NCBI GenBank assembly: GCA_003222675.1
Contig: QHWT01000048.1
Span: forward strand, 1-64,000
Length of the DNA: 64,000 nucleotides
Direction: 5' to 3'
Source of the DNA: Acidobacteriota bacterium
Lineage (GTDB): Bacteria > Acidobacteriota > Vicinamibacteria > Vicinamibacterales > 2-12-FULL-66-21
The notes under the pieces are model-generated. The model was not told the DNA's origin. It did not search any database and saw only the letters and a program-made list of their open reading frames with translations. The translations under genes and the position numbers were made by a program. Of this stretch, positions 1 through 64,000 are shown piece after piece (positions within the stretch are counted from its first letter, which is position 1; each line of letters opens with the position of its first letter).

Positions 1-128
1 AGGAATTGGTTCGCATTACGTCGCCAGCCAAGGGGCGCTCTGACAGGGTGTCTCGCTTCACTCCTTCGGCTCGATTGGACCGCCTAGAGGTGTGAGTGGT
101 GGACGCACCTGGCGGGCGCACTTCGAGT

Positions 129-1457
129 TCAGGCGGCAACCACCGTTTTCCCGAAGGCTGTCGTTGCGGACAGGACATCGGTCTCATGCTTCAACATCGC
201 ATCGGCCGCGAGCTTCTGCTCGGGTCGCAGCTCACCGTGAAACGTCGCCTGCAGCGGCTGTGCATTGTGACGCTCGTCGCGGACGACCATGCGAATGTTC
301 AGGTCCGTCAGGACCTGACGAACATCTGCCAGGCAGCCGCGCGGGAGACCGATGTGATGCGGATATTCCTCGGCGCAGCCGATGATGCGTGGCTTGTCGT
401 ATGTGGGCAGCCGCATCGCTTGCGCCTTGTAGAACTCTGGATTCTCGAATGCCGCGACACGCAGCAACTGGTTTCGCAGCCCCGGCGCCAATCCGTCCCT
501 GGTGACGTAGACCTCGTTGCCGAGGACGAGCTCAAGCGATTGAGGGAGGTCACCAGCAATCGGCAGCTCCTTTCTGCGTCGTGATGGCGGCGCTGTCCAC
601 GGCGCAGGGTCGTCATCCTCGGCCAGCGGAAGGTTCACGCCGAGGACACGGCCTCGTTGCTCGGCTTTGCGCACGACATCTTCGACATGTCCGCGTCGAA
701 TACGCCGTATCGCTGAAAGACAGGTCCATTGATCGTGATGCGGGATGCCGTGGTCGTCGAGGAAGACGCTGTTGCCGTCACTGCGGCGGTGCTTCTGCAG
801 CGGCAATGCGATCAGATTGCCGAATCCACCATGTGGCAGGGTGTCTTGATTCGGAAAGAACCTGTCGTACGAATCGAAACCGATGTCCGGCCGACGTTCC
901 ATCGTCTCGGTCAGGATGTAGCAGCCGAGCTTTCTCGCGAGTGCAGCAGGCACCGCCTCTTCGAAGAATAGCCAGGCGTGGCCGCCCCGCCCCGAACGCG
1001 ACCGCTCGAGTGCAGCCGAAAGATCCATCCTGCCGCACGTGTCCATAAACGCGGTAGAGTCGTCGAGCCGACGGCTCTTGTCGAAGTCGACCGCCAGGAA
1101 CAAGCACGTCTCATCCAGGAGCATCGGGTAAACACCAGCCACGAACGGTTGACCGGCGTCGTCCCGGCCGGAAAGGTGCCATCGGATCACTTCATCGGTG
1201 ACCGGCAGGAAGCGACGGTTTGGGCACTCCGCGCATTTGACGCGCGGCTTTTCGCAGATGCCGCGCACCCACTCGTTGGCGCACGCGGGTGCATAGCCGG
1301 ACTTCCCGGTCTTGGGGCTCTCGAACCGACGCGGGCAAACGTCCTCACGCCCGCGAAAGAGAGACCGGAACAACGCGATCTTCTCCCCGGGCGAGGAGAG
1401 CTGATGGACGAGACGTCGATCTTGATCCACTGCCTCAGTCGAGCTCGGATCTCGCAC
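129..1457 (-). pseudogene. Truncated AEP-TOTE-type archaeo-eukaryotic primase fused to the start of an SF2 helicase
   Basis: Protein shows AEP motif I (FLAVDFDK, DxD), motif II (SRSGRGGHAWLFF) and the FDSYDRFFPNQD segment, then begins a helicase Walker A (TAFGKTVVAA) and stops at TGA immediately after it. Confidence 0.75.
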
Positions 1458-1639
1458 GAGATGATGTCATCGTCACGGCATACCGATCAAACCTCTGGAT
1501 CGTGAGGTTCGCGAATCAGTGTCGACGCCGGCCGCGGGTAGCGTGAAGGGTAGCTCTCTGGCCCAACAAGCGCGGAAGATGGAGGGCCGTGAACGATGGA
1601 GGGCGGGAAAATCTCGAACGATTTCGGCGGAAGGGGGAT

Positions 1640-1729
1640 TCGAAGCACCGGCTACTCGGTTCCGAGAGTCGAATTCGGAAGAGAAACCGAGTGACCCGGC
1701 AGACTGAGTTTTGCGGATTTTCTTAGGAA
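1640..1729 (-). other. Degenerate tRNA-like remnant
   Basis: ggattcgaa, ctcggttccgag and accgagtg......cagactgag resemble T-, anticodon- and D-arm pieces of the antisense tRNA-Pro; 1683-1729 aligns to 18082-18128 at 37/47. Confidence 0.35.
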
Positions 1730-1829
1730 GGCGAACGGAACGGAGCGAGCCGGCGAAGCGCGAGCGGAGTGGAGGGAGCTTAAGCGAGGCGCCGGAGGGC
1801 ACCGCCGCGAAGCGGCGGCGCCGAGCGCC

Positions 1830-1884
1830 AAAATTGGTCGGGGCGAGAGGATTCGAACCTACGACCCCTCGGTCCCGAACCGAG
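1830..1884 (-). repeat. Partial tRNA-Pro 3' copy (direct repeat of 18127-18181)
   Basis: aaaattggtcggggcga[g/t]aggattcgaacctacgacccctcggtcccgaaccgag; 54/55 identical to the 3' part and flank of the full tRNA-Pro; no 5' acceptor strand found. Confidence 0.8.
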
Positions 1885-2297
1885 GCACGACATCTGAATT
1901 GGAGGCCGGAGTACGGGCTCCGATTCGCGGAGCCGCCACCGAGCTACCATCAGGCTAACGGTTCGCGGAGGCAGTGGAAGACCTGCGAGAGCCCACACAG
2001 GCCCCACGGTATCGCTGCCATGCGTCGAGTTTTTAGGGAATGTCGCCGCCGCGTGAAGACGGCGATGGAGCCGTTATGAGCACCGACTACCGCTTCCAAA
2101 TCAACGGGGACGTCCTGCCGCTCGTCTTCCTGACGTCGCATCAATTCACCTTACAGCCCCACCACCAAAACAAACTGGTAGCTTTCTACCGTTGCTAGTG
2201 CTGCGTCGTCGCAAGCGGCAGATTCAAACCTCAGAGTCGTTCGTCTCTGCTGACCAGCCGCCGCGCCGAAACGCGTCATGACTTTCATCGCCTCCTC

Positions 2298-3824
2298 CTA
2301 GCCGAACACCGAGACGGGCATTGTGGAGAACTGATCGATGCGTGGCCGAAACTCCATGTACGGGAGGATGTCGCGCCCGATCTCGATGCCGGGGGCTGCT
2401 TCTGTGAGCGCGAGCGCGTCCTGGTTCAGGCGGAAGACAGCTCGCTCGGTGATATATAGCACTTCCTGGCCGGTCTTCCTCGCGTACGACGCAGCGAACG
2501 TGATGCTGTCCACCTGCTTGACGAACTTACGCACCTTGCCCGGTCGCACGACTGCCAGGCGGCCGTCGGACCACGCCAGTTCGGTGCCCTGCGCATCGAA
2601 CGACCCGCAGAAGACGACTTTGTGCGCATACTGCGCGATCTCGATGAAGCCGCCAGGACCAATGATGTTCCCCCCGAGATGAGACACGTTGACGTTTCCG
2701 GCTTCATCGATCTCACCCATGCCGAGAAAAGCGATATCCACTCCGCCGCCGCTGTAGAAATCGAACTGATCGACGGAGGACACGATTGCGTCAGCGTTAC
2801 GCGCCGCGCCAAAGAGCCTGCCGTCGAGCAGGCGGCCGTTGTGCGCGCCCTGCTCGACGCTCATCCACAACTCGCCCGCGTTCCCCTGTTCCGCGATAAC
2901 GCCAAAGATGCCGCCCGGTATGCCGAAGCCAAAGTTGAGAGAGGCGCCTGGTCTCAGCTCCATGGCAGCCCTCCGGGCGATGATTCGTCGTTCGAGTTTC
3001 GAGGGAACCTCCGCAGGCGAAACTCCCAAGGGAGCGCGCAGCGAACCGCCGATTGTCGGATCGTAGGCGAGCCCGTAGAACTGCGTCTGCAGCGGCTCCT
3101 CGACCACGGCATCCACCATGATGCCGGGCACGCGCACGCGCCGCGGGTGCAGAGAGCCGGCTTCGAGAACCTGCCGAACTTGCGCAACGACCCGGCCGCC
3201 GCTGTTGTGCGCGGCGAGCGCCATGCTGTGGATATCGAGATCGACCGCTTCCTCCTCCGGGCTCAGATTGCCGCGAGTGTCGGCAAACGTCGCGCGGATG
3301 ATCGCCACATCGACGCGGAACGGCTTGTAATGCAGCACCTCGTGACCGTCTATCTCGAGGCGTTCGAGCACCTGCTCCTTACTTCGTCGATTGCATCGGC
3401 CGCCGCCGTGACGTGGGTCGACGAATGTTCCCAGACCGGTCTGCGTAAAGAGGCCGGGCCGGCCGGCGCCAATCTCGCGCAGCAGTTGCTGTATGACCCC
3501 GCCCGGCAGACAATACGCCTCCACCTTCTCGTCGCGTACGAGGTGCTGCATCTTCGGCGACCACGTGAAGTGCGCAGCGATCACCTTGCGAACCATACCC
3601 TCATGGGCGAAGCGGTTCGTGCCCAGCGCCCCCCGGTCGCCAAGGCCAAGCGAATGCACGAGCGTGAGATCCTTCGGGTGCCCGGATTCCAAAAACCGTG
3701 TCTCGAGGGCAGCGAAGATGCTTTCGGCCGAGATCATGCCGGCGCCGTTGCCGCTGATGGCGACCGTTTGTCCGTCGCCCACCATTTCAGCCGCATCGGC
3801 GGCACTGACGAATCGAGTCGACAT
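2298..3824 (-). CDS. Acyl-CoA:acetate/propionate CoA-transferase family protein
   Basis: Full-length two-half CoA-transferase (VGDGQTVAISGNGAG; SVEQGAHNG with candidate catalytic Glu); start MSTRFVSAADAAEM chosen inside the longer ORF. Confidence 0.85.
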   Translation of the reverse strand: MSTRFVSAADAAEMVGDGQTVAISGNGAGMISAESIFAALETRFLESGHPKDLTLVHSLGLGDRGALGTNRFAHEGMVRKVIAAHFTWSPKMQHLVRDEKVEAYCLPGGVIQQLLREIGAGRPGLFTQTGLGTFVDPRHGGGRCNRRSKEQVLERLEIDGHEVLHYKPFRVDVAIIRATFADTRGNLSPEEEAVDLDIHSMALAAHNSGGRVVAQVRQVLEAGSLHPRRVRVPGIMVDAVVEEPLQTQFYGLAYDPTIGGSLRAPLGVSPAEVPSKLERRIIARRAAMELRPGASLNFGFGIPGGIFGVIAEQGNAGELWMSVEQGAHNGRLLDGRLFGAARNADAIVSSVDQFDFYSGGGVDIAFLGMGEIDEAGNVNVSHLGGNIIGPGGFIEIAQYAHKVVFCGSFDAQGTELAWSDGRLAVVRPGKVRKFVKQVDSITFAASYARKTGQEVLYITERAVFRLNQDALALTEAAPGIEIGRDILPYMEFRPRIDQFSTMPVSVFG

Positions 3825-3837
3825 GAGCCTCCAATCT

Positions 3838-4638
3838 TCAGAGGTTGCGAAAGATCGGTCTTCGCTTTTCGAGAAAAGCGCGGACACCCTCCTTGCAATC
3901 GGCCGTGCCGGACGCTTGCGCGGCGGCACTGGCATGGTGATGTGCGAAGTCGCCGTGCATTGTCGCCAGAATGCCCTTGGTCAGCGCGATAGCACCAGGC
4001 GCGTTGGCACACAGCCTCTCCAGCCAGGTCGCGAGTTGATTCTCCAAATCCGCCTGGCTGTCGGCCACTGCAGTAACGAGGCCCCACTCAAGCGCCTGCT
4101 CCGCCGTGATGGACTCGCCCAGGAGCGTCATGTGGCGCGCACGCGCGACGCCAATCGTCTCGGCAAGACGGCGCACTCCACCCCACCCCGAGATCATCCC
4201 GAGCGCGACCTCCGGCACGCCGAGTGTTGTGGACTTCTGCGCGATGCGCAGGTCGGTGGCAAGCGCCAGTTCCAGGCCGCCGCCGAACGCGTGCCCGGAG
4301 AGCGCCGCGACGACCGGCACCGGCAGGCTGGCCAGTCGATTCAGCAGGCGAATACCAGGAAGAATCCAGCGTTCGGCCATGTCTTGCGGCGACAGCGATC
4401 CCCAGGCTTCGATGTCTCCGCCCGCGCTGAAGAACCGGCCACGTCCGCGAAGCACCACGGCGCGAATTTCACGGTCCGACTCGATTTCGTCGAGACGCTC
4501 CGCCAGCGCCGCGATCATCGTCATGGTCAGCGCGTTCGCCTTGTCCGGCCGGTTGAGCTCGATCTCCGCCCAGATGGCGCCGTTTCGGTCGGCGCGGTGA
4601 TAGAGGATCTCGGAGCCTCGGTGCGCGTCTGAGACCAT
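3838..4638 (-). CDS. Enoyl-CoA hydratase/isomerase family protein
   Basis: Crotonase motifs: LNRPDKANALTMTM, SAGGDIEAWG, ALSGHAFGGGLELALATDLRIA. Confidence 0.88.
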   Translation of the reverse strand: MVSDAHRGSEILYHRADRNGAIWAEIELNRPDKANALTMTMIAALAERLDEIESDREIRAVVLRGRGRFFSAGGDIEAWGSLSPQDMAERWILPGIRLLNRLASLPVPVVAALSGHAFGGGLELALATDLRIAQKSTTLGVPEVALGMISGWGGVRRLAETIGVARARHMTLLGESITAEQALEWGLVTAVADSQADLENQLATWLERLCANAPGAIALTKGILATMHGDFAHHHASAAAQASGTADCKEGVRAFLEKRRPIFRNL

Positions 4639-4695
4639 CGTTCGCTCCTGTCATCAATTCGATGCAATCCGACGCGATCCTATAATCGTACCGAA

Positions 4696-5863
4696 GTGAT
4701 CGCTCCGGCTCGAGCAGATTCATCCCGGTATCCTCCCGGACCTCGCGGTTATCCATTCCTGGGTGTGCTGCCCCAGCTCCGTTCCGATCCGATTCGTACG
4801 TTTCTCGACGCTGCGGATCGCTACGGCGACGTCGTGCATCTCAAGGCAGGCCCGTATCACGGATTTCTGCTGTCGGATCCGGCGGACATCAAACATGTGC
4901 TCCAGGACAACACCCGCAACTACCACAGGAGTCCGCTCTACGATCGAGTCAGGGACGGGCTCGGCCTGCCGCAGCGGCGTCTCGCGCAGCCCGCGTTCCA
5001 CCATCAGCGGCTGATCACGATGGCGGACGCGATGGCCGACTGCACGGAGCAGATGCTCGAGCGCTGGGAGCACACGGCCTCGGCGGGGGAGACGATCGAC
5101 GTGGTCGCCGAAATGATGGCGCTGACGCAGGCCATCATCGTGCGAACGATGTTCAGCACGGACCTCGGCGTGACCGCCGGGATCGTCAATCGCACCTGGC
5201 CGATCATCAATCGACGGATTGGTGAGACGTTCTGGTCAACGAAGCTCGAGACGCGGCTGCCACTGCCGGCCAATCGCCGCTTCAGGAGCGCCCTGCGGGA
5301 GCTCGACACTGTCGTCTATCGAATCATCGCGGACCGCCGCCAGACCCGCCGCGACGAACCGGACTGCTGTCGATGTTTCTCTCGGCGCGCGACGACGAGA
5401 CCGGGACCGGCATGACCGACCGGCAACTTCGCGATGAAGTCATGACGATGCTGCTCGCTGGACACGAGACGACGTCGCTCGCGCTCTCGTGGACGTACTA
5501 CCTGCTGTCCCGGCACCCCGACATCGAACGGAGTATCGAGGACGAAGTCGATCGCGTGATCGGAGACCGGCGGCCCGCGTTCGCGCATGTGGATCATCTG
5601 ATCTACACGCGGCGGGTGCTCGAGGAATCGCTGCGGCTGTATCCCCCGGCGTGGGGGTTCTCACGCCTGGCGCTCGGCGATGATGAGACTGGCGGATTTC
5701 GCGTCCCGCAGGGCTCGATTGTGTTTCTGATCCCATTCGTCGTCCATCGCAGGCCGAACCTGTGGCCGGATCCGGACCGCTTCGATCCGGACCGATTCGC
5801 ACCAGAGCGCGATGCCGCGCGGCCACGGTTCGCCTACATCCCGATGGGCGGTCCCCGCGGCTG
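4696..5863 (+). pseudogene. Cytochrome P450, frameshifted and truncated at the heme-binding loop
   Basis: PRGYPFLGVLPQLRSDP...; frameshift near 5340-5373; I-helix AGHETTS and ExxR (EESLR) present; ends YIPMGGPRG* where the Cys-containing heme motif should follow. Confidence 0.8.
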
Positions 5864-5871
5864 ATCCCTGA

Positions 5872-6759
5872 TTACGGCTGCTGGGTGTCAGGGATGATTT
5901 CCGTAAGCGACGGATCCATGCGGCTCGAGCGCGCGGCGTGGTTCGCGGCCGCACGCCAGGCAAAATGGTCGCGCACCTCTTGCCATGACGTGACGCGCGG
6001 ATAGGCCGTCTCGGCGGCATTGTGAGGCGCTGAGAACAGCACGGGCTTTCCCTTGAATCGGGCGAAGTGCCGCGAGCGGTCATCGATCAGATAGTGAGCG
6101 TCGAGGATGCTCTTGTCGCCGCAGAAGACGATGTGCGACGGTGGAATGAACGGAAAGTGGCGGCGCAGCCACCGGTATTTCGCATCGAAGGAACACGGAA
6201 CGTCCATCGCGGCCGACGCAACGAACACTTCGTAGCGTTCCGCCAGCTCGCGGACGACCGCCTGGCACTCCGGTAACACTTCGAGATCTTCAAAGAAGGA
6301 CGCGTCGAGCATCGCCTCCGCGGCCGCACGATGCGCCGGCGGAATGCAGTCCTCGAGGTGACGTCCGCGGACATCGGCCGGGGTGAGGCTCGTGCCGTAC
6401 GCGGCATTGTATCGGCGCAAATGCTCCGCGAGCGCGTCGGCCATCACTTCATCCATGTCGATGGCGATCCGGCACCGGCGCTCTCGATTCGCGCCGCGGC
6501 TGTCGTGCACCGCCTTCAGAACCGCGACCGTCGAGACGAGGATGATGACCGCCGTGTTTGCGGCGACGACCGCGGTCGCCTGATTCAGCACGCCGTACGC
6601 GAACCACAAGCAGGCGCCGGCGAGCAGCAACGCCAGCATGCCCATCGAGAGATCGCGGCCGCCCTGGCGGCGGACTTTCAGCACCTGCGGAAGGAACGAC
6701 AGCGCGCTGCAGGCCGCACCGGCCGTGCCAATCAACGCGCTCCAGCTGACGTCAATCAT
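5872..6759 (-). CDS. SemiSWEET (PQ-loop) domain fused to a HAD-type 5'(3')-deoxyribonucleotidase-like domain
   Basis: N-terminal ~88 aa with three hydrophobic helices and SFLPQVLKV PQ motif; C-terminal IAIDMDEVMADALAEHLRRYN HAD motif I and GDKSILDAHYLIDD motif. Confidence 0.75.
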   Translation of the reverse strand: MIDVSWSALIGTAGAACSALSFLPQVLKVRRQGGRDLSMGMLALLLAGACLWFAYGVLNQATAVVAANTAVIILVSTVAVLKAVHDSRGANRERRCRIAIDMDEVMADALAEHLRRYNAAYGTSLTPADVRGRHLEDCIPPAHRAAAEAMLDASFFEDLEVLPECQAVVRELAERYEVFVASAAMDVPCSFDAKYRWLRRHFPFIPPSHIVFCGDKSILDAHYLIDDRSRHFARFKGKPVLFSAPHNAAETAYPRVTSWQEVRDHFAWRAAANHAARSSRMDPSLTEIIPDTQQP

Positions 6760-6831
6760 TGTTGATTCCCATTACGTCCAGAATCGCCTGCGCGGCTCGA
6801 TTCTGTCCAATGAAACATTTGGCACACTCTG

Positions 6832-6846
6832 ATAACCTGAGGTTAT
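6832..6846. promoter_or_regulatory. Perfect 15-bp palindrome, candidate LysR-type regulator box
   Basis: ATAACCT-G-AGGTTAT, fits T-N11-A; overlaps the first codon of the LysR gene. Confidence 0.55.
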
Positions 6847-7816
6847 GGATATCGAGCTCGCGGATCTCCAGGCGCTGCTCGTTCTGGCGGAGACGCTGCA
6901 TTTCGGCCGGGCCGCGGATCGTCTGCACGTCTCGCAGCCAGCGCTCAGCAAGCGGATCCGGCGGATGGAAAGCAGGATCGGCGGGGCGCTGCTGGTCCGC
7001 GGCTATCGCGATGTGCGGCTCACGGAGGCCGGTCGGCTGCTCGCGAACCGGAGTCGTCACCTGATCGCGGAGGCCGCCGCCACGCTGGCGTTGACCGAGC
7101 GGGCGGCGCGCGGGGAAGCCGGGCTGCTTCGGATCGGCTTCGGGATTGCCAGCATCTTCGGCCTGCTGCCTGAAGTCGTCCAGCGGTTTCGCCGCGCGCA
7201 TCCGGAGGTGCAGCTCCACCTTCGTGACATGTCGACACCCGATCAGATCGACGCGCTCGTCAGTGGCGAGATCGACGTCGGCTTCATCCGTCATCGCGCG
7301 ACCGACGACCGGCTGCAATTGCGGTACGTCCTCGACGAGCGCCTCGTCGCCGCCCTGGGCCCGCACAGCCGCTGGGACACGCGCGCCGGCTTGCGCTCGG
7401 TGGCTTCCGAACCGTTCATCATCATCGCGCGGTCGCGATCCGCAAGCTTCTATGACCACGTGCTGAGCGTGTCCGCGGCCGCAGGCTTCGCGCCGCGGAT
7501 CGTTCAAGAGGCGGACGAGCTGTTCACCATCGTCTCGCTCGTGCGCTCGGGACTGGGTGTCTCGCTGGTCCCGCGATCGGCGGCGCTGATGCGCCTGCCG
7601 GGCGTCCGCTTTTACGAGCTGGGCATGCCGGAGGCGGCATGGAACATCGCGCTGGCGTGGCACCGCGACTCGGATCGCGTGCCGCTGGTGCGGCGATTCG
7701 TTGAAGCCGTGCCGCCTGCGCCGGTCAGGCTGGATCGTGGCGTAAGCCGCCGACCGGCGCGATCGAAGCCGCGCGGCGCGGACGGAGACACGAGCGGCGC
7801 GAAGAATGCGAGGTGA
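6845..7816 (+). CDS. LysR family transcriptional regulator
   Basis: N-terminal HTH (LHFGRAADRLHVSQPALSKRIRRMESRIGGALLVR) plus substrate-binding domain. Confidence 0.92.
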   Translation: MDIELADLQALLVLAETLHFGRAADRLHVSQPALSKRIRRMESRIGGALLVRGYRDVRLTEAGRLLANRSRHLIAEAAATLALTERAARGEAGLLRIGFGIASIFGLLPEVVQRFRRAHPEVQLHLRDMSTPDQIDALVSGEIDVGFIRHRATDDRLQLRYVLDERLVAALGPHSRWDTRAGLRSVASEPFIIIARSRSASFYDHVLSVSAAAGFAPRIVQEADELFTIVSLVRSGLGVSLVPRSAALMRLPGVRFYELGMPEAAWNIALAWHRDSDRVPLVRRFVEAVPPAPVRLDRGVSRRPARSKPRGADGDTSGAKNAR

Positions 7817-7920
7817 TTCGCGCACAGAGCTTCTGATCGCGGAGATCGCGGTGTCCAGTCGCTTGCGCCAGGACTCAATCGCTATACTGAGAGCTTCTGC
7901 GCAGGCAAAGGAGTGCAAGT

Positions 7921-9483
7921 GTGAGTGATGGCGATTGTTCTGAATCGGTTGATAACGGTCGCCCTTGGGTCAGCCGGCGGCGGTTCAATGCGGCGGTAGC
8001 CGCCGGAGCCGCATATACGGCGTTCACCTCGATCGACGCGACCGGCTTTGCCGCACAGGCATCGGAGCCACCAGTCCAAGCAGAGCTCTGCGAAATGAGC
8101 GCCGTCGAACTGGCCTCGCGCATGGCCCGCAAGCAGGTGTCGGCGCGCGAGGTCATGACCGCGCACCTGGCTCACATCGAACGCGTCAATCCCAAGGTCA
8201 ACGCTATCGTCACGCTGGTGGCCGAACAGGCGATGGCAGGCGCGGCCAGGGCCGACGAGGCCATCATGCGTCGGCAGCCGATTGGGGTGTTGCACGGCCT
8301 GCCGGTCGCGCACAAGGATCTCGTGGATACGGCGGGCATTCGAACGACCTACGGGTCGCCGTTCTACCGCGACAACGTGCCGACGCGCGACGCACTCATC
8401 GTGACGAGGATGCGCGCGGCTGGAGCCATCACCGTCGGCAAGACGAACACGCCCGAGTTCGGTGCCGGGTCGCAGACCTTCAATACCGTGTTCGGGCCGA
8501 CGCGGAATCCATTCGACGTGACGAAGACATGCGGCGGCAGCAGCGGCGGAGCGGCCGTCGCGGTGGCCGCCCGCATGCTGCCGCTCGCCGACGGCAGCGA
8601 CACGGGAGGCTCGCTTCGCAATCCGCCGGCATTCTGCAACGTGGTCGGATTGCGGCCTTCGCCTGGCCGTGTGGCCAGCGAGTCCACGTCGTGGTCGCCG
8701 CTCTCGGTGAGTGGGCCGATCGCGCGAACGGTTGCAGACGTCGCGTTGTTCCTCAGGGCTATCGCAGGACCCGACCCTCGGAGTCCCCTTTCGATCAACG
8801 AAGACCCGGCGAAGTTCCGGGCACCGCTCGAAAGGGACTTCAGGGGTGTTCGCGTTGGCTGGTGGCGCGGCCTGGGCGGTATTCCGTTCGAGCCGGAGGT
8901 CCGCCGTGTGGTCGATGCCAATCGGAAGGTCTTCGAGGATCTGGGTTGCGTTGTCGACGAGGCGGAACCGGACTTCACCGGCCTCGACGAGGCTTTTCCG
9001 CTGCTTCGATACGTCGGCAATCATTCGAGGTATGCGCCGCTCATCCGCCAGCGGCCGGAGTGGGTCAAGGACACGATCAAATTCGAAGTCGCGCAGGCGG
9101 AGCGTGCCGGCGGCGCCGACATCAGCCGGGCGCTCGCACGGCAGGCCCGGATGTTCAATCAGAGTCGTGAGTTCTTTGAGCGGTACGCGTACTTCATCCT
9201 GCCCGTCACACAAGTCGAACCGTTTGATGTGAACACACCTTATCCAACCGGGATTGCCGGCACCGCGATGGCCACCTACATCGACTGGATGCGATCGTGC
9301 TGGTACGTGACCATGATGACGAACCCGGCGATCTCAGTGCCCGCGGGATTCTCCGCGACCGGGCTACCGGTCGGCTTACAGATTGTCGGCCGTCATCGGG
9401 ACGAGTTGAGCGTCCTGCAGCTCGCGCACGCGTTCGAGCAGGCTACGCGACACGGCAGACGGCAACCGTCGCTGCTCGCGTAG
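7921..9483 (+). CDS. Amidase (amidase signature family) with Tat-like leader
   Basis: Signature GGSSGGAAVAVAARMLPLADGSDTGGSLRNPP, catalytic HKDLVD Lys; SRRRFN leader; GTG start. Confidence 0.9.
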   Translation: MSDGDCSESVDNGRPWVSRRRFNAAVAAGAAYTAFTSIDATGFAAQASEPPVQAELCEMSAVELASRMARKQVSAREVMTAHLAHIERVNPKVNAIVTLVAEQAMAGAARADEAIMRRQPIGVLHGLPVAHKDLVDTAGIRTTYGSPFYRDNVPTRDALIVTRMRAAGAITVGKTNTPEFGAGSQTFNTVFGPTRNPFDVTKTCGGSSGGAAVAVAARMLPLADGSDTGGSLRNPPAFCNVVGLRPSPGRVASESTSWSPLSVSGPIARTVADVALFLRAIAGPDPRSPLSINEDPAKFRAPLERDFRGVRVGWWRGLGGIPFEPEVRRVVDANRKVFEDLGCVVDEAEPDFTGLDEAFPLLRYVGNHSRYAPLIRQRPEWVKDTIKFEVAQAERAGGADISRALARQARMFNQSREFFERYAYFILPVTQVEPFDVNTPYPTGIAGTAMATYIDWMRSCWYVTMMTNPAISVPAGFSATGLPVGLQIVGRHRDELSVLQLAHAFEQATRHGRRQPSLLA

Positions 9484-9615
9484 TTTGGCGACACATCTGC
9501 CCGGCAGTTGCCGAGTGTTCGAGATACGCAAAGCGATGTTACACCTCAGTATCGCGCATCGACTTGGCATCATTGGCGTGATTGTCGTCGTGACGAGCGC
9601 CGTGCGCGGTCAATG

Positions 9616-10969
9616 GTGGTGCTCACTCCTGAATACGAACGAGTCCGCCATTACGAGGGGATCTACGAGGACGAGGGGGGCGGCACGCTGCAAATCACAG
9701 CGTCTCCGCGGGACAACGTCCTCGTCGCGGTCCTCGACGGCGCGAAGTATCCGCTGAAGACCGTGGGCGCAGATCTCTTCACCAACAACACCGGGCAGCG
9801 CGTCAAGTTTTCGCTCGAGACGGGGCACGAGGGGTACAGGCTGCTGGACAGCGCCGAGCCGGGACGGCTGTACCGTCGGATTGGTGCTCGTACCCCGCTG
9901 GATGAGCGCATCTGGTATCCCCGGACGCATTCGAGACTTGGCTACAAGTACGCTCCGCCCCTGCCGCGGGACGATGGGCTGCCGGTTGGCGCTGTTGAAG
10001 GGCCGCTGCTTGATCTCACGCGCCTGCGCGAGATGGGCGAGGCGATCGCCGCCGGAAGTTATCCCGACGTGCACAGCGTCCTTGTTGCACAACGCGGGCG
10101 CCTGGTCTTCGAGGAGTACTTCTACGAGTACGACGGCAAGTCGCGACACGCCTTTCGTTCCGCCACCAAGCGCGTTGTGTCCGCACTGGTGGGACTCGCG
10201 ATCGCGAAAAGGACTGCTCAACGATCTTCGACAGCCGGTGCTGCCGCTGTTCGCCGACGAGTATCCGCAGATTGCACACCTGACACGATGCGAAACGCCG
10301 TATCAAGGTCGAAGACCTGCTGACGATGCGGGCGGGGCTCGACTGCGATGATCGGAACCAGGCGTCGCCCGGCAACGAAACCAGGATGGGGCGCAGCGAC
10401 GACTGCGTGAAGTTCACGCTCGACCTGCCGATGCGCAGCGAGCCTGGCACGTCGTCGTCGTACTGTTCCGGCGCCGTTATCGTGCTGGGTCGCCTGATCG
10501 AGAAAGTGTCAGGCGAACCGCTCGAAACATTCGCTCGCAAGCACCTGTTCGAGCCGCTCGGCATCCGCAACTTCGAGTGGCGGTTCGACCGGACCGGTCC
10601 AGCATCAACACCTTCTGCCAGCTCTCGCTCACACCGCGCGACATGGTGAAGATTGGACTGTTGTATATGAACGGCGGAAAGTGGGATGGCCGTCAGGTGC
10701 TCGCCGCGGAGTGGGTCAACGTGTCCACACGGCGGCACACTTCCGTAGACGATACCGACTATGGCTACCTCTGGTGGCGGCCATACCTCAACGTGACCGG
10801 CGGACGGCACTCCGCAATCATGGCGACAGGGAATGGTGGACAGAAGATCTTCTTGTGGCCCGAATTGGATTTGGTCGTCGTGATGACAGGAGGCAATTAC
10901 AACACCTCCTCCCCTGCGAACACGCTTGCGATCAAGTACATCCTCCCGCCGCTCAACGCCGGACGGTAA
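9616..10969 (+). pseudogene. Serine hydrolase / beta-lactamase class C-like, multiply frameshifted
   Basis: SATK motif near 10160, YCSG near 10460, C-terminal LWWRPY...ATGNGGQKIF; segments lie in different frames with breaks near 10200, 10310 and 10600. Confidence 0.75.
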
Positions 10970-11123
10970 GGCGGCCCGGCGGTCGCCCCGCGGATTTGAG
11001 CCCCGGAAGCCCTACGCCTGCCAATGGATCGAGCGCGCGCAGGGATCTGCCGATGATTCCGACTGGCGAACGTGAGGCTCACAAGTCGAATTTCTGCGTT
11101 CCAGACGATCGAAGGCGCTGCAG

Positions 11124-13808
11124 TCATTCGTACCTGAGCGCCTCGTTGGGATCTATCCCGAGCGCCCGACGGAGCGGAACGTAGCACGCCGCCAGGCCGA
11201 CTACCGCAAACAGCACGACCGTGCCGCCGTATGTGACTGGGTCGAGCGGCGGAACGCCGAACAATAGATTGATGAGCATCCTGCTCACAGCCGCAGCGAG
11301 CAGCAGGCCGACGGCGGATCCAATCGTGACGAAGCGCATGCCCTCGCGGAGCACCATCCGGACGAGATCGGTCCGGTCGGCGCCGAGTGCGATACGAATG
11401 CCGATTTCCCGCGTGCGCCGGGTGACCATGTGCGCCATGATCCCGTAAATGCCAACCGCCGCGAGGAAGAATCCCACCACACCGAGGCTGCCGGCGGCGG
11501 CCGCGGCAATCCGCAGCTGTGTGATGACCGGCCCGCCTTCCTCGTCGAGCGGCACCGTATTCAGGACTGGCAGCTTCGGATCCATCGCCGTTACGAGCGA
11601 GCGAAGCTCACTTGCGATTCGCTTGCCTTCGACGGTCCGCGCGAGGATCTTCAAGGCCGAAACGTACTGCTGCTGCAGCGGCACACACACGAACGGCCGC
11701 GGCGACCGTCCATTGACGCGCTGCAGGTCCCTTGCGACGCCGACGACCGTCAGCGGCGCGCCCCGCACCGGCTGCCGTGTAGCGGTGTCGATCACATACG
11801 GTGAAAAGACGATCTGCCTGCCAACGGCCTCTTGACTCGAGATGCCGGGCCAGAACTGGCGTACCGTCGATTCGCCGATTACCGCAACGCGCTCCCCTGC
11901 CGCGGAGTCGGCGTCAGTGAATTCGCGTCCGGCCACCAGAGGCACGCGCATCGCCGCGAGATAGCCAGGGCTCACGACGTTGCCGAGCGCTTCAAAGAAC
12001 GGCCGTCCATCGGGCGGTGTCGCGCCCGGAACCGCGATTTGAAAACCCATCAGTCCGCCTGCCGGCGACGCAAATGCCAGTGCTGCCGACTCCACGCCAG
12101 GCAGCCGACGAACTCGCGCGAGCAGGTCACGCGCGAACATCGGTCCGCTCGTTCTCGTGTAGCCCGCAATCGAGAGATCGATGGATGCGACCTCGACCCC
12201 GCGTGAATCGAATCCCTGCTCGATCGATCCCGCGCGCGCGAGCGCCCGCGCGAGCAGACCGCCGACAACGACCAGCAGCACGCTCAGCGCGATTTCAGCC
12301 ACGACGAATGCGCGACGGATCCGGAGGGAACTCGAAGGCCCGTGTTCGTTGGTTTTCAAAGCGGAGACGACATCCACGTTCGACGCCTGGAGTGCAGGCG
12401 CAAGGCCGAACACGACCGCCGCCCCGAACGCGAGACTGATCGCGAACGCGGCGACGCGTCCGTCCTGCGCGAGCGACACCTCCCAGGGCAGCGGAAACGA
12501 CGGAAGCGTGTGCAGGATCGCCACGTTAATCGCGCGCGACAGCAGCAAACCTGAGGCGCCGCCGAGCGCGAACAGCAGAATGGTTTCGGTGAGGAGCTGA
12601 CGGATCAGCCGAGCGCGCCCGACGCCCATCGCCAGCCGAACGGCAATCTCGCGCCGCCTCGCGGTCGCGCGCGCGAGCAACATGCCGGCAACATTCATAC
12701 AGGCGATGACCAGCACCAGCATCACGATAGCCATCAAGAGCGTGAGGAACCCGCCCACGAGGAGGCGGACGCCCGTCGGGATCGGGGAAGAACGGGAGAC
12801 GCTCAACCCCAATCGGCGGCGACGAGCGGCAGCATCGGCCGTCCTCAGACCAGGCGGCAGAAGGCTTTCAGAGAGGGTTCGGCCAATTGTCTCGATCTCG
12901 GCCGCCGCTTGCGGAAGCGACACGCCCGGCTTGAGGCGGGCGCCGACCAGTCCCATATTCAGCGTACGCGTGCGATCGAGCGGTACCCAGAGATCCGGCG
13001 CGAGCACGGTGTTGCCGTGGAATTCCTGTCGGGCGACGCCGACGATGGTGAACACGCGATCACTCAGCCGGAGTGTTCGCCCGATGATGGCTGCATCGCC
13101 GTTGAATCGTTGCGTCCAGAACCGGTGACTCAATACAGCGACGGATTGCATGTCTTGGTCGCCGAACAGACGTCCCGCTGTCGGCACCACAGCGAGTGCC
13201 GCAAAATAGTTGGGCGTCACGACTTGCCCGAACACCGGCTCGGCACCACCCCCTCCTGCGGTGGCCGCTAGGCTCATCGGCGTGAGATCGAGCGCATACG
13301 CATAGACGTGCTGGACGAGCGTGGCGCGCTCGCGTATCTCGAGGTACTGGGAGTACGTGATTGGCTCGACACCGAGCTCACCTGTGGTCCGATTGATGTC
13401 GACCAGACGATCCGGCTCGGCGACACCGGGCGCGGTCCGCAGCAACAAGGTGTTGGCCGCGGTGAAGACGGTGGTACCAGCCCCGATACCGATGGCCAGC
13501 GACACGGAGGCCGTCACGGCGAAGAGTGGATTCCGGCGCAGAAGCCGTGCGGCGTACCCGCTGTCTCTTCTCAGATCGTCCAGCCAGACGAAAGACCGCG
13601 CGTCACGGTGTGCATCCTTCGCCTGCTCGATACCTCCAAAGGCACGCCGGGCGGCCAGCCTGGCTTCCTCTTTCGACATGCCGCGTCGGCGGAACTCGTC
13701 TTCGAGCAGCGCCAGATGCGATCTCACCTCACGTACCAGGTCCGGCTCGGCGCGTCCCGGATGGACGACATTGAGGAGCCGAAAAAGGAAGCGCCTCAGT
13801 GCCGACAT
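11124..13808 (-). CDS. ADOP-type (MacB/FtsX-like duplicated) ABC permease
   Basis: 894 aa; permease prefix (VREVRSHLALLEDEFRRRGMSKEEARLAARRAFGG), two FtsX-like modules, IARSRALGIDPNEALR-like C-terminus (RRALGIDPNEALRYE). Confidence 0.9.
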   Translation of the reverse strand: MSALRRFLFRLLNVVHPGRAEPDLVREVRSHLALLEDEFRRRGMSKEEARLAARRAFGGIEQAKDAHRDARSFVWLDDLRRDSGYAARLLRRNPLFAVTASVSLAIGIGAGTTVFTAANTLLLRTAPGVAEPDRLVDINRTTGELGVEPITYSQYLEIRERATLVQHVYAYALDLTPMSLAATAGGGGAEPVFGQVVTPNYFAALAVVPTAGRLFGDQDMQSVAVLSHRFWTQRFNGDAAIIGRTLRLSDRVFTIVGVARQEFHGNTVLAPDLWVPLDRTRTLNMGLVGARLKPGVSLPQAAAEIETIGRTLSESLLPPGLRTADAAARRRRLGLSVSRSSPIPTGVRLLVGGFLTLLMAIVMLVLVIACMNVAGMLLARATARRREIAVRLAMGVGRARLIRQLLTETILLFALGGASGLLLSRAINVAILHTLPSFPLPWEVSLAQDGRVAAFAISLAFGAAVVFGLAPALQASNVDVVSALKTNEHGPSSSLRIRRAFVVAEIALSVLLVVVGGLLARALARAGSIEQGFDSRGVEVASIDLSIAGYTRTSGPMFARDLLARVRRLPGVESAALAFASPAGGLMGFQIAVPGATPPDGRPFFEALGNVVSPGYLAAMRVPLVAGREFTDADSAAGERVAVIGESTVRQFWPGISSQEAVGRQIVFSPYVIDTATRQPVRGAPLTVVGVARDLQRVNGRSPRPFVCVPLQQQYVSALKILARTVEGKRIASELRSLVTAMDPKLPVLNTVPLDEEGGPVITQLRIAAAAAGSLGVVGFFLAAVGIYGIMAHMVTRRTREIGIRIALGADRTDLVRMVLREGMRFVTIGSAVGLLLAAAVSRMLINLLFGVPPLDPVTYGGTVVLFAVVGLAACYVPLRRALGIDPNEALRYE

Positions 13809-14031
13809 GATTGTGCCTTACTCGCAGCGAAGCGCGACAAGCGGCGGGGCCGCTCGACGCGCTCGTTTGATTTCACTGGCCATTCGAGTGGTCTCCAGCC
13901 GGAAGCTTCCCGCCATTCCACTGGTTTGTCAAGTGGACAGCCCACCCACGAGTCGGAGGATTATCGCGCGGCAACCTTCGCGTGGCTTGCCAACCGAAGT
14001 TCACGCTGAGTTGGCAAGCGTGAGCGAAGAT

Positions 14032-14070
14032 TGGTGGGGGCGATAGGATTCGAACCTGCGACCGCTCGCA
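14032..14070 (-). repeat. tRNA 3'-end fragment, third related copy
   Basis: attggtgggggcgataggattcgaacctgcgaccgctcg is 36/39 identical to the tRNA-Pro 3' segment; no matching 5' acceptor strand nearby. Confidence 0.65.
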
Positions 14071-14267
14071 AGTTGGATTCTGCAGGCCGAGGCGCGTCAG
14101 ACCATTGAAGAGGTCGGTAACCCCGTGCCGTCTGTCGGACCGCATCGGGCGGCATTCCGCCGATGGACGACGGCTCGGCCGGTCCGCAGAGTGCTTTGCG
14201 CGAGCAACGTCTCTTCGCCGGACGAATTCAGGTCTGCGCGCTCAGGCCGAGTAGAATCCGCCCAAGC

Positions 14268-14960
14268 ATGTTTACGCTGGACCGCGTCGTCCCTTGGGGT
14301 CGATCGTTCGACGAATACCGCCGTATGTTCGGGCTTCCTGACAAGGACCTCGCGCTGCGGATTATCGGCTGCGGCGATGGTCCCGCCAGTTTCAACGCCG
14401 AAGCGACGCGGCGAGGCTATCAAGTCGTATCGTGCGATCCGATCTACCAGTTCGACAACACGCAAATCGAGGAGCGGATTGCCGCGACGTATGAGCACGT
14501 CCTTGAGCAGACAAGACGAAACGCTCACGATTTCGTCTGGGGAAACGGTATTCGCACCGTGAAAGAGCTCGGCGCCGTCCGCATGGCAGCGATGCGTACC
14601 TTTTTGGCTGATTACGACGCAGGGAAGCGCGCAGGCCGTTACGTTGACGCGGCACTACCGGCGCTCCCTTTCGAGGATGGCGCGTTCGATCTCGCCCTGT
14701 GCTCTCATTTCCCGTTCCTGTATTCGACACAGCTCGGCGAAGCGTTCCATCGAGCCGCCCTTCACGAAATGTGCCGTATCGCGACAGAAGTGCGCGTGTT
14801 CCCGTTGCTTGCGCTCGAGAGCCACCGGTCACCGTTTGTCGAAACGTGCGCCGCCGATCTCGTTGGATTTGGCCGCGAAGTAGCGATAGAGCGCGTTCCG
14901 TACGCGTTTCAGCGCGGAGGCAACGAAATGATGCGCGTCCGTTGCCGTAGTGCCTCATAG
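14268..14960 (+). CDS. SAM-dependent methyltransferase-like protein
   Basis: LRIIGCGDGPASFNAEATRRGYQVVSCDP SAM motif; FEDGAFDLALCSHFPFLY. Confidence 0.65.
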   Translation: MFTLDRVVPWGRSFDEYRRMFGLPDKDLALRIIGCGDGPASFNAEATRRGYQVVSCDPIYQFDNTQIEERIAATYEHVLEQTRRNAHDFVWGNGIRTVKELGAVRMAAMRTFLADYDAGKRAGRYVDAALPALPFEDGAFDLALCSHFPFLYSTQLGEAFHRAALHEMCRIATEVRVFPLLALESHRSPFVETCAADLVGFGREVAIERVPYAFQRGGNEMMRVRCRSAS

Positions 14961-15201
14961 AGAATACCCGACTGAGATAATCGTCCGACTCGTTCGTGCC
15001 AAACGTTACGGCGGACGTGAAGCACGCCTTTGGAGTACACCTTCTAACGAGCGTCACATCCAATCGGCAGCTTGCGATCGCATGTACCCGGCAGATCCGT
15101 CCCATCAGGCATGATGCGCTAGCCAATCCGACGGGCGAACAACAACCAACTCTCCACGAAATTCCATTGCGAGACGACTGAGGTAGATGCCACTCGTCAA
15201 C

Positions 15202-17660
15202 CTATTCGTGGCGCAGTGCCGTGACCGGATCGATGCGCGCCGCGCGCCACGCTGACACGGAGGGGGCCAGCAGCGTCGTCGCCATCAGCAACCCGGCCGC
15301 GGCGACCAGCGTGAGCGGATCCGTCGAAGACAGGCCAAACAGGAGTGAGGCGATCCAGCGTCCGGCCAGCACCGATGCGATGCCCACACACACGCCAACG
15401 GTGATCAAGCGCAAGGCCTCCGCGAGGACCAGCCGGAGCACGGAGGCCCGCGTGGCACCAAGTGCCATGCGCACGCCGATCTCCATCGTGCGTCGGCTCG
15501 TCACCTGCCTGACGACGCCATAGAGACCAACACAGACCAGCAGCAGCGCTAAGACGGCGAACCCGCCCCACAATTGCGCCAGCCGCTGCTCGGGCTGGAC
15601 GAGATCGGCGAGCCGGTCTCGCATCAGAATCGGGGGCGCGAGACGCAGTCCTCCTTGTATTTCGGCGCCGATGGCGCGCAGTGCCTGGACCAGCGACGAA
15701 GGCGTGGCAGCAGCGCGCACAACCACGGCTTCACTCGGCCCCACGCGCTGATGCGCGCTGAGGAACACGATCGGCCCGACGCGCTGCCGCAGATCAGAAA
15801 AGTTCGCGTCACGAACGATGCCGACGATTTCAATCCGCCGACCGGCGTCCTTCTCGATACTCGTCCCGACGACGTTGCGTCCGCCGCCGAACCGGCGGAC
15901 GAACGCCTGGTTCACGATGGCCACGAGCGGCGCATTGGTTCGATCCGCTGGGGTGAAGTTCCGCCCGGCCACGATCGGCACGCCCATCGTCGCGAACAGA
16001 TCGCTCGAGACCGCGAAGAAGTTGACGACGAGATCGTCAGGCAAGCGCGCCACATACGTGGGGATGGAGATCGCGCTCTCCCAGGTATTGCCGCCGAACG
16101 GATCGGGTCCCATCACCGCCGCTGACGCCAGCCCCGACGTCGTGCGCACCCGCTCGATCAGTCTGTCGCGCACGGCCATCGTCTGCGCATCCTTCCAGTC
16201 GTCTGGCGGACGGATCTCGGCGGTCACGATCGGCGCGGCGTCGTAGCCGACCTCGACGCGCTCCAGATTGCGCAGCGTGCGGGAGAAGAGCCCCGCCCCC
16301 ACCAGCAGCAACACGGACAGCCCGAGCTGCACGACGACGAATGCGTGCCGCAGGCGATGGCGGGCCGACTGGCCGGCCGTGGCGGCGGAGCCGTCCTTGA
16401 TGGCGTCGGTCAAGTCGGCGCGGGTGCTTTGCAGGGCGGGCGCGAGCCCGAACAGCAGCGTAGAGAGAAGCGAGAGGCGGCGGTGAAGATCAACACGTGC
16501 CGATCGAGATGGAACTCCAGCACCAGATCGCCCCGGCTTGCGCCAGAAGCCGTACGAGCGCCTGGCTGGCCCACGTTGCCAGCAGCAGTCCCGTGACGCC
16601 GCCGGCCAGCGCAACCAGCAGGCTCTCGGTCAGCAGCTGCCGGATCAGGCGTCCCGGCGGCGCGCCGATCGACATGCGGACCGCCATCTCGCGCCGGCGC
16701 GCCACCGCCCGCGCCAGCAGCAGGCTGCCGACGTTCGTGCAGGTGATCAGCAGGATAATGACGACGAGTCCCATCAGCACGGTCAGCGGGGTCCGCGTGT
16801 CCGCAACCTGACTAGTGTCGCCGCCCATGCCCGAAGCGAGCACGATCCGCTGGCTGGTGAACCGCCGGCGTTCCGCTTCCCTGGCGATGCCGAGGACTTG
16901 TGCCCGCTGTTCGAGGTGCGACGTCAGAATGCGCGTCAGATCGGCCGCCGCCGCTGACTCGCTGACGCCGCGCTGCAGACGCCCCATGAGGCGATAGACC
17001 TGACAACCCGGGTCGGTCACGCACGGCCCCATCATCATCGCGGGGAGCCACACGTCGGTCGCGCGTCCGGCCTCGACGCCCGTGAAGCCGGGCGCACTGA
17101 CGCCGATGATCGTGAACACGTGGTCGTCAATCGTGAGCGACCTGCCCACGACGTTCTCGTCGGATCCGAGACGGCTCGTCCAATAGCGATGACTGATGAC
17201 GGCGACAGGACTCGCACCGACGGTCCGACTGTCCGCAGCCTCGAACCCGCGTCCCCGGATGGCACGCACGCCCGCGACGTCGAAGTAGTTGGCGGACACG
17301 TACTGGCGCGAGATGCGCGCCGCGGTGTTGTCGGTGCCGTAGACGCGCGCGTATTGTGTGCCATTGAAGGCGGCAAGCGCGTGGAACCACTGGCTCTGGT
17401 CGCGGAGCGCTTCGTAGCGTGTATGACACGGTCGGCAGCCTCTGCGTCCCGCTGCTCCGCTGCACGAGGGTCAGGGTCTCGGGATCGCTGATGGGCAGCG
17501 TGTTGAGAAAGGCGGCGCTGACGACACTGAAGACGGCGGTGTTGGCGCCGATGCCCAAGCCGAGCGACAGCATGAGCAGACGAACGTCGGCTGCCGTCGC
17601 GCCATTCGCAGCGTGTAGACGACGTCCTTGGCGACCGTCTCAAGTGCACCCACAGGCATT
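15202..17660 (-). pseudogene. ADOP-type ABC permease, multiply frameshifted
   Basis: C-terminal 470-aa ORF (15202-16614), middle ORF (16490-17299) and N-terminal pieces (17127-17573, 17471-17722) are consecutive parts of one permease in different frames. Confidence 0.8.
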
Positions 17661-18131
17661 CCTCCGTTGACGCCTGATGGCCGGCTGTCGCGAGAGTGCA
17701 GGATTGTCATCCTGCCGTCCACGGTCTGTCAACCGACAGGATGAGCGGTCGCGCACGGCGGGCTCGACCGGCTCGCACCGTGTGACTCTCGCAGCAGACG
17801 TCGGCGGCAGTGTCCGCGGCCGTCCGCACGCCCGTCTGGTCGATGTTGCGGCAGATGACGAAACGCGCGAACGTCGGCGGACACGGCAGCACTCGCCACC
17901 GAGTAATCGAGTCGGTCGCCGTTCGTCATTGACGGGCCGGCAGATCCGCTGTGGTTCTCCGCGCGCCCCTTGACCGCAGGCACGGTTCGGCCTAACGACA
18001 GCCTAACGATTCCCAGCCAAGAGAATGTTCTGCGTTAACGAGCGCGCAAGAAGAGTAATTCGAGGAACTGACCACTTGGGTGAAACCAAGTGCTCAGACA
18101 GACTGAATTACGCGGGTTTTATTAGGAAAAT

Positions 18132-18208
18132 TGGTCGGGGCGATAGGATTCGAACCTACGACCCCTCGGTCCCGAACCGAGTGCTCTACCAGACTGAGCC
18201 ACGCCCCG
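18132..18208 (-). tRNA. tRNA-Pro (anticodon CGG), CCA encoded
   Basis: CGGGGCG acceptor pairs with CGCCCCG; CTCGG-TTCGGGA-CCGAG anticodon arm; GTAGGTTCGAATCCTAT T-arm; 3' ACCA. Confidence 0.95.
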
Positions 18209-18369
18209 ACAGGCGAAGTGTGCGGCTTGAATCGCGGCGGCCGGGAACCGCCATGCGCGAATCGGTATTCTAACTCAACTCTGGTCCTTCCACCTAAAGC
18301 GAAACCACAGGCGTTACCACAGCGGGAATAACCCGCCAAAATCCGCGCGGGATTGCAGCAATGCGAACG

Positions 18370-19390
18370 CGCGGTCCGTTTGGAGCTCCGCCGGGCGGAA
18401 GCGCGGCGGGATGCTCGCGAGCCAGGCGACGGCGGCGGCTCTCGTCTGCGCTTACGCGCGCGCAGCCGGCACGCCGAGATCACGATAGCCGAGCCCCTTC
18501 CCTTTGAGCTTCTCGAACTCCGCGCACGCTGTCGCATACCGCGCGTCGCCGAGCAGCGCTTCGCCATACGCCAGTCGCAGGCGTGCATCGTCCGGCCGTT
18601 CCCGCGAGTAACTCCGCAGAGGTTGACACCGCCTGCCGGAAGTTGCCGGCCAGCACGTAACTCGCGGCTGTGGCCTGCGGTAATCCGCGTCGGAGCGCCG
18701 CTTGGTACGGCGCGGCCGTGGCGCGCTTCACGAAGTCCAGCGTGCGATCGATCACCTCGCGCATCATCGTCTGCGATCTCGAATCCATGGTGGCCGGTTG
18801 GATGATTCAGCAGCGTGACGGGTGCGTTCTGCGAGACGGCAAGTGGGCGAGCGTGGTGATGTCCTTGTTGACGCTCTGACGATCGAGACCGGCGCGTACA
18901 TGAAGAGCGGGCAGATCGCGGCGAAACACGGTGAGAGGCGCCGTGCCGTAGTACATCACCGCCGCTTTGACAGCAGTCTGTTGCGGATCCTCGATCGCGG
19001 GGAACGCGCTGAATACGTTGCCGGACCCGGCATATACCGTAATCGCATCGCGATCGATGCCGAGATCGCCTGCTTGCCCGTGACGTGGCGAACCAGGATG
19101 TCGAAATCCTGTGCTTGGCTGCCGTCGCGCAGATCCGGCAGGATCGCGATCAATCCCTTCGACGCGGCCGTCTGCGCCCACGCCGCGTAGAACGCTCCGC
19201 GGCGATCTGCACCGGTCGCCCGGTTGGAAAAGATCAGCGCAGGCGCGCGGACGCCGGAAGCGGTCGGCGGACGATACCCGTCCATACGCAGGCTGGTCCC
19301 GCCGGAGACGATTGTTGCGATCCTCGCAGCCGGATCTACAACGACGGGACGGGCGGCACCGAACGAGAGACGAATGCCGCCGGCGGAATC
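18370..19390 (-). pseudogene. Dienelactone hydrolase / alpha-beta hydrolase-like, frameshifted
   Basis: GVRAPALIFSNRATGADRRGAFYAAWAQTAASKGLIAILPDLRDGSQAQDFDILVRHV in one frame, IDRDAITVYAGSGNVFSAFPA...AAVMYYGTA in another, and a third C-terminal ORF. Confidence 0.6.
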
Positions 19391-19396
19391 ACCACA

Positions 19397-20158
19397 TCAC
19401 TTTTTGACCGGGGCTTCGGAATCGAGCGGCAGGTTTTCGAGCGCCGATAAGGCGGTGTAGTCCGTCAGGTCGGGCTGCAGGGGGGTGACGGAGATGAAGC
19501 CGTCGCGCACGGCCTGGTAATCAGATCGATCGTGCGGCTCCCAATCGTTCTGCCCTTCTTCGATCCAGTAATAATTCTTGCCGCGTGGATCGCAACGCTC
19601 GTCGACGATCGTGATGTGATTGCGCTTGGCCTGCACGGTCCAGCGCGATCCCTTCGGCTGTCCTGACGGCACGTTGATGTTCAGAAACGTCCGCGGGGGC
19701 AGCCGATGCCGCAGCGTCAGCGCCGCCACCGCTGCCGCCGCCGCAGCCGACGGGCCGAAATCGTACGTGTCGTGGCTCCGTTCGAGCGACACGGCAATGC
19801 TGGCGACACCAAGCAGCGCGCCTTCCATTGCCCCCGCGACCGTCCCCGAGTACGTGATGTCGTCGCCCAGATTGAATCCCTTGTTGACGCCCGAGACGAT
19901 TAGATCCGGCAACGTCGTGTAGAGCTTCGTGACGGCAATGTTGACGCAGTCGCTCGGCGTGCCGTCCACTTCGTAGACACCGTCGGCGACGGTCTCGAGA
20001 CGGAGCGGCCGCCGGAGCGTCAGCGCGTGACCAATCGCGCTGGCTTCGACGTGAGGGGCGACGACAAGGACGTCGCCGAGCGGACGCAGGACGTGCGCAA
20101 GCGCGTAAATCCCTTCGGAGCGTACGCCATCATCGTTGGTGACGAGTATTCTGGGCAT
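19397..20158 (-). CDS. surE: 5'/3'-nucleotidase SurE
   Basis: MPRILVTNDDGVRSEGIYALAHVL; VDGTPSDCV; VSGVNKGFNLGDDITYSGTVAGAMEG. Confidence 0.95.
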   Translation of the reverse strand: MPRILVTNDDGVRSEGIYALAHVLRPLGDVLVVAPHVEASAIGHALTLRRPLRLETVADGVYEVDGTPSDCVNIAVTKLYTTLPDLIVSGVNKGFNLGDDITYSGTVAGAMEGALLGVASIAVSLERSHDTYDFGPSAAAAAAVAALTLRHRLPPRTFLNINVPSGQPKGSRWTVQAKRNHITIVDERCDPRGKNYYWIEEGQNDWEPHDRSDYQAVRDGFISVTPLQPDLTDYTALSALENLPLDSEAPVKK

Positions 20159-21365
20159 CAGGGAATGCTAAGTATAACAGGACGCTGGCGATAAGCGCGA
20201 GCGCTGCGCCGGTCAGGAACGCCGCGCGAGGCGAGACGCGCGTCCAGATGGCGCCGAACAGCAGGCTCGCGGCAAGGCCGCCGACGCCAATCGCCGCGTT
20301 GTAGATCCCGAAGGCGGTCCCGCGCGCGTCGACCGGGGCCATATCGACAACCCACGCCTTCTCCACTCCTTCTGTCAGGCCGAAGTAGAGTCCATACGCG
20401 AGGAAGATCACGATGACGATGGCCACCTGGCTGAAGTAACCGAACGCGGCGTAGATGCCCGCGTACCACAGCCAGCCGAGCGCGATCATGGTGCGGCGCC
20501 CCACCCGATCGCTCAACGCGCCGCCGATCACCGATGAGGTCATCTTCACGACGTGCAGCGCGGACCACAGCAGTGGAATCCACAGGCTCGCGACGCCGAG
20601 ATCGCCGAGCCGCAACAGCAGGAACGCATCGCTGGCGTTCCCGAGCGAGAAGATCAGGATTACCGCGACGGCGAGGTAGAACCGTCGCGTAACCCGTCCT
20701 GGAGATCCGCGATCGGCCTCTGCTGCAAGACGGCCTTCGCGCCGCTGCTCGGGGACGCGCAACAAAATGAGGATGACGATGACGCCGGGAACGAGCGTCC
20801 AGGCGAACAGCGAGCGATACGCCTCGGCGTGGAAGTACAAGTACGCCGAGGCGACGAGCGGGCCCGCTACGGCGCCGGCGTGATCCATCGCGCGATGGAA
20901 CCCGTAGACGCGCCCGCGCCGATCCGGCGGCGCGAGCCGCGCGAGCATCGCATCGCGCGGCGACGTGCGGATGCCCTTCCCGAGACGATCGGTGAACCGC
21001 AGCGCGAGCACCTGCGGCCATGCCGTCACGATGGCAATGAGCGGACGGATCAGCGACGAGAGACCATAGCCCGCGAGCACCAGCCGCTTTGGTGTGCCCG
21101 AGCGGTCCGCGAGCCATCCCGACACGATCTTGAGCACGCTGTTCGCCGCTTCCGCGACGCCTTCGATGACGCCGAGCGACATCGCGCCCGCGCCGAGCAC
21201 GCGCGTGAGAAACAGCGGCAGGAGCGGGTACACCATCTCGCTGGCGGTGTCGGTGAAAAAGCTTACCCACCCCAGCAGCCAGACAGGCCGCGACAGACCG
21301 TAACGATCGAGGGGATTGCCTGACGGATCCACGCCGTATGGCGCGCTCACCGGTGTCGTGGCCAT
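20130..21365 (-). CDS. MFS transporter
   Basis: 12-TM-like hydrophobic protein; DRLGKGIRTSPRDAM and GWLADRSGTPKR loop motifs. Confidence 0.88.
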   Translation of the reverse strand: MATTPVSAPYGVDPSGNPLDRYGLSRPVWLLGWVSFFTDTASEMVYPLLPLFLTRVLGAGAMSLGVIEGVAEAANSVLKIVSGWLADRSGTPKRLVLAGYGLSSLIRPLIAIVTAWPQVLALRFTDRLGKGIRTSPRDAMLARLAPPDRRGRVYGFHRAMDHAGAVAGPLVASAYLYFHAEAYRSLFAWTLVPGVIVILILLRVPEQRREGRLAAEADRGSPGRVTRRFYLAVAVILIFSLGNASDAFLLLRLGDLGVASLWIPLLWSALHVVKMTSSVIGGALSDRVGRRTMIALGWLWYAGIYAAFGYFSQVAIVIVIFLAYGLYFGLTEGVEKAWVVDMAPVDARGTAFGIYNAAIGVGGLAASLLFGAIWTRVSPRAAFLTGAALALIASVLLYLAFPDAQNTRHQR

Positions 21366-21499
21366 CGCACCGAGCGTATAAGCCCGTATAATCGCGGTCA
21401 AATACGAGAATGTTCAATGCACGATCGCGCTCAATGCTGATTCTTCAAAACAAACACGCGTGAGCATTGGATATTGAGCATCGAGCATCGACGATTCAC

Positions 21500-22489
21500 A
21501 TGTCCAAGTCACCATTTGACGCGGTTCTGTTAGTCGCATTCGGAGGGCCGCAGGGCCCTGATGACATCCGCCCGTTTCTCGCGAACGTACTGCGCGGACG
21601 GCGAGTGTCGCCGGAGCGTATCGAGGAAGTCGCGCACCACTACGAGATGTTCAGCGGCGTCTCGCCTCTGACGGAATTGACGCTCGGCCAGGCGCGTGCG
21701 TTGGAACTCCGGCTGCGCGAGCGCGACGTCGCGTTGCCTGTGTACGTGGGCATGCGCAACTGGCATCCGTATCTCGCCGACACGCTGACGACAATGTCGC
21801 GGCGCGGCGTGCGGCGCGCGATTGGCGTGCTCGCGGCGGCGCAGCGGAGCTATTCCGGGTGCCTTCAATACAAGGAGAACGTCCTCGACGCGCAGCAGGC
21901 GATCACGACGACGGGGCATGCGCCGATCGATGTCGTGTACGTCGGCGATTGGCACGAGGACCCGGGGTTCGCTGCGGCAAACGCGGATCACATACGCCGC
22001 GCCGTCGAGGCGCTGCCAGGCGAGGTGCAATCGCGCGCGCGGCTCGTGTTCACCGCACACAGCATTCCGGTCGCGATGGCCGAGCGCTATCCGTATGAAG
22101 CGAACCTGCGCGCCTCGGCGGCGCTCGCCGCGCGCGCCGCAGGCTTCGATGAGTGGGCGCTCGTCTATCAAAGCCGCAGCGGTCGCCCGGAAGATCCATG
22201 GCTCGAGCCGGACGTGTGCGACTATCTCCGCGCCGAACGTGACAACGGACTCGAAGCCGTGGTGCTTTGCCCGATTGGATTTCTCTGCGATCACATCGAG
22301 GTGTTGTTCGATCTCGATGTCGAGGCGGCGGCGGTCTGCCGCGACATCGGGCTGCCCATGGCTCGCGCCTCCACGGTCAACGTGCACCCGCGCTTCATCG
22401 AAGCGCTCGCCGACGCCGTGTTCGATGTTTGGCGGCGATATGAAGAAGGTCGGCCTTTGGCGATTGCGGGTCCTGCAAGCCGGGTCTGA
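21500..22489 (+). CDS. hemH: Ferrochelatase
   Basis: VLLVAFGGPQGPDDI start, VYVGMRNWHPYLADTL, FTAHSIPVAMAERYPYE, CPIGFLCDHIEVLFDLD. Confidence 0.93.
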   Translation: MSKSPFDAVLLVAFGGPQGPDDIRPFLANVLRGRRVSPERIEEVAHHYEMFSGVSPLTELTLGQARALELRLRERDVALPVYVGMRNWHPYLADTLTTMSRRGVRRAIGVLAAAQRSYSGCLQYKENVLDAQQAITTTGHAPIDVVYVGDWHEDPGFAAANADHIRRAVEALPGEVQSRARLVFTAHSIPVAMAERYPYEANLRASAALAARAAGFDEWALVYQSRSGRPEDPWLEPDVCDYLRAERDNGLEAVVLCPIGFLCDHIEVLFDLDVEAAAVCRDIGLPMARASTVNVHPRFIEALADAVFDVWRRYEEGRPLAIAGPASRV

Positions 22490-22534
22490 AGACCCGCCTA
22501 CAACCATTCTGTAGGGCGGACCTTCAGGTCCGCC
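22479..22534. repeat. Paired REP hairpins with GTAG tags
   Basis: GCCGGGTCTGAAGACCCGCC-TACA...TGTAG-GGCGGACCTTCAGGTCCGCC. Confidence 0.75.
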
Positions 22535-22610
22535 AGCCACGCGATGTCAAGAACGTAAAATTTTCGCGTTGCTCAACCACTTTCTCGTCGAGTGCGTCCA
22601 AAATGGCACT

Positions 22611-24443
22611 ATGCCACGTCCTTTGATTGCCGCTTTATGTGTGTCGTTCGCGTGCCTCGCCGCGTCCAAGCCGCTTCGCGGCGAAGGCGCGCAGGAAGTG
22701 CGCCAGCAGATTCAGATCACGGCCCCCGGTCCCGGCGAGATGCCGATGTTCATGGGGCCGAACCGTCAGCCCAAGACCGGCACCGGCATCCTCCGCGGAC
22801 GCGTGATCGCGTCCGACACGGGATCGCCGATCCGCCGCGCGCAAGTGAGGGTCATCAGCCCCGACATCGGCGCGAAAACGGCGCTGACCGATGCGCAGGG
22901 GCGATTCGAGTTCAAGGATCTCCCCGCAAGTCGTTTCAACATGAGCGTCACGAAGTCCGGCTTCGTCAGCATGCAGTACGGGCAGAACCGGCCGTTCGAA
23001 CCTGGTCGCCCGATCGAGCTCGCCGAGGCGCAGCTGATGGAGAAGGCGGACGTCTCGCTTCCCCGTGGCAGCGTGCTCGCCGGGCGCGTCGTCGACGAGT
23101 TCGGTGAGCCCGTGGCTGACGCCAACGTCAGCGCGATGCGCATGCAGTTCACCAACGGCAGGCGCCGCCTCGTGCCATCGGGCCGCAACGCGACGACGAA
23201 CGATCTCGGGCAGTTTCGTCTCTATGGACTGCCGCCCGGCGACTACTACGTCAGCGCGACGCTGCGTTCGTTCGACATGATGATGGATGTTGTCGGCGGC
23301 CCCGGCGGACCGACGGGGTCGAACCAGAGCGCGGGCTACGCGCCCACGTACTATCCAGGTTCCCCAAGCCCTGCGGAAGCGCAGCGCGTCTCTGTCGCGG
23401 TCGGCCAGGAGCTCGCGAGCGTCGACATCGCGCTGCAGCCCGTGCGCCTTGCGAAGATCACCGGCACGGCGATCGGCACGGATGGTAAGCCGATGGCCGG
23501 CGCGATGATCATGTTGATGCCATCGATGCGAGAAGCGATGCTCTTCGGGCCCGGCGGCACCTCGCGCACGAACAAGGACGGCCAGTTCACAATCAGCGGC
23601 GTCACTCCCGGGGAATACACGCTGCAGCTGCGCTCCGCGGGCGCGATGATGACCGAGGTCGGGGGCGGCGCGATGTTCTTCGCGATGAACGTCAACGGAC
23701 CGGGCGAGCCTCCGGCGGGACCGCAAGCGGAGCCTGAGTTCGCATCAGTGCCCGTCAGCGTCAGCGGCGAAGACATCAACAATCTCGTTGTCGTCAGCAC
23801 CCATGGCGCGAAGGCCGCTGGACGCATCTCGTTCGAAGGCGACGTGAAGCCGGAGGGTTTGACGGCGATTCGCGTGACGGCGCCCTCCGCTGACCAGGAG
23901 GGCGGGCCGATGATCGGTATTGGCGGTGCGCAGGTGAAGGAGAACGGCAGCTTCGAGTTGAGCGGCCTCACCGGCACGCGTCTGTTCCGCGCCGGGGCGC
24001 TGCCGAAGGGATGGTTTTTCAACAGCGTGCGCGTGGAAGGACGCGACGTGACCGACACTGGCATCGAATTCAAGCCGGGTGAAGACGTCAGCGGAATCGA
24101 AATCGCGCTCACGAACAAGAGCACGAGTCTGTCCGGAAGCGTCACTGACGACAAGGGCCACGCGGCGAAGGACTACACCGTTGTGGTGTTCGCCGACGAT
24201 CAGCAGAAATGGCTGCTGCCGCTGAACCGGTGGATGACTTCCGCGCGCCCCGATCAGGACGGGCGGTTCAAAGTGAGCAGCCTGCCGCCCGGCGGGTACT
24301 ACGCGATTGCCGTCGATTATGTCGCCGCGGGTGAATGGAGCGATCCGGACTGGCTCGAGCGCGCGCGGACGAAGGCTGCACACTTCACGCTCGACGAAGG
24401 GGGCACGAAGTCCCTCGAGTTGAAGCTGGGCGCGATGCAGTAG
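22611..24443 (+). CDS. Secreted carboxypeptidase-regulatory-like domain protein
   Basis: Signal peptide then repeated beta-sandwich repeats (GILRGRVIASDTGSPIRRAQVRV, GRFEFKDLPASRFNMSVTKSGF). Confidence 0.8.
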   Translation: MPRPLIAALCVSFACLAASKPLRGEGAQEVRQQIQITAPGPGEMPMFMGPNRQPKTGTGILRGRVIASDTGSPIRRAQVRVISPDIGAKTALTDAQGRFEFKDLPASRFNMSVTKSGFVSMQYGQNRPFEPGRPIELAEAQLMEKADVSLPRGSVLAGRVVDEFGEPVADANVSAMRMQFTNGRRRLVPSGRNATTNDLGQFRLYGLPPGDYYVSATLRSFDMMMDVVGGPGGPTGSNQSAGYAPTYYPGSPSPAEAQRVSVAVGQELASVDIALQPVRLAKITGTAIGTDGKPMAGAMIMLMPSMREAMLFGPGGTSRTNKDGQFTISGVTPGEYTLQLRSAGAMMTEVGGGAMFFAMNVNGPGEPPAGPQAEPEFASVPVSVSGEDINNLVVVSTHGAKAAGRISFEGDVKPEGLTAIRVTAPSADQEGGPMIGIGGAQVKENGSFELSGLTGTRLFRAGALPKGWFFNSVRVEGRDVTDTGIEFKPGEDVSGIEIALTNKSTSLSGSVTDDKGHAAKDYTVVVFADDQQKWLLPLNRWMTSARPDQDGRFKVSSLPPGGYYAIAVDYVAAGEWSDPDWLERARTKAAHFTLDEGGTKSLELKLGAMQ

Positions 24444-24560
24444 GCAGAAGGCAGAAGGCAGAAGGCAGGAGACAGGAGGCAGAAAACAGGAGGCAGGAGA
24501 CAGGAGGCAGGAGACAGGAGGCAGAAGGTTCTACTGTCTTCCCTCTCCTGCCTCCTGACT
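24441..24560. repeat. Low-complexity GGCAGRA/GGAGACA repeat with complementary right arm
   Basis: Iterated ggcagaa / ggcaggagacagga words followed by ctctcctgcctcctgac. Confidence 0.8.
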
Positions 24561-25283
24561 TCTTTGAATCAAGTCTGTCGCGTCGTCTTCGACCGTCGGC
24601 GCAGGTCCCACCTTTCGCGCGTACGCGTACGAGATCACGAAGATCAGCACGATCAGCCCGAACGACACCGCCTTGGGCACCTCGAAGTCGATCCAGTCCA
24701 ATGCGTGAGCGTATTCCGCCAGCAGCTTGATCCCGACCCACGCGATGATGATGAAGGCGCCGTCGACGAGCGCGGGATACCTGCGCACGATCGCGAGCAG
24801 CGTCCCGATGACGACGCGGATCGCGATGATGCCGAGCAGCCCGCCGGCGAGCACGACCCAGGTTTTCTTGGACATCGCCACCGCGACCAGAATCGAGTCG
24901 ACAGAAAACGCGATATTGACCAGTTCGACTTTCACCACGGTCGCCCAGAGCGCGGACATGCCCATCCACGGACGCGCTGGTCTGGGCTTGCTGCGTTCTT
25001 CCGCACCGCCGCTCCTGAAGAAGTGCCTGTACGAGAGATGCAGCAGATAGAGGCCGCCCAGCAGCTTGACCCATTCGATCCTGATCAGATAGGTCGCGAG
25101 CAGCGTCGCGAGGATGCGGAACGCAAAAGCGCCGACGAGCCCGTAACGCAACGCTTTCTTCTGATCGCGGCGCGCGAGGCCGAGAATCATCACGGCCAAC
25201 ACGAGGGCGTTGTCGGCGCTGAGCAGCCCCTCGAGCAGCACCAGCAGACCGATCGTAATGAAATCAGCGGCTTGAACGTTCAT
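24531..25283 (-). CDS. TerC/YkoY family integral membrane protein
   Basis: LLEGLLSADNALVLAVM and NIAFSVDSILVAVAMSKKTWVV motifs. Confidence 0.88.
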   Translation of the reverse strand: MNVQAADFITIGLLVLLEGLLSADNALVLAVMILGLARRDQKKALRYGLVGAFAFRILATLLATYLIRIEWVKLLGGLYLLHLSYRHFFRSGGAEERSKPRPARPWMGMSALWATVVKVELVNIAFSVDSILVAVAMSKKTWVVLAGGLLGIIAIRVVIGTLLAIVRRYPALVDGAFIIIAWVGIKLLAEYAHALDWIDFEVPKAVSFGLIVLIFVISYAYARKVGPAPTVEDDATDLIQRSQEAGEGRQ

Positions 25284-25297
25284 GCGCAGGCGGGTGG

Positions 25298-25318
25298 CTT
25301 GACACGCCGCGTATCAAG
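25298..25318. promoter_or_regulatory. HAIR-like operator (HspR-associated inverted repeat)
   Basis: CTTGACA-N7-TATCAAG, close to the HAIR consensus CTTGAGT-N7-ACTCAAG, 39 bp upstream of hspR. Confidence 0.7.
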
Positions 25319-25356
25319 GCCTATGTTTGGATCGACGCAAGGTTGAGGGCGAACAC

Positions 25357-25698
25357 ATGCGCGTCGACCACGATCTCTACTTTATCAGCATGGCGGCGCG
25401 GCTGCTCGACATGCACCCGCAGACGCTGCGGAAGTACGAACGTCTCGGGCTCGTGCGGCCGACGCGCACCATCGGCAGCATGCGCGTGTATTCGCGCGAC
25501 GAGCTGGACCGCCTGAAGGTCATCAAACATCTGGTCGAAGACGAAGGGGTGAATCTCGCGGGCGTGCAGCGGCTTTTGACGATTGCCGAAGCTGTGCGGC
25601 GTCTGCGGCCTCTGATGAACAGTGAAACCACGGGACGCGAGGCGCGCCGCCGGCTCATGCAGGAAATCGATCGCATCACCGAGCTGGTGGGTTTGTAA
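25357..25698 (+). CDS. hspR: MerR-family heat shock regulator HspR
   Basis: YFISMAARLLDMHPQTLRKYERLGLVRPTRTIGSMRVYSRDELDRL; adjacent to dnaJ and clpB. Confidence 0.9.
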   Translation: MRVDHDLYFISMAARLLDMHPQTLRKYERLGLVRPTRTIGSMRVYSRDELDRLKVIKHLVEDEGVNLAGVQRLLTIAEAVRRLRPLMNSETTGREARRRLMQEIDRITELVGL

Positions 25699-25742
25699 GG
25701 CGGGCATGCTGTAGACCGGGTCTTCAGATCCGGCGTCTGGAT

Positions 25743-26747
25743 ATGGAATTCAAGGATTACTACTCCACGCTCGGCGTCACGAAGACCGCGACCGACAAGG
25801 AACTGAAGCAGGCCTACCGGAAGCTGGCGCGCAAGCATCATCCCGACGTGAACCCGGGCGACAAGGCGGCCGAAGGGAAGTTCAAAGAGATCAACGAAGC
25901 GTACGAAGTCCTCGGCGATCCTGACAAGCGCCGGAAGTACGACGAGCTCGGGGCGAACTGGCGCATGTACGAGCAGGCGCAGGAGCAGGGGCAAGCGTGG
26001 CCGGGCGGCGCGGGATTCGGCGGGTTCGGCGGCGCGCCCGGCGGCGAAGGCGGCGCGTGGACGATCAACATGGGCGGTCCGGGCGGCTACCGGACGATGT
26101 CGGAAGACGAGATGCGGGAAATGTTCGGAAACGAAGACCCGTTCTCGGACTTCTTCAAGACATTCTTCGGGGGCGGCGGCGCCGACGCGCGCGGGCGCAG
26201 CGGCCGCGCGCCGCGGAGCCAGAAAGGGCGCGACATCGAGCACGAGGTCGAGCTCACGCTGGAAGAGGCGTACCACGGCGCGATGCGCCGCATCTCCATC
26301 AAGCTCGGTGGCCACGCGCGCAGCGTTGACGTCCGGATCCCGGCGGGGGTGAAGGACGGCTCCCGCGTGCGTGCCGCGGGCGAAGGGGAATCAGGCGCGA
26401 ACGGCGGCGCATCGGGCGATCTGTTCCTGCGCGTCCACATTCGCCCGCACCCGGTCTTCGAGCGCAAAGGGGACGACCTCCATACGAAGGTGCAGGTGCC
26501 GGTCACCACGGCGGTACTCGGCGGCGAAGCGCAGGTGCCGACAATCAGCGGCACGGTGCGCCTGCGGGTGCCGGAGACAACGCAGCCCGGCCAGGTGTTC
26601 CGGTTGAAGGGCCACGGCATGCCAGTCGTCGGCAAAGCGGACGCGAAAGGCGATCTCTACGCGACGATCGACGTGCAGCTTCCCCGTACGCTGACAAAGG
26701 ATCAGCGCCAGCATTACGAGGCGCTTCGCAAGACAGAGGCACGGTAG
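25743..26747 (+). CDS. DnaJ/CbpA family co-chaperone
   Basis: DYYSTLGVTKTATDKELKQAYRKLARKHHPDVNPGD J-domain with HPD; DnaJ C-terminal domain, no zinc repeats. Confidence 0.93.
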   Translation: MEFKDYYSTLGVTKTATDKELKQAYRKLARKHHPDVNPGDKAAEGKFKEINEAYEVLGDPDKRRKYDELGANWRMYEQAQEQGQAWPGGAGFGGFGGAPGGEGGAWTINMGGPGGYRTMSEDEMREMFGNEDPFSDFFKTFFGGGGADARGRSGRAPRSQKGRDIEHEVELTLEEAYHGAMRRISIKLGGHARSVDVRIPAGVKDGSRVRAAGEGESGANGGASGDLFLRVHIRPHPVFERKGDDLHTKVQVPVTTAVLGGEAQVPTISGTVRLRVPETTQPGQVFRLKGHGMPVVGKADAKGDLYATIDVQLPRTLTKDQRQHYEALRKTEAR

Positions 26748-26871
26748 GCTGTAAGTTGTAAGCAGTAGGCAGAAGTTTAAGGAGCGTGAGGGCAGCGCCT
26801 GCGGCCGGCGCGAGGCGACGGAGTGAAGCCGAGCGCGCGCGAGCGGGGTGGGGCCCCGCGAGCACCGATAA

Positions 26872-29481
26872 ATGAATCTTCAAAAATATACAGAGAAAGC
26901 CCAGGAGGCCATCCTCGCGGCGCAGCAGCTCGCGGATCGCGAGGGGCACCCCGAGATCACGCCGGAGCACGTCCTGCTGACGCTCGTTGAGCAGCCGGGG
27001 GGCATCGTTCCCGAAATCCTCCGGAAGATGAACATCGATCCCGCGACGGTCGCGTCGGCGGTGCGGGCTGAGCTCGGGCGCAACCCGAGCGCACACGGCG
27101 GTTCTCAGCCCGGACTTTCGGCGCGCCTGCGGCAAGTCACCAATGCAGCCGAAGCGGAAGCGGAACGGCTGAAAGACGAGTACGTTAGCACCGAGCACAT
27201 CTTCATCGCCATCGCGAGCGAAGGCGGCCGCTCCGCCGCGGCGCGCACCCTGCAGCAGCACGGTGCCACGAAGGACAAGATCCTCCAGGCGATGACCTCG
27301 GTCCGCGGAGCGCAGCGTGTCACGTCGCAGAATCCTGAAACCACCTACCAGTCGCTCGAAAAGTACGGCCGCGACCTCACGGAGCTCGCGCGAAAGGGGA
27401 AGCTCGATCCGGTCATCGGCCGCGACGACGAGATCCGGCGCGTGATCCAGGTGCTGTCGCGGCGGACGAAGAACAACCCGGTACTGATTGGCGAACCGGG
27501 TGTCGGCAAGACGGCCGTCGTCGAAGGGCTTGCGCAGCGCATCGTCCGGCAGGATGTGCCCGAAGGCCTCAAGAACAAGAAGATTGTTGCCCTCGATATG
27601 GGCGCGCTCGTCGCGGGCGCGAAGTACCGCGGTGAATTCGAGGAGCGTCTGAAGGCGGTACTCAAAGAGGTCACCGATGCACAAGGTCAGGTGATCCTGT
27701 TCATCGACGAGCTGCACACGGTCGTCGGCGCCGGTGCGGCCGAAGGCGCGATGGATGCGGCCAACATGCTCAAGCCGATGCTCGCGCGCGGCGAACTGCA
27801 CATGATCGGCGCGACCACGCTCGATGAGTACCGCAAGCACATCGAGAAAGATGCGGCGCTCGAACGGCGTTTCCAGCCCGTCATGGTCGGCGAGCCCACC
27901 GTCGAAGACACGATCAGCATCCTGCGCGGCCTGCGCGAGCGCTATGAAATTCATCACGGCGTGAAGTTCAAGGACTCGGCGCTCGTGGCGGCCGCGGTAC
28001 TGTCGCACCGCTACATCACGGATCGGTTCCTCCCCGACAAAGCAATCGATCTGATCGACGAAGCGGCGTCGCGCCTGCGAATGGAGATCGACTCCATGCC
28101 GGTGGAGCTCGACGAAGTGCAGCGGCGCATCATGCAGCTCGAGATCGAGCGCGAGGCGCTGCGCAAGGAAAAGGACAAGGCCTCGCAGGAACGTCTCGAG
28201 AAGCTCGAGAAAGAGCTCGCGGATCTCAAGGAGCAGCGCGACACTCTCACGGTCCACTGGCAGCAGGAAAAGGAAGCGATCCAGGGTTCGCGCGAGCTGA
28301 AGGAACAGCTCGAACAGGCGCGCCTCGAGATGCAGCGCGCGCAGCAGTCGGGCGATTATGGCAAGGCGTCGGAGCTGCAGTACGGCAGGCTGCCGGAGAT
28401 CGAACGCAAGATCAAGGAAGGAGAAGCGCGGCTGGCGGACCTGCAAAAGGGTCAGCGCATGCTGAAGGAGGAAGTCGATGAGGAGGACATCGCGGAGGTC
28501 GTCAGCCGCTGGACGCATATCCCTGTGAGCCGATTGATGGAAGGGGAGATCCAGAAGCTCCTCAAGATGGAGGATCGCCTCCACCAGCGCGTGGTCGGCC
28601 AGGACGAAGCCATTCAAGCGGTCGCCAACGCCATCCGGCGCGCGCGCGCGGGGCTGCAGGATCCGAACCGGCCGCTCGGCAGCTTCATCTTCCTCGGCCC
28701 GACCGGCGTGGGCAAGACCGAGCTCGCCCGCGCGCTTGCCGAATTCCTGTTCGACGACGAGCAGGCGATGATCCGCATCGACATGTCCGAGTACCAGGAG
28801 AAGCACACCGTATCGCGCATGATCGGCGCCCCTCCGGGATATGTCGGCTACGAGGAGGCGGGCCAGCTCACCGAAGCGGTGCGGCGGCGTCCCTACTCCG
28901 TCGTCCTCTTCGACGAGATCGAGAAGGCGCATTCGGAAGTGCTCAACGTCATGCTGCAGCTGCTCGACGACGGGCGGTTAACGGATGGCAAGGGACGCAC
29001 GGTCGACTTCAAGAACACCGTGGTGATCATGACATCCAACGTCGGCAGCCATTTCATCAGCGCCGCGGACCTGTCAGCCGGGCTGACCGAAGGAGTGCGG
29101 CGCGAAGTGATGGAGGCGCTGCGCGGGCATTTTCGTCCTGAATTCCTCAACCGCGTCGATGAGATCATCGTGTTCCACGCACTCGACCGCGAACAGATGC
29201 GCTCTATCGTCGACATCCAGCTGCGCGGTCTGATGCGGCGCCTCGAAGATCGGAAGATCCATATCGAGCTCAGCGACCGCGCGAAGGACCTGGTGATCGA
29301 GGAGGGATACGATCCCGCCTACGGAGCACGGCCTTTGAAGCGCACGATCCAGCGCGCCATTCTGGATCCTCTGGCACTACGCGTACTGCAGGGAGATTTT
29401 ACGGAGGGCGACACGATCCGCATCGATGCGCGCGGCGGGAAGCTCGCGTTCGAACGCGCGCAGACGGCCGTCCACGCCTGA
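26872..29481 (+). CDS. clpB: ATP-dependent chaperone ClpB
   Basis: N-terminal Clp repeats, two Walker A motifs ([25 protein letters not shown]), middle coiled-coil. Confidence 0.97.
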
Positions 29482-29485
29482 GTCG

Positions 29486-29600
29486 TTGTCAATCGGGAAG
29501 GAATCGAAGCAGAGTCGAAGGAATCGAATCAAGAGATAATGAGAAGCGTGCTCCTTCGATACTTCGGGGAGCTTCGACTGCTTCGATTGCTCAAGGGTCA
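29486..29600. repeat. Inverted TCGAAG-word hairpin between clpB and ftsH, possible terminator
   Basis: gaatcgaagcagagtcgaagg ... ccttcgat..cttcgactgcttcgattg. Confidence 0.6.
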
Positions 29601-31532
29601 ATGGCCGAGTCACAGAAGAACGCGAATCGCAACAGGCGGCTTACTGATAGCCGGATGAGCCCCCGCGCACCAGGCGGCGCCATCTGGTACGTGCTCGGGT
29701 TCCTCCTCCTCCTGGCGCTCGCTCAGGCGTTCTTCTTCCAGCTTCAAGGGGGCGAGACACTCCCCTACAGCGAGTTCAAGCGCCTCGTGCGCGCCGATCG
29801 CGTGCAGGAAGTGACCGTCGGCGAGGACCGCATCCGCGGCCTGCTGAAGGGGGCGGACGGAGAGAAAGGCCGCGCGTTCACGGCGGTGCGTGTCACCGAC
29901 GACAAGCTGCCCGAAGAACTCGAGCAGCACGGCGTCAAATACCAGGGTGAGGTCCCGAACCGCTGGCTCTCGGACGTCGTCGGCTGGATCATTCCGCTCG
30001 TTCTGATTGTTGCATTGTGGACGTTCTTCTTTCGGCGCATCGGCGGCGCCGAGGGAGGCGTCATGTCGTTCGCGCGCAGCCGCGCGAAGATCTATGCGGA
30101 CGACGACGTGAAGATCGGATTCGGCGACGTGGCGGGCGTCGACGAGGCGGAGGAAGAGCTCAAGGAGATCGTCGAGTTCCTCAAGAACCCGCGCAAGTAC
30201 ACGAGCATCGGCGGCAGGATCCCGAAGGGCGTCCTGCTCGTCGGGCCGCCGGGCACCGGCAAGACGCTGCTCGCGCGCGCGGTCGCGGGTGAAGCGAAGG
30301 TACCGTTCTTCAGCCTCAGCGGATCGGAGTTCGTCGAGATGTTCGTCGGCGTGGGCGCCGCGCGGGTGCGCGACCTGTTCTCGCAGGCGGAGTCCAAGGC
30401 GCCCTGCATCGTATTCATCGACGAGCTCGACGCGCTTGGCAAGGTGCGCATCCAGACGCCGATGGGCAGCCACGAAGAGCGTGAACAGACGCTCAATCAG
30501 CTCCTCGCCGAGATGGACGGGTTCGATGGGCGCAAGGGGATCATCATCATGGGGGCGACGAACCGTCCCGAGGTGCTGGACCCCGCCCTGCTCCGCCCCG
30601 GACGGTTCGATCGGCAGGTCCTGGTCGACAAGCCGGACGTGCGCGGCCGCGAAGACATCCTGCGCATCCACGTGAAGACGGTCAAGATCGCGGCCTCGGT
30701 CGACTTGAAGGTGATCGCGGCGCGGACGGCCGGGTTCGCCGGCGCGGACCTCGCGAATCTCGTCAACGAGGCGGCGCTGCTCGCCGCGCGCAAAGACAAG
30801 ACGTCGGTCGAGATGAAGGACTTCGACGAAGCAATCGACCGCATCATCGCAGGACTCGAGAAGAAGCGGGTCATGAGCGACAAGGAGCGCCGCATCGTCG
30901 CTTACCATGAGTCCGGGCACGCGATCGTCGCGAGCATCCTGCCAGGTCTCGATCCGGTCCACAAGATCTCAATCGTCGCACGCGGCTTCGGCGCGCTCGG
31001 CTACACGATGCAGTTGCCGCTGGAGGATCGGTACCTCATGACGCGGACCGATCTGCTCGGGCAGCTGGCAGTGCTGCTCGGCGGCCGTACTGCCGAGGAG
31101 ATCGCATTCGGCGAGGTCTCCACCGGCGCGCAGAACGATCTGCAGCGCGCCACCGACATCGCGCGCGCGATGGTCACCGAGTTCGGAATGAGCGACTCGC
31201 TCGGCGCGGTCAACTACGACGGCCATCGCGGCGCGAAATTCATCGACATGCCGTTCATGAACGAGCGCGGCCCACACTCGGAAGACACCGCGCAGAAGAT
31301 CGACGCCGAGGTCAAACGCATCATCACCGAGGCGCACGACCAGGCGCGCCGGGTCCTCAGAGAGCGCAAAGACATCCTCGCCGAGCTGTCGCACCGATTG
31401 CTGGACAAAGAGGTCATCGAGGGAGACGAGCTGCGCGCGCTGCTCGGGCCGGTGCCGCCGAAAGATCCCGCTGGCACCGTGCCGCCTGCCGTACCCGACG
31501 AAGGCGTGCGCACGGGCGCGACGACCGAGTAA
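29601..31532 (+). CDS. ftsH: ATP-dependent zinc metalloprotease FtsH
   Basis: [21 protein letters not shown] region, HESGHAI zinc site. Confidence 0.96.
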
Positions 31533-31761
31533 CAAGCGTCGAGATCGCAGTCGACGAAACACGAACAGATCACGTAGTGTCACGAACGGATTTCCCGCGG
31601 AGAAAACACACCGAGAGCGCCGAGAGCGCATTAGGCGTCACGCCGGCAAGTTCTGCCATCTGCGCATTCAGCCGATGTTGCAGCTTCCGCACAATCCGAG
31701 CCTCCATTAGTCGAAAGCCCCAGTAATTCTTCGCGGCATCGTTTCTGCGATCACGGCGTCA

Positions 31762-32040
31762 ATGCGAACAGCAGACGATCTCAATCGGATCGCGTACGAG
31801 ATCATCGGCGGCGGCATTGCGCTGCATCGCGTGATAGGGCCCGTGTGCTTCGAGAGCATGTACATGCCCTGCCTTGCGTAATAACTCAAGAAGCGCGGCT
31901 TAGATTTTCGGACGAAGATCGCAATCCCGCTCCAGTACGAAGAAGTCTTCATCCCTCGAGCGTACGAAGCGGATTTTATTGTGGAGGACTGCATCGTTGT
32001 CGAACTGAAGGCGGTCGCGACAACAGTGCCACTTGAAGAG
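31762..32040 (+). pseudogene. GxxExxY protein remnant
   Basis: MRTADDLNRIAYEIIGGGIALHRVIGPVCFESMYMPCLA**LKKRGLDF...YEEVFIPRAYEADFIVEDCIVVELKAV, tandem TAA TAA; parallels the intact gene at 42.3 kb. Confidence 0.85.
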
Positions 32041-35000
32041 CGTCAGCTGCAGTCTGTTCACGGAATGCAGCCATCAGGTTACGATGGAGCCGTGCCGTCG
32101 ATCCCGCGGCCGAAGCGTGAAGTCCCCATCGTTCTCACGGCGAGCGCGCTGTTATCGTTCGCCCCGGCGTATCGCGCCGCCGCCCTCGCCTTGCCGGACC
32201 TCGGCTTCGCGGTCTTTTTCATCGTTGCACAGTTGCGAAGCGGCGTCGGCGCCGCAGCTCCGTGGTTCGTCCTCGCGGCTGTTCTCCTCGGCATCGCGAT
32301 TCGCCGGCTCGATCTCGAAAGCTGGGCGCTGTTCGTTCCCGGTGGCCTGACCGGGCGCGTCGACCAGGCGTTCGGAGCACGCGCCGCGACGGCCGCCGCC
32401 TCCGTCGTGATCGTCGAGCGCATCCTGCTGGCGGCGCTGGCCTGTATCGTATTCGGTCAGTACGCTGCGTCACTGCTGTTCGCGCTGACCGGCGTCGGCC
32501 GGCTGCCGCCGATTGGGGCCGCTGCGGATCTCACGTCTGTCTTCGCGATAGTACTGCTTGGCTGGTTGTGGCTGCGCGCGCGCCGGGGCTGGCTCCTTTC
32601 GGTGGCGCGGCGAACACAGCACGTCTGGCTGGCGGTCGGCACGTTGGTGGGCCTCGCGATCTGTGCTGCAATCTCCGCCGGCCGAGCGTGGACGAAGACC
32701 GAACTCGCGCTGCTGCACAATGCTTCGGACCTGACGACCACAGGATGGTGGGCCATCGTCGTGGCCCTCGCGACGTTCGGGCAGGCCTCGCCTGCGATCG
32801 GCGTCGGCGACAGCCTTCCCCGCATCGCGCGCGAGCTCGAGCCACCGCGGAGCGTCGGCCTCAGGCGGACGGCGGCACTCACCGGCGTTTACGGGCTCGC
32901 CGTTACGACGCTGCTGTCCTTTCTTTATGTGGCGCTCGTGCCGGTGACGGCCGATCCCCGATGGATCGATGCACCGCTCATCGCGCTCGCGCAGAATCTC
33001 ACCGCGCCATTGTGGCTCAGAGCCCTGCTCGCGCTGGCCGTCGTCGCGGCGGCCGGGCTGCTGCTCGGGCAAGCGACGCGCGCCGCGCTCTGGGGCGCGG
33101 AGAGCGCGCTGGCGCGATTGGCCGAGCGCGATGTCCTGGCTCTGATCTTCCGCGCGCGCGACCCGAAGTTCGGCAGGTACGCCGCGGCGATCGATACCGT
33201 TGCCGTCGCGGCCGCCGGCGCCATCGTGATGAGCGGCGCGAGCCGTGCGTGGCTCGGGTCCGCCTACGCGCTGTCCGTCGTGGCGACCTTCGTGCTGCAG
33301 ATCTCCGCGCTGCTGCGGCTGCGCCGGCGGCCCGCCGGCGCGCCACTGCGATTACCGCTCAACCTGCGGTTCGCAGGCCGTGAATGGGCGTTCGGCACGT
33401 GGTCCGTCGGCATCCTGCTCGCGCTGTCCGGTCTCGCGATGCTCGCTCGCCACGAGGCCGGCGCCATTGGCGCGGCCGTCGCGATAGCCGCGCTCGCGTT
33501 CGTGCTTGCGACACGGGCGGGCCGCACTGTGGGTTCCGAGCCCGCGGATCTCGATGCCTCGCAGCTTCTCCCCTCCACCGAGCTCTCGTTCGGTCCGCTC
33601 GAGCCCAGGCCGCAGACGATCCTGGTGCCGGTGCGCAATCCCAACTGGCTCGCCCACGTGGATGCAGCCCTCCGGACGTCGCGCGATCACCACGTCGTGA
33701 TCATGATGGCGCGGATCATCGGCATCGATACCGACGACGAATGGACCGACGAGACGCATCCAACCGCGTCGGAACGGCTCGTGTTCTCGCGGGCACTCGC
33801 GCTCGCTGAGCGCTATGGCCGTTCTGTCCGGCTGATGATCATGCCGGCGCGCAACGTCTTCGACGCTCTCGTCGCCGCGGTGCAGCGGCTGCAGGCGTCC
33901 GAGATCTACGTGGGCGAGTCCGCCTCGATTTCGGCCGACGCGCAGGCGCAGCTGCTCGGCCAGGCGTGGGAGCGCGCGCCGCGATCGGACCTCCACGTCC
34001 GCCTCGTCATCCATCACCGCAGCGGCCGCGCCGACGTCTATCACCTCGGCGCGCATGCCCCAGAGCTCAATGCGCGGGATCTCGATCTGATTCATTCGGT
34101 CTGGCTCGACGCCGTCAAGGCGCTCGGCCGCCACGTTCATCATCACGACATCGTTCGAGCGGCGCTGACGCAAATGACTGAACAACTGAGCGGTCCAGAC
34201 CGCGACGGGGCGTTGGAAGCCATCAGGCAGGTGGCCAAACCAGCGGACGAGCTCGCCGCGGCGCTTCGCACGCGCGACTACGCGCGTCTCCGCGACATGA
34301 TGCGGAACCGTCCACCAAGTGACCTCGGAGAACTGCTGGGGGCGCTTCCGCTGGAAGACCAGGCCGTCGTCTTCCGGCTGCTGCCGCGCAAGGATGCGGC
34401 GGCGACGTTCGAGTACCTGCCGCAGGACGCGCGCGAGGCGCTGTTGAAGACATTGTCGAAGGAGGTCGTGGCCTCGATTCTCAACGAGATGGCGCCTGAC
34501 GACCGCACGATGTTTCTCGAGGAGCTGCCGGCGGCGGCCACGCGCGAGCTGCTCTCGCTGCTGACGCCGCAGGAACGCGGGATCGCGCTGACGCTGCTGG
34601 GGTATCCGGAGAGGTCGGTCGGGCGCCTCATGACGCCCGACTATGTCGCGGTGCACGAGGAGTGGACCGTCCAGGAGGTGCTCGACTACATCCGCCGGCA
34701 CGGTCAGGACAGCGAAACGCTCAACGTCATCTACGTCGTCGACGACCACGGCGGGCTGGTCGACGACATCCGCATCAGGGCGGTGCTGCTCGCCGACCCG
34801 GCGCGGCACGTGTCGGAGATCATGGATCGCCGGTTCGTCGCCCTGAAGGCGACCGACGATCAGCAGACGGCGGTGTCGGTGTTCCGCCAGTACGATCGCT
34901 CGGCCCTGCCGGTCACCGACACCGCGGGCATGCTGATCGGCATCGTGACGGTGGACGACATCCTCGACGTGGCGGAAACCGAAGCGACCAAGGACATCCA

Positions 35001-35604
35001 GCGCATCGGCGGATCGGAAGCGCTCGACCAGCCCTACATGGACATCTCGTTCGGCAAGATGATTCAGAAGCGCGCGGGATGGCTGACGGCGCTGTTCGTC
35101 GGCGAGATGCTGACCGCGACGGCGATGGGCTTCTTCGAGGCGGAGATCTCGCGCGCCGTCGTCCTCGCGCTGTTCGTCCCGCTGATCATTTCGAGCGGCG
35201 GCAATTCCGGATCGCAGGCGTCGACGCTCGTCATCCGCGCGCTCGCGCTCGGCGAAGTGCGACTACGTGACTGGTGGCGTGTGATGCGGCGCGAACTGGC
35301 CGCGGGCCTGGCGCTCGGCGCAATCCTTGCGGCGATTGGCTTCATGCGCATCAGCATCTGGTCGGCGTTCTCGGATGTGTACGGCCAGCACTGGATGCTG
35401 GTCGCCATCACGGTCGCGATCGCGCTGGTGGGCATCGTCCTGTGGGGGACGCTGGTCGGCTCGCTGCTGCCCTTCCTGCTGCGGCGGCTCGGCTTTGATC
35501 CCGCAGCCTCCTCGGCGCCCTTCGTCGCGACGCTCGTCGATGTCACGGGACTTCTGATTTACTTCTCCGTTGCGCTGATCGTGCTCCACGGAACGCTCTT
35601 GTAA
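31981..35604 (+). CDS. Fusion transporter: APC-permease-like domain + universal-stress-like domain + MgtE Mg2+ transporter (MgtE_N, CBS pair, MgtE TM)
   Basis: 1207 aa; ~12 hydrophobic segments, TILVPVRNPNWLAHVDAALRTSRDHHVVIMMA USP-like segment, MgtE_N repeats, CBS pair (RLMTPDYVAVHEEWTVQEVLDYIRR), ISSGGNSGSQASTLVIRALALGEV. True start probably downstream of 31981. Confidence 0.8.
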   Translation: MEDCIVVELKAVATTVPLEERQLQSVHGMQPSGYDGAVPSIPRPKREVPIVLTASALLSFAPAYRAAALALPDLGFAVFFIVAQLRSGVGAAAPWFVLAAVLLGIAIRRLDLESWALFVPGGLTGRVDQAFGARAATAAASVVIVERILLAALACIVFGQYAASLLFALTGVGRLPPIGAAADLTSVFAIVLLGWLWLRARRGWLLSVARRTQHVWLAVGTLVGLAICAAISAGRAWTKTELALLHNASDLTTTGWWAIVVALATFGQASPAIGVGDSLPRIARELEPPRSVGLRRTAALTGVYGLAVTTLLSFLYVALVPVTADPRWIDAPLIALAQNLTAPLWLRALLALAVVAAAGLLLGQATRAALWGAESALARLAERDVLALIFRARDPKFGRYAAAIDTVAVAAAGAIVMSGASRAWLGSAYALSVVATFVLQISALLRLRRRPAGAPLRLPLNLRFAGREWAFGTWSVGILLALSGLAMLARHEAGAIGAAVAIAALAFVLATRAGRTVGSEPADLDASQLLPSTELSFGPLEPRPQTILVPVRNPNWLAHVDAALRTSRDHHVVIMMARIIGIDTDDEWTDETHPTASERLVFSRALALAERYGRSVRLMIMPARNVFDALVAAVQRLQASEIYVGESASISADAQAQLLGQAWERAPRSDLHVRLVIHHRSGRADVYHLGAHAPELNARDLDLIHSVWLDAVKALGRHVHHHDIVRAALTQMTEQLSGPDRDGALEAIRQVAKPADELAAALRTRDYARLRDMMRNRPPSDLGELLGALPLEDQAVVFRLLPRKDAAATFEYLPQDAREALLKTLSKEVVASILNEMAPDDRTMFLEELPAAATRELLSLLTPQERGIALTLLGYPERSVGRLMTPDYVAVHEEWTVQEVLDYIRRHGQDSETLNVIYVVDDHGGLVDDIRIRAVLLADPARHVSEIMDRRFVALKATDDQQTAVSVFRQYDRSALPVTDTAGMLIGIVTVDDILDVAETEATKDIQRIGGSEALDQPYMDISFGKMIQKRAGWLTALFVGEMLTATAMGFFEAEISRAVVLALFVPLIISSGGNSGSQASTLVIRALALGEVRLRDWWRVMRRELAAGLALGAILAAIGFMRISIWSAFSDVYGQHWMLVAITVAIALVGIVLWGTLVGSLLPFLLRRLGFDPAASSAPFVATLVDVTGLLIYFSVALIVLHGTLL

Positions 35605-35650
35605 CGGTCGTATCGCCGTGGCTTGCGTAGATCTCCAGCTTGCGGTCCGC

Positions 35651-36349
35651 TCAGCGCGATGGGGGTACGAGTTGCAGGCGATACCCGACCCACGGTTCCG
35701 TGAGGAGATGTGCAGGACTCGAGGGGTTCACCTCGATTTTTTTCCGCAGCTGGTTCACGAAGACGCGCAGGTAATCGACCTGATCGCCGTAATCGGGTCC
35801 CCACACGGCCTGCAGGAGCTCCCGATGCGTCAGCACTTTGTTGGCATGCCCCGCCAGGTACCGCAGCAGGTCGAACTCCTTCGGCGTCAGACGCACGTCG
35901 CGCCCGCGGGCCGTCACGCGACGCGTGTCGAAGTCCACTTCAGCCGCGCCGAGCTTGAGCCGTCCGCTCGGCCCATGCGTCGAGGGCGTTCGCCTCAGTG
36001 CGGCCCGGATCCGTGCGAGGAGCTCAGGCGCGTTGTACGGTTTGGTCACGTAGTCGTCCGCGCCCGCATCGAGCGCCTGGACCTTGTCCGCTTCGCTGTC
36101 GCGCACGGTCAGCATGATAATCGCGATGTCCGAGGTCGCGCGAATTGCGCGGCACGTTTCAAGGCCGCCCACGCCCGGCATGTTCATATCGAGCAGCACG
36201 AGATCGAACCGGTGGTCCCGAATCTTCTCCAGCGCCGCCTCCCCATCCTTGACATCGTCCACTTCGTAGCCCTGACCCATCAGCGTGACGCGCATCACGC
36301 GCCGGATTTGTGGGTCGTCGTCCACAACGAGGATCCGGCCGGCGCTCAT
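35651..36349 (-). CDS. OmpR-family response regulator, KdpE-like
   Basis: RILVVDDDPQIRRVMRVTL, LDMNMPG, winged-helix HELLQAVWGPDYGDQVDYLRVFVNQLRKKIE. Confidence 0.9.
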   Translation of the reverse strand: MSAGRILVVDDDPQIRRVMRVTLMGQGYEVDDVKDGEAALEKIRDHRFDLVLLDMNMPGVGGLETCRAIRATSDIAIIMLTVRDSEADKVQALDAGADDYVTKPYNAPELLARIRAALRRTPSTHGPSGRLKLGAAEVDFDTRRVTARGRDVRLTPKEFDLLRYLAGHANKVLTHRELLQAVWGPDYGDQVDYLRVFVNQLRKKIEVNPSSPAHLLTEPWVGYRLQLVPPSR

Positions 36350-37785
36350 AAAGATGTCCGTCCTCCGCGCGGAAGCGACAGCGTAAAGGCAGTTCCCGCA
36401 TCGGCCGAGCTGGCCAGCGTCAGCGTTCCCTGATGCGCTCCGGCAATCTGCCGGACGATCGCAAGTCCCATCCCGGTGCCCGGAATCCTGCGAGCCTGCG
36501 CGCCCCGATAGAAGCGCTCGACGACGCGAGGCTGTTCGCGGTCCGGAATCGCGGATCCGGAATTGCGGACGGTGATCTCCACCGCCTCATTGCTGCGCGC
36601 CTCGATGCGAATCGTGGACGTTGCCGGCGAGTATTTCAGAGCGTTATCGAGCAATTGCCGCAGCGCGAGCGCGAGCAGATCGCGATCGGCGTCAACCGTC
36701 AGGCCCTCGGAAATGCGCGTGATGAGATCGTGGCCATCCAGTTGCCTCTGGAACCGCCGCAACGCGCCGGCAATCACGGCCTGGACGTCCAGCCGCTCGA
36801 GATGGACCACGAAATCGCCGGCATCAATCCGCAGCATCTGGACCGCGTCGCTGACCAGCGCGCCGAGACGGTCCAGGCCTTCGTCGATGATCGCGATCAG
36901 CTCGCGGTCCGCGACGAGATCGCCGGACGTGCTCGCGAGCAGGTTGCTCGAGGCCGCTTTCATGGAGGTCAGCGGCGTCTTGAACTCGTGCGCCAACGCG
37001 TCGAGGACCGTCGCGCGCAGCTCGCTGCTCTCGCGCGCCGCCTCCGCGCGCGCCGTGGCTTCATTTGCGCGCGCGCGCTCCAATCCAATCGCTGCGAGGT
37101 TCGCGATCGAGTGCAGGACCGTATCGCTGAGGCCCGCGTCGGCGACAGCAACACTTCCGATCGGAGTACCACCCAGCTGAATGGCAATGATGATGAACCC
37201 CGCTCGGTCGCGAACCGAGGCCGCATGTCGTGCGACGTCGCGAAGCTTCGCATCGATCTCCGGCCAGTCCCGCGCTCCGGCCCACGAGACCGTATCCGTG
37301 CGCTGATCGTACACGCCGACCGTCTGCAGCCCGAATGCGTCGACGATATGACGCGCCATGTGCCCAGGCATCGTGACACCACGTTCGGAGAGGAGAAGAG
37401 CCCGGCTGAGTACGTACAGGCGTTCGAGGTCGCGCTGACGGGTCAGGGCGTCCATATGGCGCCGTCGTGCGCGCCCGGACAACTGGCTCGTGATAATCGC
37501 GGTCAAGAGAAACGCAACGAGTGCCACCCAGTTCTGCAGATCGGCAATCGTCAGGGTGCCGACCGGCGGAAGAAAGAAGAAGTTGAAACAGAGCACGGCG
37601 CCGAGCGACGCGCTCGTCGACTCCGCAATGCCCCACCGCGTCGCGATCAACAGAATGACGACGACATACGTCAAGGCGATCGTCGTGGGGTTCACGTGGA
37701 CGGCAAACGAGTACGCCGCGGTGACGCCTGCCACGACGCCGAGCGAGATCGCCATGCGGCCAGCCACGCGCGCGCGGTGATTCAT
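36346..37785 (-). CDS. Sensor histidine kinase, KdpD-like with DUF4118-type membrane region but lacking the N-terminal KdpD/USP module
   Basis: TM region with FNFFFLPPVGTLTIAD, GAF-like region, DALAHEFKTPLTSMKAASSNLL H-box, ATP-binding GTGMGLAIVRQI; overlaps the regulator by 4 bp. Confidence 0.85.
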   Translation of the reverse strand: MNHRARVAGRMAISLGVVAGVTAAYSFAVHVNPTTIALTYVVVILLIATRWGIAESTSASLGAVLCFNFFFLPPVGTLTIADLQNWVALVAFLLTAIITSQLSGRARRRHMDALTRQRDLERLYVLSRALLLSERGVTMPGHMARHIVDAFGLQTVGVYDQRTDTVSWAGARDWPEIDAKLRDVARHAASVRDRAGFIIIAIQLGGTPIGSVAVADAGLSDTVLHSIANLAAIGLERARANEATARAEAARESSELRATVLDALAHEFKTPLTSMKAASSNLLASTSGDLVADRELIAIIDEGLDRLGALVSDAVQMLRIDAGDFVVHLERLDVQAVIAGALRRFQRQLDGHDLITRISEGLTVDADRDLLALALRQLLDNALKYSPATSTIRIEARSNEAVEITVRNSGSAIPDREQPRVVERFYRGAQARRIPGTGMGLAIVRQIAGAHQGTLTLASSADAGTAFTLSLPRGGRTSL

Positions 37786-37889
37786 TGTGCCGTTTCCCGA
37801 ATCAGCCTACGCCACGTCGCGGAACAGCCTGCGGACATTCTGATGGACCGCTTAGGACTTCTTAATGCCCCCCTTTGTACGCTGCCTGT

Positions 37890-38081
37890 ATGCGTACGCT
37901 CATGGCGGTCCGATCCGGTCGTCTGACGATGGTGTTGCCGCGCGCCGCTGCAGTGACCGCCGCTGCAGGCCTGGCCGTCGCCGGAGCGGCGGTGATCGCC
38001 GATATGCCCGCGATGGTGGGATTGACCGTTGCGGTCAGCGCATCAGTGCTGTGGTGCCGTTGGCTGGAGGGTCATCCGTAG
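37890..38081 (+). CDS. Candidate small hydrophobic membrane protein (63 aa)
   Basis: MRTLMAVRSGRLTMVLPRAAAVTAAAGLAVAGAAVIADMPAMVGLTVAVSASVLWCRWLEGHP; lies between two shared ACTTCTTAATG boxes. Confidence 0.35.
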   Translation: MRTLMAVRSGRLTMVLPRAAAVTAAAGLAVAGAAVIADMPAMVGLTVAVSASVLWCRWLEGHP

Positions 38082-38082
38082 T

Positions 38083-38100
38083 CTTTATGACTTCTTAATG
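38083..38100 (+). promoter_or_regulatory. PhoB/OmpR-type direct-repeat box
   Basis: CTTTATG-ACTT-CTTAATG (7-4-7, 11-bp period); ACTTCTTAATG also at 37858-37868. Confidence 0.45.
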
Positions 38101-38120
38101 GGTCTGCCACTATGATCGAC

Positions 38121-38265
38121 GTGCCAAAGCGCCGCCGCCTCTCGGCGCGCGGGGGAACCACAGCGGCCAATAAGGGCCGCCGGGGCGAATTCGAGAGCAC
38201 GCCGATGCGCGCGCCCTCGGACGAGGACTTCCAACCTCGAGCCCGTCAGCTAACCTCGCCGGCAG
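38121..38265 (+). ncRNA. ydaO-yuaA type c-di-AMP riboswitch
   Basis: Ordered conserved blocks: TGCC (P1), GGGGGAACCA, GGGGCGAAT, CCCGTCAGCTAACCTCG, GGCA (P1'); directly upstream of a KimA-like permease. Confidence 0.88.
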
Positions 38266-38280
38266 ATTGGAAGGCTCGTC

Positions 38281-40119
38281 GTGGCCGAAGGTGGCGCGTA
38301 CTCGGCGTTGAAGCGGGTCCTGCTCGGGCGGCCGATCCCCACTCACCTTGCTCATCACGAACGTCTCTCGAAGATCACGGGCCTCGCGGTTCTTTCGTCT
38401 GACGCGCTCTCGTCAGTCGCGTATGCCACCGAGGAGATTCTCCGGGTCCTCGTAATTGGCGGGCTCGGCGTCCTTGGGTTCTCGACGCCGATCGGCCTGT
38501 GCATCGCGACGCTGCTGGCGCTCGTCGCATTCTCGTATCGGCAGACGATCTACGCGTATCCCAGCGGCGGCGGCGCCTACATCGTTTCGAAGGACAACCT
38601 GGGAAGCGGCGCCGCGCTGGTCGCCGCCGCCGCCCTGCTCATCGACTACACGCTGACGGTGGCGGTCAGCATCGCGGCGGGCGTCGCCGCGGTCACGTCG
38701 GCCTTTCCGACGCTGCACGTCAATCGCGTGGAGCTGTCGCTCGTCTTCCTGGCCCTGCTTGCGATTGGCAATCTGCGGGGCATCCGTGAGTCCGGCAGGA
38801 TCTTCTCGATTCCGACCTACTTCTTCATCGTAATGATTCTTGGCCTGGTTGGGGTGGGCGTGTGGCGTTACGTGACCGGAACGATCCATCCAATCGAGAC
38901 GAATAATCCGGTTCCGATCGGCGGCGGCGTTCTCGGCACGTTCGCGCTGTTGACGGCATTCTCAAACGGGTGCACCGCGATGACCGGCGTCGAGGCGGTC
39001 TCGAACGGCGTTCCGGCATTTCGTCCTCCGGAGGCGAAGAACGCTGCACGGACGCTGATCACGATGGCGATACTGTCTATCACGATGTTCGTCGGCATCA
39101 CGATCCTCGCGCACGCCTACCGCGTGGTGCCGTCGGAGACCGAGACGATCGTCTCGCAAATCGCCCGCGGCACGTTCGGAGGCCGCGGCATTCTCTACTT
39201 CGGGGTGCAGCTGGCGACGATGCTGATCCTGGTTCTTGCGGCGAACACCGCGTATTCGGATTTCCCCCGGCTGGCTTCAATCGTTGCGCGCGATGGATAC
39301 CTGCCGCGCCAGTTCGCAAACCAGGGTGACCGGCTCGCATTCTCGAACGGCATCATCGCCTTGAGCGTCTTCGCCGGTGTACTGCTGATCGCTTTCGGCG
39401 GCGATACGCACGCGCTGATTCCGCTCTACATGATCGGCGTCTTCATTTCGTTCACGCTCTCGCAGGGAGGAATGGTGCTGCACTGGCGGCGGCTCGGGGG
39501 ACCTGGATGGCGAACGAGCGCACTGATCAACGGGATTGGCGCAGTCGCCACGGCCGTCGTGCTGGTGATCGTCGCGATGACGAAGACGCTCGAAGGAGCC
39601 TGGATCATCCTGCTGTTGATCCCGATTCTCGTTCTGGTGTTCAGGGCCACACACGCGCATTACCATCACGTCGCGTCGCAGCTGTCTCTCCGGGGCTGGA
39701 AGGGAGAAGGGCCGCAGCACAGCACGGTGCTGGTGCCGATCGGCGGCGTCCATCGCGCCGTGCTGCAGGCAACCGCCTACGCGCGCAGCCTGTCAAATGA
39801 CGTGCGCGCGCTGTTCGTTGATACCGATCCGGCGGCAACCGAGAAGGTGCGCGCCGAGTGGGAGGAGTGGGGCGGCGGGACGCGGCTCGACGTGCTCCCC
39901 TCACCGTACCGATCGTTGATGGAGCCATTGCTCGAGTACATCGACCAGTTGCAGACCGCCAAGCCGCACGACTACGTCACGGTCGTTCTGCCGGAGTTCG
40001 TGCCCGCCCGATGGTGGCAGCACCTGCTTCACAACCAGCGGGCACTGCTCATCAAGGGCGCCCTGCTGTTCCGGCCGCGGGTGGTCGTGACGAGCGTGCC
40101 CTTTCACCTGGAACGATAA
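38281..40119 (+). CDS. KimA-like APC-family potassium/amino-acid permease with C-terminal USP-like region
   Basis: LGRPIPTHLAHHERLSKITGLAVLSSDALSSVAYATEEIL; FRPPEAKNAARTL; GTG start with GGAAGG Shine-Dalgarno. Confidence 0.88.
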   Translation: MAEGGAYSALKRVLLGRPIPTHLAHHERLSKITGLAVLSSDALSSVAYATEEILRVLVIGGLGVLGFSTPIGLCIATLLALVAFSYRQTIYAYPSGGGAYIVSKDNLGSGAALVAAAALLIDYTLTVAVSIAAGVAAVTSAFPTLHVNRVELSLVFLALLAIGNLRGIRESGRIFSIPTYFFIVMILGLVGVGVWRYVTGTIHPIETNNPVPIGGGVLGTFALLTAFSNGCTAMTGVEAVSNGVPAFRPPEAKNAARTLITMAILSITMFVGITILAHAYRVVPSETETIVSQIARGTFGGRGILYFGVQLATMLILVLAANTAYSDFPRLASIVARDGYLPRQFANQGDRLAFSNGIIALSVFAGVLLIAFGGDTHALIPLYMIGVFISFTLSQGGMVLHWRRLGGPGWRTSALINGIGAVATAVVLVIVAMTKTLEGAWIILLLIPILVLVFRATHAHYHHVASQLSLRGWKGEGPQHSTVLVPIGGVHRAVLQATAYARSLSNDVRALFVDTDPAATEKVRAEWEEWGGGTRLDVLPSPYRSLMEPLLEYIDQLQTAKPHDYVTVVLPEFVPARWWQHLLHNQRALLIKGALLFRPRVVVTSVPFHLER

Positions 40120-40145
40120 AGGGCTCATGACTCAGGGCTCATGGC

Positions 40146-40205
40146 GCCGGTCTAAAGACCCGGCCTGCAGTGCAGGGCACGTGTAGGGCGGACCTTAGGT
40201 CCGCC
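40146..40205. repeat. Two REP hairpins
   Basis: GCCGGTCTAAAGACCCGGC-CTGCAG and TGTAG-GGCGGACCTTAGGTCCGCC. Confidence 0.7.
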
Positions 40206-40304
40206 GTGTCATAAGCCGGCATGAGTCGTGAGCCTTGAGCCAGCGCCTACGAGTCCTGCGCTTGACCGCACAATTCTGTCTGTCCGCAACGCCGGCGCCA
40301 TGGA

Positions 40305-41093
40305 ATGTCGGGCCATTTCCAGCTGATTCTGCCGGGCACGGTCGTCGCAATAGGGCGGAACCCCGATATGAGCTGGTTCCAGGTCACGGAGGAGCGGCTG
40401 CGGTACCGCGGCCGGATCACACGCGCGCCCTACGACGCGTGGACGGGAATGCCTGCGGGCGAAGAGGCGATCGCCGAGGCCGCGAAGCAGATCGGCTTCC
40501 GTCTCTTCGGCCGTGCGCGCGCCGCGCGACAGACGATGTGGCGGCAGTTGAAAGACATGGCCGCCTCTCCCGCCGGTGTCGTGGCGCTCGACGCGGCTGC
40601 GGACGTCTACGCGCGGACGCTCAGCGATCTTGCTTACGCGCAGGGATTGCCGCGCGCGCAGGTCGGATTGCGGCGGCTCGTGCTCGTACCGCGTGCGCTC
40701 GCGGCCGGGCGCGCGCGCTCCGCGCTCGCGTCGCGGCTGCAACAGGCTCCGCAGATCGACGAGCTCAACGAGGCACTGCGCGCGTTTCTCTTCGAACGAG
40801 TGGTCATCGAGCTCGATGCGGCGGCGAGGCATGCGCGCCCTACCGTCAAGCGCCCGATCCGCGCGGGCGACTGGACCTGCATCGGCGTGGACACCGAGTT
40901 CGGGTGGGTCGATCAGGTCTGGTCGGGCGCCGGCTGGTCGGGGCACTTCTTCGTCTACGAGTGGCCGCCAGCGCCGATGACACGCGCGGACCGGAAAGCG
41001 GTCGCGAAGGCGGTTACCGATCTTGAATCGGGCATCAACACGCTGTCGCGCGAGCGGCGCCAACAGCTCGTCAACGCCGCGGTTCGCGCATAG
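40305..41093 (+). CDS. Conserved hypothetical protein
   Basis: 262-aa ORF (MSGHFQLILPGTVVAIGRNPDMSWFQ...); preferred over the arginine-rich antisense ORF 40209-41063. Confidence 0.6.
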   Translation: MSGHFQLILPGTVVAIGRNPDMSWFQVTEERLRYRGRITRAPYDAWTGMPAGEEAIAEAAKQIGFRLFGRARAARQTMWRQLKDMAASPAGVVALDAAADVYARTLSDLAYAQGLPRAQVGLRRLVLVPRALAAGRARSALASRLQQAPQIDELNEALRAFLFERVVIELDAAARHARPTVKRPIRAGDWTCIGVDTEFGWVDQVWSGAGWSGHFFVYEWPPAPMTRADRKAVAKAVTDLESGINTLSRERRQQLVNAAVRA

Positions 41094-41156
41094 CTCCGCG
41101 CGTCACTCACGCGCGTTTGGGCAATCGACATTCAGCATTCGGTATTAACGCGTTTT

Positions 41157-42137
41157 TTAGTCGTTCGTACTGAAGACTAGAATCCCCGGCGTCTGAGAAC
41201 CGCGGTGTGGAACCGCGATGAAGAGTCTGGCGGCATCGGGAATGAAGAGTCCCGTGCGTGCGCCGGATCCCGTTGCCATGTGTGCGATGCGCATGTAGCG
41301 ATCGTCTGACTGACGCTGAAAAGCGTCAACGAAACCCTGCCCGCCGATCACGTAGAGGCGCTTGCGCGCCGCATCCCAAAACACGTCGTCCGCATCGCCA
41401 ACCGCTTCGAACGCCGTCGTCATGGTTCCAGATGTGATGTCGTAGACGAGCCCGCGGGCCGGATTGCGACAGACTACAAAGAGACGCTTGCCGTCCTCGT
41501 CGAGTGCCATCGGGTAGTTTGCCGCTGCCGCGGCGACCTTCCACGTGGCCGTGACGGACATCGACGGCCGATCGATGACGGCGATCTGATGAGCGTTCGG
41601 AACGTTGACGAATATGCGCGTGCCGGCACGTTCGAGCTGGAATGACTCAGGATGCGCAGCGAGACGGACGTCGCCCAGCTTTTTCCCGCTGGCCGGGTCG
41701 ATCTCAATGAGTGCGCCGGAACCGACGCCGACATACGCACGCCGAGCCGTCGGATCGTAGCGGACGTTGTCCGCGTCCCCCGCCGTTTTGACGGTCGCGA
41801 CAATACGCAGATCTTGGCCCTCCCGAATCTGCACATCACCGGTGCCGCCGTTTGCGACGATCAGCCGCCCTGTCGGTGCGAACCCGAGGCCCTGCGGTTC
41901 GTCTACCCCACGCGCTGACGTCACGCGTGTCGCCGAGCGCGTATCGATGATTTCTATGGAGTTGTTGCCGAGCGCCGCAACGAACAACCGTCCGGTCGCG
42001 GCGTCGAAGGTGAAGTGATCGAATCGTCCTTCCACGCCGGGCAATTCGATGCGCCCCACGGCCGTGAGTGGCTCTGGGGCATCGGAAGCCGCGAACGCGC
42101 ACGCGATGACGCCCAGAAGGATCACGCCATTACGCAT
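41157..42137 (-). CDS. YVTN/YncE-like beta-propeller protein
   Basis: Repeated blades (GRLIVANGGTGDVQI, RRAYVGVGSGALIEID, TRIFVNVPNAHQIAVIDR) after a signal peptide. Confidence 0.8.
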   Translation of the reverse strand: MRNGVILLGVIACAFAASDAPEPLTAVGRIELPGVEGRFDHFTFDAATGRLFVAALGNNSIEIIDTRSATRVTSARGVDEPQGLGFAPTGRLIVANGGTGDVQIREGQDLRIVATVKTAGDADNVRYDPTARRAYVGVGSGALIEIDPASGKKLGDVRLAAHPESFQLERAGTRIFVNVPNAHQIAVIDRPSMSVTATWKVAAAAANYPMALDEDGKRLFVVCRNPARGLVYDITSGTMTTAFEAVGDADDVFWDAARKRLYVIGGQGFVDAFQRQSDDRYMRIAHMATGSGARTGLFIPDAARLFIAVPHRGSQTPGILVFSTND

Positions 42138-42325
42138 TCTTCACGCTCCGTTCTCTTGGTCCGACAGCTACTCGATCACGATTTTCACGCAGAGGCGCAA
42201 AGGCGCAGAGGCAAATACTTCAACATCTCCCGTCCGAGGTCAGTTGCAATTCCTGCAACATTTGCGACGTGCTTCCGCGTAACCGCTTCTATTATGAGCG
42301 GCATGTCTCCTGCTTTGGGCCGGGC

Positions 42326-42799
42326 ATGGCTACAGAGCAAGAAATCAATCGTATCGCTCACGAGATCGTCGGCGGCGGCATTGCACTCCACAAGGCGTTC
42401 GGCCCGGGATGCTTCGAGTCAACGTACTCTCCTTGTCTTGCGTACGAGATGCGGAAACGTGGGCTCCAGTTTGAGGCGAAGGTCGAACTCGAACTGCACT
42501 ATGAGGAACTCTGGATACCGCGGGCCTACGAGGCCGACTTCATCGTTGAAGGTTCGATCGTGGTTGAGGTGAAAGCCTTACAGGCGATTGCGCCGGTCCA
42601 TCTTCGTCAGGTGAAGACCTACCTAACTCTCACTGGCTGCCCACTCGGACTTCTGATGAATTTCGGAGACGAGACAATGAAGGCCGGAGTACACCGCGTC
42701 GTCAACAACTTTCCCGAGGGCACAAGTCGCGACCTGCCGGCCCGGCGAAGCCGGGCCGTGGGGGAGGAAAAGAAAAATCCAGATCAAAACGCCGGATGA
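42326..42799 (+). CDS. GxxExxY protein (PD-(D/E)XK-like family)
   Basis: INRIAHEIVGGGIALHKAFGPGCFESTYSPCLAYEM...YEADFIVEGSIVVEVKALQAIAPVHLRQVKTYL. Confidence 0.9.
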   Translation: MATEQEINRIAHEIVGGGIALHKAFGPGCFESTYSPCLAYEMRKRGLQFEAKVELELHYEELWIPRAYEADFIVEGSIVVEVKALQAIAPVHLRQVKTYLTLTGCPLGLLMNFGDETMKAGVHRVVNNFPEGTSRDLPARRSRAVGEEKKNPDQNAG

Positions 42800-42867
42800 T
42801 CAAATGGCGCTTTGATCTGGATTTTTCTTTTCCTCTCCCGCCGCTGCGCGGCGCAGGTCGCGACTTC
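42725..42867. repeat. Long near-perfect hairpin at the 3' end of the GxxExxY gene
   Basis: GGAGGAAAAGAAAAATCCAGATCAAAACGCC ... GGCGCTTTGATCTGGATTTTTCTTTTCCTCTCC with outer arms AAGTCGCGACCTGC/GCGCAGGTCGCGACTT. Confidence 0.9.
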
Positions 42868-42914
42868 AGCCCGAGGAAGCCTCTGCGCCTTGGCGCCTCT
42901 GCGTGAGATCCGTG

Positions 42915-44150
42915 TCAGCGACGCGTGACCGATTCCTCCGGTGCTCTGACGTGACGGAATTGGTAATACAGCAGCACGTCATAGCAGATCTTCAAACCGC
43001 CACCGATGATTAGCGGCGTGGCAGAGCCCACGCCCTGCATCACCGCGCCGGCAATCATCGGCCCGACGGCCCACCCGACCAAACGTGTGACGTTGGTGAC
43101 GCCGCTGACGAACGTTCGCTGTTCCGGCGCGACGATGGCCATCATGTACGACTGGCGGGTCGGCACGTCCATCTCGACGAGCGCTTCGCGTGCGAGGAAC
43201 AGCGCGGCGGCGCCGGCCGCGCTCGGTGCAAGCGGCGCCAGCATCAAGAAGACGCTCGACGGCAGGTGCGTGAGGACCATCGTGTTCACCAGGCCGATAC
43301 GGCGCGCGAGCCAGGCGGCGAGGAGGTGAGACATCGCGTTCAGCAGGCGCGCGGCGGCGAACAAGGCCGCGACCTGCACCTCCGACAGTCCGTATCGCTC
43401 GAAGAACCAGTAGGCGATCAGCGCCGAATTGAGGAATCCGCTGCCGAGGCTGTCGAGACCGAACAGCAGCACGAGCTTTGACGCGATCGCCCGCGTGTGA
43501 TGATCGATGCGTCCGACCCGCCGATGGCGAGGGTTCGGCGCCTCGATATGTGCCGACAGCCCGGAGTACGCGACCGCGGTGGCCGCGAGCGCGACGGCGC
43601 ACCCCATGAACGTCCACGCGTGCCCGGCCGACCGGGAAACACCCCACGTCGCCGCCAGCAGAACGGGAAGGGCGCCGGCCGCGGATCCAGCCGTCTGCCC
43701 TGCATCGAGGACGACGTTGTACCACGCGAACGTCCACGTGCGGCGTTCAGGCGTGGTCACCTGAGGCAGGGCCGCCTGATCGATTGCCGCGGCCGCGCTT
43801 CGATCGCGTCCCATCGCATTCGCCATTCCCGCAAACGCGAGCACGACGAGGATGCGGAACTCATCGATTGAGGCGAGCGACGCGTATCCGCACGCGGTCA
43901 ACAGCGCGAGCACCGCCAGCACTCGCCTGCGCCCAATCCGATCCGCCATGATGGTGACGAACGCGGTGGCCACGGCCATCCCGGCAAGGCCGGCGCCTAT
44001 CACGTAACCGGTCTGCCGCACGGTCAGTCCGCGTTCGCCGAGCGCAATCGCAGCGGCGACGCCCGTCAGTCCGGCCGCCGTGGACCGGACGAAGGCCGTC
44101 GCGTAGAAGATGCGCGCGTCCTTCGATGTAAAATTGGCTGGAATCTGCAC
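42915..44150 (-). CDS. MFS transporter
   Basis: 12-TM-like; ADRIGRRRVLAVLALLTACGYASLA. Confidence 0.87.
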   Translation of the reverse strand: MQIPANFTSKDARIFYATAFVRSTAAGLTGVAAAIALGERGLTVRQTGYVIGAGLAGMAVATAFVTIMADRIGRRRVLAVLALLTACGYASLASIDEFRILVVLAFAGMANAMGRDRSAAAAIDQAALPQVTTPERRTWTFAWYNVVLDAGQTAGSAAGALPVLLAATWGVSRSAGHAWTFMGCAVALAATAVAYSGLSAHIEAPNPRHRRVGRIDHHTRAIASKLVLLFGLDSLGSGFLNSALIAYWFFERYGLSEVQVAALFAAARLLNAMSHLLAAWLARRIGLVNTMVLTHLPSSVFLMLAPLAPSAAGAAALFLAREALVEMDVPTRQSYMMAIVAPEQRTFVSGVTNVTRLVGWAVGPMIAGAVMQGVGSATPLIIGGGLKICYDVLLYYQFRHVRAPEESVTRR

Positions 44151-44190
44151 GCCGGTTCTGCCTCACTCCTTGACTCGAGGGCTAGTTTTC

Positions 44191-47100
44191 ATGACACGAC
44201 GTACTACCCGATGGATCGCCGCCGCGGCAATCGTGCTCGTGACTGGCGGATCCGCCGCCGCTCGCGACCAAGCGGGGCAGCAACCTGCGCCGCTCGCCTC
44301 TACTGGCAATCCTTATGTTCGCGATGCGAAGCAGCCGATCGACGAAGCCTATACGAAGAAGATGAAGGAGTACACGACGGCGCCTTACTTCACGTCGCCG
44401 CTCGTGAACTATCTGCCGGCGTCGAAGTCGGTGCCGACGCCGATGGCGGTCCTCAAGGACGTGGCCGGCGCGCCTGGCATCCTTCCTTACTCGCACGAGG
44501 TTTACCAGTACATGCGGATGGTCGAGAAGGCGACGCCGCGCGTGAAAGTCTTCTCGATCGGCAGGACGGAGGAAGGCCGCGAGATGATCGCAGTTGCCGT
44601 CTCGTCGGAAGCCAACCTCGCGAAGCTCGACGCCAATCGATCCAATCTCGCCAAGCTCGCCGATCCGCGCACGATCAACATGAACGACGACGAAGCCGAC
44701 CGCATCGTCGCGGCAACGACGCCAATCTATTACATTACCGGCACCATCCATTCGCCTGAGACGGGATCCCCCACCGCGTTGATGGAACTGGTGTATCGCC
44801 TCGCGGTCGACGAGAGCCCTTACATTCAGAAGATCCGCAACAAGGTGATCGCGCTCGTGACTCCGATCGTCGAAGTCGATGGACGCGATCGTCACGTGGA
44901 CGTGTATCGCTGGCACCTGGCGAACCCCGACAAGAACTGGCCCGGCACGCTCTATTGGGGCAAGTACGTGGCGCACGACAACAACCGTGACGCGATGGGA
45001 CTCACGCTGGCGCTGACGCGCAACGTGCTGAACACCTATGCCGACTGGCACGCGCAGGTGCTGCACGATCTCCACGAATCAGTGCCGTACTTGTACGACA
45101 ACACGGTGGGCGACGGGCCGTACAACGCATGGATCGACCCAATCCTCGCCAGCGAGTGGCAGATGATCGGCTGGCACAACGTGAACGAGATGACCAAATT
45201 CGGCATGCCTGGCGTGTTCACGCACGGCACGTTCGACACGTGGTCCCCCGGTTACCTGATGTTCGTCGCGGCGATGCACAACGGCATCAGCCGGCTCTAC
45301 GAAACGTTCGGCAACGGCGGCGCCGACACGCTCGATCGCACGCTCACGCCGTCGCAGACCTCACGCACGTGGTACCGGCAGAACCCGCCGCTGCCGAAGA
45401 CGAAGTGGTCGCAGCGGAACAACAACAATTATGAGGAGACGGGCCTTCTCGTGTCGCTGAATCAGTTCGCCGACAACACGCAGTACTTCCTGAAGAATTT
45501 TTACCTGAAGGGCAAGCGCTCGATCCTCAAGCCCAGGACCGAAGGGCCCGCGGCGTACGTCTTCACTGCCGACGATCCACGGCCGGGCGCACAGGCGGAC
45601 CTGCTTCGCATCCTGCAACTGCAGAAGGTTGAGATTTCGCGCGCGACGCAGCCGTTCACCGTCACGGTTCCCGGGCCGCGTCGGCCGAATCGTCAACCCA
45701 ATACGACCGACACGTCTCCAGGACGCGACGGCCCGAACGGCGACGCGGACGCGCAATCCGGCCAGGAATCACCGGAAGGTCCGAGGAACAAGCGCAGCGC
45801 GGCGCCGGTGATGGAGAATCGCACGTTTCCTGCGGACTCCTTCATCGTCCGCATGGACCAGCCGTTCAGCCGCATCGCCGATGCGCTGCTCGATTATCAG
45901 TACTGGGCGCCCGACGATCCGCAGCGGCAGCCGTACGACGATACGGGATGGACGTTCCCCGAGCTGTTCAACGTGAAGGTCACGCGCGTGAACGACGTGA
46001 AGGTGCTCGATGCCAAGGTGGAAGCCGTCAAAGGCGAGGTGAAAGCCGCTGGCGGTGTCACGGGCACGGGTGCCATCTTCGCGATCAATCAGAACACCGA
46101 TCCCTCGCTGATCACGCTGCGCTACCGGTTCAAGGATGCAAAGTTCGAGATCGCGGAAGAGGCGTTCGAAGCAGGCGGACAGAAATTTGGCCGCGGATCG
46201 TTCATCGTGCAGGGAGTCAGCTCGGACGATCTCGGCAAGGCGGCATCAGACCTCGGCATCAAAGTGACGGCGCTGCCCGCCGCCCCCAGCGTCAAGACAC
46301 ATCCAGGTCGTGCGCCGCGCATCGCGCTCGTGCACACCTGGATCAACACGCAGGACGAGGGCTGGTGGCGCCAGACGCTCGACATTCGCGGCGTGCCGTT
46401 CGCCTACATCAGCACGCAGGCGCTCACCAACGACGCGGATCTGCAGTCGAAGTACGACGTCATCCTGTTCCCGCCCGTCGGCCGCGCGTCGGCGCAACAG
46501 ATCATTACGGGTACGCCGATGTACGGCAACCCGATTCCGTGGAAGACGACGGAGCTGACGCCGAATATTGGCAAGGAAGATTCGACCGACGACATCCGAC
46601 CGGGCATGGGCTGGACAGGACTGATGCACCTGCAGAAGTTCGTGCGCGACGGCGGTGTGTTGATCGCGGTCGACGACACCGCGGAGTTCGCGCAGCAGTT
46701 CGGCTTCACGCCCGGCGTGTCGACAACGACATCGCAGCGGCTGAAGGTCGTGGGCTCGGTGCTCCGATCGAAGATGGTGGACGCGGCGAGTCCGATTGCG
46801 TACGGCTACGGCGACGATCTGTCGATCTATGCCGACAACCCGCCGGGGAAGAAGGCACGCCTCGTCGAGCGACCGGCCGCGGCACACAGGACGATCCGGA
46901 TCAGGTGCAGGGCTTCATGGCGACGTCGCCGATCCCCGACGAGCCGCGCGCGGAAGCGTGGCAATACGCGCCGATCCAGGAGGAGCAGCGGCGCAACGCG
47001 ACCAACATCATCCCGCCGCAGTTCCGTCCGCGCGTCATCATGCGGTATGGCGACGCGCGGGATCTGCTGGTCTCGGGTCTGCTCGACAACGGCGCGGATC

Positions 47101-47270
47101 TCGCGCAGCACCCGATGGTGATTGACGTCCCCGTCGACAAGGGTCACGTCGTCATGTTCTCGAACAACCCGATCTGGCGCGGGGAAACTCAGGGCAGCTA
47201 CTTCCTCGTTTTCAACACGTTGCTGAACTACGACAACCTCGGCGCCGGCCGGAAGCTGGACGAGAAATAG
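44191..47270 (+). pseudogene. M14-family zinc carboxypeptidase, interrupted by one frameshift near 46.87 kb
   Basis: HSPETGSPTALMELVYRLA (HxxE) and downstream M14-like core; frame moves from ORF 44110-47121 to ORF 45948-47270 (FMATSPIPDEPRAEAWQYAPIQEEQ...). Confidence 0.75.
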
Positions 47271-47271
47271 G

Positions 47272-47420
47272 TCTCGGCTTCAGGCTTCGGCGTCAGGCTC
47301 GAGGGCCTAGGGCTTCACGGGCCTCGCGATCCGCCTCAGGCTTCAGGACCGTCCGGGAGCCTAAAGCCCGGAGCCCGAAGCCCGGAGCCTGAAGCCCGGA
47401 GCCTGAAGCCCGAAGCCTGC
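47272..47420. repeat. Tandem 14-bp AGCCTGAAGCCCGG array with inverted upstream arm
   Basis: ggcttcaggcttcggcgtcaggct ... agcctaaagcccgg agcccgaagcccgg agcctgaagcccgg agcctgaagcccga agcctg. Confidence 0.8.
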
Positions 47421-47477
47421 GACCGCGACGCGCCAGACCAAATCAACTGGCGCGGTGTCCAATCGCTGGAGGGTCCC

Positions 47478-49364
47478 GTGCGCGTTTTGCCACTCGTCCT
47501 TCTTGCACTCGTCGCAGCCGCGCCTCGACAGGCGCCTCCCCCGCCTCCTCCACCTCCGCCGCCGTCCGCTCAACCGCCGCGCGATACGGCCCCCCGCGCG
47601 GAACCAACGGGCACCGCGGTGATTCGTGGACGCGTTGTCGCGGCCGACACAGGACTGCCGATTCGTCAGGCGAACGTCAACCTGACGTGGATGCCGGCGG
47701 TGACGATCGGCGCGAACGTCAGCGGCGGTGTCGTAAGCGGCACACTGGTGAGTGCCGATGTGATGATAGGCGTGGTGACCCGGACGCTGGCCCAGCAAGG
47801 CCGCGATCGTGGCTCCGCAGCCCCGATCACCATCCGCCCACGGTCGACAAGAACGGACGACCAGGGCAACTTCGAGTTCAAAGCGTTGCCGGCCGGCAAC
47901 TATCGAATCTACGCGTCGACCGGCCAATACTCCGCGCAGTATCTCGCTCTCAGCTACGGCGCGAGACGCACGAACGCCGATCCCGGGCTGCCGATTCAAC
48001 TCTCGGACGGACAGACCTTCGACAGGGCGACGATCGCGCTGCCGCGCGGCGCAGTGATCGTCGGGCGCGTCACCGACGACGGCGGCGAGCCCATGGCGCG
48101 GGTGCAGGTGTACGGCCTCTGGTTTCCGCCAGGCCGCACGCGAGGGCAGCGCAATAGCGGAGGAGCTCAGACCGACGATCTCGGGCAGTTCCGTCTTTTC
48201 GGATTGCAGGCTGGTGAATACGCCGTCGTTGCGGAGGCGCGAATGCCCACCTATGTCAATCCGAACACCATCTCACCGGATGCGGAAGAGGATCGCAGCG
48301 GCTTTCTCACGACGTTCTACGCTGGGACGCCGGATGAAGGGGCCGCACAGCACGTACGAACGCGTGCGGGCGTCGAGACGACCGGCATCGACATCCGGAT
48401 GTCAAAGGGACGGCTTTATTGCATCTCCGGGACAGTCTTGGACTCGCAAGGGAATGCCGCCGCTCGCGCGAACGGACAGCTCGCGCGGAAAAGCGCAACG
48501 ATGGGAATGGGAATGGGCATGGTGATGAGCGGCGTCATGACGGACGAGCAGGGCCGCTTTCAGATACAGAACCTGGCGCCTGGCAACTACCGCCTCGTCG
48601 TTCATCAACGGCCGCTCAACTTCGGACCGAACGGTCCGGAAGGCGATCAGGGGGAGATGGCGCAGATCCCGATCACGGTCGCGGGGGCGGATCTCGAGAA
48701 CCTGATGATCGTCACGTCGCCCGGAGTGACGCTCACCGGGCACGTGGAGTTCGAGCAGGCTCCGCCGGAACGGCCGATTACACAGATGCGCGTCAACGCG
48801 GTTCCCGACGAACAGGACTTCTGGATGTTCGGGCCGGCACCGTCCGCCACGGTGCAAAAGGATCGCACGTTCAAACTGCAGGGCCTCAGCGGTGACTACC
48901 TGATTCGTGGTGGCGATGGCCTTCCGCCGACCTACTACGTCAAGGCGGTGCTCGTCGGCGGAGTCGACGTGACCGAGATCCCGCGTGAGTTCAAGGCCCA
49001 GGATCATGTCACGCTGCTCGTGTCGTCGCGGGGGCCGACGCTGGAAGGCACGGTGACCGATGCCAAGGGCACGCCAACGAGCGACGCAGGCATCATCGTG
49101 TTTCCGGAGGACAAAGCGAGCTGGCGCGGGAGCTCGACGCGCGTGCGGCGGTCGTCACCCGACGCGCAGGGCCACTACCGCATCTCGCCGGTGCACCCGG
49201 GGCGGTATTTCATCCTCGCGGTGCCGCGGGAACGATTGAACACGTTCCCCGGCATCGACTACGTCGCGTTTTATGACGAGCTCTCGAAGGACGCGACCAC
49301 GCTGGTCGTCAACGAGGACGAGACGCGCGCCGTCGATCTGAAGCTCGTGACAGGTGGTCAATAG
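47478..49364 (+). CDS. Secreted carboxypeptidase-regulatory-like domain protein
   Basis: Pro-rich stretch after signal peptide, TAVIRGRVVAADTGLPIRQANVNL; paralogous layout to the 22.6 kb gene. Confidence 0.8.
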   Translation: MRVLPLVLLALVAAAPRQAPPPPPPPPPPSAQPPRDTAPRAEPTGTAVIRGRVVAADTGLPIRQANVNLTWMPAVTIGANVSGGVVSGTLVSADVMIGVVTRTLAQQGRDRGSAAPITIRPRSTRTDDQGNFEFKALPAGNYRIYASTGQYSAQYLALSYGARRTNADPGLPIQLSDGQTFDRATIALPRGAVIVGRVTDDGGEPMARVQVYGLWFPPGRTRGQRNSGGAQTDDLGQFRLFGLQAGEYAVVAEARMPTYVNPNTISPDAEEDRSGFLTTFYAGTPDEGAAQHVRTRAGVETTGIDIRMSKGRLYCISGTVLDSQGNAAARANGQLARKSATMGMGMGMVMSGVMTDEQGRFQIQNLAPGNYRLVVHQRPLNFGPNGPEGDQGEMAQIPITVAGADLENLMIVTSPGVTLTGHVEFEQAPPERPITQMRVNAVPDEQDFWMFGPAPSATVQKDRTFKLQGLSGDYLIRGGDGLPPTYYVKAVLVGGVDVTEIPREFKAQDHVTLLVSSRGPTLEGTVTDAKGTPTSDAGIIVFPEDKASWRGSSTRVRRSSPDAQGHYRISPVHPGRYFILAVPRERLNTFPGIDYVAFYDELSKDATTLVVNEDETRAVDLKLVTGGQ

Positions 49365-49369
49365 CGCGG

Positions 49370-49459
49370 GGCCGGGTCTGAAGACCCGGCCTACAGATCG
49401 CCGGCGGGTCTAAAGACCCGCCCTACAGATTTGGGTGTAGGGCGCCTCTTTAGAGGCGC
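49370..49459. repeat. Three consecutive GTAG-tagged REP hairpins
   Basis: GGCCGGGTCTGAAGACCCGGCC; GGCGGGTCTAAAGACCCGCC; GGCGCCTCTTTAGAGGCGC, each beside CTACA/TGTAG. Confidence 0.8.
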
Positions 49460-49487
49460 TATTCACGTCCGGTGCTATATTCCCGCC

Positions 49488-51860
49488 ATGAAGACATTCA
49501 CCACGCTGGCTGTGGCGCTGTCGTGCGTGGCGGTCGCTGCAGGCCGTCAGTACTGGACGAGCGTGTCGGTGCCCGACAAGGTCGCGTCGCGGGCGGTGCC
49601 GTTCAGGCTCGATGAGGTCCGGCTGCTCGACAGTCCCTATCGCGACGCGATGATTCGCGATCAGGAATACCTTCTCAGTCTCGACGAGGATCGCCTGCTG
49701 CACAACTTCCGCGTGACGGCAGGTCTCCCCTCATCGGCCCAGCCGCTCGGCGGGTGGGAAGCGCCCGACGTCGAGCTGCGCGGCCATTCGGCAGGCCACT
49801 ACTTGTCGGCCGTCGCCCTGATGTATGCGAGCAGCGGCGACTCGCGCTTCAAGGCGCGCGCCGACAGCCTCGTCGCTGCTTTGGCGAAGGTGCAGGCCGC
49901 AGAGGCCAGGACGTTCAACCCTGGTTACCTCTCTGCGTTTCCCGAAGAGCTGTTCGACCGCGTCGATACGCGCCAGCGCGTGTGGGCGCCGTATTACACC
50001 ATCCACAAGATCATGGCGGGGCTGCTCGATGCGCACCTGCTGACGGGCAACGCGCAGGCGCTCGACGTCTTGAAGAAGCAGGCTGACTGGGTCGCGTTCC
50101 GCGTCGGCCGCTTGACGGAGGAACAGCAGCAGAAGGCGCTCGACACGGAGTTCGGCGGGATGAACGAAGTGCTCGCCAACCTCTATGCCGCGACAGGCGA
50201 GCAGAAGTATCTGGAGACCGCGAAGAAGTTCGAGCACAAGCGCATCCTGGATCCGCTCGCGCGCGGCGTCGACCCGCTCGACAACGTCCATGCGAATACG
50301 CAGATCCCGAAGATCATCGGGGTCGCTCGCGAATACGAGCTGACCGGCGACCCGCGCTATCGCGACATCGCGACGTTCTTCTGGAACAGGGTCGTCCATC
50401 ACCGTTCGTTCGTGATGGGCGGCAACAGCGACGGCGAATCGTTCTTCCCCGAGGAAGAGACGTCACACCATCTTGGCGCCGCGGGACCCGAGACGTGCAA
50501 TACGTACAACATGCTGAAGCTCACGCGTCACCTCTTCGCATGGTCTCCTTCGGTCGAGGTGATGGACTACTACGAGCGCGCGCTGCTGAATCACATTCTC
50601 GGCTCACAGGATCCGAAGACCGGCGGCGTTCTCTACTACTGCCCGCTCAAGCCCGGCGCGTTCAAAACATTCTCGACCGCGAACGATTCGTTCTGGTGCT
50701 GCGTCGGGACCGGCATGGAGAACCACGCGAAGTACAACGACACGATTTACTTCCACGACGCCGCGTCGCTGTACGTGAACCTGTTCATTCCATCCGAGCT
50801 GACCTGGAAGGACAAGGGACTGAAGGTCCGGCAGCTCACGAAGTTCCCGGAGGAGGACTCGACGTCAATCACATTCACCGCCGACCAGCCGGTGCGTCTC
50901 GATGTGAGGGTACGCTATCCGTCGTGGGCGACGTCGGGCATGACGCTGACGGTGAACGGAAATCGGCAGGATCTGGCTGCCGCCAGGCCTGGCCAGTACG
51001 TCGACGTCGATCGCGAGTGGAAGACCGGCGACACCGTGCAGGTGAGGCTCCCCATGTCGCTGCACCTCGAATCGCTTCCGGATGATCCACATATCCAGGC
51101 GGTGGTGTACGGACCGGTTGTCCTCGCCGGCGATCTCGGGACCGCGGGCCTCGAGAGTGTGCGCCGCTACGGTCCGAGCGCGCCGCCGCTTGGCCGCATG
51201 GCATCCGTTCCGGTACCGGCGTTCATCGCCTCGAACCCGCAGCAGGTGCTGGAACACGTAAAGCCGGTCGCCGGCAGGCCGCTGACGTTCCAGACGAGCG
51301 GTCTCGCGCAACCGCACGACGTCACGCTGATGCCGCTCTACAAGACCATCGATCCGCGTTACACGGTCTACTGGATGATCTACACGTCGGCCGAGTATGG
51401 GAAGCACACCGCGGAACTCGCGAGCCTCGCGGCGCGACGCAAGGAGATCGAAGGACGCACCATCGATACCGTCAACGTGAGCGAAGATGCCAGTGAGCAG
51501 GCGCACGCGTTCAAAAACGAAGGCGCGGACGAGGGATTCATCGAAGGACGGCGCTGGCGCGACGCGCGCAACGGCTTCCTGAGCTACGACCTGATGGTGC
51601 AGCCGGACAAGCCGCTGACGCTCGTGTGCACGTATCGCGGCAGCGAGGGACAGCGACGCGTGTTCGACATCCTGGTTGACGGTGAGAAGATCGCGACCGA
51701 GAGCCTCGAATACCATCCGACGGAATTGCTCGATAAGGAATATGCCGTCCCCGATGCGCTGACGCGCGGCAAGTCGAAGGTCACGGTGCGTTTCCAGTCA
51801 CAAGGCGCCGCGCGCACTGGCGGGGTCGTCGAACTCCGTGCCGTGCAGCCGGGCCGCTAA
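49488..51860 (+). CDS. GH127 (DUF1680) beta-L-arabinofuranosidase-like protein
   Basis: VRLLDSPYRDAMIRDQEYLLSLDEDRLLHNFR; GHSAGHYLSA; SFWCCVGTGMENHAKY. Confidence 0.92.
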   Translation: MKTFTTLAVALSCVAVAAGRQYWTSVSVPDKVASRAVPFRLDEVRLLDSPYRDAMIRDQEYLLSLDEDRLLHNFRVTAGLPSSAQPLGGWEAPDVELRGHSAGHYLSAVALMYASSGDSRFKARADSLVAALAKVQAAEARTFNPGYLSAFPEELFDRVDTRQRVWAPYYTIHKIMAGLLDAHLLTGNAQALDVLKKQADWVAFRVGRLTEEQQQKALDTEFGGMNEVLANLYAATGEQKYLETAKKFEHKRILDPLARGVDPLDNVHANTQIPKIIGVAREYELTGDPRYRDIATFFWNRVVHHRSFVMGGNSDGESFFPEEETSHHLGAAGPETCNTYNMLKLTRHLFAWSPSVEVMDYYERALLNHILGSQDPKTGGVLYYCPLKPGAFKTFSTANDSFWCCVGTGMENHAKYNDTIYFHDAASLYVNLFIPSELTWKDKGLKVRQLTKFPEEDSTSITFTADQPVRLDVRVRYPSWATSGMTLTVNGNRQDLAAARPGQYVDVDREWKTGDTVQVRLPMSLHLESLPDDPHIQAVVYGPVVLAGDLGTAGLESVRRYGPSAPPLGRMASVPVPAFIASNPQQVLEHVKPVAGRPLTFQTSGLAQPHDVTLMPLYKTIDPRYTVYWMIYTSAEYGKHTAELASLAARRKEIEGRTIDTVNVSEDASEQAHAFKNEGADEGFIEGRRWRDARNGFLSYDLMVQPDKPLTLVCTYRGSEGQRRVFDILVDGEKIATESLEYHPTELLDKEYAVPDALTRGKSKVTVRFQSQGAARTGGVVELRAVQPGR

Positions 51861-51960
51861 CCACGGATCACAGGCCGGACAGCCACGAATCACACCCCCG
51901 GGGAAGCCAGGGATCACACGAATTACACGGATCGGATTTCTTCCTCACGACCGCACAAAT

Positions 51961-52117
51961 ACGGATCTCACGCCGAGGCGCAAAGGCGCAGAGGACGCGC
52001 GCGGAGAAGACAAGTGAAGATGCGGCTGCTGTGGCGCGGAGCGCATTGCGGCAGCCTTCTCGGCGTCCTCTGCTCCTCTCGAGTTTTCTCTGCGTGAAAT
52101 CGTCTTTTCCACGCGCA
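51961..52117. repeat. Dispersed inverted-arm repeat unit (copy C)
   Basis: L arm acggatctcacgccgaggcgcaaaggcgcagag...ggagaagacaagtgaagatgcggctg; R arm gcagccttctcggcgtcctctgctcctctcgagttttctctgcgtgaaatcgtcttttccacgcg. Confidence 0.75.
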
Positions 52118-52122
52118 GTCCC

Positions 52123-54384
52123 TCACCCACGCACACTGTCCCGAAGCGGCACCGACTGCAATCGTCCATCGAACCGAATCGTCCTACCAGCGTCGCTGCC
52201 CGCCAGGCGGATCTGCAGGTCGCGCGGTGCCGGCGGCAGCAGGCGCGAGCCGCGTGCGAGTGAGACGGTCAGGCGGCGTGCGATGTCCGACCAGCGCATC
52301 TGAACCCCCATCCATGCGCCGCGCTCGTAGTCGAACGATCGGCCGTCATCTTCAAAGAGATCGAACGCCCCGTCCGCGCCCGGATAAATAACCATCGTCA
52401 GCGGGCCGGCCGCCTTCTCGGCGGCGTACTGCTTCACCGGCCCGAACGGCACGATCGCGCCGGCACGCACATACAAGGGCATCGTCTCGAGATCGACCGT
52501 GCGATTGATCTCGCGTCCGCCCTGCACCTTCTCGTTCGTCCAGAAGTCGTACCATGTGCCGCGCGGCAGGTACACACGGCGCGCCGATGCTCCCTTCTCC
52601 GTCACGGGCGCGACCAGGATGTCGCGTCCCCACAGGTACTCGTCAGCGCATGCAGACGCGACCGGGTCGTCCGCGTGATGCAGCCACAGCGCTCGCATGA
52701 TCGGCAGGCCCGTCAGCGATGTCTGCCGCACGGTGGAATAAAGGTAGGGTATCAACCCGTAGCGCAGCTCGAGATACTTGCGGCAGATCGGCTCGACCTG
52801 CGCGTTGTGCAGTTCGGATTCGGGCGGATTGCCGGCGTCGGGATACGTTGATGTCTCGTTCGGACCGAGCTCCCCCGTGTTCCATCCCCATGGCAGCCGC
52901 AGGTGCCACGTCCTGCCGTGCGCACGGAACAGCGGGCAGAAGGCGCCGAACTGGAACCAGCGCACGTAGAGTTCCCCGGTGAACTCCGGTGTCGGCACGA
53001 AGCCGCCGATGTCGGTGCCCCAATACGGAATGCCGCTCAGCCCCGTGTTGATCGCGACCGGAACGTGCGTTCGCAGCGTTTCCCATGTGGAATACACGTC
53101 GCCAGACCACAGAAACGCGCCGTAGCGCGCCATCCCGGCATAGCCGTTGCGGTGCAGCGCATACGGCCGTTCGTTTGGTCGCCACATCCGCGAGCCTTCC
53201 CAATACATGCGGATGCGATTCAGCCGCGACGGGGCGTCGAGACCGTCTCCCTGATCGGGCCACCAGCCATCGATGCCGAGATCGAACACGCGCTTGTGAT
53301 GGGGCCAGTAGCAGCCGACGCTGCGCTCGTCAGGCCATTTGCCATCAGGCGTTCTGCCGCTTGGCTCCGGCGCGGCACAGGGGTCCTTCACCGTGCCCGT
53401 GAGATGTCGTCCCTCGATGACGGCGTGCAGGACGACCTTGAAATTGCGCGCGTGCAGATCGTCGATCGTCTTCTGCGGGTTCGGAAAGTTCGCGGCATTC
53501 CATGTGAACTCGCCGTTGTGCGAGTTCCAGCCTGACGGCGTGAAGTCGGTGCCGAGATAGATCAGCGCGTCGCACGGCAGCTTCTTCTCGCGCAGCGTCC
53601 GCGCGATTCTCATCACTTCCTCTGGTCCCGCGAGCGTCCGGTGCGATTGTTGATACCCCAAGGTCCAGAGCGCGGGCATCGCCGGCAACCCCGTGATTCG
53701 CGCGTACTCGCGCATGATGATGACGGGGTCATGGGACACCACGACGAAGATGTCAACCGGCAGAGGGTCTGACGATGTGAATATTCCGCGGCCGGGACCG
53801 CTGAGATCGAACTCGCCAAGAGGCTGATGGATGTAGAGACCCCACCCCTGAGTGCCGATGAGCCATTGAATAGGCACGCGCCCACCGTGAGTCCGGAGCC
53901 GGTAGCCTCCCTGGCCGTTCTGCATCTTGTCGTGAGCACCGCGTCGATCGAACTGGGGCCCGCCCTCCCCAAGACCGAGCAACGGGGCGTCGCCGCTTGA
54001 AGCGATCGAAAAGTGTATCTGTCCAGAGATGTCGTGGAATTCGATCTCCTGAACCGTTTCCTGCCGATTCGCAACGGCAACGCTCAATGGATGTGCCTTG
54101 ACGTTGATTGAAAAATCGCCCGCTGCTATGTACTCCGCGGCGCGGACGTGTCGCACCGTATGTTCCGGAAAGTCGACCAGTGCTCCATCTTCATTCAGGG
54201 GATCAGCGGTGCCGCGAGGAATGAGCGTAAGCCGGACTGTCTGAAGACTGATCGTCGAGACGATCAGGTCGACCTCGTGGTCCGCAAAACGAAACGGCGA
54301 GTTCTGCCCCGCTCCGTCGGAACGAAACAGCATCGACGCGCCCGCAATACCCAGATCGCGAACCGCCTCACGACGAGAGATCAT
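52123..54384 (-). CDS. GH31 family glycosidase (alpha-xylosidase/glucosidase-like)
   Basis: LGYQQSHRTL, GIDGWWPDQGDG nucleophile region, YWGTDIGGF, PIMRALWLHH. Confidence 0.9.
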   Translation of the reverse strand: MISRREAVRDLGIAGASMLFRSDGAGQNSPFRFADHEVDLIVSTISLQTVRLTLIPRGTADPLNEDGALVDFPEHTVRHVRAAEYIAAGDFSINVKAHPLSVAVANRQETVQEIEFHDISGQIHFSIASSGDAPLLGLGEGGPQFDRRGAHDKMQNGQGGYRLRTHGGRVPIQWLIGTQGWGLYIHQPLGEFDLSGPGRGIFTSSDPLPVDIFVVVSHDPVIIMREYARITGLPAMPALWTLGYQQSHRTLAGPEEVMRIARTLREKKLPCDALIYLGTDFTPSGWNSHNGEFTWNAANFPNPQKTIDDLHARNFKVVLHAVIEGRHLTGTVKDPCAAPEPSGRTPDGKWPDERSVGCYWPHHKRVFDLGIDGWWPDQGDGLDAPSRLNRIRMYWEGSRMWRPNERPYALHRNGYAGMARYGAFLWSGDVYSTWETLRTHVPVAINTGLSGIPYWGTDIGGFVPTPEFTGELYVRWFQFGAFCPLFRAHGRTWHLRLPWGWNTGELGPNETSTYPDAGNPPESELHNAQVEPICRKYLELRYGLIPYLYSTVRQTSLTGLPIMRALWLHHADDPVASACADEYLWGRDILVAPVTEKGASARRVYLPRGTWYDFWTNEKVQGGREINRTVDLETMPLYVRAGAIVPFGPVKQYAAEKAAGPLTMVIYPGADGAFDLFEDDGRSFDYERGAWMGVQMRWSDIARRLTVSLARGSRLLPPAPRDLQIRLAGSDAGRTIRFDGRLQSVPLRDSVRG

Positions 54385-54412
54385 TGCTTCGGTCTCAATT
54401 AGCCGCACAGGT

Positions 54413-54701
54413 CCGGATCTCACGCCGAGGCGCCACGGCGCAGAGCATGCGCGTGGAGAAGACAAGTGAAGATGCGGCTGGTGTGGCGCTCCGTCGCAGC
54501 CGGCCTACGGCCGGCGTCTCGAGGTCAGGCGATCGCCAGATACAAGCAGCCAATCCTGGCACCCGCCGCTTGTATCTGCGATTGGCGTGACCTCCAGCCC
54601 GCGCGAAAGCGCGGGTGCGACGGAGCGCACTCCGCAGCCTCCTCGTTGATCTGAGCGCCTCTTGCCCTTCTCCGCGTGAGATCGTCTTCTCCACGCGCGT
54701 T
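54413..54701. repeat. Dispersed inverted-arm repeat unit (copy D) with nested cruciform core
   Basis: Same L and R arms as copy C; core with gcgctccgtcgca/tgcgacggagcgc and gaggtcaggcgatcgccagatacaagc/gcttgtatctgcgattggcgtgacctc. Confidence 0.75.
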
Positions 54702-54712
54702 CCCACGCATCC

Positions 54713-55876
54713 TTACTTCGCGCTGAAGGCGAAGACGGTCTTCGAGTCGTAGTTCTGACCAGGCTTCAGAATCGTCGACGGGAAGTTCTGCTTGTTCGGC
54801 GAGTCGGGATAGTGCTGCGTCTCCAGGCACAGGCCACTGCGGTGCGCATACACGTGGTCGCCTTTGCCTTTGATCGTGCCGTCGAGGAAATTCCCCGAGT
54901 AGAACTGCAGGCCAGGCTCGGTGGTGCGGATCTCCAGTGAGCGACCGCTCTTCGGATCCGTCAGGTGTGCCGCCAGCGACAAACCGCTTCCAGACCGGTT
55001 GAGCACCCAGTTGTGGTCGTATCCCTTGCCATTCTTCAATTGCGGATTGTCCTGATCGATGCGCGCGCCGATGGCTGTCGGCTGCCGGAAGTCGAACGGC
55101 GTACCTTGCACCGGCGCGAGCTCTCCCGTGGGAATGAGCGTCGCGTCGACCGGCGTGTAGCGGTCGGCGTTGATCAGCAGTTGATGACCGAGGATGTCGC
55201 CAGCATCATGACCCGCCAGGTTGAAGTAGCTGTGTTGCGTGAGGTTCACCGGCGTGGCCTTGTCGGTGGTCGCGTGATAATCGAGAGTCAGCTCGTTCCT
55301 GTTCGTCAACGTATACGTGACGCGAACCTGCAGGTTGCCCGGGTAGCCTTCCTCTCCGTCCGGACTCGTACGGGTGAACACCACCGAAGCGCCGTCTGCT
55401 GATTCGCGGGGTATCGCCGTCCACAGGACCTTGTCGAACCCGCGCGTGCCGCCGTGAAGGTGATTCGGGTCGTTGTTGATAGCGAGCGTGTAGGTGTGAC
55501 CGTCGAGCGTGAACTTCCCCTTGGCGATCCGGTTGCCATAGCGGCCGATCAGCGCGCCAAAGTACGGTGGAGGCGGTTGATCGAGATAGCGCTGCGGCGA
55601 GTCGAACCCCAGCACGACATCCGATGCGCGTCCGTCGCGACCCGGCACCTTCAGCGATGTGATGATGCCGCCGTACGACATCACCTGCATCTCCATTCCG
55701 CGGTCATTCGTCAGCGTGAACATTTCTATCGGGGTTCCATTCACGCGCACGGTGCTCGTTGAGTGCGTCACACGCGCGCGTGCCGGCGGCGCTGACGCTG
55801 GGGCTTGAGATCGGACGCTGGGCACGATGACCGCAGCGGCGATGACCCAGGCGGCACAATGGAAAGCAGTCGGCAT
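54713..55876 (-). CDS. galM: Aldose 1-epimerase (galactose mutarotase)
   Basis: [62 protein letters not shown]. Confidence 0.92.
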
Positions 55877-55959
55877 CTGTGGCGCTCCAGTTCCGTCAAA
55901 TGTGCGCAATTGTATGCGATGACCATCACGCGGGCCGATCACGTAATATGCACCGGGAC

Positions 55960-57495
55960 ATGGCAGACGAGGGCCTCGCGTTCCGAAACGTCAGCAAAGC
56001 CTTTGGCGCGGTCAGGGCACTGCGCGGCGTTTCGTTCGCCGTCGCCGAAGGAGAAGCGCACGCCCTGGTCGGCGAGAATGGCGCCGGCAAGTCGACACTC
56101 CTCAAGATCCTGGCCGGTATCGTTCAGCCCGACGCCGGAGAGATCTTCTGGCGCGGCGAACGGCTTCATGTCGGCAGCCCGAGGGATGCACTCGAACGCG
56201 GCATCGGGATGGTGTACCAGGAGATGCTGTCGTTTCCGAACCTCTCGGTATCGGGCAACATCTTCGCCGGCCGCGAGATCACGGACGGCATCGGACGTCT
56301 CAACCGTACCGCGATGCACGAGCGGACTCAGGCGCTGCTCGACGAGCTGCACCTCTCGATCCCGCCGGATGCGCCGGCGGATTCCCTGTCCGCGGCACAC
56401 CGCCAGTTACTCCAGGTCGCGCGCGCGCTGGCGTTCGAGTGCCGTATTCTGGTGCTCGACGAGCCGACCACGTCGCTCACTGACGGTGAAGCGGATCACT
56501 TGTTCGCCGTTCTCCATAAGTTGAAGCGCCGCGGCGTGACGCTCTTGTACGTCTCGCACCGGTTGCCGGAAGTCTTCCGCGTGTGCGACGCCATTACCGT
56601 GCTGCGCGACGGCGCGCACGTCGGGACGAGCCGGACCATCGACGTCACACCCGGGCATGTCGTGCGATCGATGGTCGGGCGCGATCTTCCGCCCCGCGCG
56701 TCGGACGTCTCGGCTCCCTCGTCGACGCCCGTGCTCGCGCTCGAACAGTTGACGCGCGCGCCCTGCTTTCGAGGCGTCTCGTTCACCGTTCACGAAGGGG
56801 AAATCGTTGCGCTCTTCGGCCTCGTAGGATCGGGACGATCGGAGCTGCTCGAAACGCTCTTCGGCGTGTTCACGGCGGAGGCTGGCCAGGTGCGCCTCGA
56901 CGGCCGCACCGTGACGCCCTCGTCGCCCGCGGCGGCCGCGCGTCTTGGCATCGTGCTGGTGCCCGAGGAGCGTCAGCGCCAGGGCCTCCTGTTCAACCTG
57001 ACCATCCGGCACAATCTCGTGCTCCCCGACCGTACCGTGCGCGGCGACGTGCTCGTGCACGCCGCACGAGAGCGTCGCGAAGCGCAGGATCTCGTCGAAC
57101 GCTGGCGCATCAAGGCCCCTGGCGTCGAGACGCTGCCCGACAGCCTGAGCGGCGGCAACCAGCAGAAGGTCGTCGTCGCGAAATGGCTCGCCACGTCGCC
57201 GCGCGTGATCCTGCTCGACGAGCCCACGAAAGGCGTCGACGTGGGCGCCAAGTTCGAAATTCACGAGATCATCCGGCGCGAAGCCGCGCGGGGCGCGGCG
57301 TGTCTCGTTGCCTCGAGCGATCTGCCCGAAGTCCTCGCGATCGCGCATCGCATCGTGGTCATGCGCGAAGGGCGCGTGCAAGGTGAAGTCGGTGGCGCCG
57401 ATGCAACCGAGGAAGCGGTCATGCACCTCGCGACACATCCGCCCGACTCCCGCGAGGTCTCGCCGAAGCCCCTCGGCGGCGAAGGCAGATCGTGA
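55960..57495 (+). CDS. Sugar ABC transporter ATP-binding protein (RbsA/XylG/AraG type)
   Basis: Two ABC modules: [24 protein letters not shown]; second signature [16 protein letters not shown]. Confidence 0.93.
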
Positions 57496-58517
57496 AGAAG
57501 CTCTGGGCTCCCTTCCGCTCGCAAAATGAGACACACGAGCTTCGGCGCGCCGCCGCTCCGCGGCGACGGCGTGAGGTCCGCGAGCTGAGCACGATCGTGA
57601 TTCTTGTGCTCGAGATCGTGTTCTTCACGTGGTGGCTCTGGCCGGAGGCGGGGCGCGAGCATCCGTTTCTCAACTCCGCGAACGCGCTCTTGATCCTGAA
57701 GTACTCGGCGATCTACGGCATCGCGGCGATTGGCGCCGCAATCGTGATCATCTCTGGCGGCATCGACCTCGCGCCCGGGGCGGTGATGGCGCTCGCCGGC
57801 GTGATCGGCTCAGAACTTTTCGTGGTGAAGGGCTGGCCGCTCGGCAGCAGCATGATGCTCGGCGTGCTGGTTGGCCTCGGCTCAGGCCTGCTCAGTGCCG
57901 CGCTGATCGTGCTCGTGCGCCTCCCGCCATTCATCGCGACCCTTGGTGTGATGGGCATCACGCGCGGCGCGGCATTCATCCTGACGGAAGGTCAGTACTT
58001 CGACGTCTCGAGCCGCCTGCTCGGCGGTTGGCGGCCGCTGGGGTTGCCGGCCGACTGGGTCTCGCCGCTCATCATGATCGTGTTGGCCCTCGTGTTCCAG
58101 GTCGTGATGACGACTTTCCAATGGGGGCGCGCGGTGTTCTCCATCGGCGGCAACGAGACGGCGGCGCTGTTTTCCGGAATTGCGGTCAATCGTGTGAAAA
58201 CGTCGGTCTATGCGCTCTCGGGCGCGCTTGCGGGGATTTCGGGTGTGGTGCTCGTGCTCGTTCAGGGGCAGGGCAAGGCGGATCTCGCGACCGGCTATGA
58301 ACTCGATATCATCGCGTCCGCCGTCGTCGGCGGCGCCAGTCTCGCCGGCGGCCGCGGATCGGTGCTCGGCGCGGTGCTCGGCACGTTGATCTTCGGCGTG
58401 CTGCGCAACGCGCTGCCCCAGATCCCGGGCGCGACGTTCTACGATAGGCTGATCGTCGGATTGGCGGTGATCGTGATCGTCGTGGTGGATCAGTTGCTGC
58501 TCAAGAGACGTTCGTAG
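57492..58517 (+). CDS. Sugar ABC transporter permease (RbsC/XylH type)
   Basis: Hydrophobic protein with ISGGIDLAPGAVMALAGVIG and ASAVVGGASLAGGRGSVLGAVLG. Confidence 0.92.
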   Translation: MKKLWAPFRSQNETHELRRAAAPRRRREVRELSTIVILVLEIVFFTWWLWPEAGREHPFLNSANALLILKYSAIYGIAAIGAAIVIISGGIDLAPGAVMALAGVIGSELFVVKGWPLGSSMMLGVLVGLGSGLLSAALIVLVRLPPFIATLGVMGITRGAAFILTEGQYFDVSSRLLGGWRPLGLPADWVSPLIMIVLALVFQVVMTTFQWGRAVFSIGGNETAALFSGIAVNRVKTSVYALSGALAGISGVVLVLVQGQGKADLATGYELDIIASAVVGGASLAGGRGSVLGAVLGTLIFGVLRNALPQIPGATFYDRLIVGLAVIVIVVVDQLLLKRRS

Positions 58518-58562
58518 GCGTCGATGCTGAATGCCGAACGCCGAGCGCTGAACGGAGGACTG

Positions 58563-59528
58563 ATGCGTAGAGTCGCTGTCGTGGCGTTGATGGTGCTGTT
58601 GGCGGTGACCGCGTGTCGTCGCGGCGACCAGCCGGCGAACACGCCGGCCGGATCGAAGCGCCTGCGATTCGCAGTGATCCCGAAATCGCTGGACATCCCG
58701 GTGTTCAACTACGCGAAGGTTGGCGCGGAGCGCAAGGCGAAAGAGCTCGGGGACGTCGACATTCTCTGGAATGCGCCGACGAACCCGGATCAATTGAAGC
58801 AGAAGGAAGTCCTCGAGTCCTATATCACTCAGCGCGTCGACGGCATCGCGATCTCGTCGCTGAACGGCGACTTCCTGACCGACACGATCGACCGGGCGAT
58901 CGCGGCGGGCGTTCCGGTCGTGACGTGGGACTCCGACGCGCCCAAATCGAAGCGCGTCGCCTTCTATGGCGTCGACGACCTCGCATCCGGTCGCATCATG
59001 GGTGAACAGGCGATCGGCCTGCTGAACGGCAAGGGCAAGGTCGCGATCATCACGAGCGTCGGCGCCACGAACCTGCAGCGCCGGCTCGACGGCGTCAAGG
59101 ACGCGCTCGCCAAGGCGCCCGGCATCGAGGTCGTCGAAGTCTTCGACATCAAGGAGGACTCCGTGCGCTGTGCCGAGATCATGGCGACCGGCACCAGGCG
59201 GTATCCCGATCTGGCGGCATGGCTGTCGGTCGGCGGCTGGCCCGTGTTCACGCGCAATGCGACCGCGTCGGTCGATCCGTCGAAGACCAAGGTCATCTCG
59301 TTCGACACGATTCAACCCGCGCTCGATCTGCTGCGCGAGGGCAAAGTGACGGTGCTGCTCGGCCAGAAGTATTTCGGCTGGGGCAGCGAGACCGTGCAGC
59401 TTCTCTATGACATCAAGCACGGCAAGAACCCGCCGTCGCCGATCGTGGACTCCGGTGTAGACGTCGTGACCAAAGACAACGTCGATGCCTACGCCGCGAC
59501 GTGGAAGAAGATGGAAAGCGGAAGCTAG
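58563..59528 (+). CDS. Sugar ABC transporter substrate-binding lipoprotein
   Basis: Lipobox LLAVTACRRG; periplasmic-binding fold (IPKSLDIPVFNYAKVGAERKAKELG). Confidence 0.9.
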   Translation: MRRVAVVALMVLLAVTACRRGDQPANTPAGSKRLRFAVIPKSLDIPVFNYAKVGAERKAKELGDVDILWNAPTNPDQLKQKEVLESYITQRVDGIAISSLNGDFLTDTIDRAIAAGVPVVTWDSDAPKSKRVAFYGVDDLASGRIMGEQAIGLLNGKGKVAIITSVGATNLQRRLDGVKDALAKAPGIEVVEVFDIKEDSVRCAEIMATGTRRYPDLAAWLSVGGWPVFTRNATASVDPSKTKVISFDTIQPALDLLREGKVTVLLGQKYFGWGSETVQLLYDIKHGKNPPSPIVDSGVDVVTKDNVDAYAATWKKMESGS

Positions 59529-59575
59529 CCACCGCGTTCTGCGTCAGGAACCGCTACGGCGATGTGCGCCGATGA

Positions 59576-59792
59576 CGGGGAGAAGACGGCCTCACGCAGA
59601 GAAAATGCCAGAGGAGCAGAGGTCGCCGAGGAGGCTGCGACCCGGCGCATCGCCAGGCCGGCCTCCGGCCGGCGCTGTGTGTCTCAGCCCGCGCGAAGCG
59701 CGGGCCTGGCGATGCGCCACACCGCAGCCGCTTCTTCAATTGTCTTCTCCCCGGGCTCCGCGCCTTGGCGCCTTCGCGTGAGACCGTACGTG
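59576..59792. repeat. Dispersed inverted-arm repeat unit (copy E, opposite orientation)
   Basis: R arm ggggagaagacggcctcacgcagagaaaatgccagaggagcagagg; L arm reversed (gcgccttggcgccttcgcgtgagaccg); core ggcgcatcgccaggcc/ggcctggcgatgcgcc. Confidence 0.75.
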
Positions 59793-59830
59793 ACAAGCGA
59801 AAGGCCATGAATGGAACGGACGCAACCCGG

Positions 59831-60475
59831 CTAGCGCTCGATCAATCGCTCGAACGCATCGTCCGGCACGTCCTCGAGAGATCTGACGAACACGTCCGCG
59901 CCGAGCGTCGTCGTCCTGCTGACGCCAATGCACCGCATCCCGGCGCGCCTCGCGGCCTCGACGCCGGCCGATGCGTCCTCGACGACGATGCAGTGCGCGG
60001 GCGTGACGGAAAGCCGCGCGGCAGCGGCCAGGAACACCTGCGGATCCGGCTTCCCTTTCGTCACGTCTTCGGACGCGACGAGGGCATCGAAGTACTGCGC
60101 GATACCCAGCGCGCGCAGCATCACCTCGATGTTCTGTCTTGGCGCCGAGGACGCAATCGCCTGTTTCCAGCCGTCAGCGTGAAGCCGCACGAGCCATTCC
60201 GCGGCGCCCGGCAGCGGCGTCAGGCCGTGCACTTGCGCGAGCCGACGGTATTCCGCTTCCTTGGCTTCGGCGATTCGGCTCATGCGCTCCTCGGTCGATT
60301 CGGCGCCAAGCCATCCCCGCAGGATGCGATCGTTGCGCTGGCCGAACGTCGACTTGAACTGTTCATACGTGACCTGCACGCCGTCGAGGCCGAGCGCGTG
60401 CTCCCACGATTGCCAGTGATATTCCTCGGAGTCGACGAGCGTCCCGTCGAGATCCCATAAAACAGCGCGACTCAT
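59831..60475 (-). CDS. HAD-family phosphatase (beta-phosphoglucomutase-like)
   Basis: VLWDLDGTLVDSEEYHW; GKPDPQVFLAAAARL; VVEDASAGVEAARRAGM. Confidence 0.9.
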   Translation of the reverse strand: MSRAVLWDLDGTLVDSEEYHWQSWEHALGLDGVQVTYEQFKSTFGQRNDRILRGWLGAESTEERMSRIAEAKEAEYRRLAQVHGLTPLPGAAEWLVRLHADGWKQAIASSAPRQNIEVMLRALGIAQYFDALVASEDVTKGKPDPQVFLAAAARLSVTPAHCIVVEDASAGVEAARRAGMRCIGVSRTTTLGADVFVRSLEDVPDDAFERLIER

Positions 60476-61203
60476 TCAGATGTAGGCCGGGTCTTCAGAC
60501 CCGGCGCTTCCTGCCCGTAGTACGCGTCGGGCCCGTGCTTGCGCAGGTAATGCTTATCGACGAGGAACGAATCCGGGCGAGCGGCCTCGGCCGCGAGCGC
60601 GCGCACGCGCCATTCGACGCGCGCGAGATATTCCAGGACCTGCGCGTGCTCGATCGCGGACGCCGCGTCCTTGCCCCAGGTGAAAGGGCCATGATTCGCG
60701 ACCAGCACGGCGGCCATCTCATCGCACGAGAGTCCCTCGCGACGGAGCGCTTCGATGATGACAAGGCCGGTGTTCTTCTCGTAGTCGCGCTGCACTTCTT
60801 CCTGTGTCAGCGGCCGCGTGACCGGCACGTCCCCGCGAAAGTAATCCGCGTGCGTCGTTCCCATGCAGCGGACGGGCACGCGTGCCTGTGCGAACACCGT
60901 CGCGTACTCCGAGTGCGTGTGCACGATGCCGCCGCAGCCAAAGCCCCGGTACAGCTCGAGGTGCGTGGGCGTATCCGACGAGGGGCGCAGATCGCTGTCC
61001 ACGACCTTCCCCGTCTCCAGCGAGACCGGCACCATGTGTGACGGCGACAGCGCGCTGTACGGAATGCCGCTCGGCTTGATGACAAAAACCCCGGCCGCGC
61101 GATCGAGCTGCGACACGTTGCCGAAGGTCCCCATGACGAGTCCGGTTTTCGCGAGCGCGCGATTCGCCTGATACACGATCTCGCGTAACTCGGCGGCGAT
61201 CAC
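60472..61203 (-). CDS. araD: L-ribulose-5-phosphate 4-epimerase
   Basis: TFGNVSQLD, HTHSEYATVFAQA, NHGPFTWGKDA; overlaps araB by 4 bp. Confidence 0.93.
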   Translation of the reverse strand: MIAAELREIVYQANRALAKTGLVMGTFGNVSQLDRAAGVFVIKPSGIPYSALSPSHMVPVSLETGKVVDSDLRPSSDTPTHLELYRGFGCGGIVHTHSEYATVFAQARVPVRCMGTTHADYFRGDVPVTRPLTQEEVQRDYEKNTGLVIIEALRREGLSCDEMAAVLVANHGPFTWGKDAASAIEHAQVLEYLARVEWRVRALAAEAARPDSFLVDKHYLRKHGPDAYYGQEAPGLKTRPTSE

Positions 61204-62897
61204 GCGACGACACCCGCGGCGCGTTCCTTGATTGTGAGCAGGCGCTTCATCACCGCTCCGAGATCGGACGCCGCGCCGGCGACACCACCGAAGGCATCGT
61301 GCAGCTCGCGATAGATGCCATAGAGCTGGTCGTACACCGCGTGCGCGTCAGGCTGCGGCTCGAATCGCTTCTCCTTCAGCGTCGTCATGCGCGCCTGCGC
61401 GTCGGTCCAGCCGTCGTATCCGCCGGCCGCCTGTCCTGCCGTCACTGCGGCAGAAACAGCGGCGCCGAGCGCCGGTGTCTGCGGCGACCCCGCGACGAGC
61501 ATCGGCTGACCCAGGACGTCCGCGTAAATCTGCATGAAGAGATCGTTCTTCTCCGCGATGCCACCGCAGCAGACCACGCGATCGATCGTGACTCCGTACT
61601 CACGAATGCGCTCGATGATGGCGCGCGCGCCGTATGCCGTCGCCTCAATCAGTGCGCGGTAGATCTCCGCCCGCGTCGTGTGCAGCGTCTGGCCGACGAT
61701 GAGCCCAGTCAGGCGAGGATCGACGAGCACGGTGCGATTGCCGTTATTCCAGTCCAGCGCAAGCAGGCCGGATTCGCCGGGCGTGAGCCCGGCGGCCGCA
61801 CGAGACAGCTCCGCGTGCAGCGCCTCGCCTCCACCGCAGACGCCCTCTACCCACCATTTCAGGAGATCGCCGACGGCCGACTGCCCCGCTTCGATGCCGA
61901 AAAAGCCGGGCATGATCGAACCGTTGACGATGCCGCAGATCCCCGGAATGTCGGCGAGCCGATCCGCGGCCGGCGCGATCGCGCAATCACACGTCGACGT
62001 GCCGATGATCTTCACGAGCGTGCCAGCCGTGACGCCTGACCCGACGGCGCCGTAGTGCGCGTCGAATCCACCCATCGCGATCGGCATCCCCCTCGTCAGC
62101 CCGAACGTGGCGGCCCATTCGGCGGAAAGCTGCCCTGCAGGTCGACCGGGGGGCCAGGCTTTTTCGTACAGGCGATCGCGCAGATCCGCGAGCTTCGGAT
62201 CGAGTCGGGCGAGAAACGACTTGGGCGGCAGTCCACTCCACGCCTCTGAGTACATCGCCTTGTGACCCGCGGCGCACACGCATCGGACGATAGTGCGCGG
62301 GTCGCGTACGCCGGCCAGGACGGCCGGAATGAAATCGGCCAGCTCGACCCAGCTGGCCGCTGCGTCGAATACGTCCGGCGCGACCTTCAAGCAGTGCCAG
62401 ATCTTCGACCACCACCACTCAGACGAGTACGTGCCGCCAATCGGGGCCAGCAATTCCGGCGCATATCGCCGCGCGGTCTGTGTGATCGCGGCAGCCTCCG
62501 CGGCACCGGTGTGGTCTTTCCAGAGCCACGCGTGCGCGGCGAGATTGTTCGTGAATCTCGGATCGACCGCGAGCGGCTGCGCTTTCGTGTCGACTGGGAG
62601 CGGCGTGGAGCCCGTGGTGTCGACGCCGATGCCGATCACGCGATCGCGCGCGAAGCCTGCGTGTCGATCCGCTTCGGCAAGCGCGCCACCGATCGACGCG
62701 CCGAGCCCCGCGATGTAATCGGCAGGATTCTGACGCGCGAGGTGCGGCTGCTTGGGATCGAGCAGGACGCCACGGTCGCCGCTTGGATAGTCAAAGACGT
62801 GCGTCCCGACGACACGCCCGTTCGTGCAGTCGACGACGACGGCGCGGACTGAGTTCGTTCCGTAATCGACGCCGATCGTGAATCCTGTGCGGGTCAT
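61200..62897 (-). CDS. araB: Ribulokinase
   Basis: FTIGVDYGTNSVRAVVVDCTNGRVVG; GGFDAHYGAVGSGV; FGYK-type C-terminal region. Confidence 0.93.
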   Translation of the reverse strand: MTRTGFTIGVDYGTNSVRAVVVDCTNGRVVGTHVFDYPSGDRGVLLDPKQPHLARQNPADYIAGLGASIGGALAEADRHAGFARDRVIGIGVDTTGSTPLPVDTKAQPLAVDPRFTNNLAAHAWLWKDHTGAAEAAAITQTARRYAPELLAPIGGTYSSEWWWSKIWHCLKVAPDVFDAAASWVELADFIPAVLAGVRDPRTIVRCVCAAGHKAMYSEAWSGLPPKSFLARLDPKLADLRDRLYEKAWPPGRPAGQLSAEWAATFGLTRGMPIAMGGFDAHYGAVGSGVTAGTLVKIIGTSTCDCAIAPAADRLADIPGICGIVNGSIMPGFFGIEAGQSAVGDLLKWWVEGVCGGGEALHAELSRAAAGLTPGESGLLALDWNNGNRTVLVDPRLTGLIVGQTLHTTRAEIYRALIEATAYGARAIIERIREYGVTIDRVVCCGGIAEKNDLFMQIYADVLGQPMLVAGSPQTPALGAAVSAAVTAGQAAGGYDGWTDAQARMTTLKEKRFEPQPDAHAVYDQLYGIYRELHDAFGGVAGAASDLGAVMKRLLTIKERAAGVVA

Positions 62898-62923
62898 GCG
62901 CTATCACGGTATCATGCGCCGAA

Positions 62924-64000
62924 ATGGCCAGATTCGTTATGCTTGCGCTCACCGCGGGGACCACGACGCTTGCCGCGCTTGCCGCGACCGCGCAGAAGCC
63001 CACGCACGACTATCCCGTTCAGCCTGTTTCCTTCACGGCCGTGCATCTCGAGGACGAGTTCTGGGCGCCGCGGATCGAGACGAGCCGGAGAGTGACGATT
63101 CGGGCGGCTTTCCAACAGTGCGAGTTGAGCGGGCGCGTGAACAATTTCGAGCGCGCGGCGCAGGCGCTCCGCGGCGAGGCACACGACATGAAGGCCCCGC
63201 CGTATCCGTTCGACGACACCGATCTCTACAAGGTCATAGAAGGGGCGGCTTACGTTCTGAGCGTGCAGCCGGATCCGAAGCTCGACGCCTACGTCGACGG
63301 ACTGATCGCCAAGATTGCCGCGGCTCAGGAGCCGGACGGGTACCTTTACACGACGCGGACGATTGATCCGAAGAATCCACACCGCTGGGCCGGGACCGAG
63401 CGCTGGGTGAACGAGCGCAACGACAGCCACGAGCTGTACGACCTCGGGCACCTGATCGAGGCCGCCGTGGCGCACTACCAGGCGACGGGCAAGAAGACGC
63501 TTCTCACCGTCGCGATCCGCGCCGCGGATCTCCTCACGAAGACCTTCGGGCCTGGCAAGCGATCGATCTGGCCCGGACACCAGATTACCGAGATGGCGCT
63601 CGTGAAGCTCTATCGCGTGACGGGCAACGAGGAGTACTTGAGTCTCGCCAGGTTCATGCTCGACGAGCGCGGGCCCGACAGGATTCCTGCCGGCGAGACC
63701 GTCAACCCGCGCGGCCTCGATTACAACCAGGCGCAGCTCAGAGTGATCGATCAGACAGAGCCGGTCGGCCACGCGGTACGCGCGATGTACATGTACTCGG
63801 GCATGGCCGACGTTGCCGCCCTCGAAGACGACGAGAAGATGCGCGAGGCGGGCGACAAGATCTGGGACAACCTCGTGCACACGAAACTGTACCTGACCGG
63901 CGGGATCGGCGCCGCAGGCGGACATGAAGGTTTCGGGCGCGAATACGAGCTGCCCAACATGACGGCGTACAACGAGACGTGCGCATCGGTCGGCATGGAC
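62924..64000 (+). CDS. GH127-like glycoside hydrolase, runs off the window end
   Basis: Manual translation MARFVMLALTAGTTTLAALAATAQKPTHDYPVQPVSFTAVHLEDEFWAPRIETSRRVTI...NMTAYNETCASVGMD; absent from the ORF track because no stop is reached. Confidence 0.9.
   Translation, partial: MARFVMLALTAGTTTLAALAATAQKPTHDYPVQPVSFTAVHLEDEFWAPRIETSRRVTIRAAFQQCELSGRVNNFERAAQALRGEAHDMKAPPYPFDDTDLYKVIEGAAYVLSVQPDPKLDAYVDGLIAKIAAAQEPDGYLYTTRTIDPKNPHRWAGTERWVNERNDSHELYDLGHLIEAAVAHYQATGKKTLLTVAIRAADLLTKTFGPGKRSIWPGHQITEMALVKLYRVTGNEEYLSLARFMLDERGPDRIPAGETVNPRGLDYNQAQLRVIDQTEPVGHAVRAMYMYSGMADVAALEDDEKMREAGDKIWDNLVHTKLYLTGGIGAAGGHEGFGREYELPNMTAYNETCASVGMD

What the first reader, a model, noticed from the sequence alone, without database searches (positions are those of the whole stretch)
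42185..42906. GxxExxY gene enclosed by 28-bp inverted repeats: a candidate mobile unit
tcacgcagaggcgcaaaggcgcagaggc (42185-42212) and gcctctgcgccttggcgcctctgcgtga (42879-42906) are inverted repeats with one mismatch. They frame exactly one gene, of the PD-(D/E)XK-like GxxExxY family, plus a long hairpin. The same end sequence recurs without the gene at 51.96, 54.41 and 59.79 kb. Terminal inverted repeats plus one nuclease-fold gene plus gene-less relatives is the pattern of an autonomous element with MITE-like derivatives. I know of no described transposition role for GxxExxY proteins.
Basis: partly seen in the sequence, partly recalled or inferred. Interest (0 to 1): 0.8.

Follow-up and report, generated by a model that had tools for sequence, protein, structure and literature searches.

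The report
Nuclease gene in mobile array-ended unit
The gene belongs to a widespread nuclease family of unknown function which, across about twenty phyla, sits between mirror-image arrays of short repeats; in related bacteria such units have moved as a whole into gaps between essential genes and left gene-less offspring, so they look like a compact kind of mobile DNA that, as far as I could find, has not been described.

Summary
The inverted repeats are real (27/28 bp; 89% over 36 bp) and frame one intact GxxExxY gene (TIGR04256/PF13366) plus a hairpin cluster. The exact 28-mer is a local variant: other GxxExxY genes, in this genome too, have other ends. The general rule is stronger. GxxExxY genes lie between inverted arrays of an inward-reading 8-10-nt unit (about CRCNRAG + 1-3 nt): inverted repeats at 48/58 and 54/77 loci against 8/321 and 6/162 sham genes, in about 20 phyla. 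In one related genus whole units, ended at the arrays' outer edges, occupy rpoB|rpoC, ftsA|ftsZ and fadA|fadB gaps that are empty in sister species. One unit occurs at two sites with unrelated flanks, and gene-less relics occur. So mobility and MITE-like derivatives are supported for the family; the window copy has only an imprecise empty site. I saw no target-site duplication and no transposase. The protein is a Cas4/lambda-exonuclease-like nuclease with invariant catalytic residues. Most likely it acts on its own array ends as a stem-loop, in a REPIN/RAYT-like way; that step is inferred. Four-helix-bundle (S23/IVP) genes show the same layout with 7-nt units.

The parts
42177..42914 (+). whole array-ended unit (738 bp): left arm, GxxExxY gene, hairpin cluster, right arm
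   Evidence: Inverted repeats 42177-42212/42879-42914, 89%; comparable units elsewhere end at the outer edges of such arms
42185..42212 (+). left arm: TCACGCAGAGG CGCAAAGG CGCAGAGG C, an inward-reading 8-nt array of the CRCNRAG type
   Evidence: inward array test positive
42326..42799 (+). GxxExxY (TIGR04256/PF13366) nuclease gene; ORF open from GTG 42269, profile match 42353-42703; the last ~30 codons run into the hairpin cluster
   Evidence: invariant GPG-E-Y, D, ExK, QxxxY, NF residues present; AF2 pLDDT 86, nearest folds Cas4 and lambda-type exonucleases
42730..42858 (.). cloverleaf of palindromes: outer stem, GC hairpin, long AT-rich hairpin, GC hairpin
   Evidence: z = -12; the same architecture with other sequences in gene-less units
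42879..42906 (-). right arm, inverted copy of the left arm with one mismatch
51967..52100 (.). gene-less relative: left arm CTCACGCCGAGGCGCAAAGGCGCAGAGG, decayed right arm CTCTGCGTGAAAT at about 52088-52100
54419..54680 (.). gene-less relative: CTCACGCCGAGG... to ...CTCCGCGTGAG, with cloverleaf inside
59591..59782 (.). gene-less relative: CTCACGCAGAG... to ...GCGCCTTGGCGCCTTCGCGTGAG, palindromes inside

Best explanation
The feature is a compact mobile DNA unit: one Cas4/lambda-exonuclease-like PD-(D/E)XK nuclease gene (GxxExxY) between two inverted arrays of a short unit (about CRCNRAG + 1-3 nt) that are its ends. SHOWN by sequence: the architecture, its specificity for the GxxExxY family across about 20 phyla, movement of whole units into new sites in related genomes, derivatives without the gene, invariant catalytic residues. 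INFERRED: the nuclease (alone or with a host factor) recognises the arrays, probably paired as a stem-loop of single-stranded DNA during replication, cuts at the base of the stem and allows the unit to be pasted elsewhere without target duplication. Gene-less array-ended hairpin units would be moved in trans, as REPINs are thought to be by RAYTs. Insertion between co-transcribed genes in the sense direction would let the gene be expressed from host promoters.
For: Inverted-repeat score >=15 at 48/58 acidobacterial GxxExxY loci against 8/321 sham genes in the same stretches and 54/77 against 6/162 in named genomes of about 20 phyla. Inward CRCNRAG arrays on both sides: 81/131 GxxExxY, 5/501 shams, 0/29 four-helix-bundle loci, so the array type goes with the protein family. 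Unit L117 (rpoB|rpoC) is 82% identical to L116/L122 (ftsA|ftsZ) over exactly array-to-array with unrelated flanks (genes identified). Sister species of the same genus have uninterrupted rpoBC, ftsAZ and fadAB junctions. Gene-less relics: ftsA|ftsZ in G175, fadA|fadB in G217, both sides of the GxxExxY gene in G017, several pairs in the window genome. Catalytic residues invariant; nearest solved folds Cas4 and phage exonucleases. Arms about 90% identical between orthologous units whose genes are about 78% identical. G-U-type and A-C-type arm mismatches 125 against 121, so no sign of selection on an RNA stem.
Against: No biochemical or genetic test exists. PD-(D/E)XK enzymes of this kind are usually end-processing exonucleases, and no transposition by such an enzyme alone is known to me. 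Some GxxExxY genes have no detectable arms (10 of 58 and 23 of 77 score below 15), which may be decayed or domesticated copies. Four-helix-bundle genes, with no nuclease, have the same layout, so a shared trans-acting machinery could move both. In G139 most copies spread as passengers of an IS5-like element. The sense-strand bias (71/109 against a baseline of 223/519) may only reflect selection for expression. The window unit itself has no precise empty site.
Confidence: 0.62

Rival explanations
1. Cargo model: the arrays are ends recognised by an enzyme encoded elsewhere (or by a host process acting on palindromes), and GxxExxY is only cargo, for example a defence or repair nuclease. The four-helix-bundle units with heptamer arrays would be moved by the same machinery.
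For: Two unrelated protein families share the layout; gene-less units are plentiful; a lone PD-(D/E)XK enzyme is not a known transposase.
Against: The array motif is specific to the family (81/131 GxxExxY against 0/29 four-helix-bundle loci) and conserved over about 20 phyla, which points to recognition by the encoded protein; no second gene recurs in the units; no PADLOC or PHROG hit for the window protein.
Confidence: 0.22
2. RNA-level model (like 23S rRNA intervening sequences): the arms form an RNA stem cut by RNase III, so that a unit inserted in an operon or rRNA does little harm; spread is by RNA or reverse transcription.
For: 23S IVSs have terminal stems, an S23p ORF and heptamer repeats (PMC4990558); units sit in operons in the sense direction more often than baseline; PF05635 resembles the DGR protein Avd (PMC10053308).
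Against: No G-U excess in arm mismatches (125 against 121); no 23S rRNA motifs in the flanks of the loci sampled; the window unit is antisense to both neighbours; gene-less units exist.
Confidence: 0.08
3. Homing-like model: the nuclease cuts alleles or palindromic arrays that lack the gene and is copied in by break repair.
For: Gene-less palindromic array pairs exist that could be targets; PD-(D/E)XK homing enzymes are known from established knowledge.
Against: The empty rpoB-rpoC, ftsA-ftsZ and fadA-fadB junctions contain no array pair, so at least these insertions entered array-free sites.
Confidence: 0.05
4. Ordinary non-mobile feature: terminator-like or regulatory inverted repeats around a resident gene.
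For: Strong hairpin near the gene's end; intergenic short arrays are common in these genomes.
Against: Whole-unit presence/absence and one unit at two sites; near absence of such arms at sham genes.
Confidence: 0.03

Closest known systems
REPIN/RAYT systems (REP doublets forming hairpins with a Y1 HUH transposase; PMC3116915)
   Same: Inverted short repeats around a single small nuclease/transposase gene; dispersed gene-less inverted pairs that fold into hairpins; repeat type tied to the enzyme family; no transposase of the classical kind.
   Different: PD-(D/E)XK instead of HUH/Y1 fold; repeats are 8-10-nt tandem arrays, not REP palindromes; the gene-bearing unit itself moves and can be multicopy, whereas RAYTs are described as single-copy and unable to move themselves.
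23S rRNA intervening sequences with S23p/IVP four-helix-bundle ORF (PMC4990558; PF05635)
   Same: One small ORF between terminal inverted repeats of about 28 bp; heptamer repeats reported in the Coxiella IVS; long suspected to be mobile.
   Different: Located in rRNA helices and excised by RNase III; unrelated protein; unit length 7 nt instead of 8-10; none of the sampled GxxExxY loci showed 23S rRNA motifs.
Insertion sequences with MITE derivatives
   Same: Terminal inverted repeats, one gene, internally deleted gene-less derivatives.
   Different: No known transposase family, no recognisable target-site duplication, ends not fixed in sequence.
Cas4 / lambda-exonuclease / RecB-type PD-(D/E)XK nucleases (4ic1, 3syy, 6m9k)
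   Same: Predicted fold, D...ExK and QxxxY motifs.
   Different: Much smaller, no sequence match in the PDB, no CRISPR or recombination operon; encoded inside array-ended units.
Heptamer tandem arrays of prokaryotic intergenic DNA (PMC6344855, PMC4692102)
   Same: Short odd-length tandem units, often as inverted pairs.
   Different: Reported without a function; here they are seen as the arms of four-helix-bundle units, and 8-10-mers as the arms of GxxExxY units.

Membership tests
GxxExxY protein family (TIGR04256 / PF13366) | Profile match over the curated cut-off | tested here: met
   118.6 bits (cut-off 35) and 118 bits (cut-off 22)
GxxExxY protein family (TIGR04256 / PF13366) | GxxExxY motif and PD-(D/E)XK catalytic residues | tested here: met
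   GPGCFESTY, D, E-x-K, QxxxY and NF present; invariant or nearly so in 60 and 52 aligned members
Classical insertion sequence / DNA transposon | Terminal inverted repeats framing the gene | tested here: met
   at 102 of 135 loci
Classical insertion sequence / DNA transposon | Terminal repeat fixed in sequence among copies | tested here: not met
   Each locus has its own array sequence around a degenerate unit
Classical insertion sequence / DNA transposon | Known transposase fold (DDE, HUH, serine or tyrosine recombinase) | tested here: not met
   The gene of the window unit is a PD-(D/E)XK protein
Classical insertion sequence / DNA transposon | Target-site duplication | tested here: inconclusive
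   None recognisable at rpoB|rpoC against 17 empty sister sites, but the short intergenic flanks have diverged
Mobile unit (any kind) | Same unit at different sites, and empty sites in relatives | tested here: met
   (relatives); for the window copy only an imprecise empty region
REPIN/RAYT | Y1/HUH RAYT transposase with GTAG-type REPs | tested here: not met
   PD-(D/E)XK fold; end unit is CRCNRAG
23S rRNA intervening sequence | Located in a 23S rRNA helix | tested here: not met
   Window unit lies between a beta-propeller and an MFS gene; no rRNA motifs beside sampled loci
23S rRNA intervening sequence | RNase III excision of the stem | not testable with these tools
   needs RNA work
Anti-phage defence gene | Match to a known defence family | tested here: not met
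   No PADLOC hit

The most novel reading that the evidence does not exclude
GxxExxY is a self-mobilising nuclease: a class of minimal mobile elements, spread over bacteria and archaea, moved by a single Cas4-like PD-(D/E)XK enzyme that recognises inverted arrays of 8-10-nt units and drives gene-less hairpin units in trans; with the S23/IVP (Avd-like) proteins and their heptamer arrays as a parallel system. Together they would account for many of the unexplained short tandem arrays in prokaryotic intergenic DNA.
Probability: 0.4. Interest if true: 0.93.

Novelty: new variant of a known kind. Interest (0 to 1): 0.8.

Why it matters
GxxExxY is a common annotation in bacterial and archaeal genomes with no function; the two papers in the searched library that name it describe none. 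Tying it to cognate arrays and showing that units move turns an uninformative label into a testable mobile element, with a defined substrate (the arrays) and enzyme (a Cas4-like nuclease). The parallel with four-helix-bundle (S23/IVP) genes and heptamer arrays bears on two open questions: what 23S rRNA intervening sequences are (mobility suspected since 1993, PMC4990558), and why 7-nt tandem arrays are the most abundant intergenic tandem repeats in prokaryotes, for which a 2018 survey found 'no clear clue' (PMC6344855). It also warns annotators that these arrays mark insertions, even between rpoB and rpoC or ftsA and ftsZ.

Tried and rejected
Exact 25-mer as universal terminus: rejected (1 of 5 GxxExxY in the own genome, nearly absent in 40 relatives). 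IS copies in G139 lacking the passenger as true empty sites: rejected, they keep part of the right array and look like deletions between GATCCT repeats. GxxExxY inside 23S rRNA: no 23S motifs found beside the loci held. RNA-stem signature by G-U excess: not seen. Continuous homogenisation of the two arms: not supported, arm-specific differences are inherited (L312/L316). Plasmid collection for young insertions: only 8 records, not pursued. PDB sequence homologues: none. Papers containing the array sequence: none relevant.

Full report
OBSERVATION. The two 28-bp sequences are inverted repeats with one mismatch, and the pairing extends to 36 bp at 89%. The 25-mer core at up to 3 mismatches is found 4 times in the window and in none of 100 shuffles, and 26 times in the 7.16-Mb genome with none for the reversed control pattern. 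Between the repeats lies one intact gene of family TIGR04256/PF13366 and a cloverleaf of palindromes. The gene-less recurrences at 52.0, 54.4 and 59.6-59.8 kb are real; two of them are recognisable inverted pairs with cloverleaf-like interiors and one has a decayed right arm.

THE ENDS ARE ARRAYS. The arm is three copies of an 8-nt unit (CGCAGAGG CGCAAAGG CGCAGAGG). Of the four other GxxExxY matches in this genome none has this sequence, but three (C9, C60, C135) lie between inverted repeats of their own kind; the fourth, a decayed copy at 31.7 kb in the window, has none. The eight four-helix-bundle (PF05635) genes of the genome lie between inverted arrays of 7-nt units, different at each locus.

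STATISTICS. In 58 scored loci from other genomes of the phylum (Acidobacteriota by inference: contig G272:C73 has the same length, 169,859 bases, as a named Thermoanaerobaculia contig), the best inverted repeat between 600-bp flanks scored at least 15 at 48, against 8 of 321 sham ORFs in the same stretches. In named genomes of about 20 phyla it was 54 of 77 against 6 of 162. Inward-reading arrays of CRCNRAG on both sides: 34/57 and 47/74 against 2/328 and 3/173 shams (Fisher 5e-31 and 1e-27); 0 of 29 four-helix-bundle loci. The latter have inverted heptamer arrays instead: 27 of 29 score at least 15. Unit length is 8-10 nt for GxxExxY and mostly 7 for PF05635. Caveats: the motif and the threshold were chosen after seeing examples; the 80 named loci are the best matches to one alignment; sham ORFs are mechanical calls; one genus is over-represented in the acidobacterial set.

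MOBILITY. In an all-against-all comparison of 69 units with 1-kb flanks, L117 matches L116 and L122 at 82% over exactly the unit (1003-1499 of unit 1001-1498; 1000-1474 of 1001-1470) with unrelated flanks. L117 lies between rpoB and rpoC, L116 and L122 between ftsA and ftsZ, L127 between a thiolase and a 3-hydroxyacyl-CoA dehydrogenase. Of 47 genomes of that genus many have the uninterrupted junctions; the empty rpoB-rpoC gap is about 40 bp and contains no array. No target-site duplication is recognisable, although the flanks have diverged. G175 carries a gene-less array-ended relic at ftsA|ftsZ and an intact unit at rpoB|rpoC; G271 has an internally deleted gene; G217 has relics at fadA|fadB. 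In G017 gene-less units with GxxExxY-type arms sit on both sides of the GxxExxY gene. For the window copy, the same-genus genome G001 and the related G003 have the MFS gene next to the homologue of ORF 40305-41093, without the propeller gene and the unit: consistent with insertion but not precise.

THE PROTEIN. E, D, ExK, QxxxY and other residues are invariant or nearly so. The AlphaFold2 model (pLDDT 86, pTM 0.79) has Cas4 SSO0001 and phage-type exonucleases as nearest solved folds (Foldseek E 0.005-0.04, probability 0.75-0.99 for 4ic1, 3syy, 6m9k). No sequence relative is in the PDB.

DNA OR RNA. Arm mismatches that would keep a G-U pair in the sense RNA number 125, those that would give A-C 121, so there is no sign that an RNA stem is selected. 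Arms are about 90% identical between orthologous units whose genes are about 78% identical: the arms are functional. Units are in the sense direction between co-oriented neighbours more often than baseline (71/109 against 223/519); the window unit is an exception, antisense to both neighbours.

MECHANISM. Shown: unit, ends, family specificity, movement in relatives, derivatives, conserved active site. Inferred: recognition of the arrays by the nuclease, a stem-loop intermediate, insertion without duplication. The main rival is that GxxExxY is cargo and the arrays are moved by something else; the family-specific array type speaks against it, the same layout around a non-nuclease (PF05635) speaks for it.

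COMPARISON. It works most like REPIN/RAYT (PMC3116915) but with another enzyme fold, other repeats and mobile gene-bearing units. It is built like 23S rRNA intervening sequences (PMC4990558), whose S23p/IVP proteins are the four-helix-bundle family and whose Coxiella member carries heptamer repeats. Heptamer arrays are known to be abundant and unexplained (PMC6344855) and in Xanthomonas occur as 70-75 inverted pairs (PMC4692102). I found no paper, in the library searched, that links GxxExxY with arrays or mobility.

VERDICT. Observation confirmed; interpretation partly supported, with a broader and firmer result than claimed on mobility and no proof yet of autonomy.

Noticed in passing
window 31741-32055 (+): A second, decayed GxxExxY copy (56% protein identity, two in-frame TAA) about 10.5 kb from the finding, without arrays.
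   Followed up: partly
own genome, L037-L044; phylum loci L195-L224: Four-helix-bundle (PF05635, S23/IVP) genes lie between inverted heptamer arrays with locus-specific sequence (27 of 29 sampled loci); a parallel array-ended system and a clue to intergenic heptamers.
   Followed up: partly
G139 (loci L165-L194, L375-L378): An IS5-like element carries a GxxExxY unit as passenger; dozens of copies, mostly internally deleted, a few reduced to part of the right array.
   Followed up: partly
window 42730-42858, 54419-54680, 59591-59782; C18 and C126 units (L002, L003): A cloverleaf of outer stem, GC hairpin, long hairpin, GC hairpin recurs with different sequences in gene-bearing and gene-less units; its role is unknown and it could be an element nested in another.
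   Followed up: partly
window 47353-47422: Solo array of 7/14-nt units (CCCGGAGCCTGAAG...) in an intergenic gap, without a gene partner nearby.
   Followed up: no
L123 (G196) against L151 (G203): Same genomic site (flanks 87% identical) but different unit interiors (about 500 against 1200 bp; gene 74% identical), possibly replacement or nesting of units.
   Followed up: no
window 49371-49395 and 60481-60505: A 25-bp perfectly inverted pair GCCGGGTCTGAAGACCCGGCCTACA / its complement, itself palindromic, 11 kb apart; probably another dispersed palindrome family.
   Followed up: no
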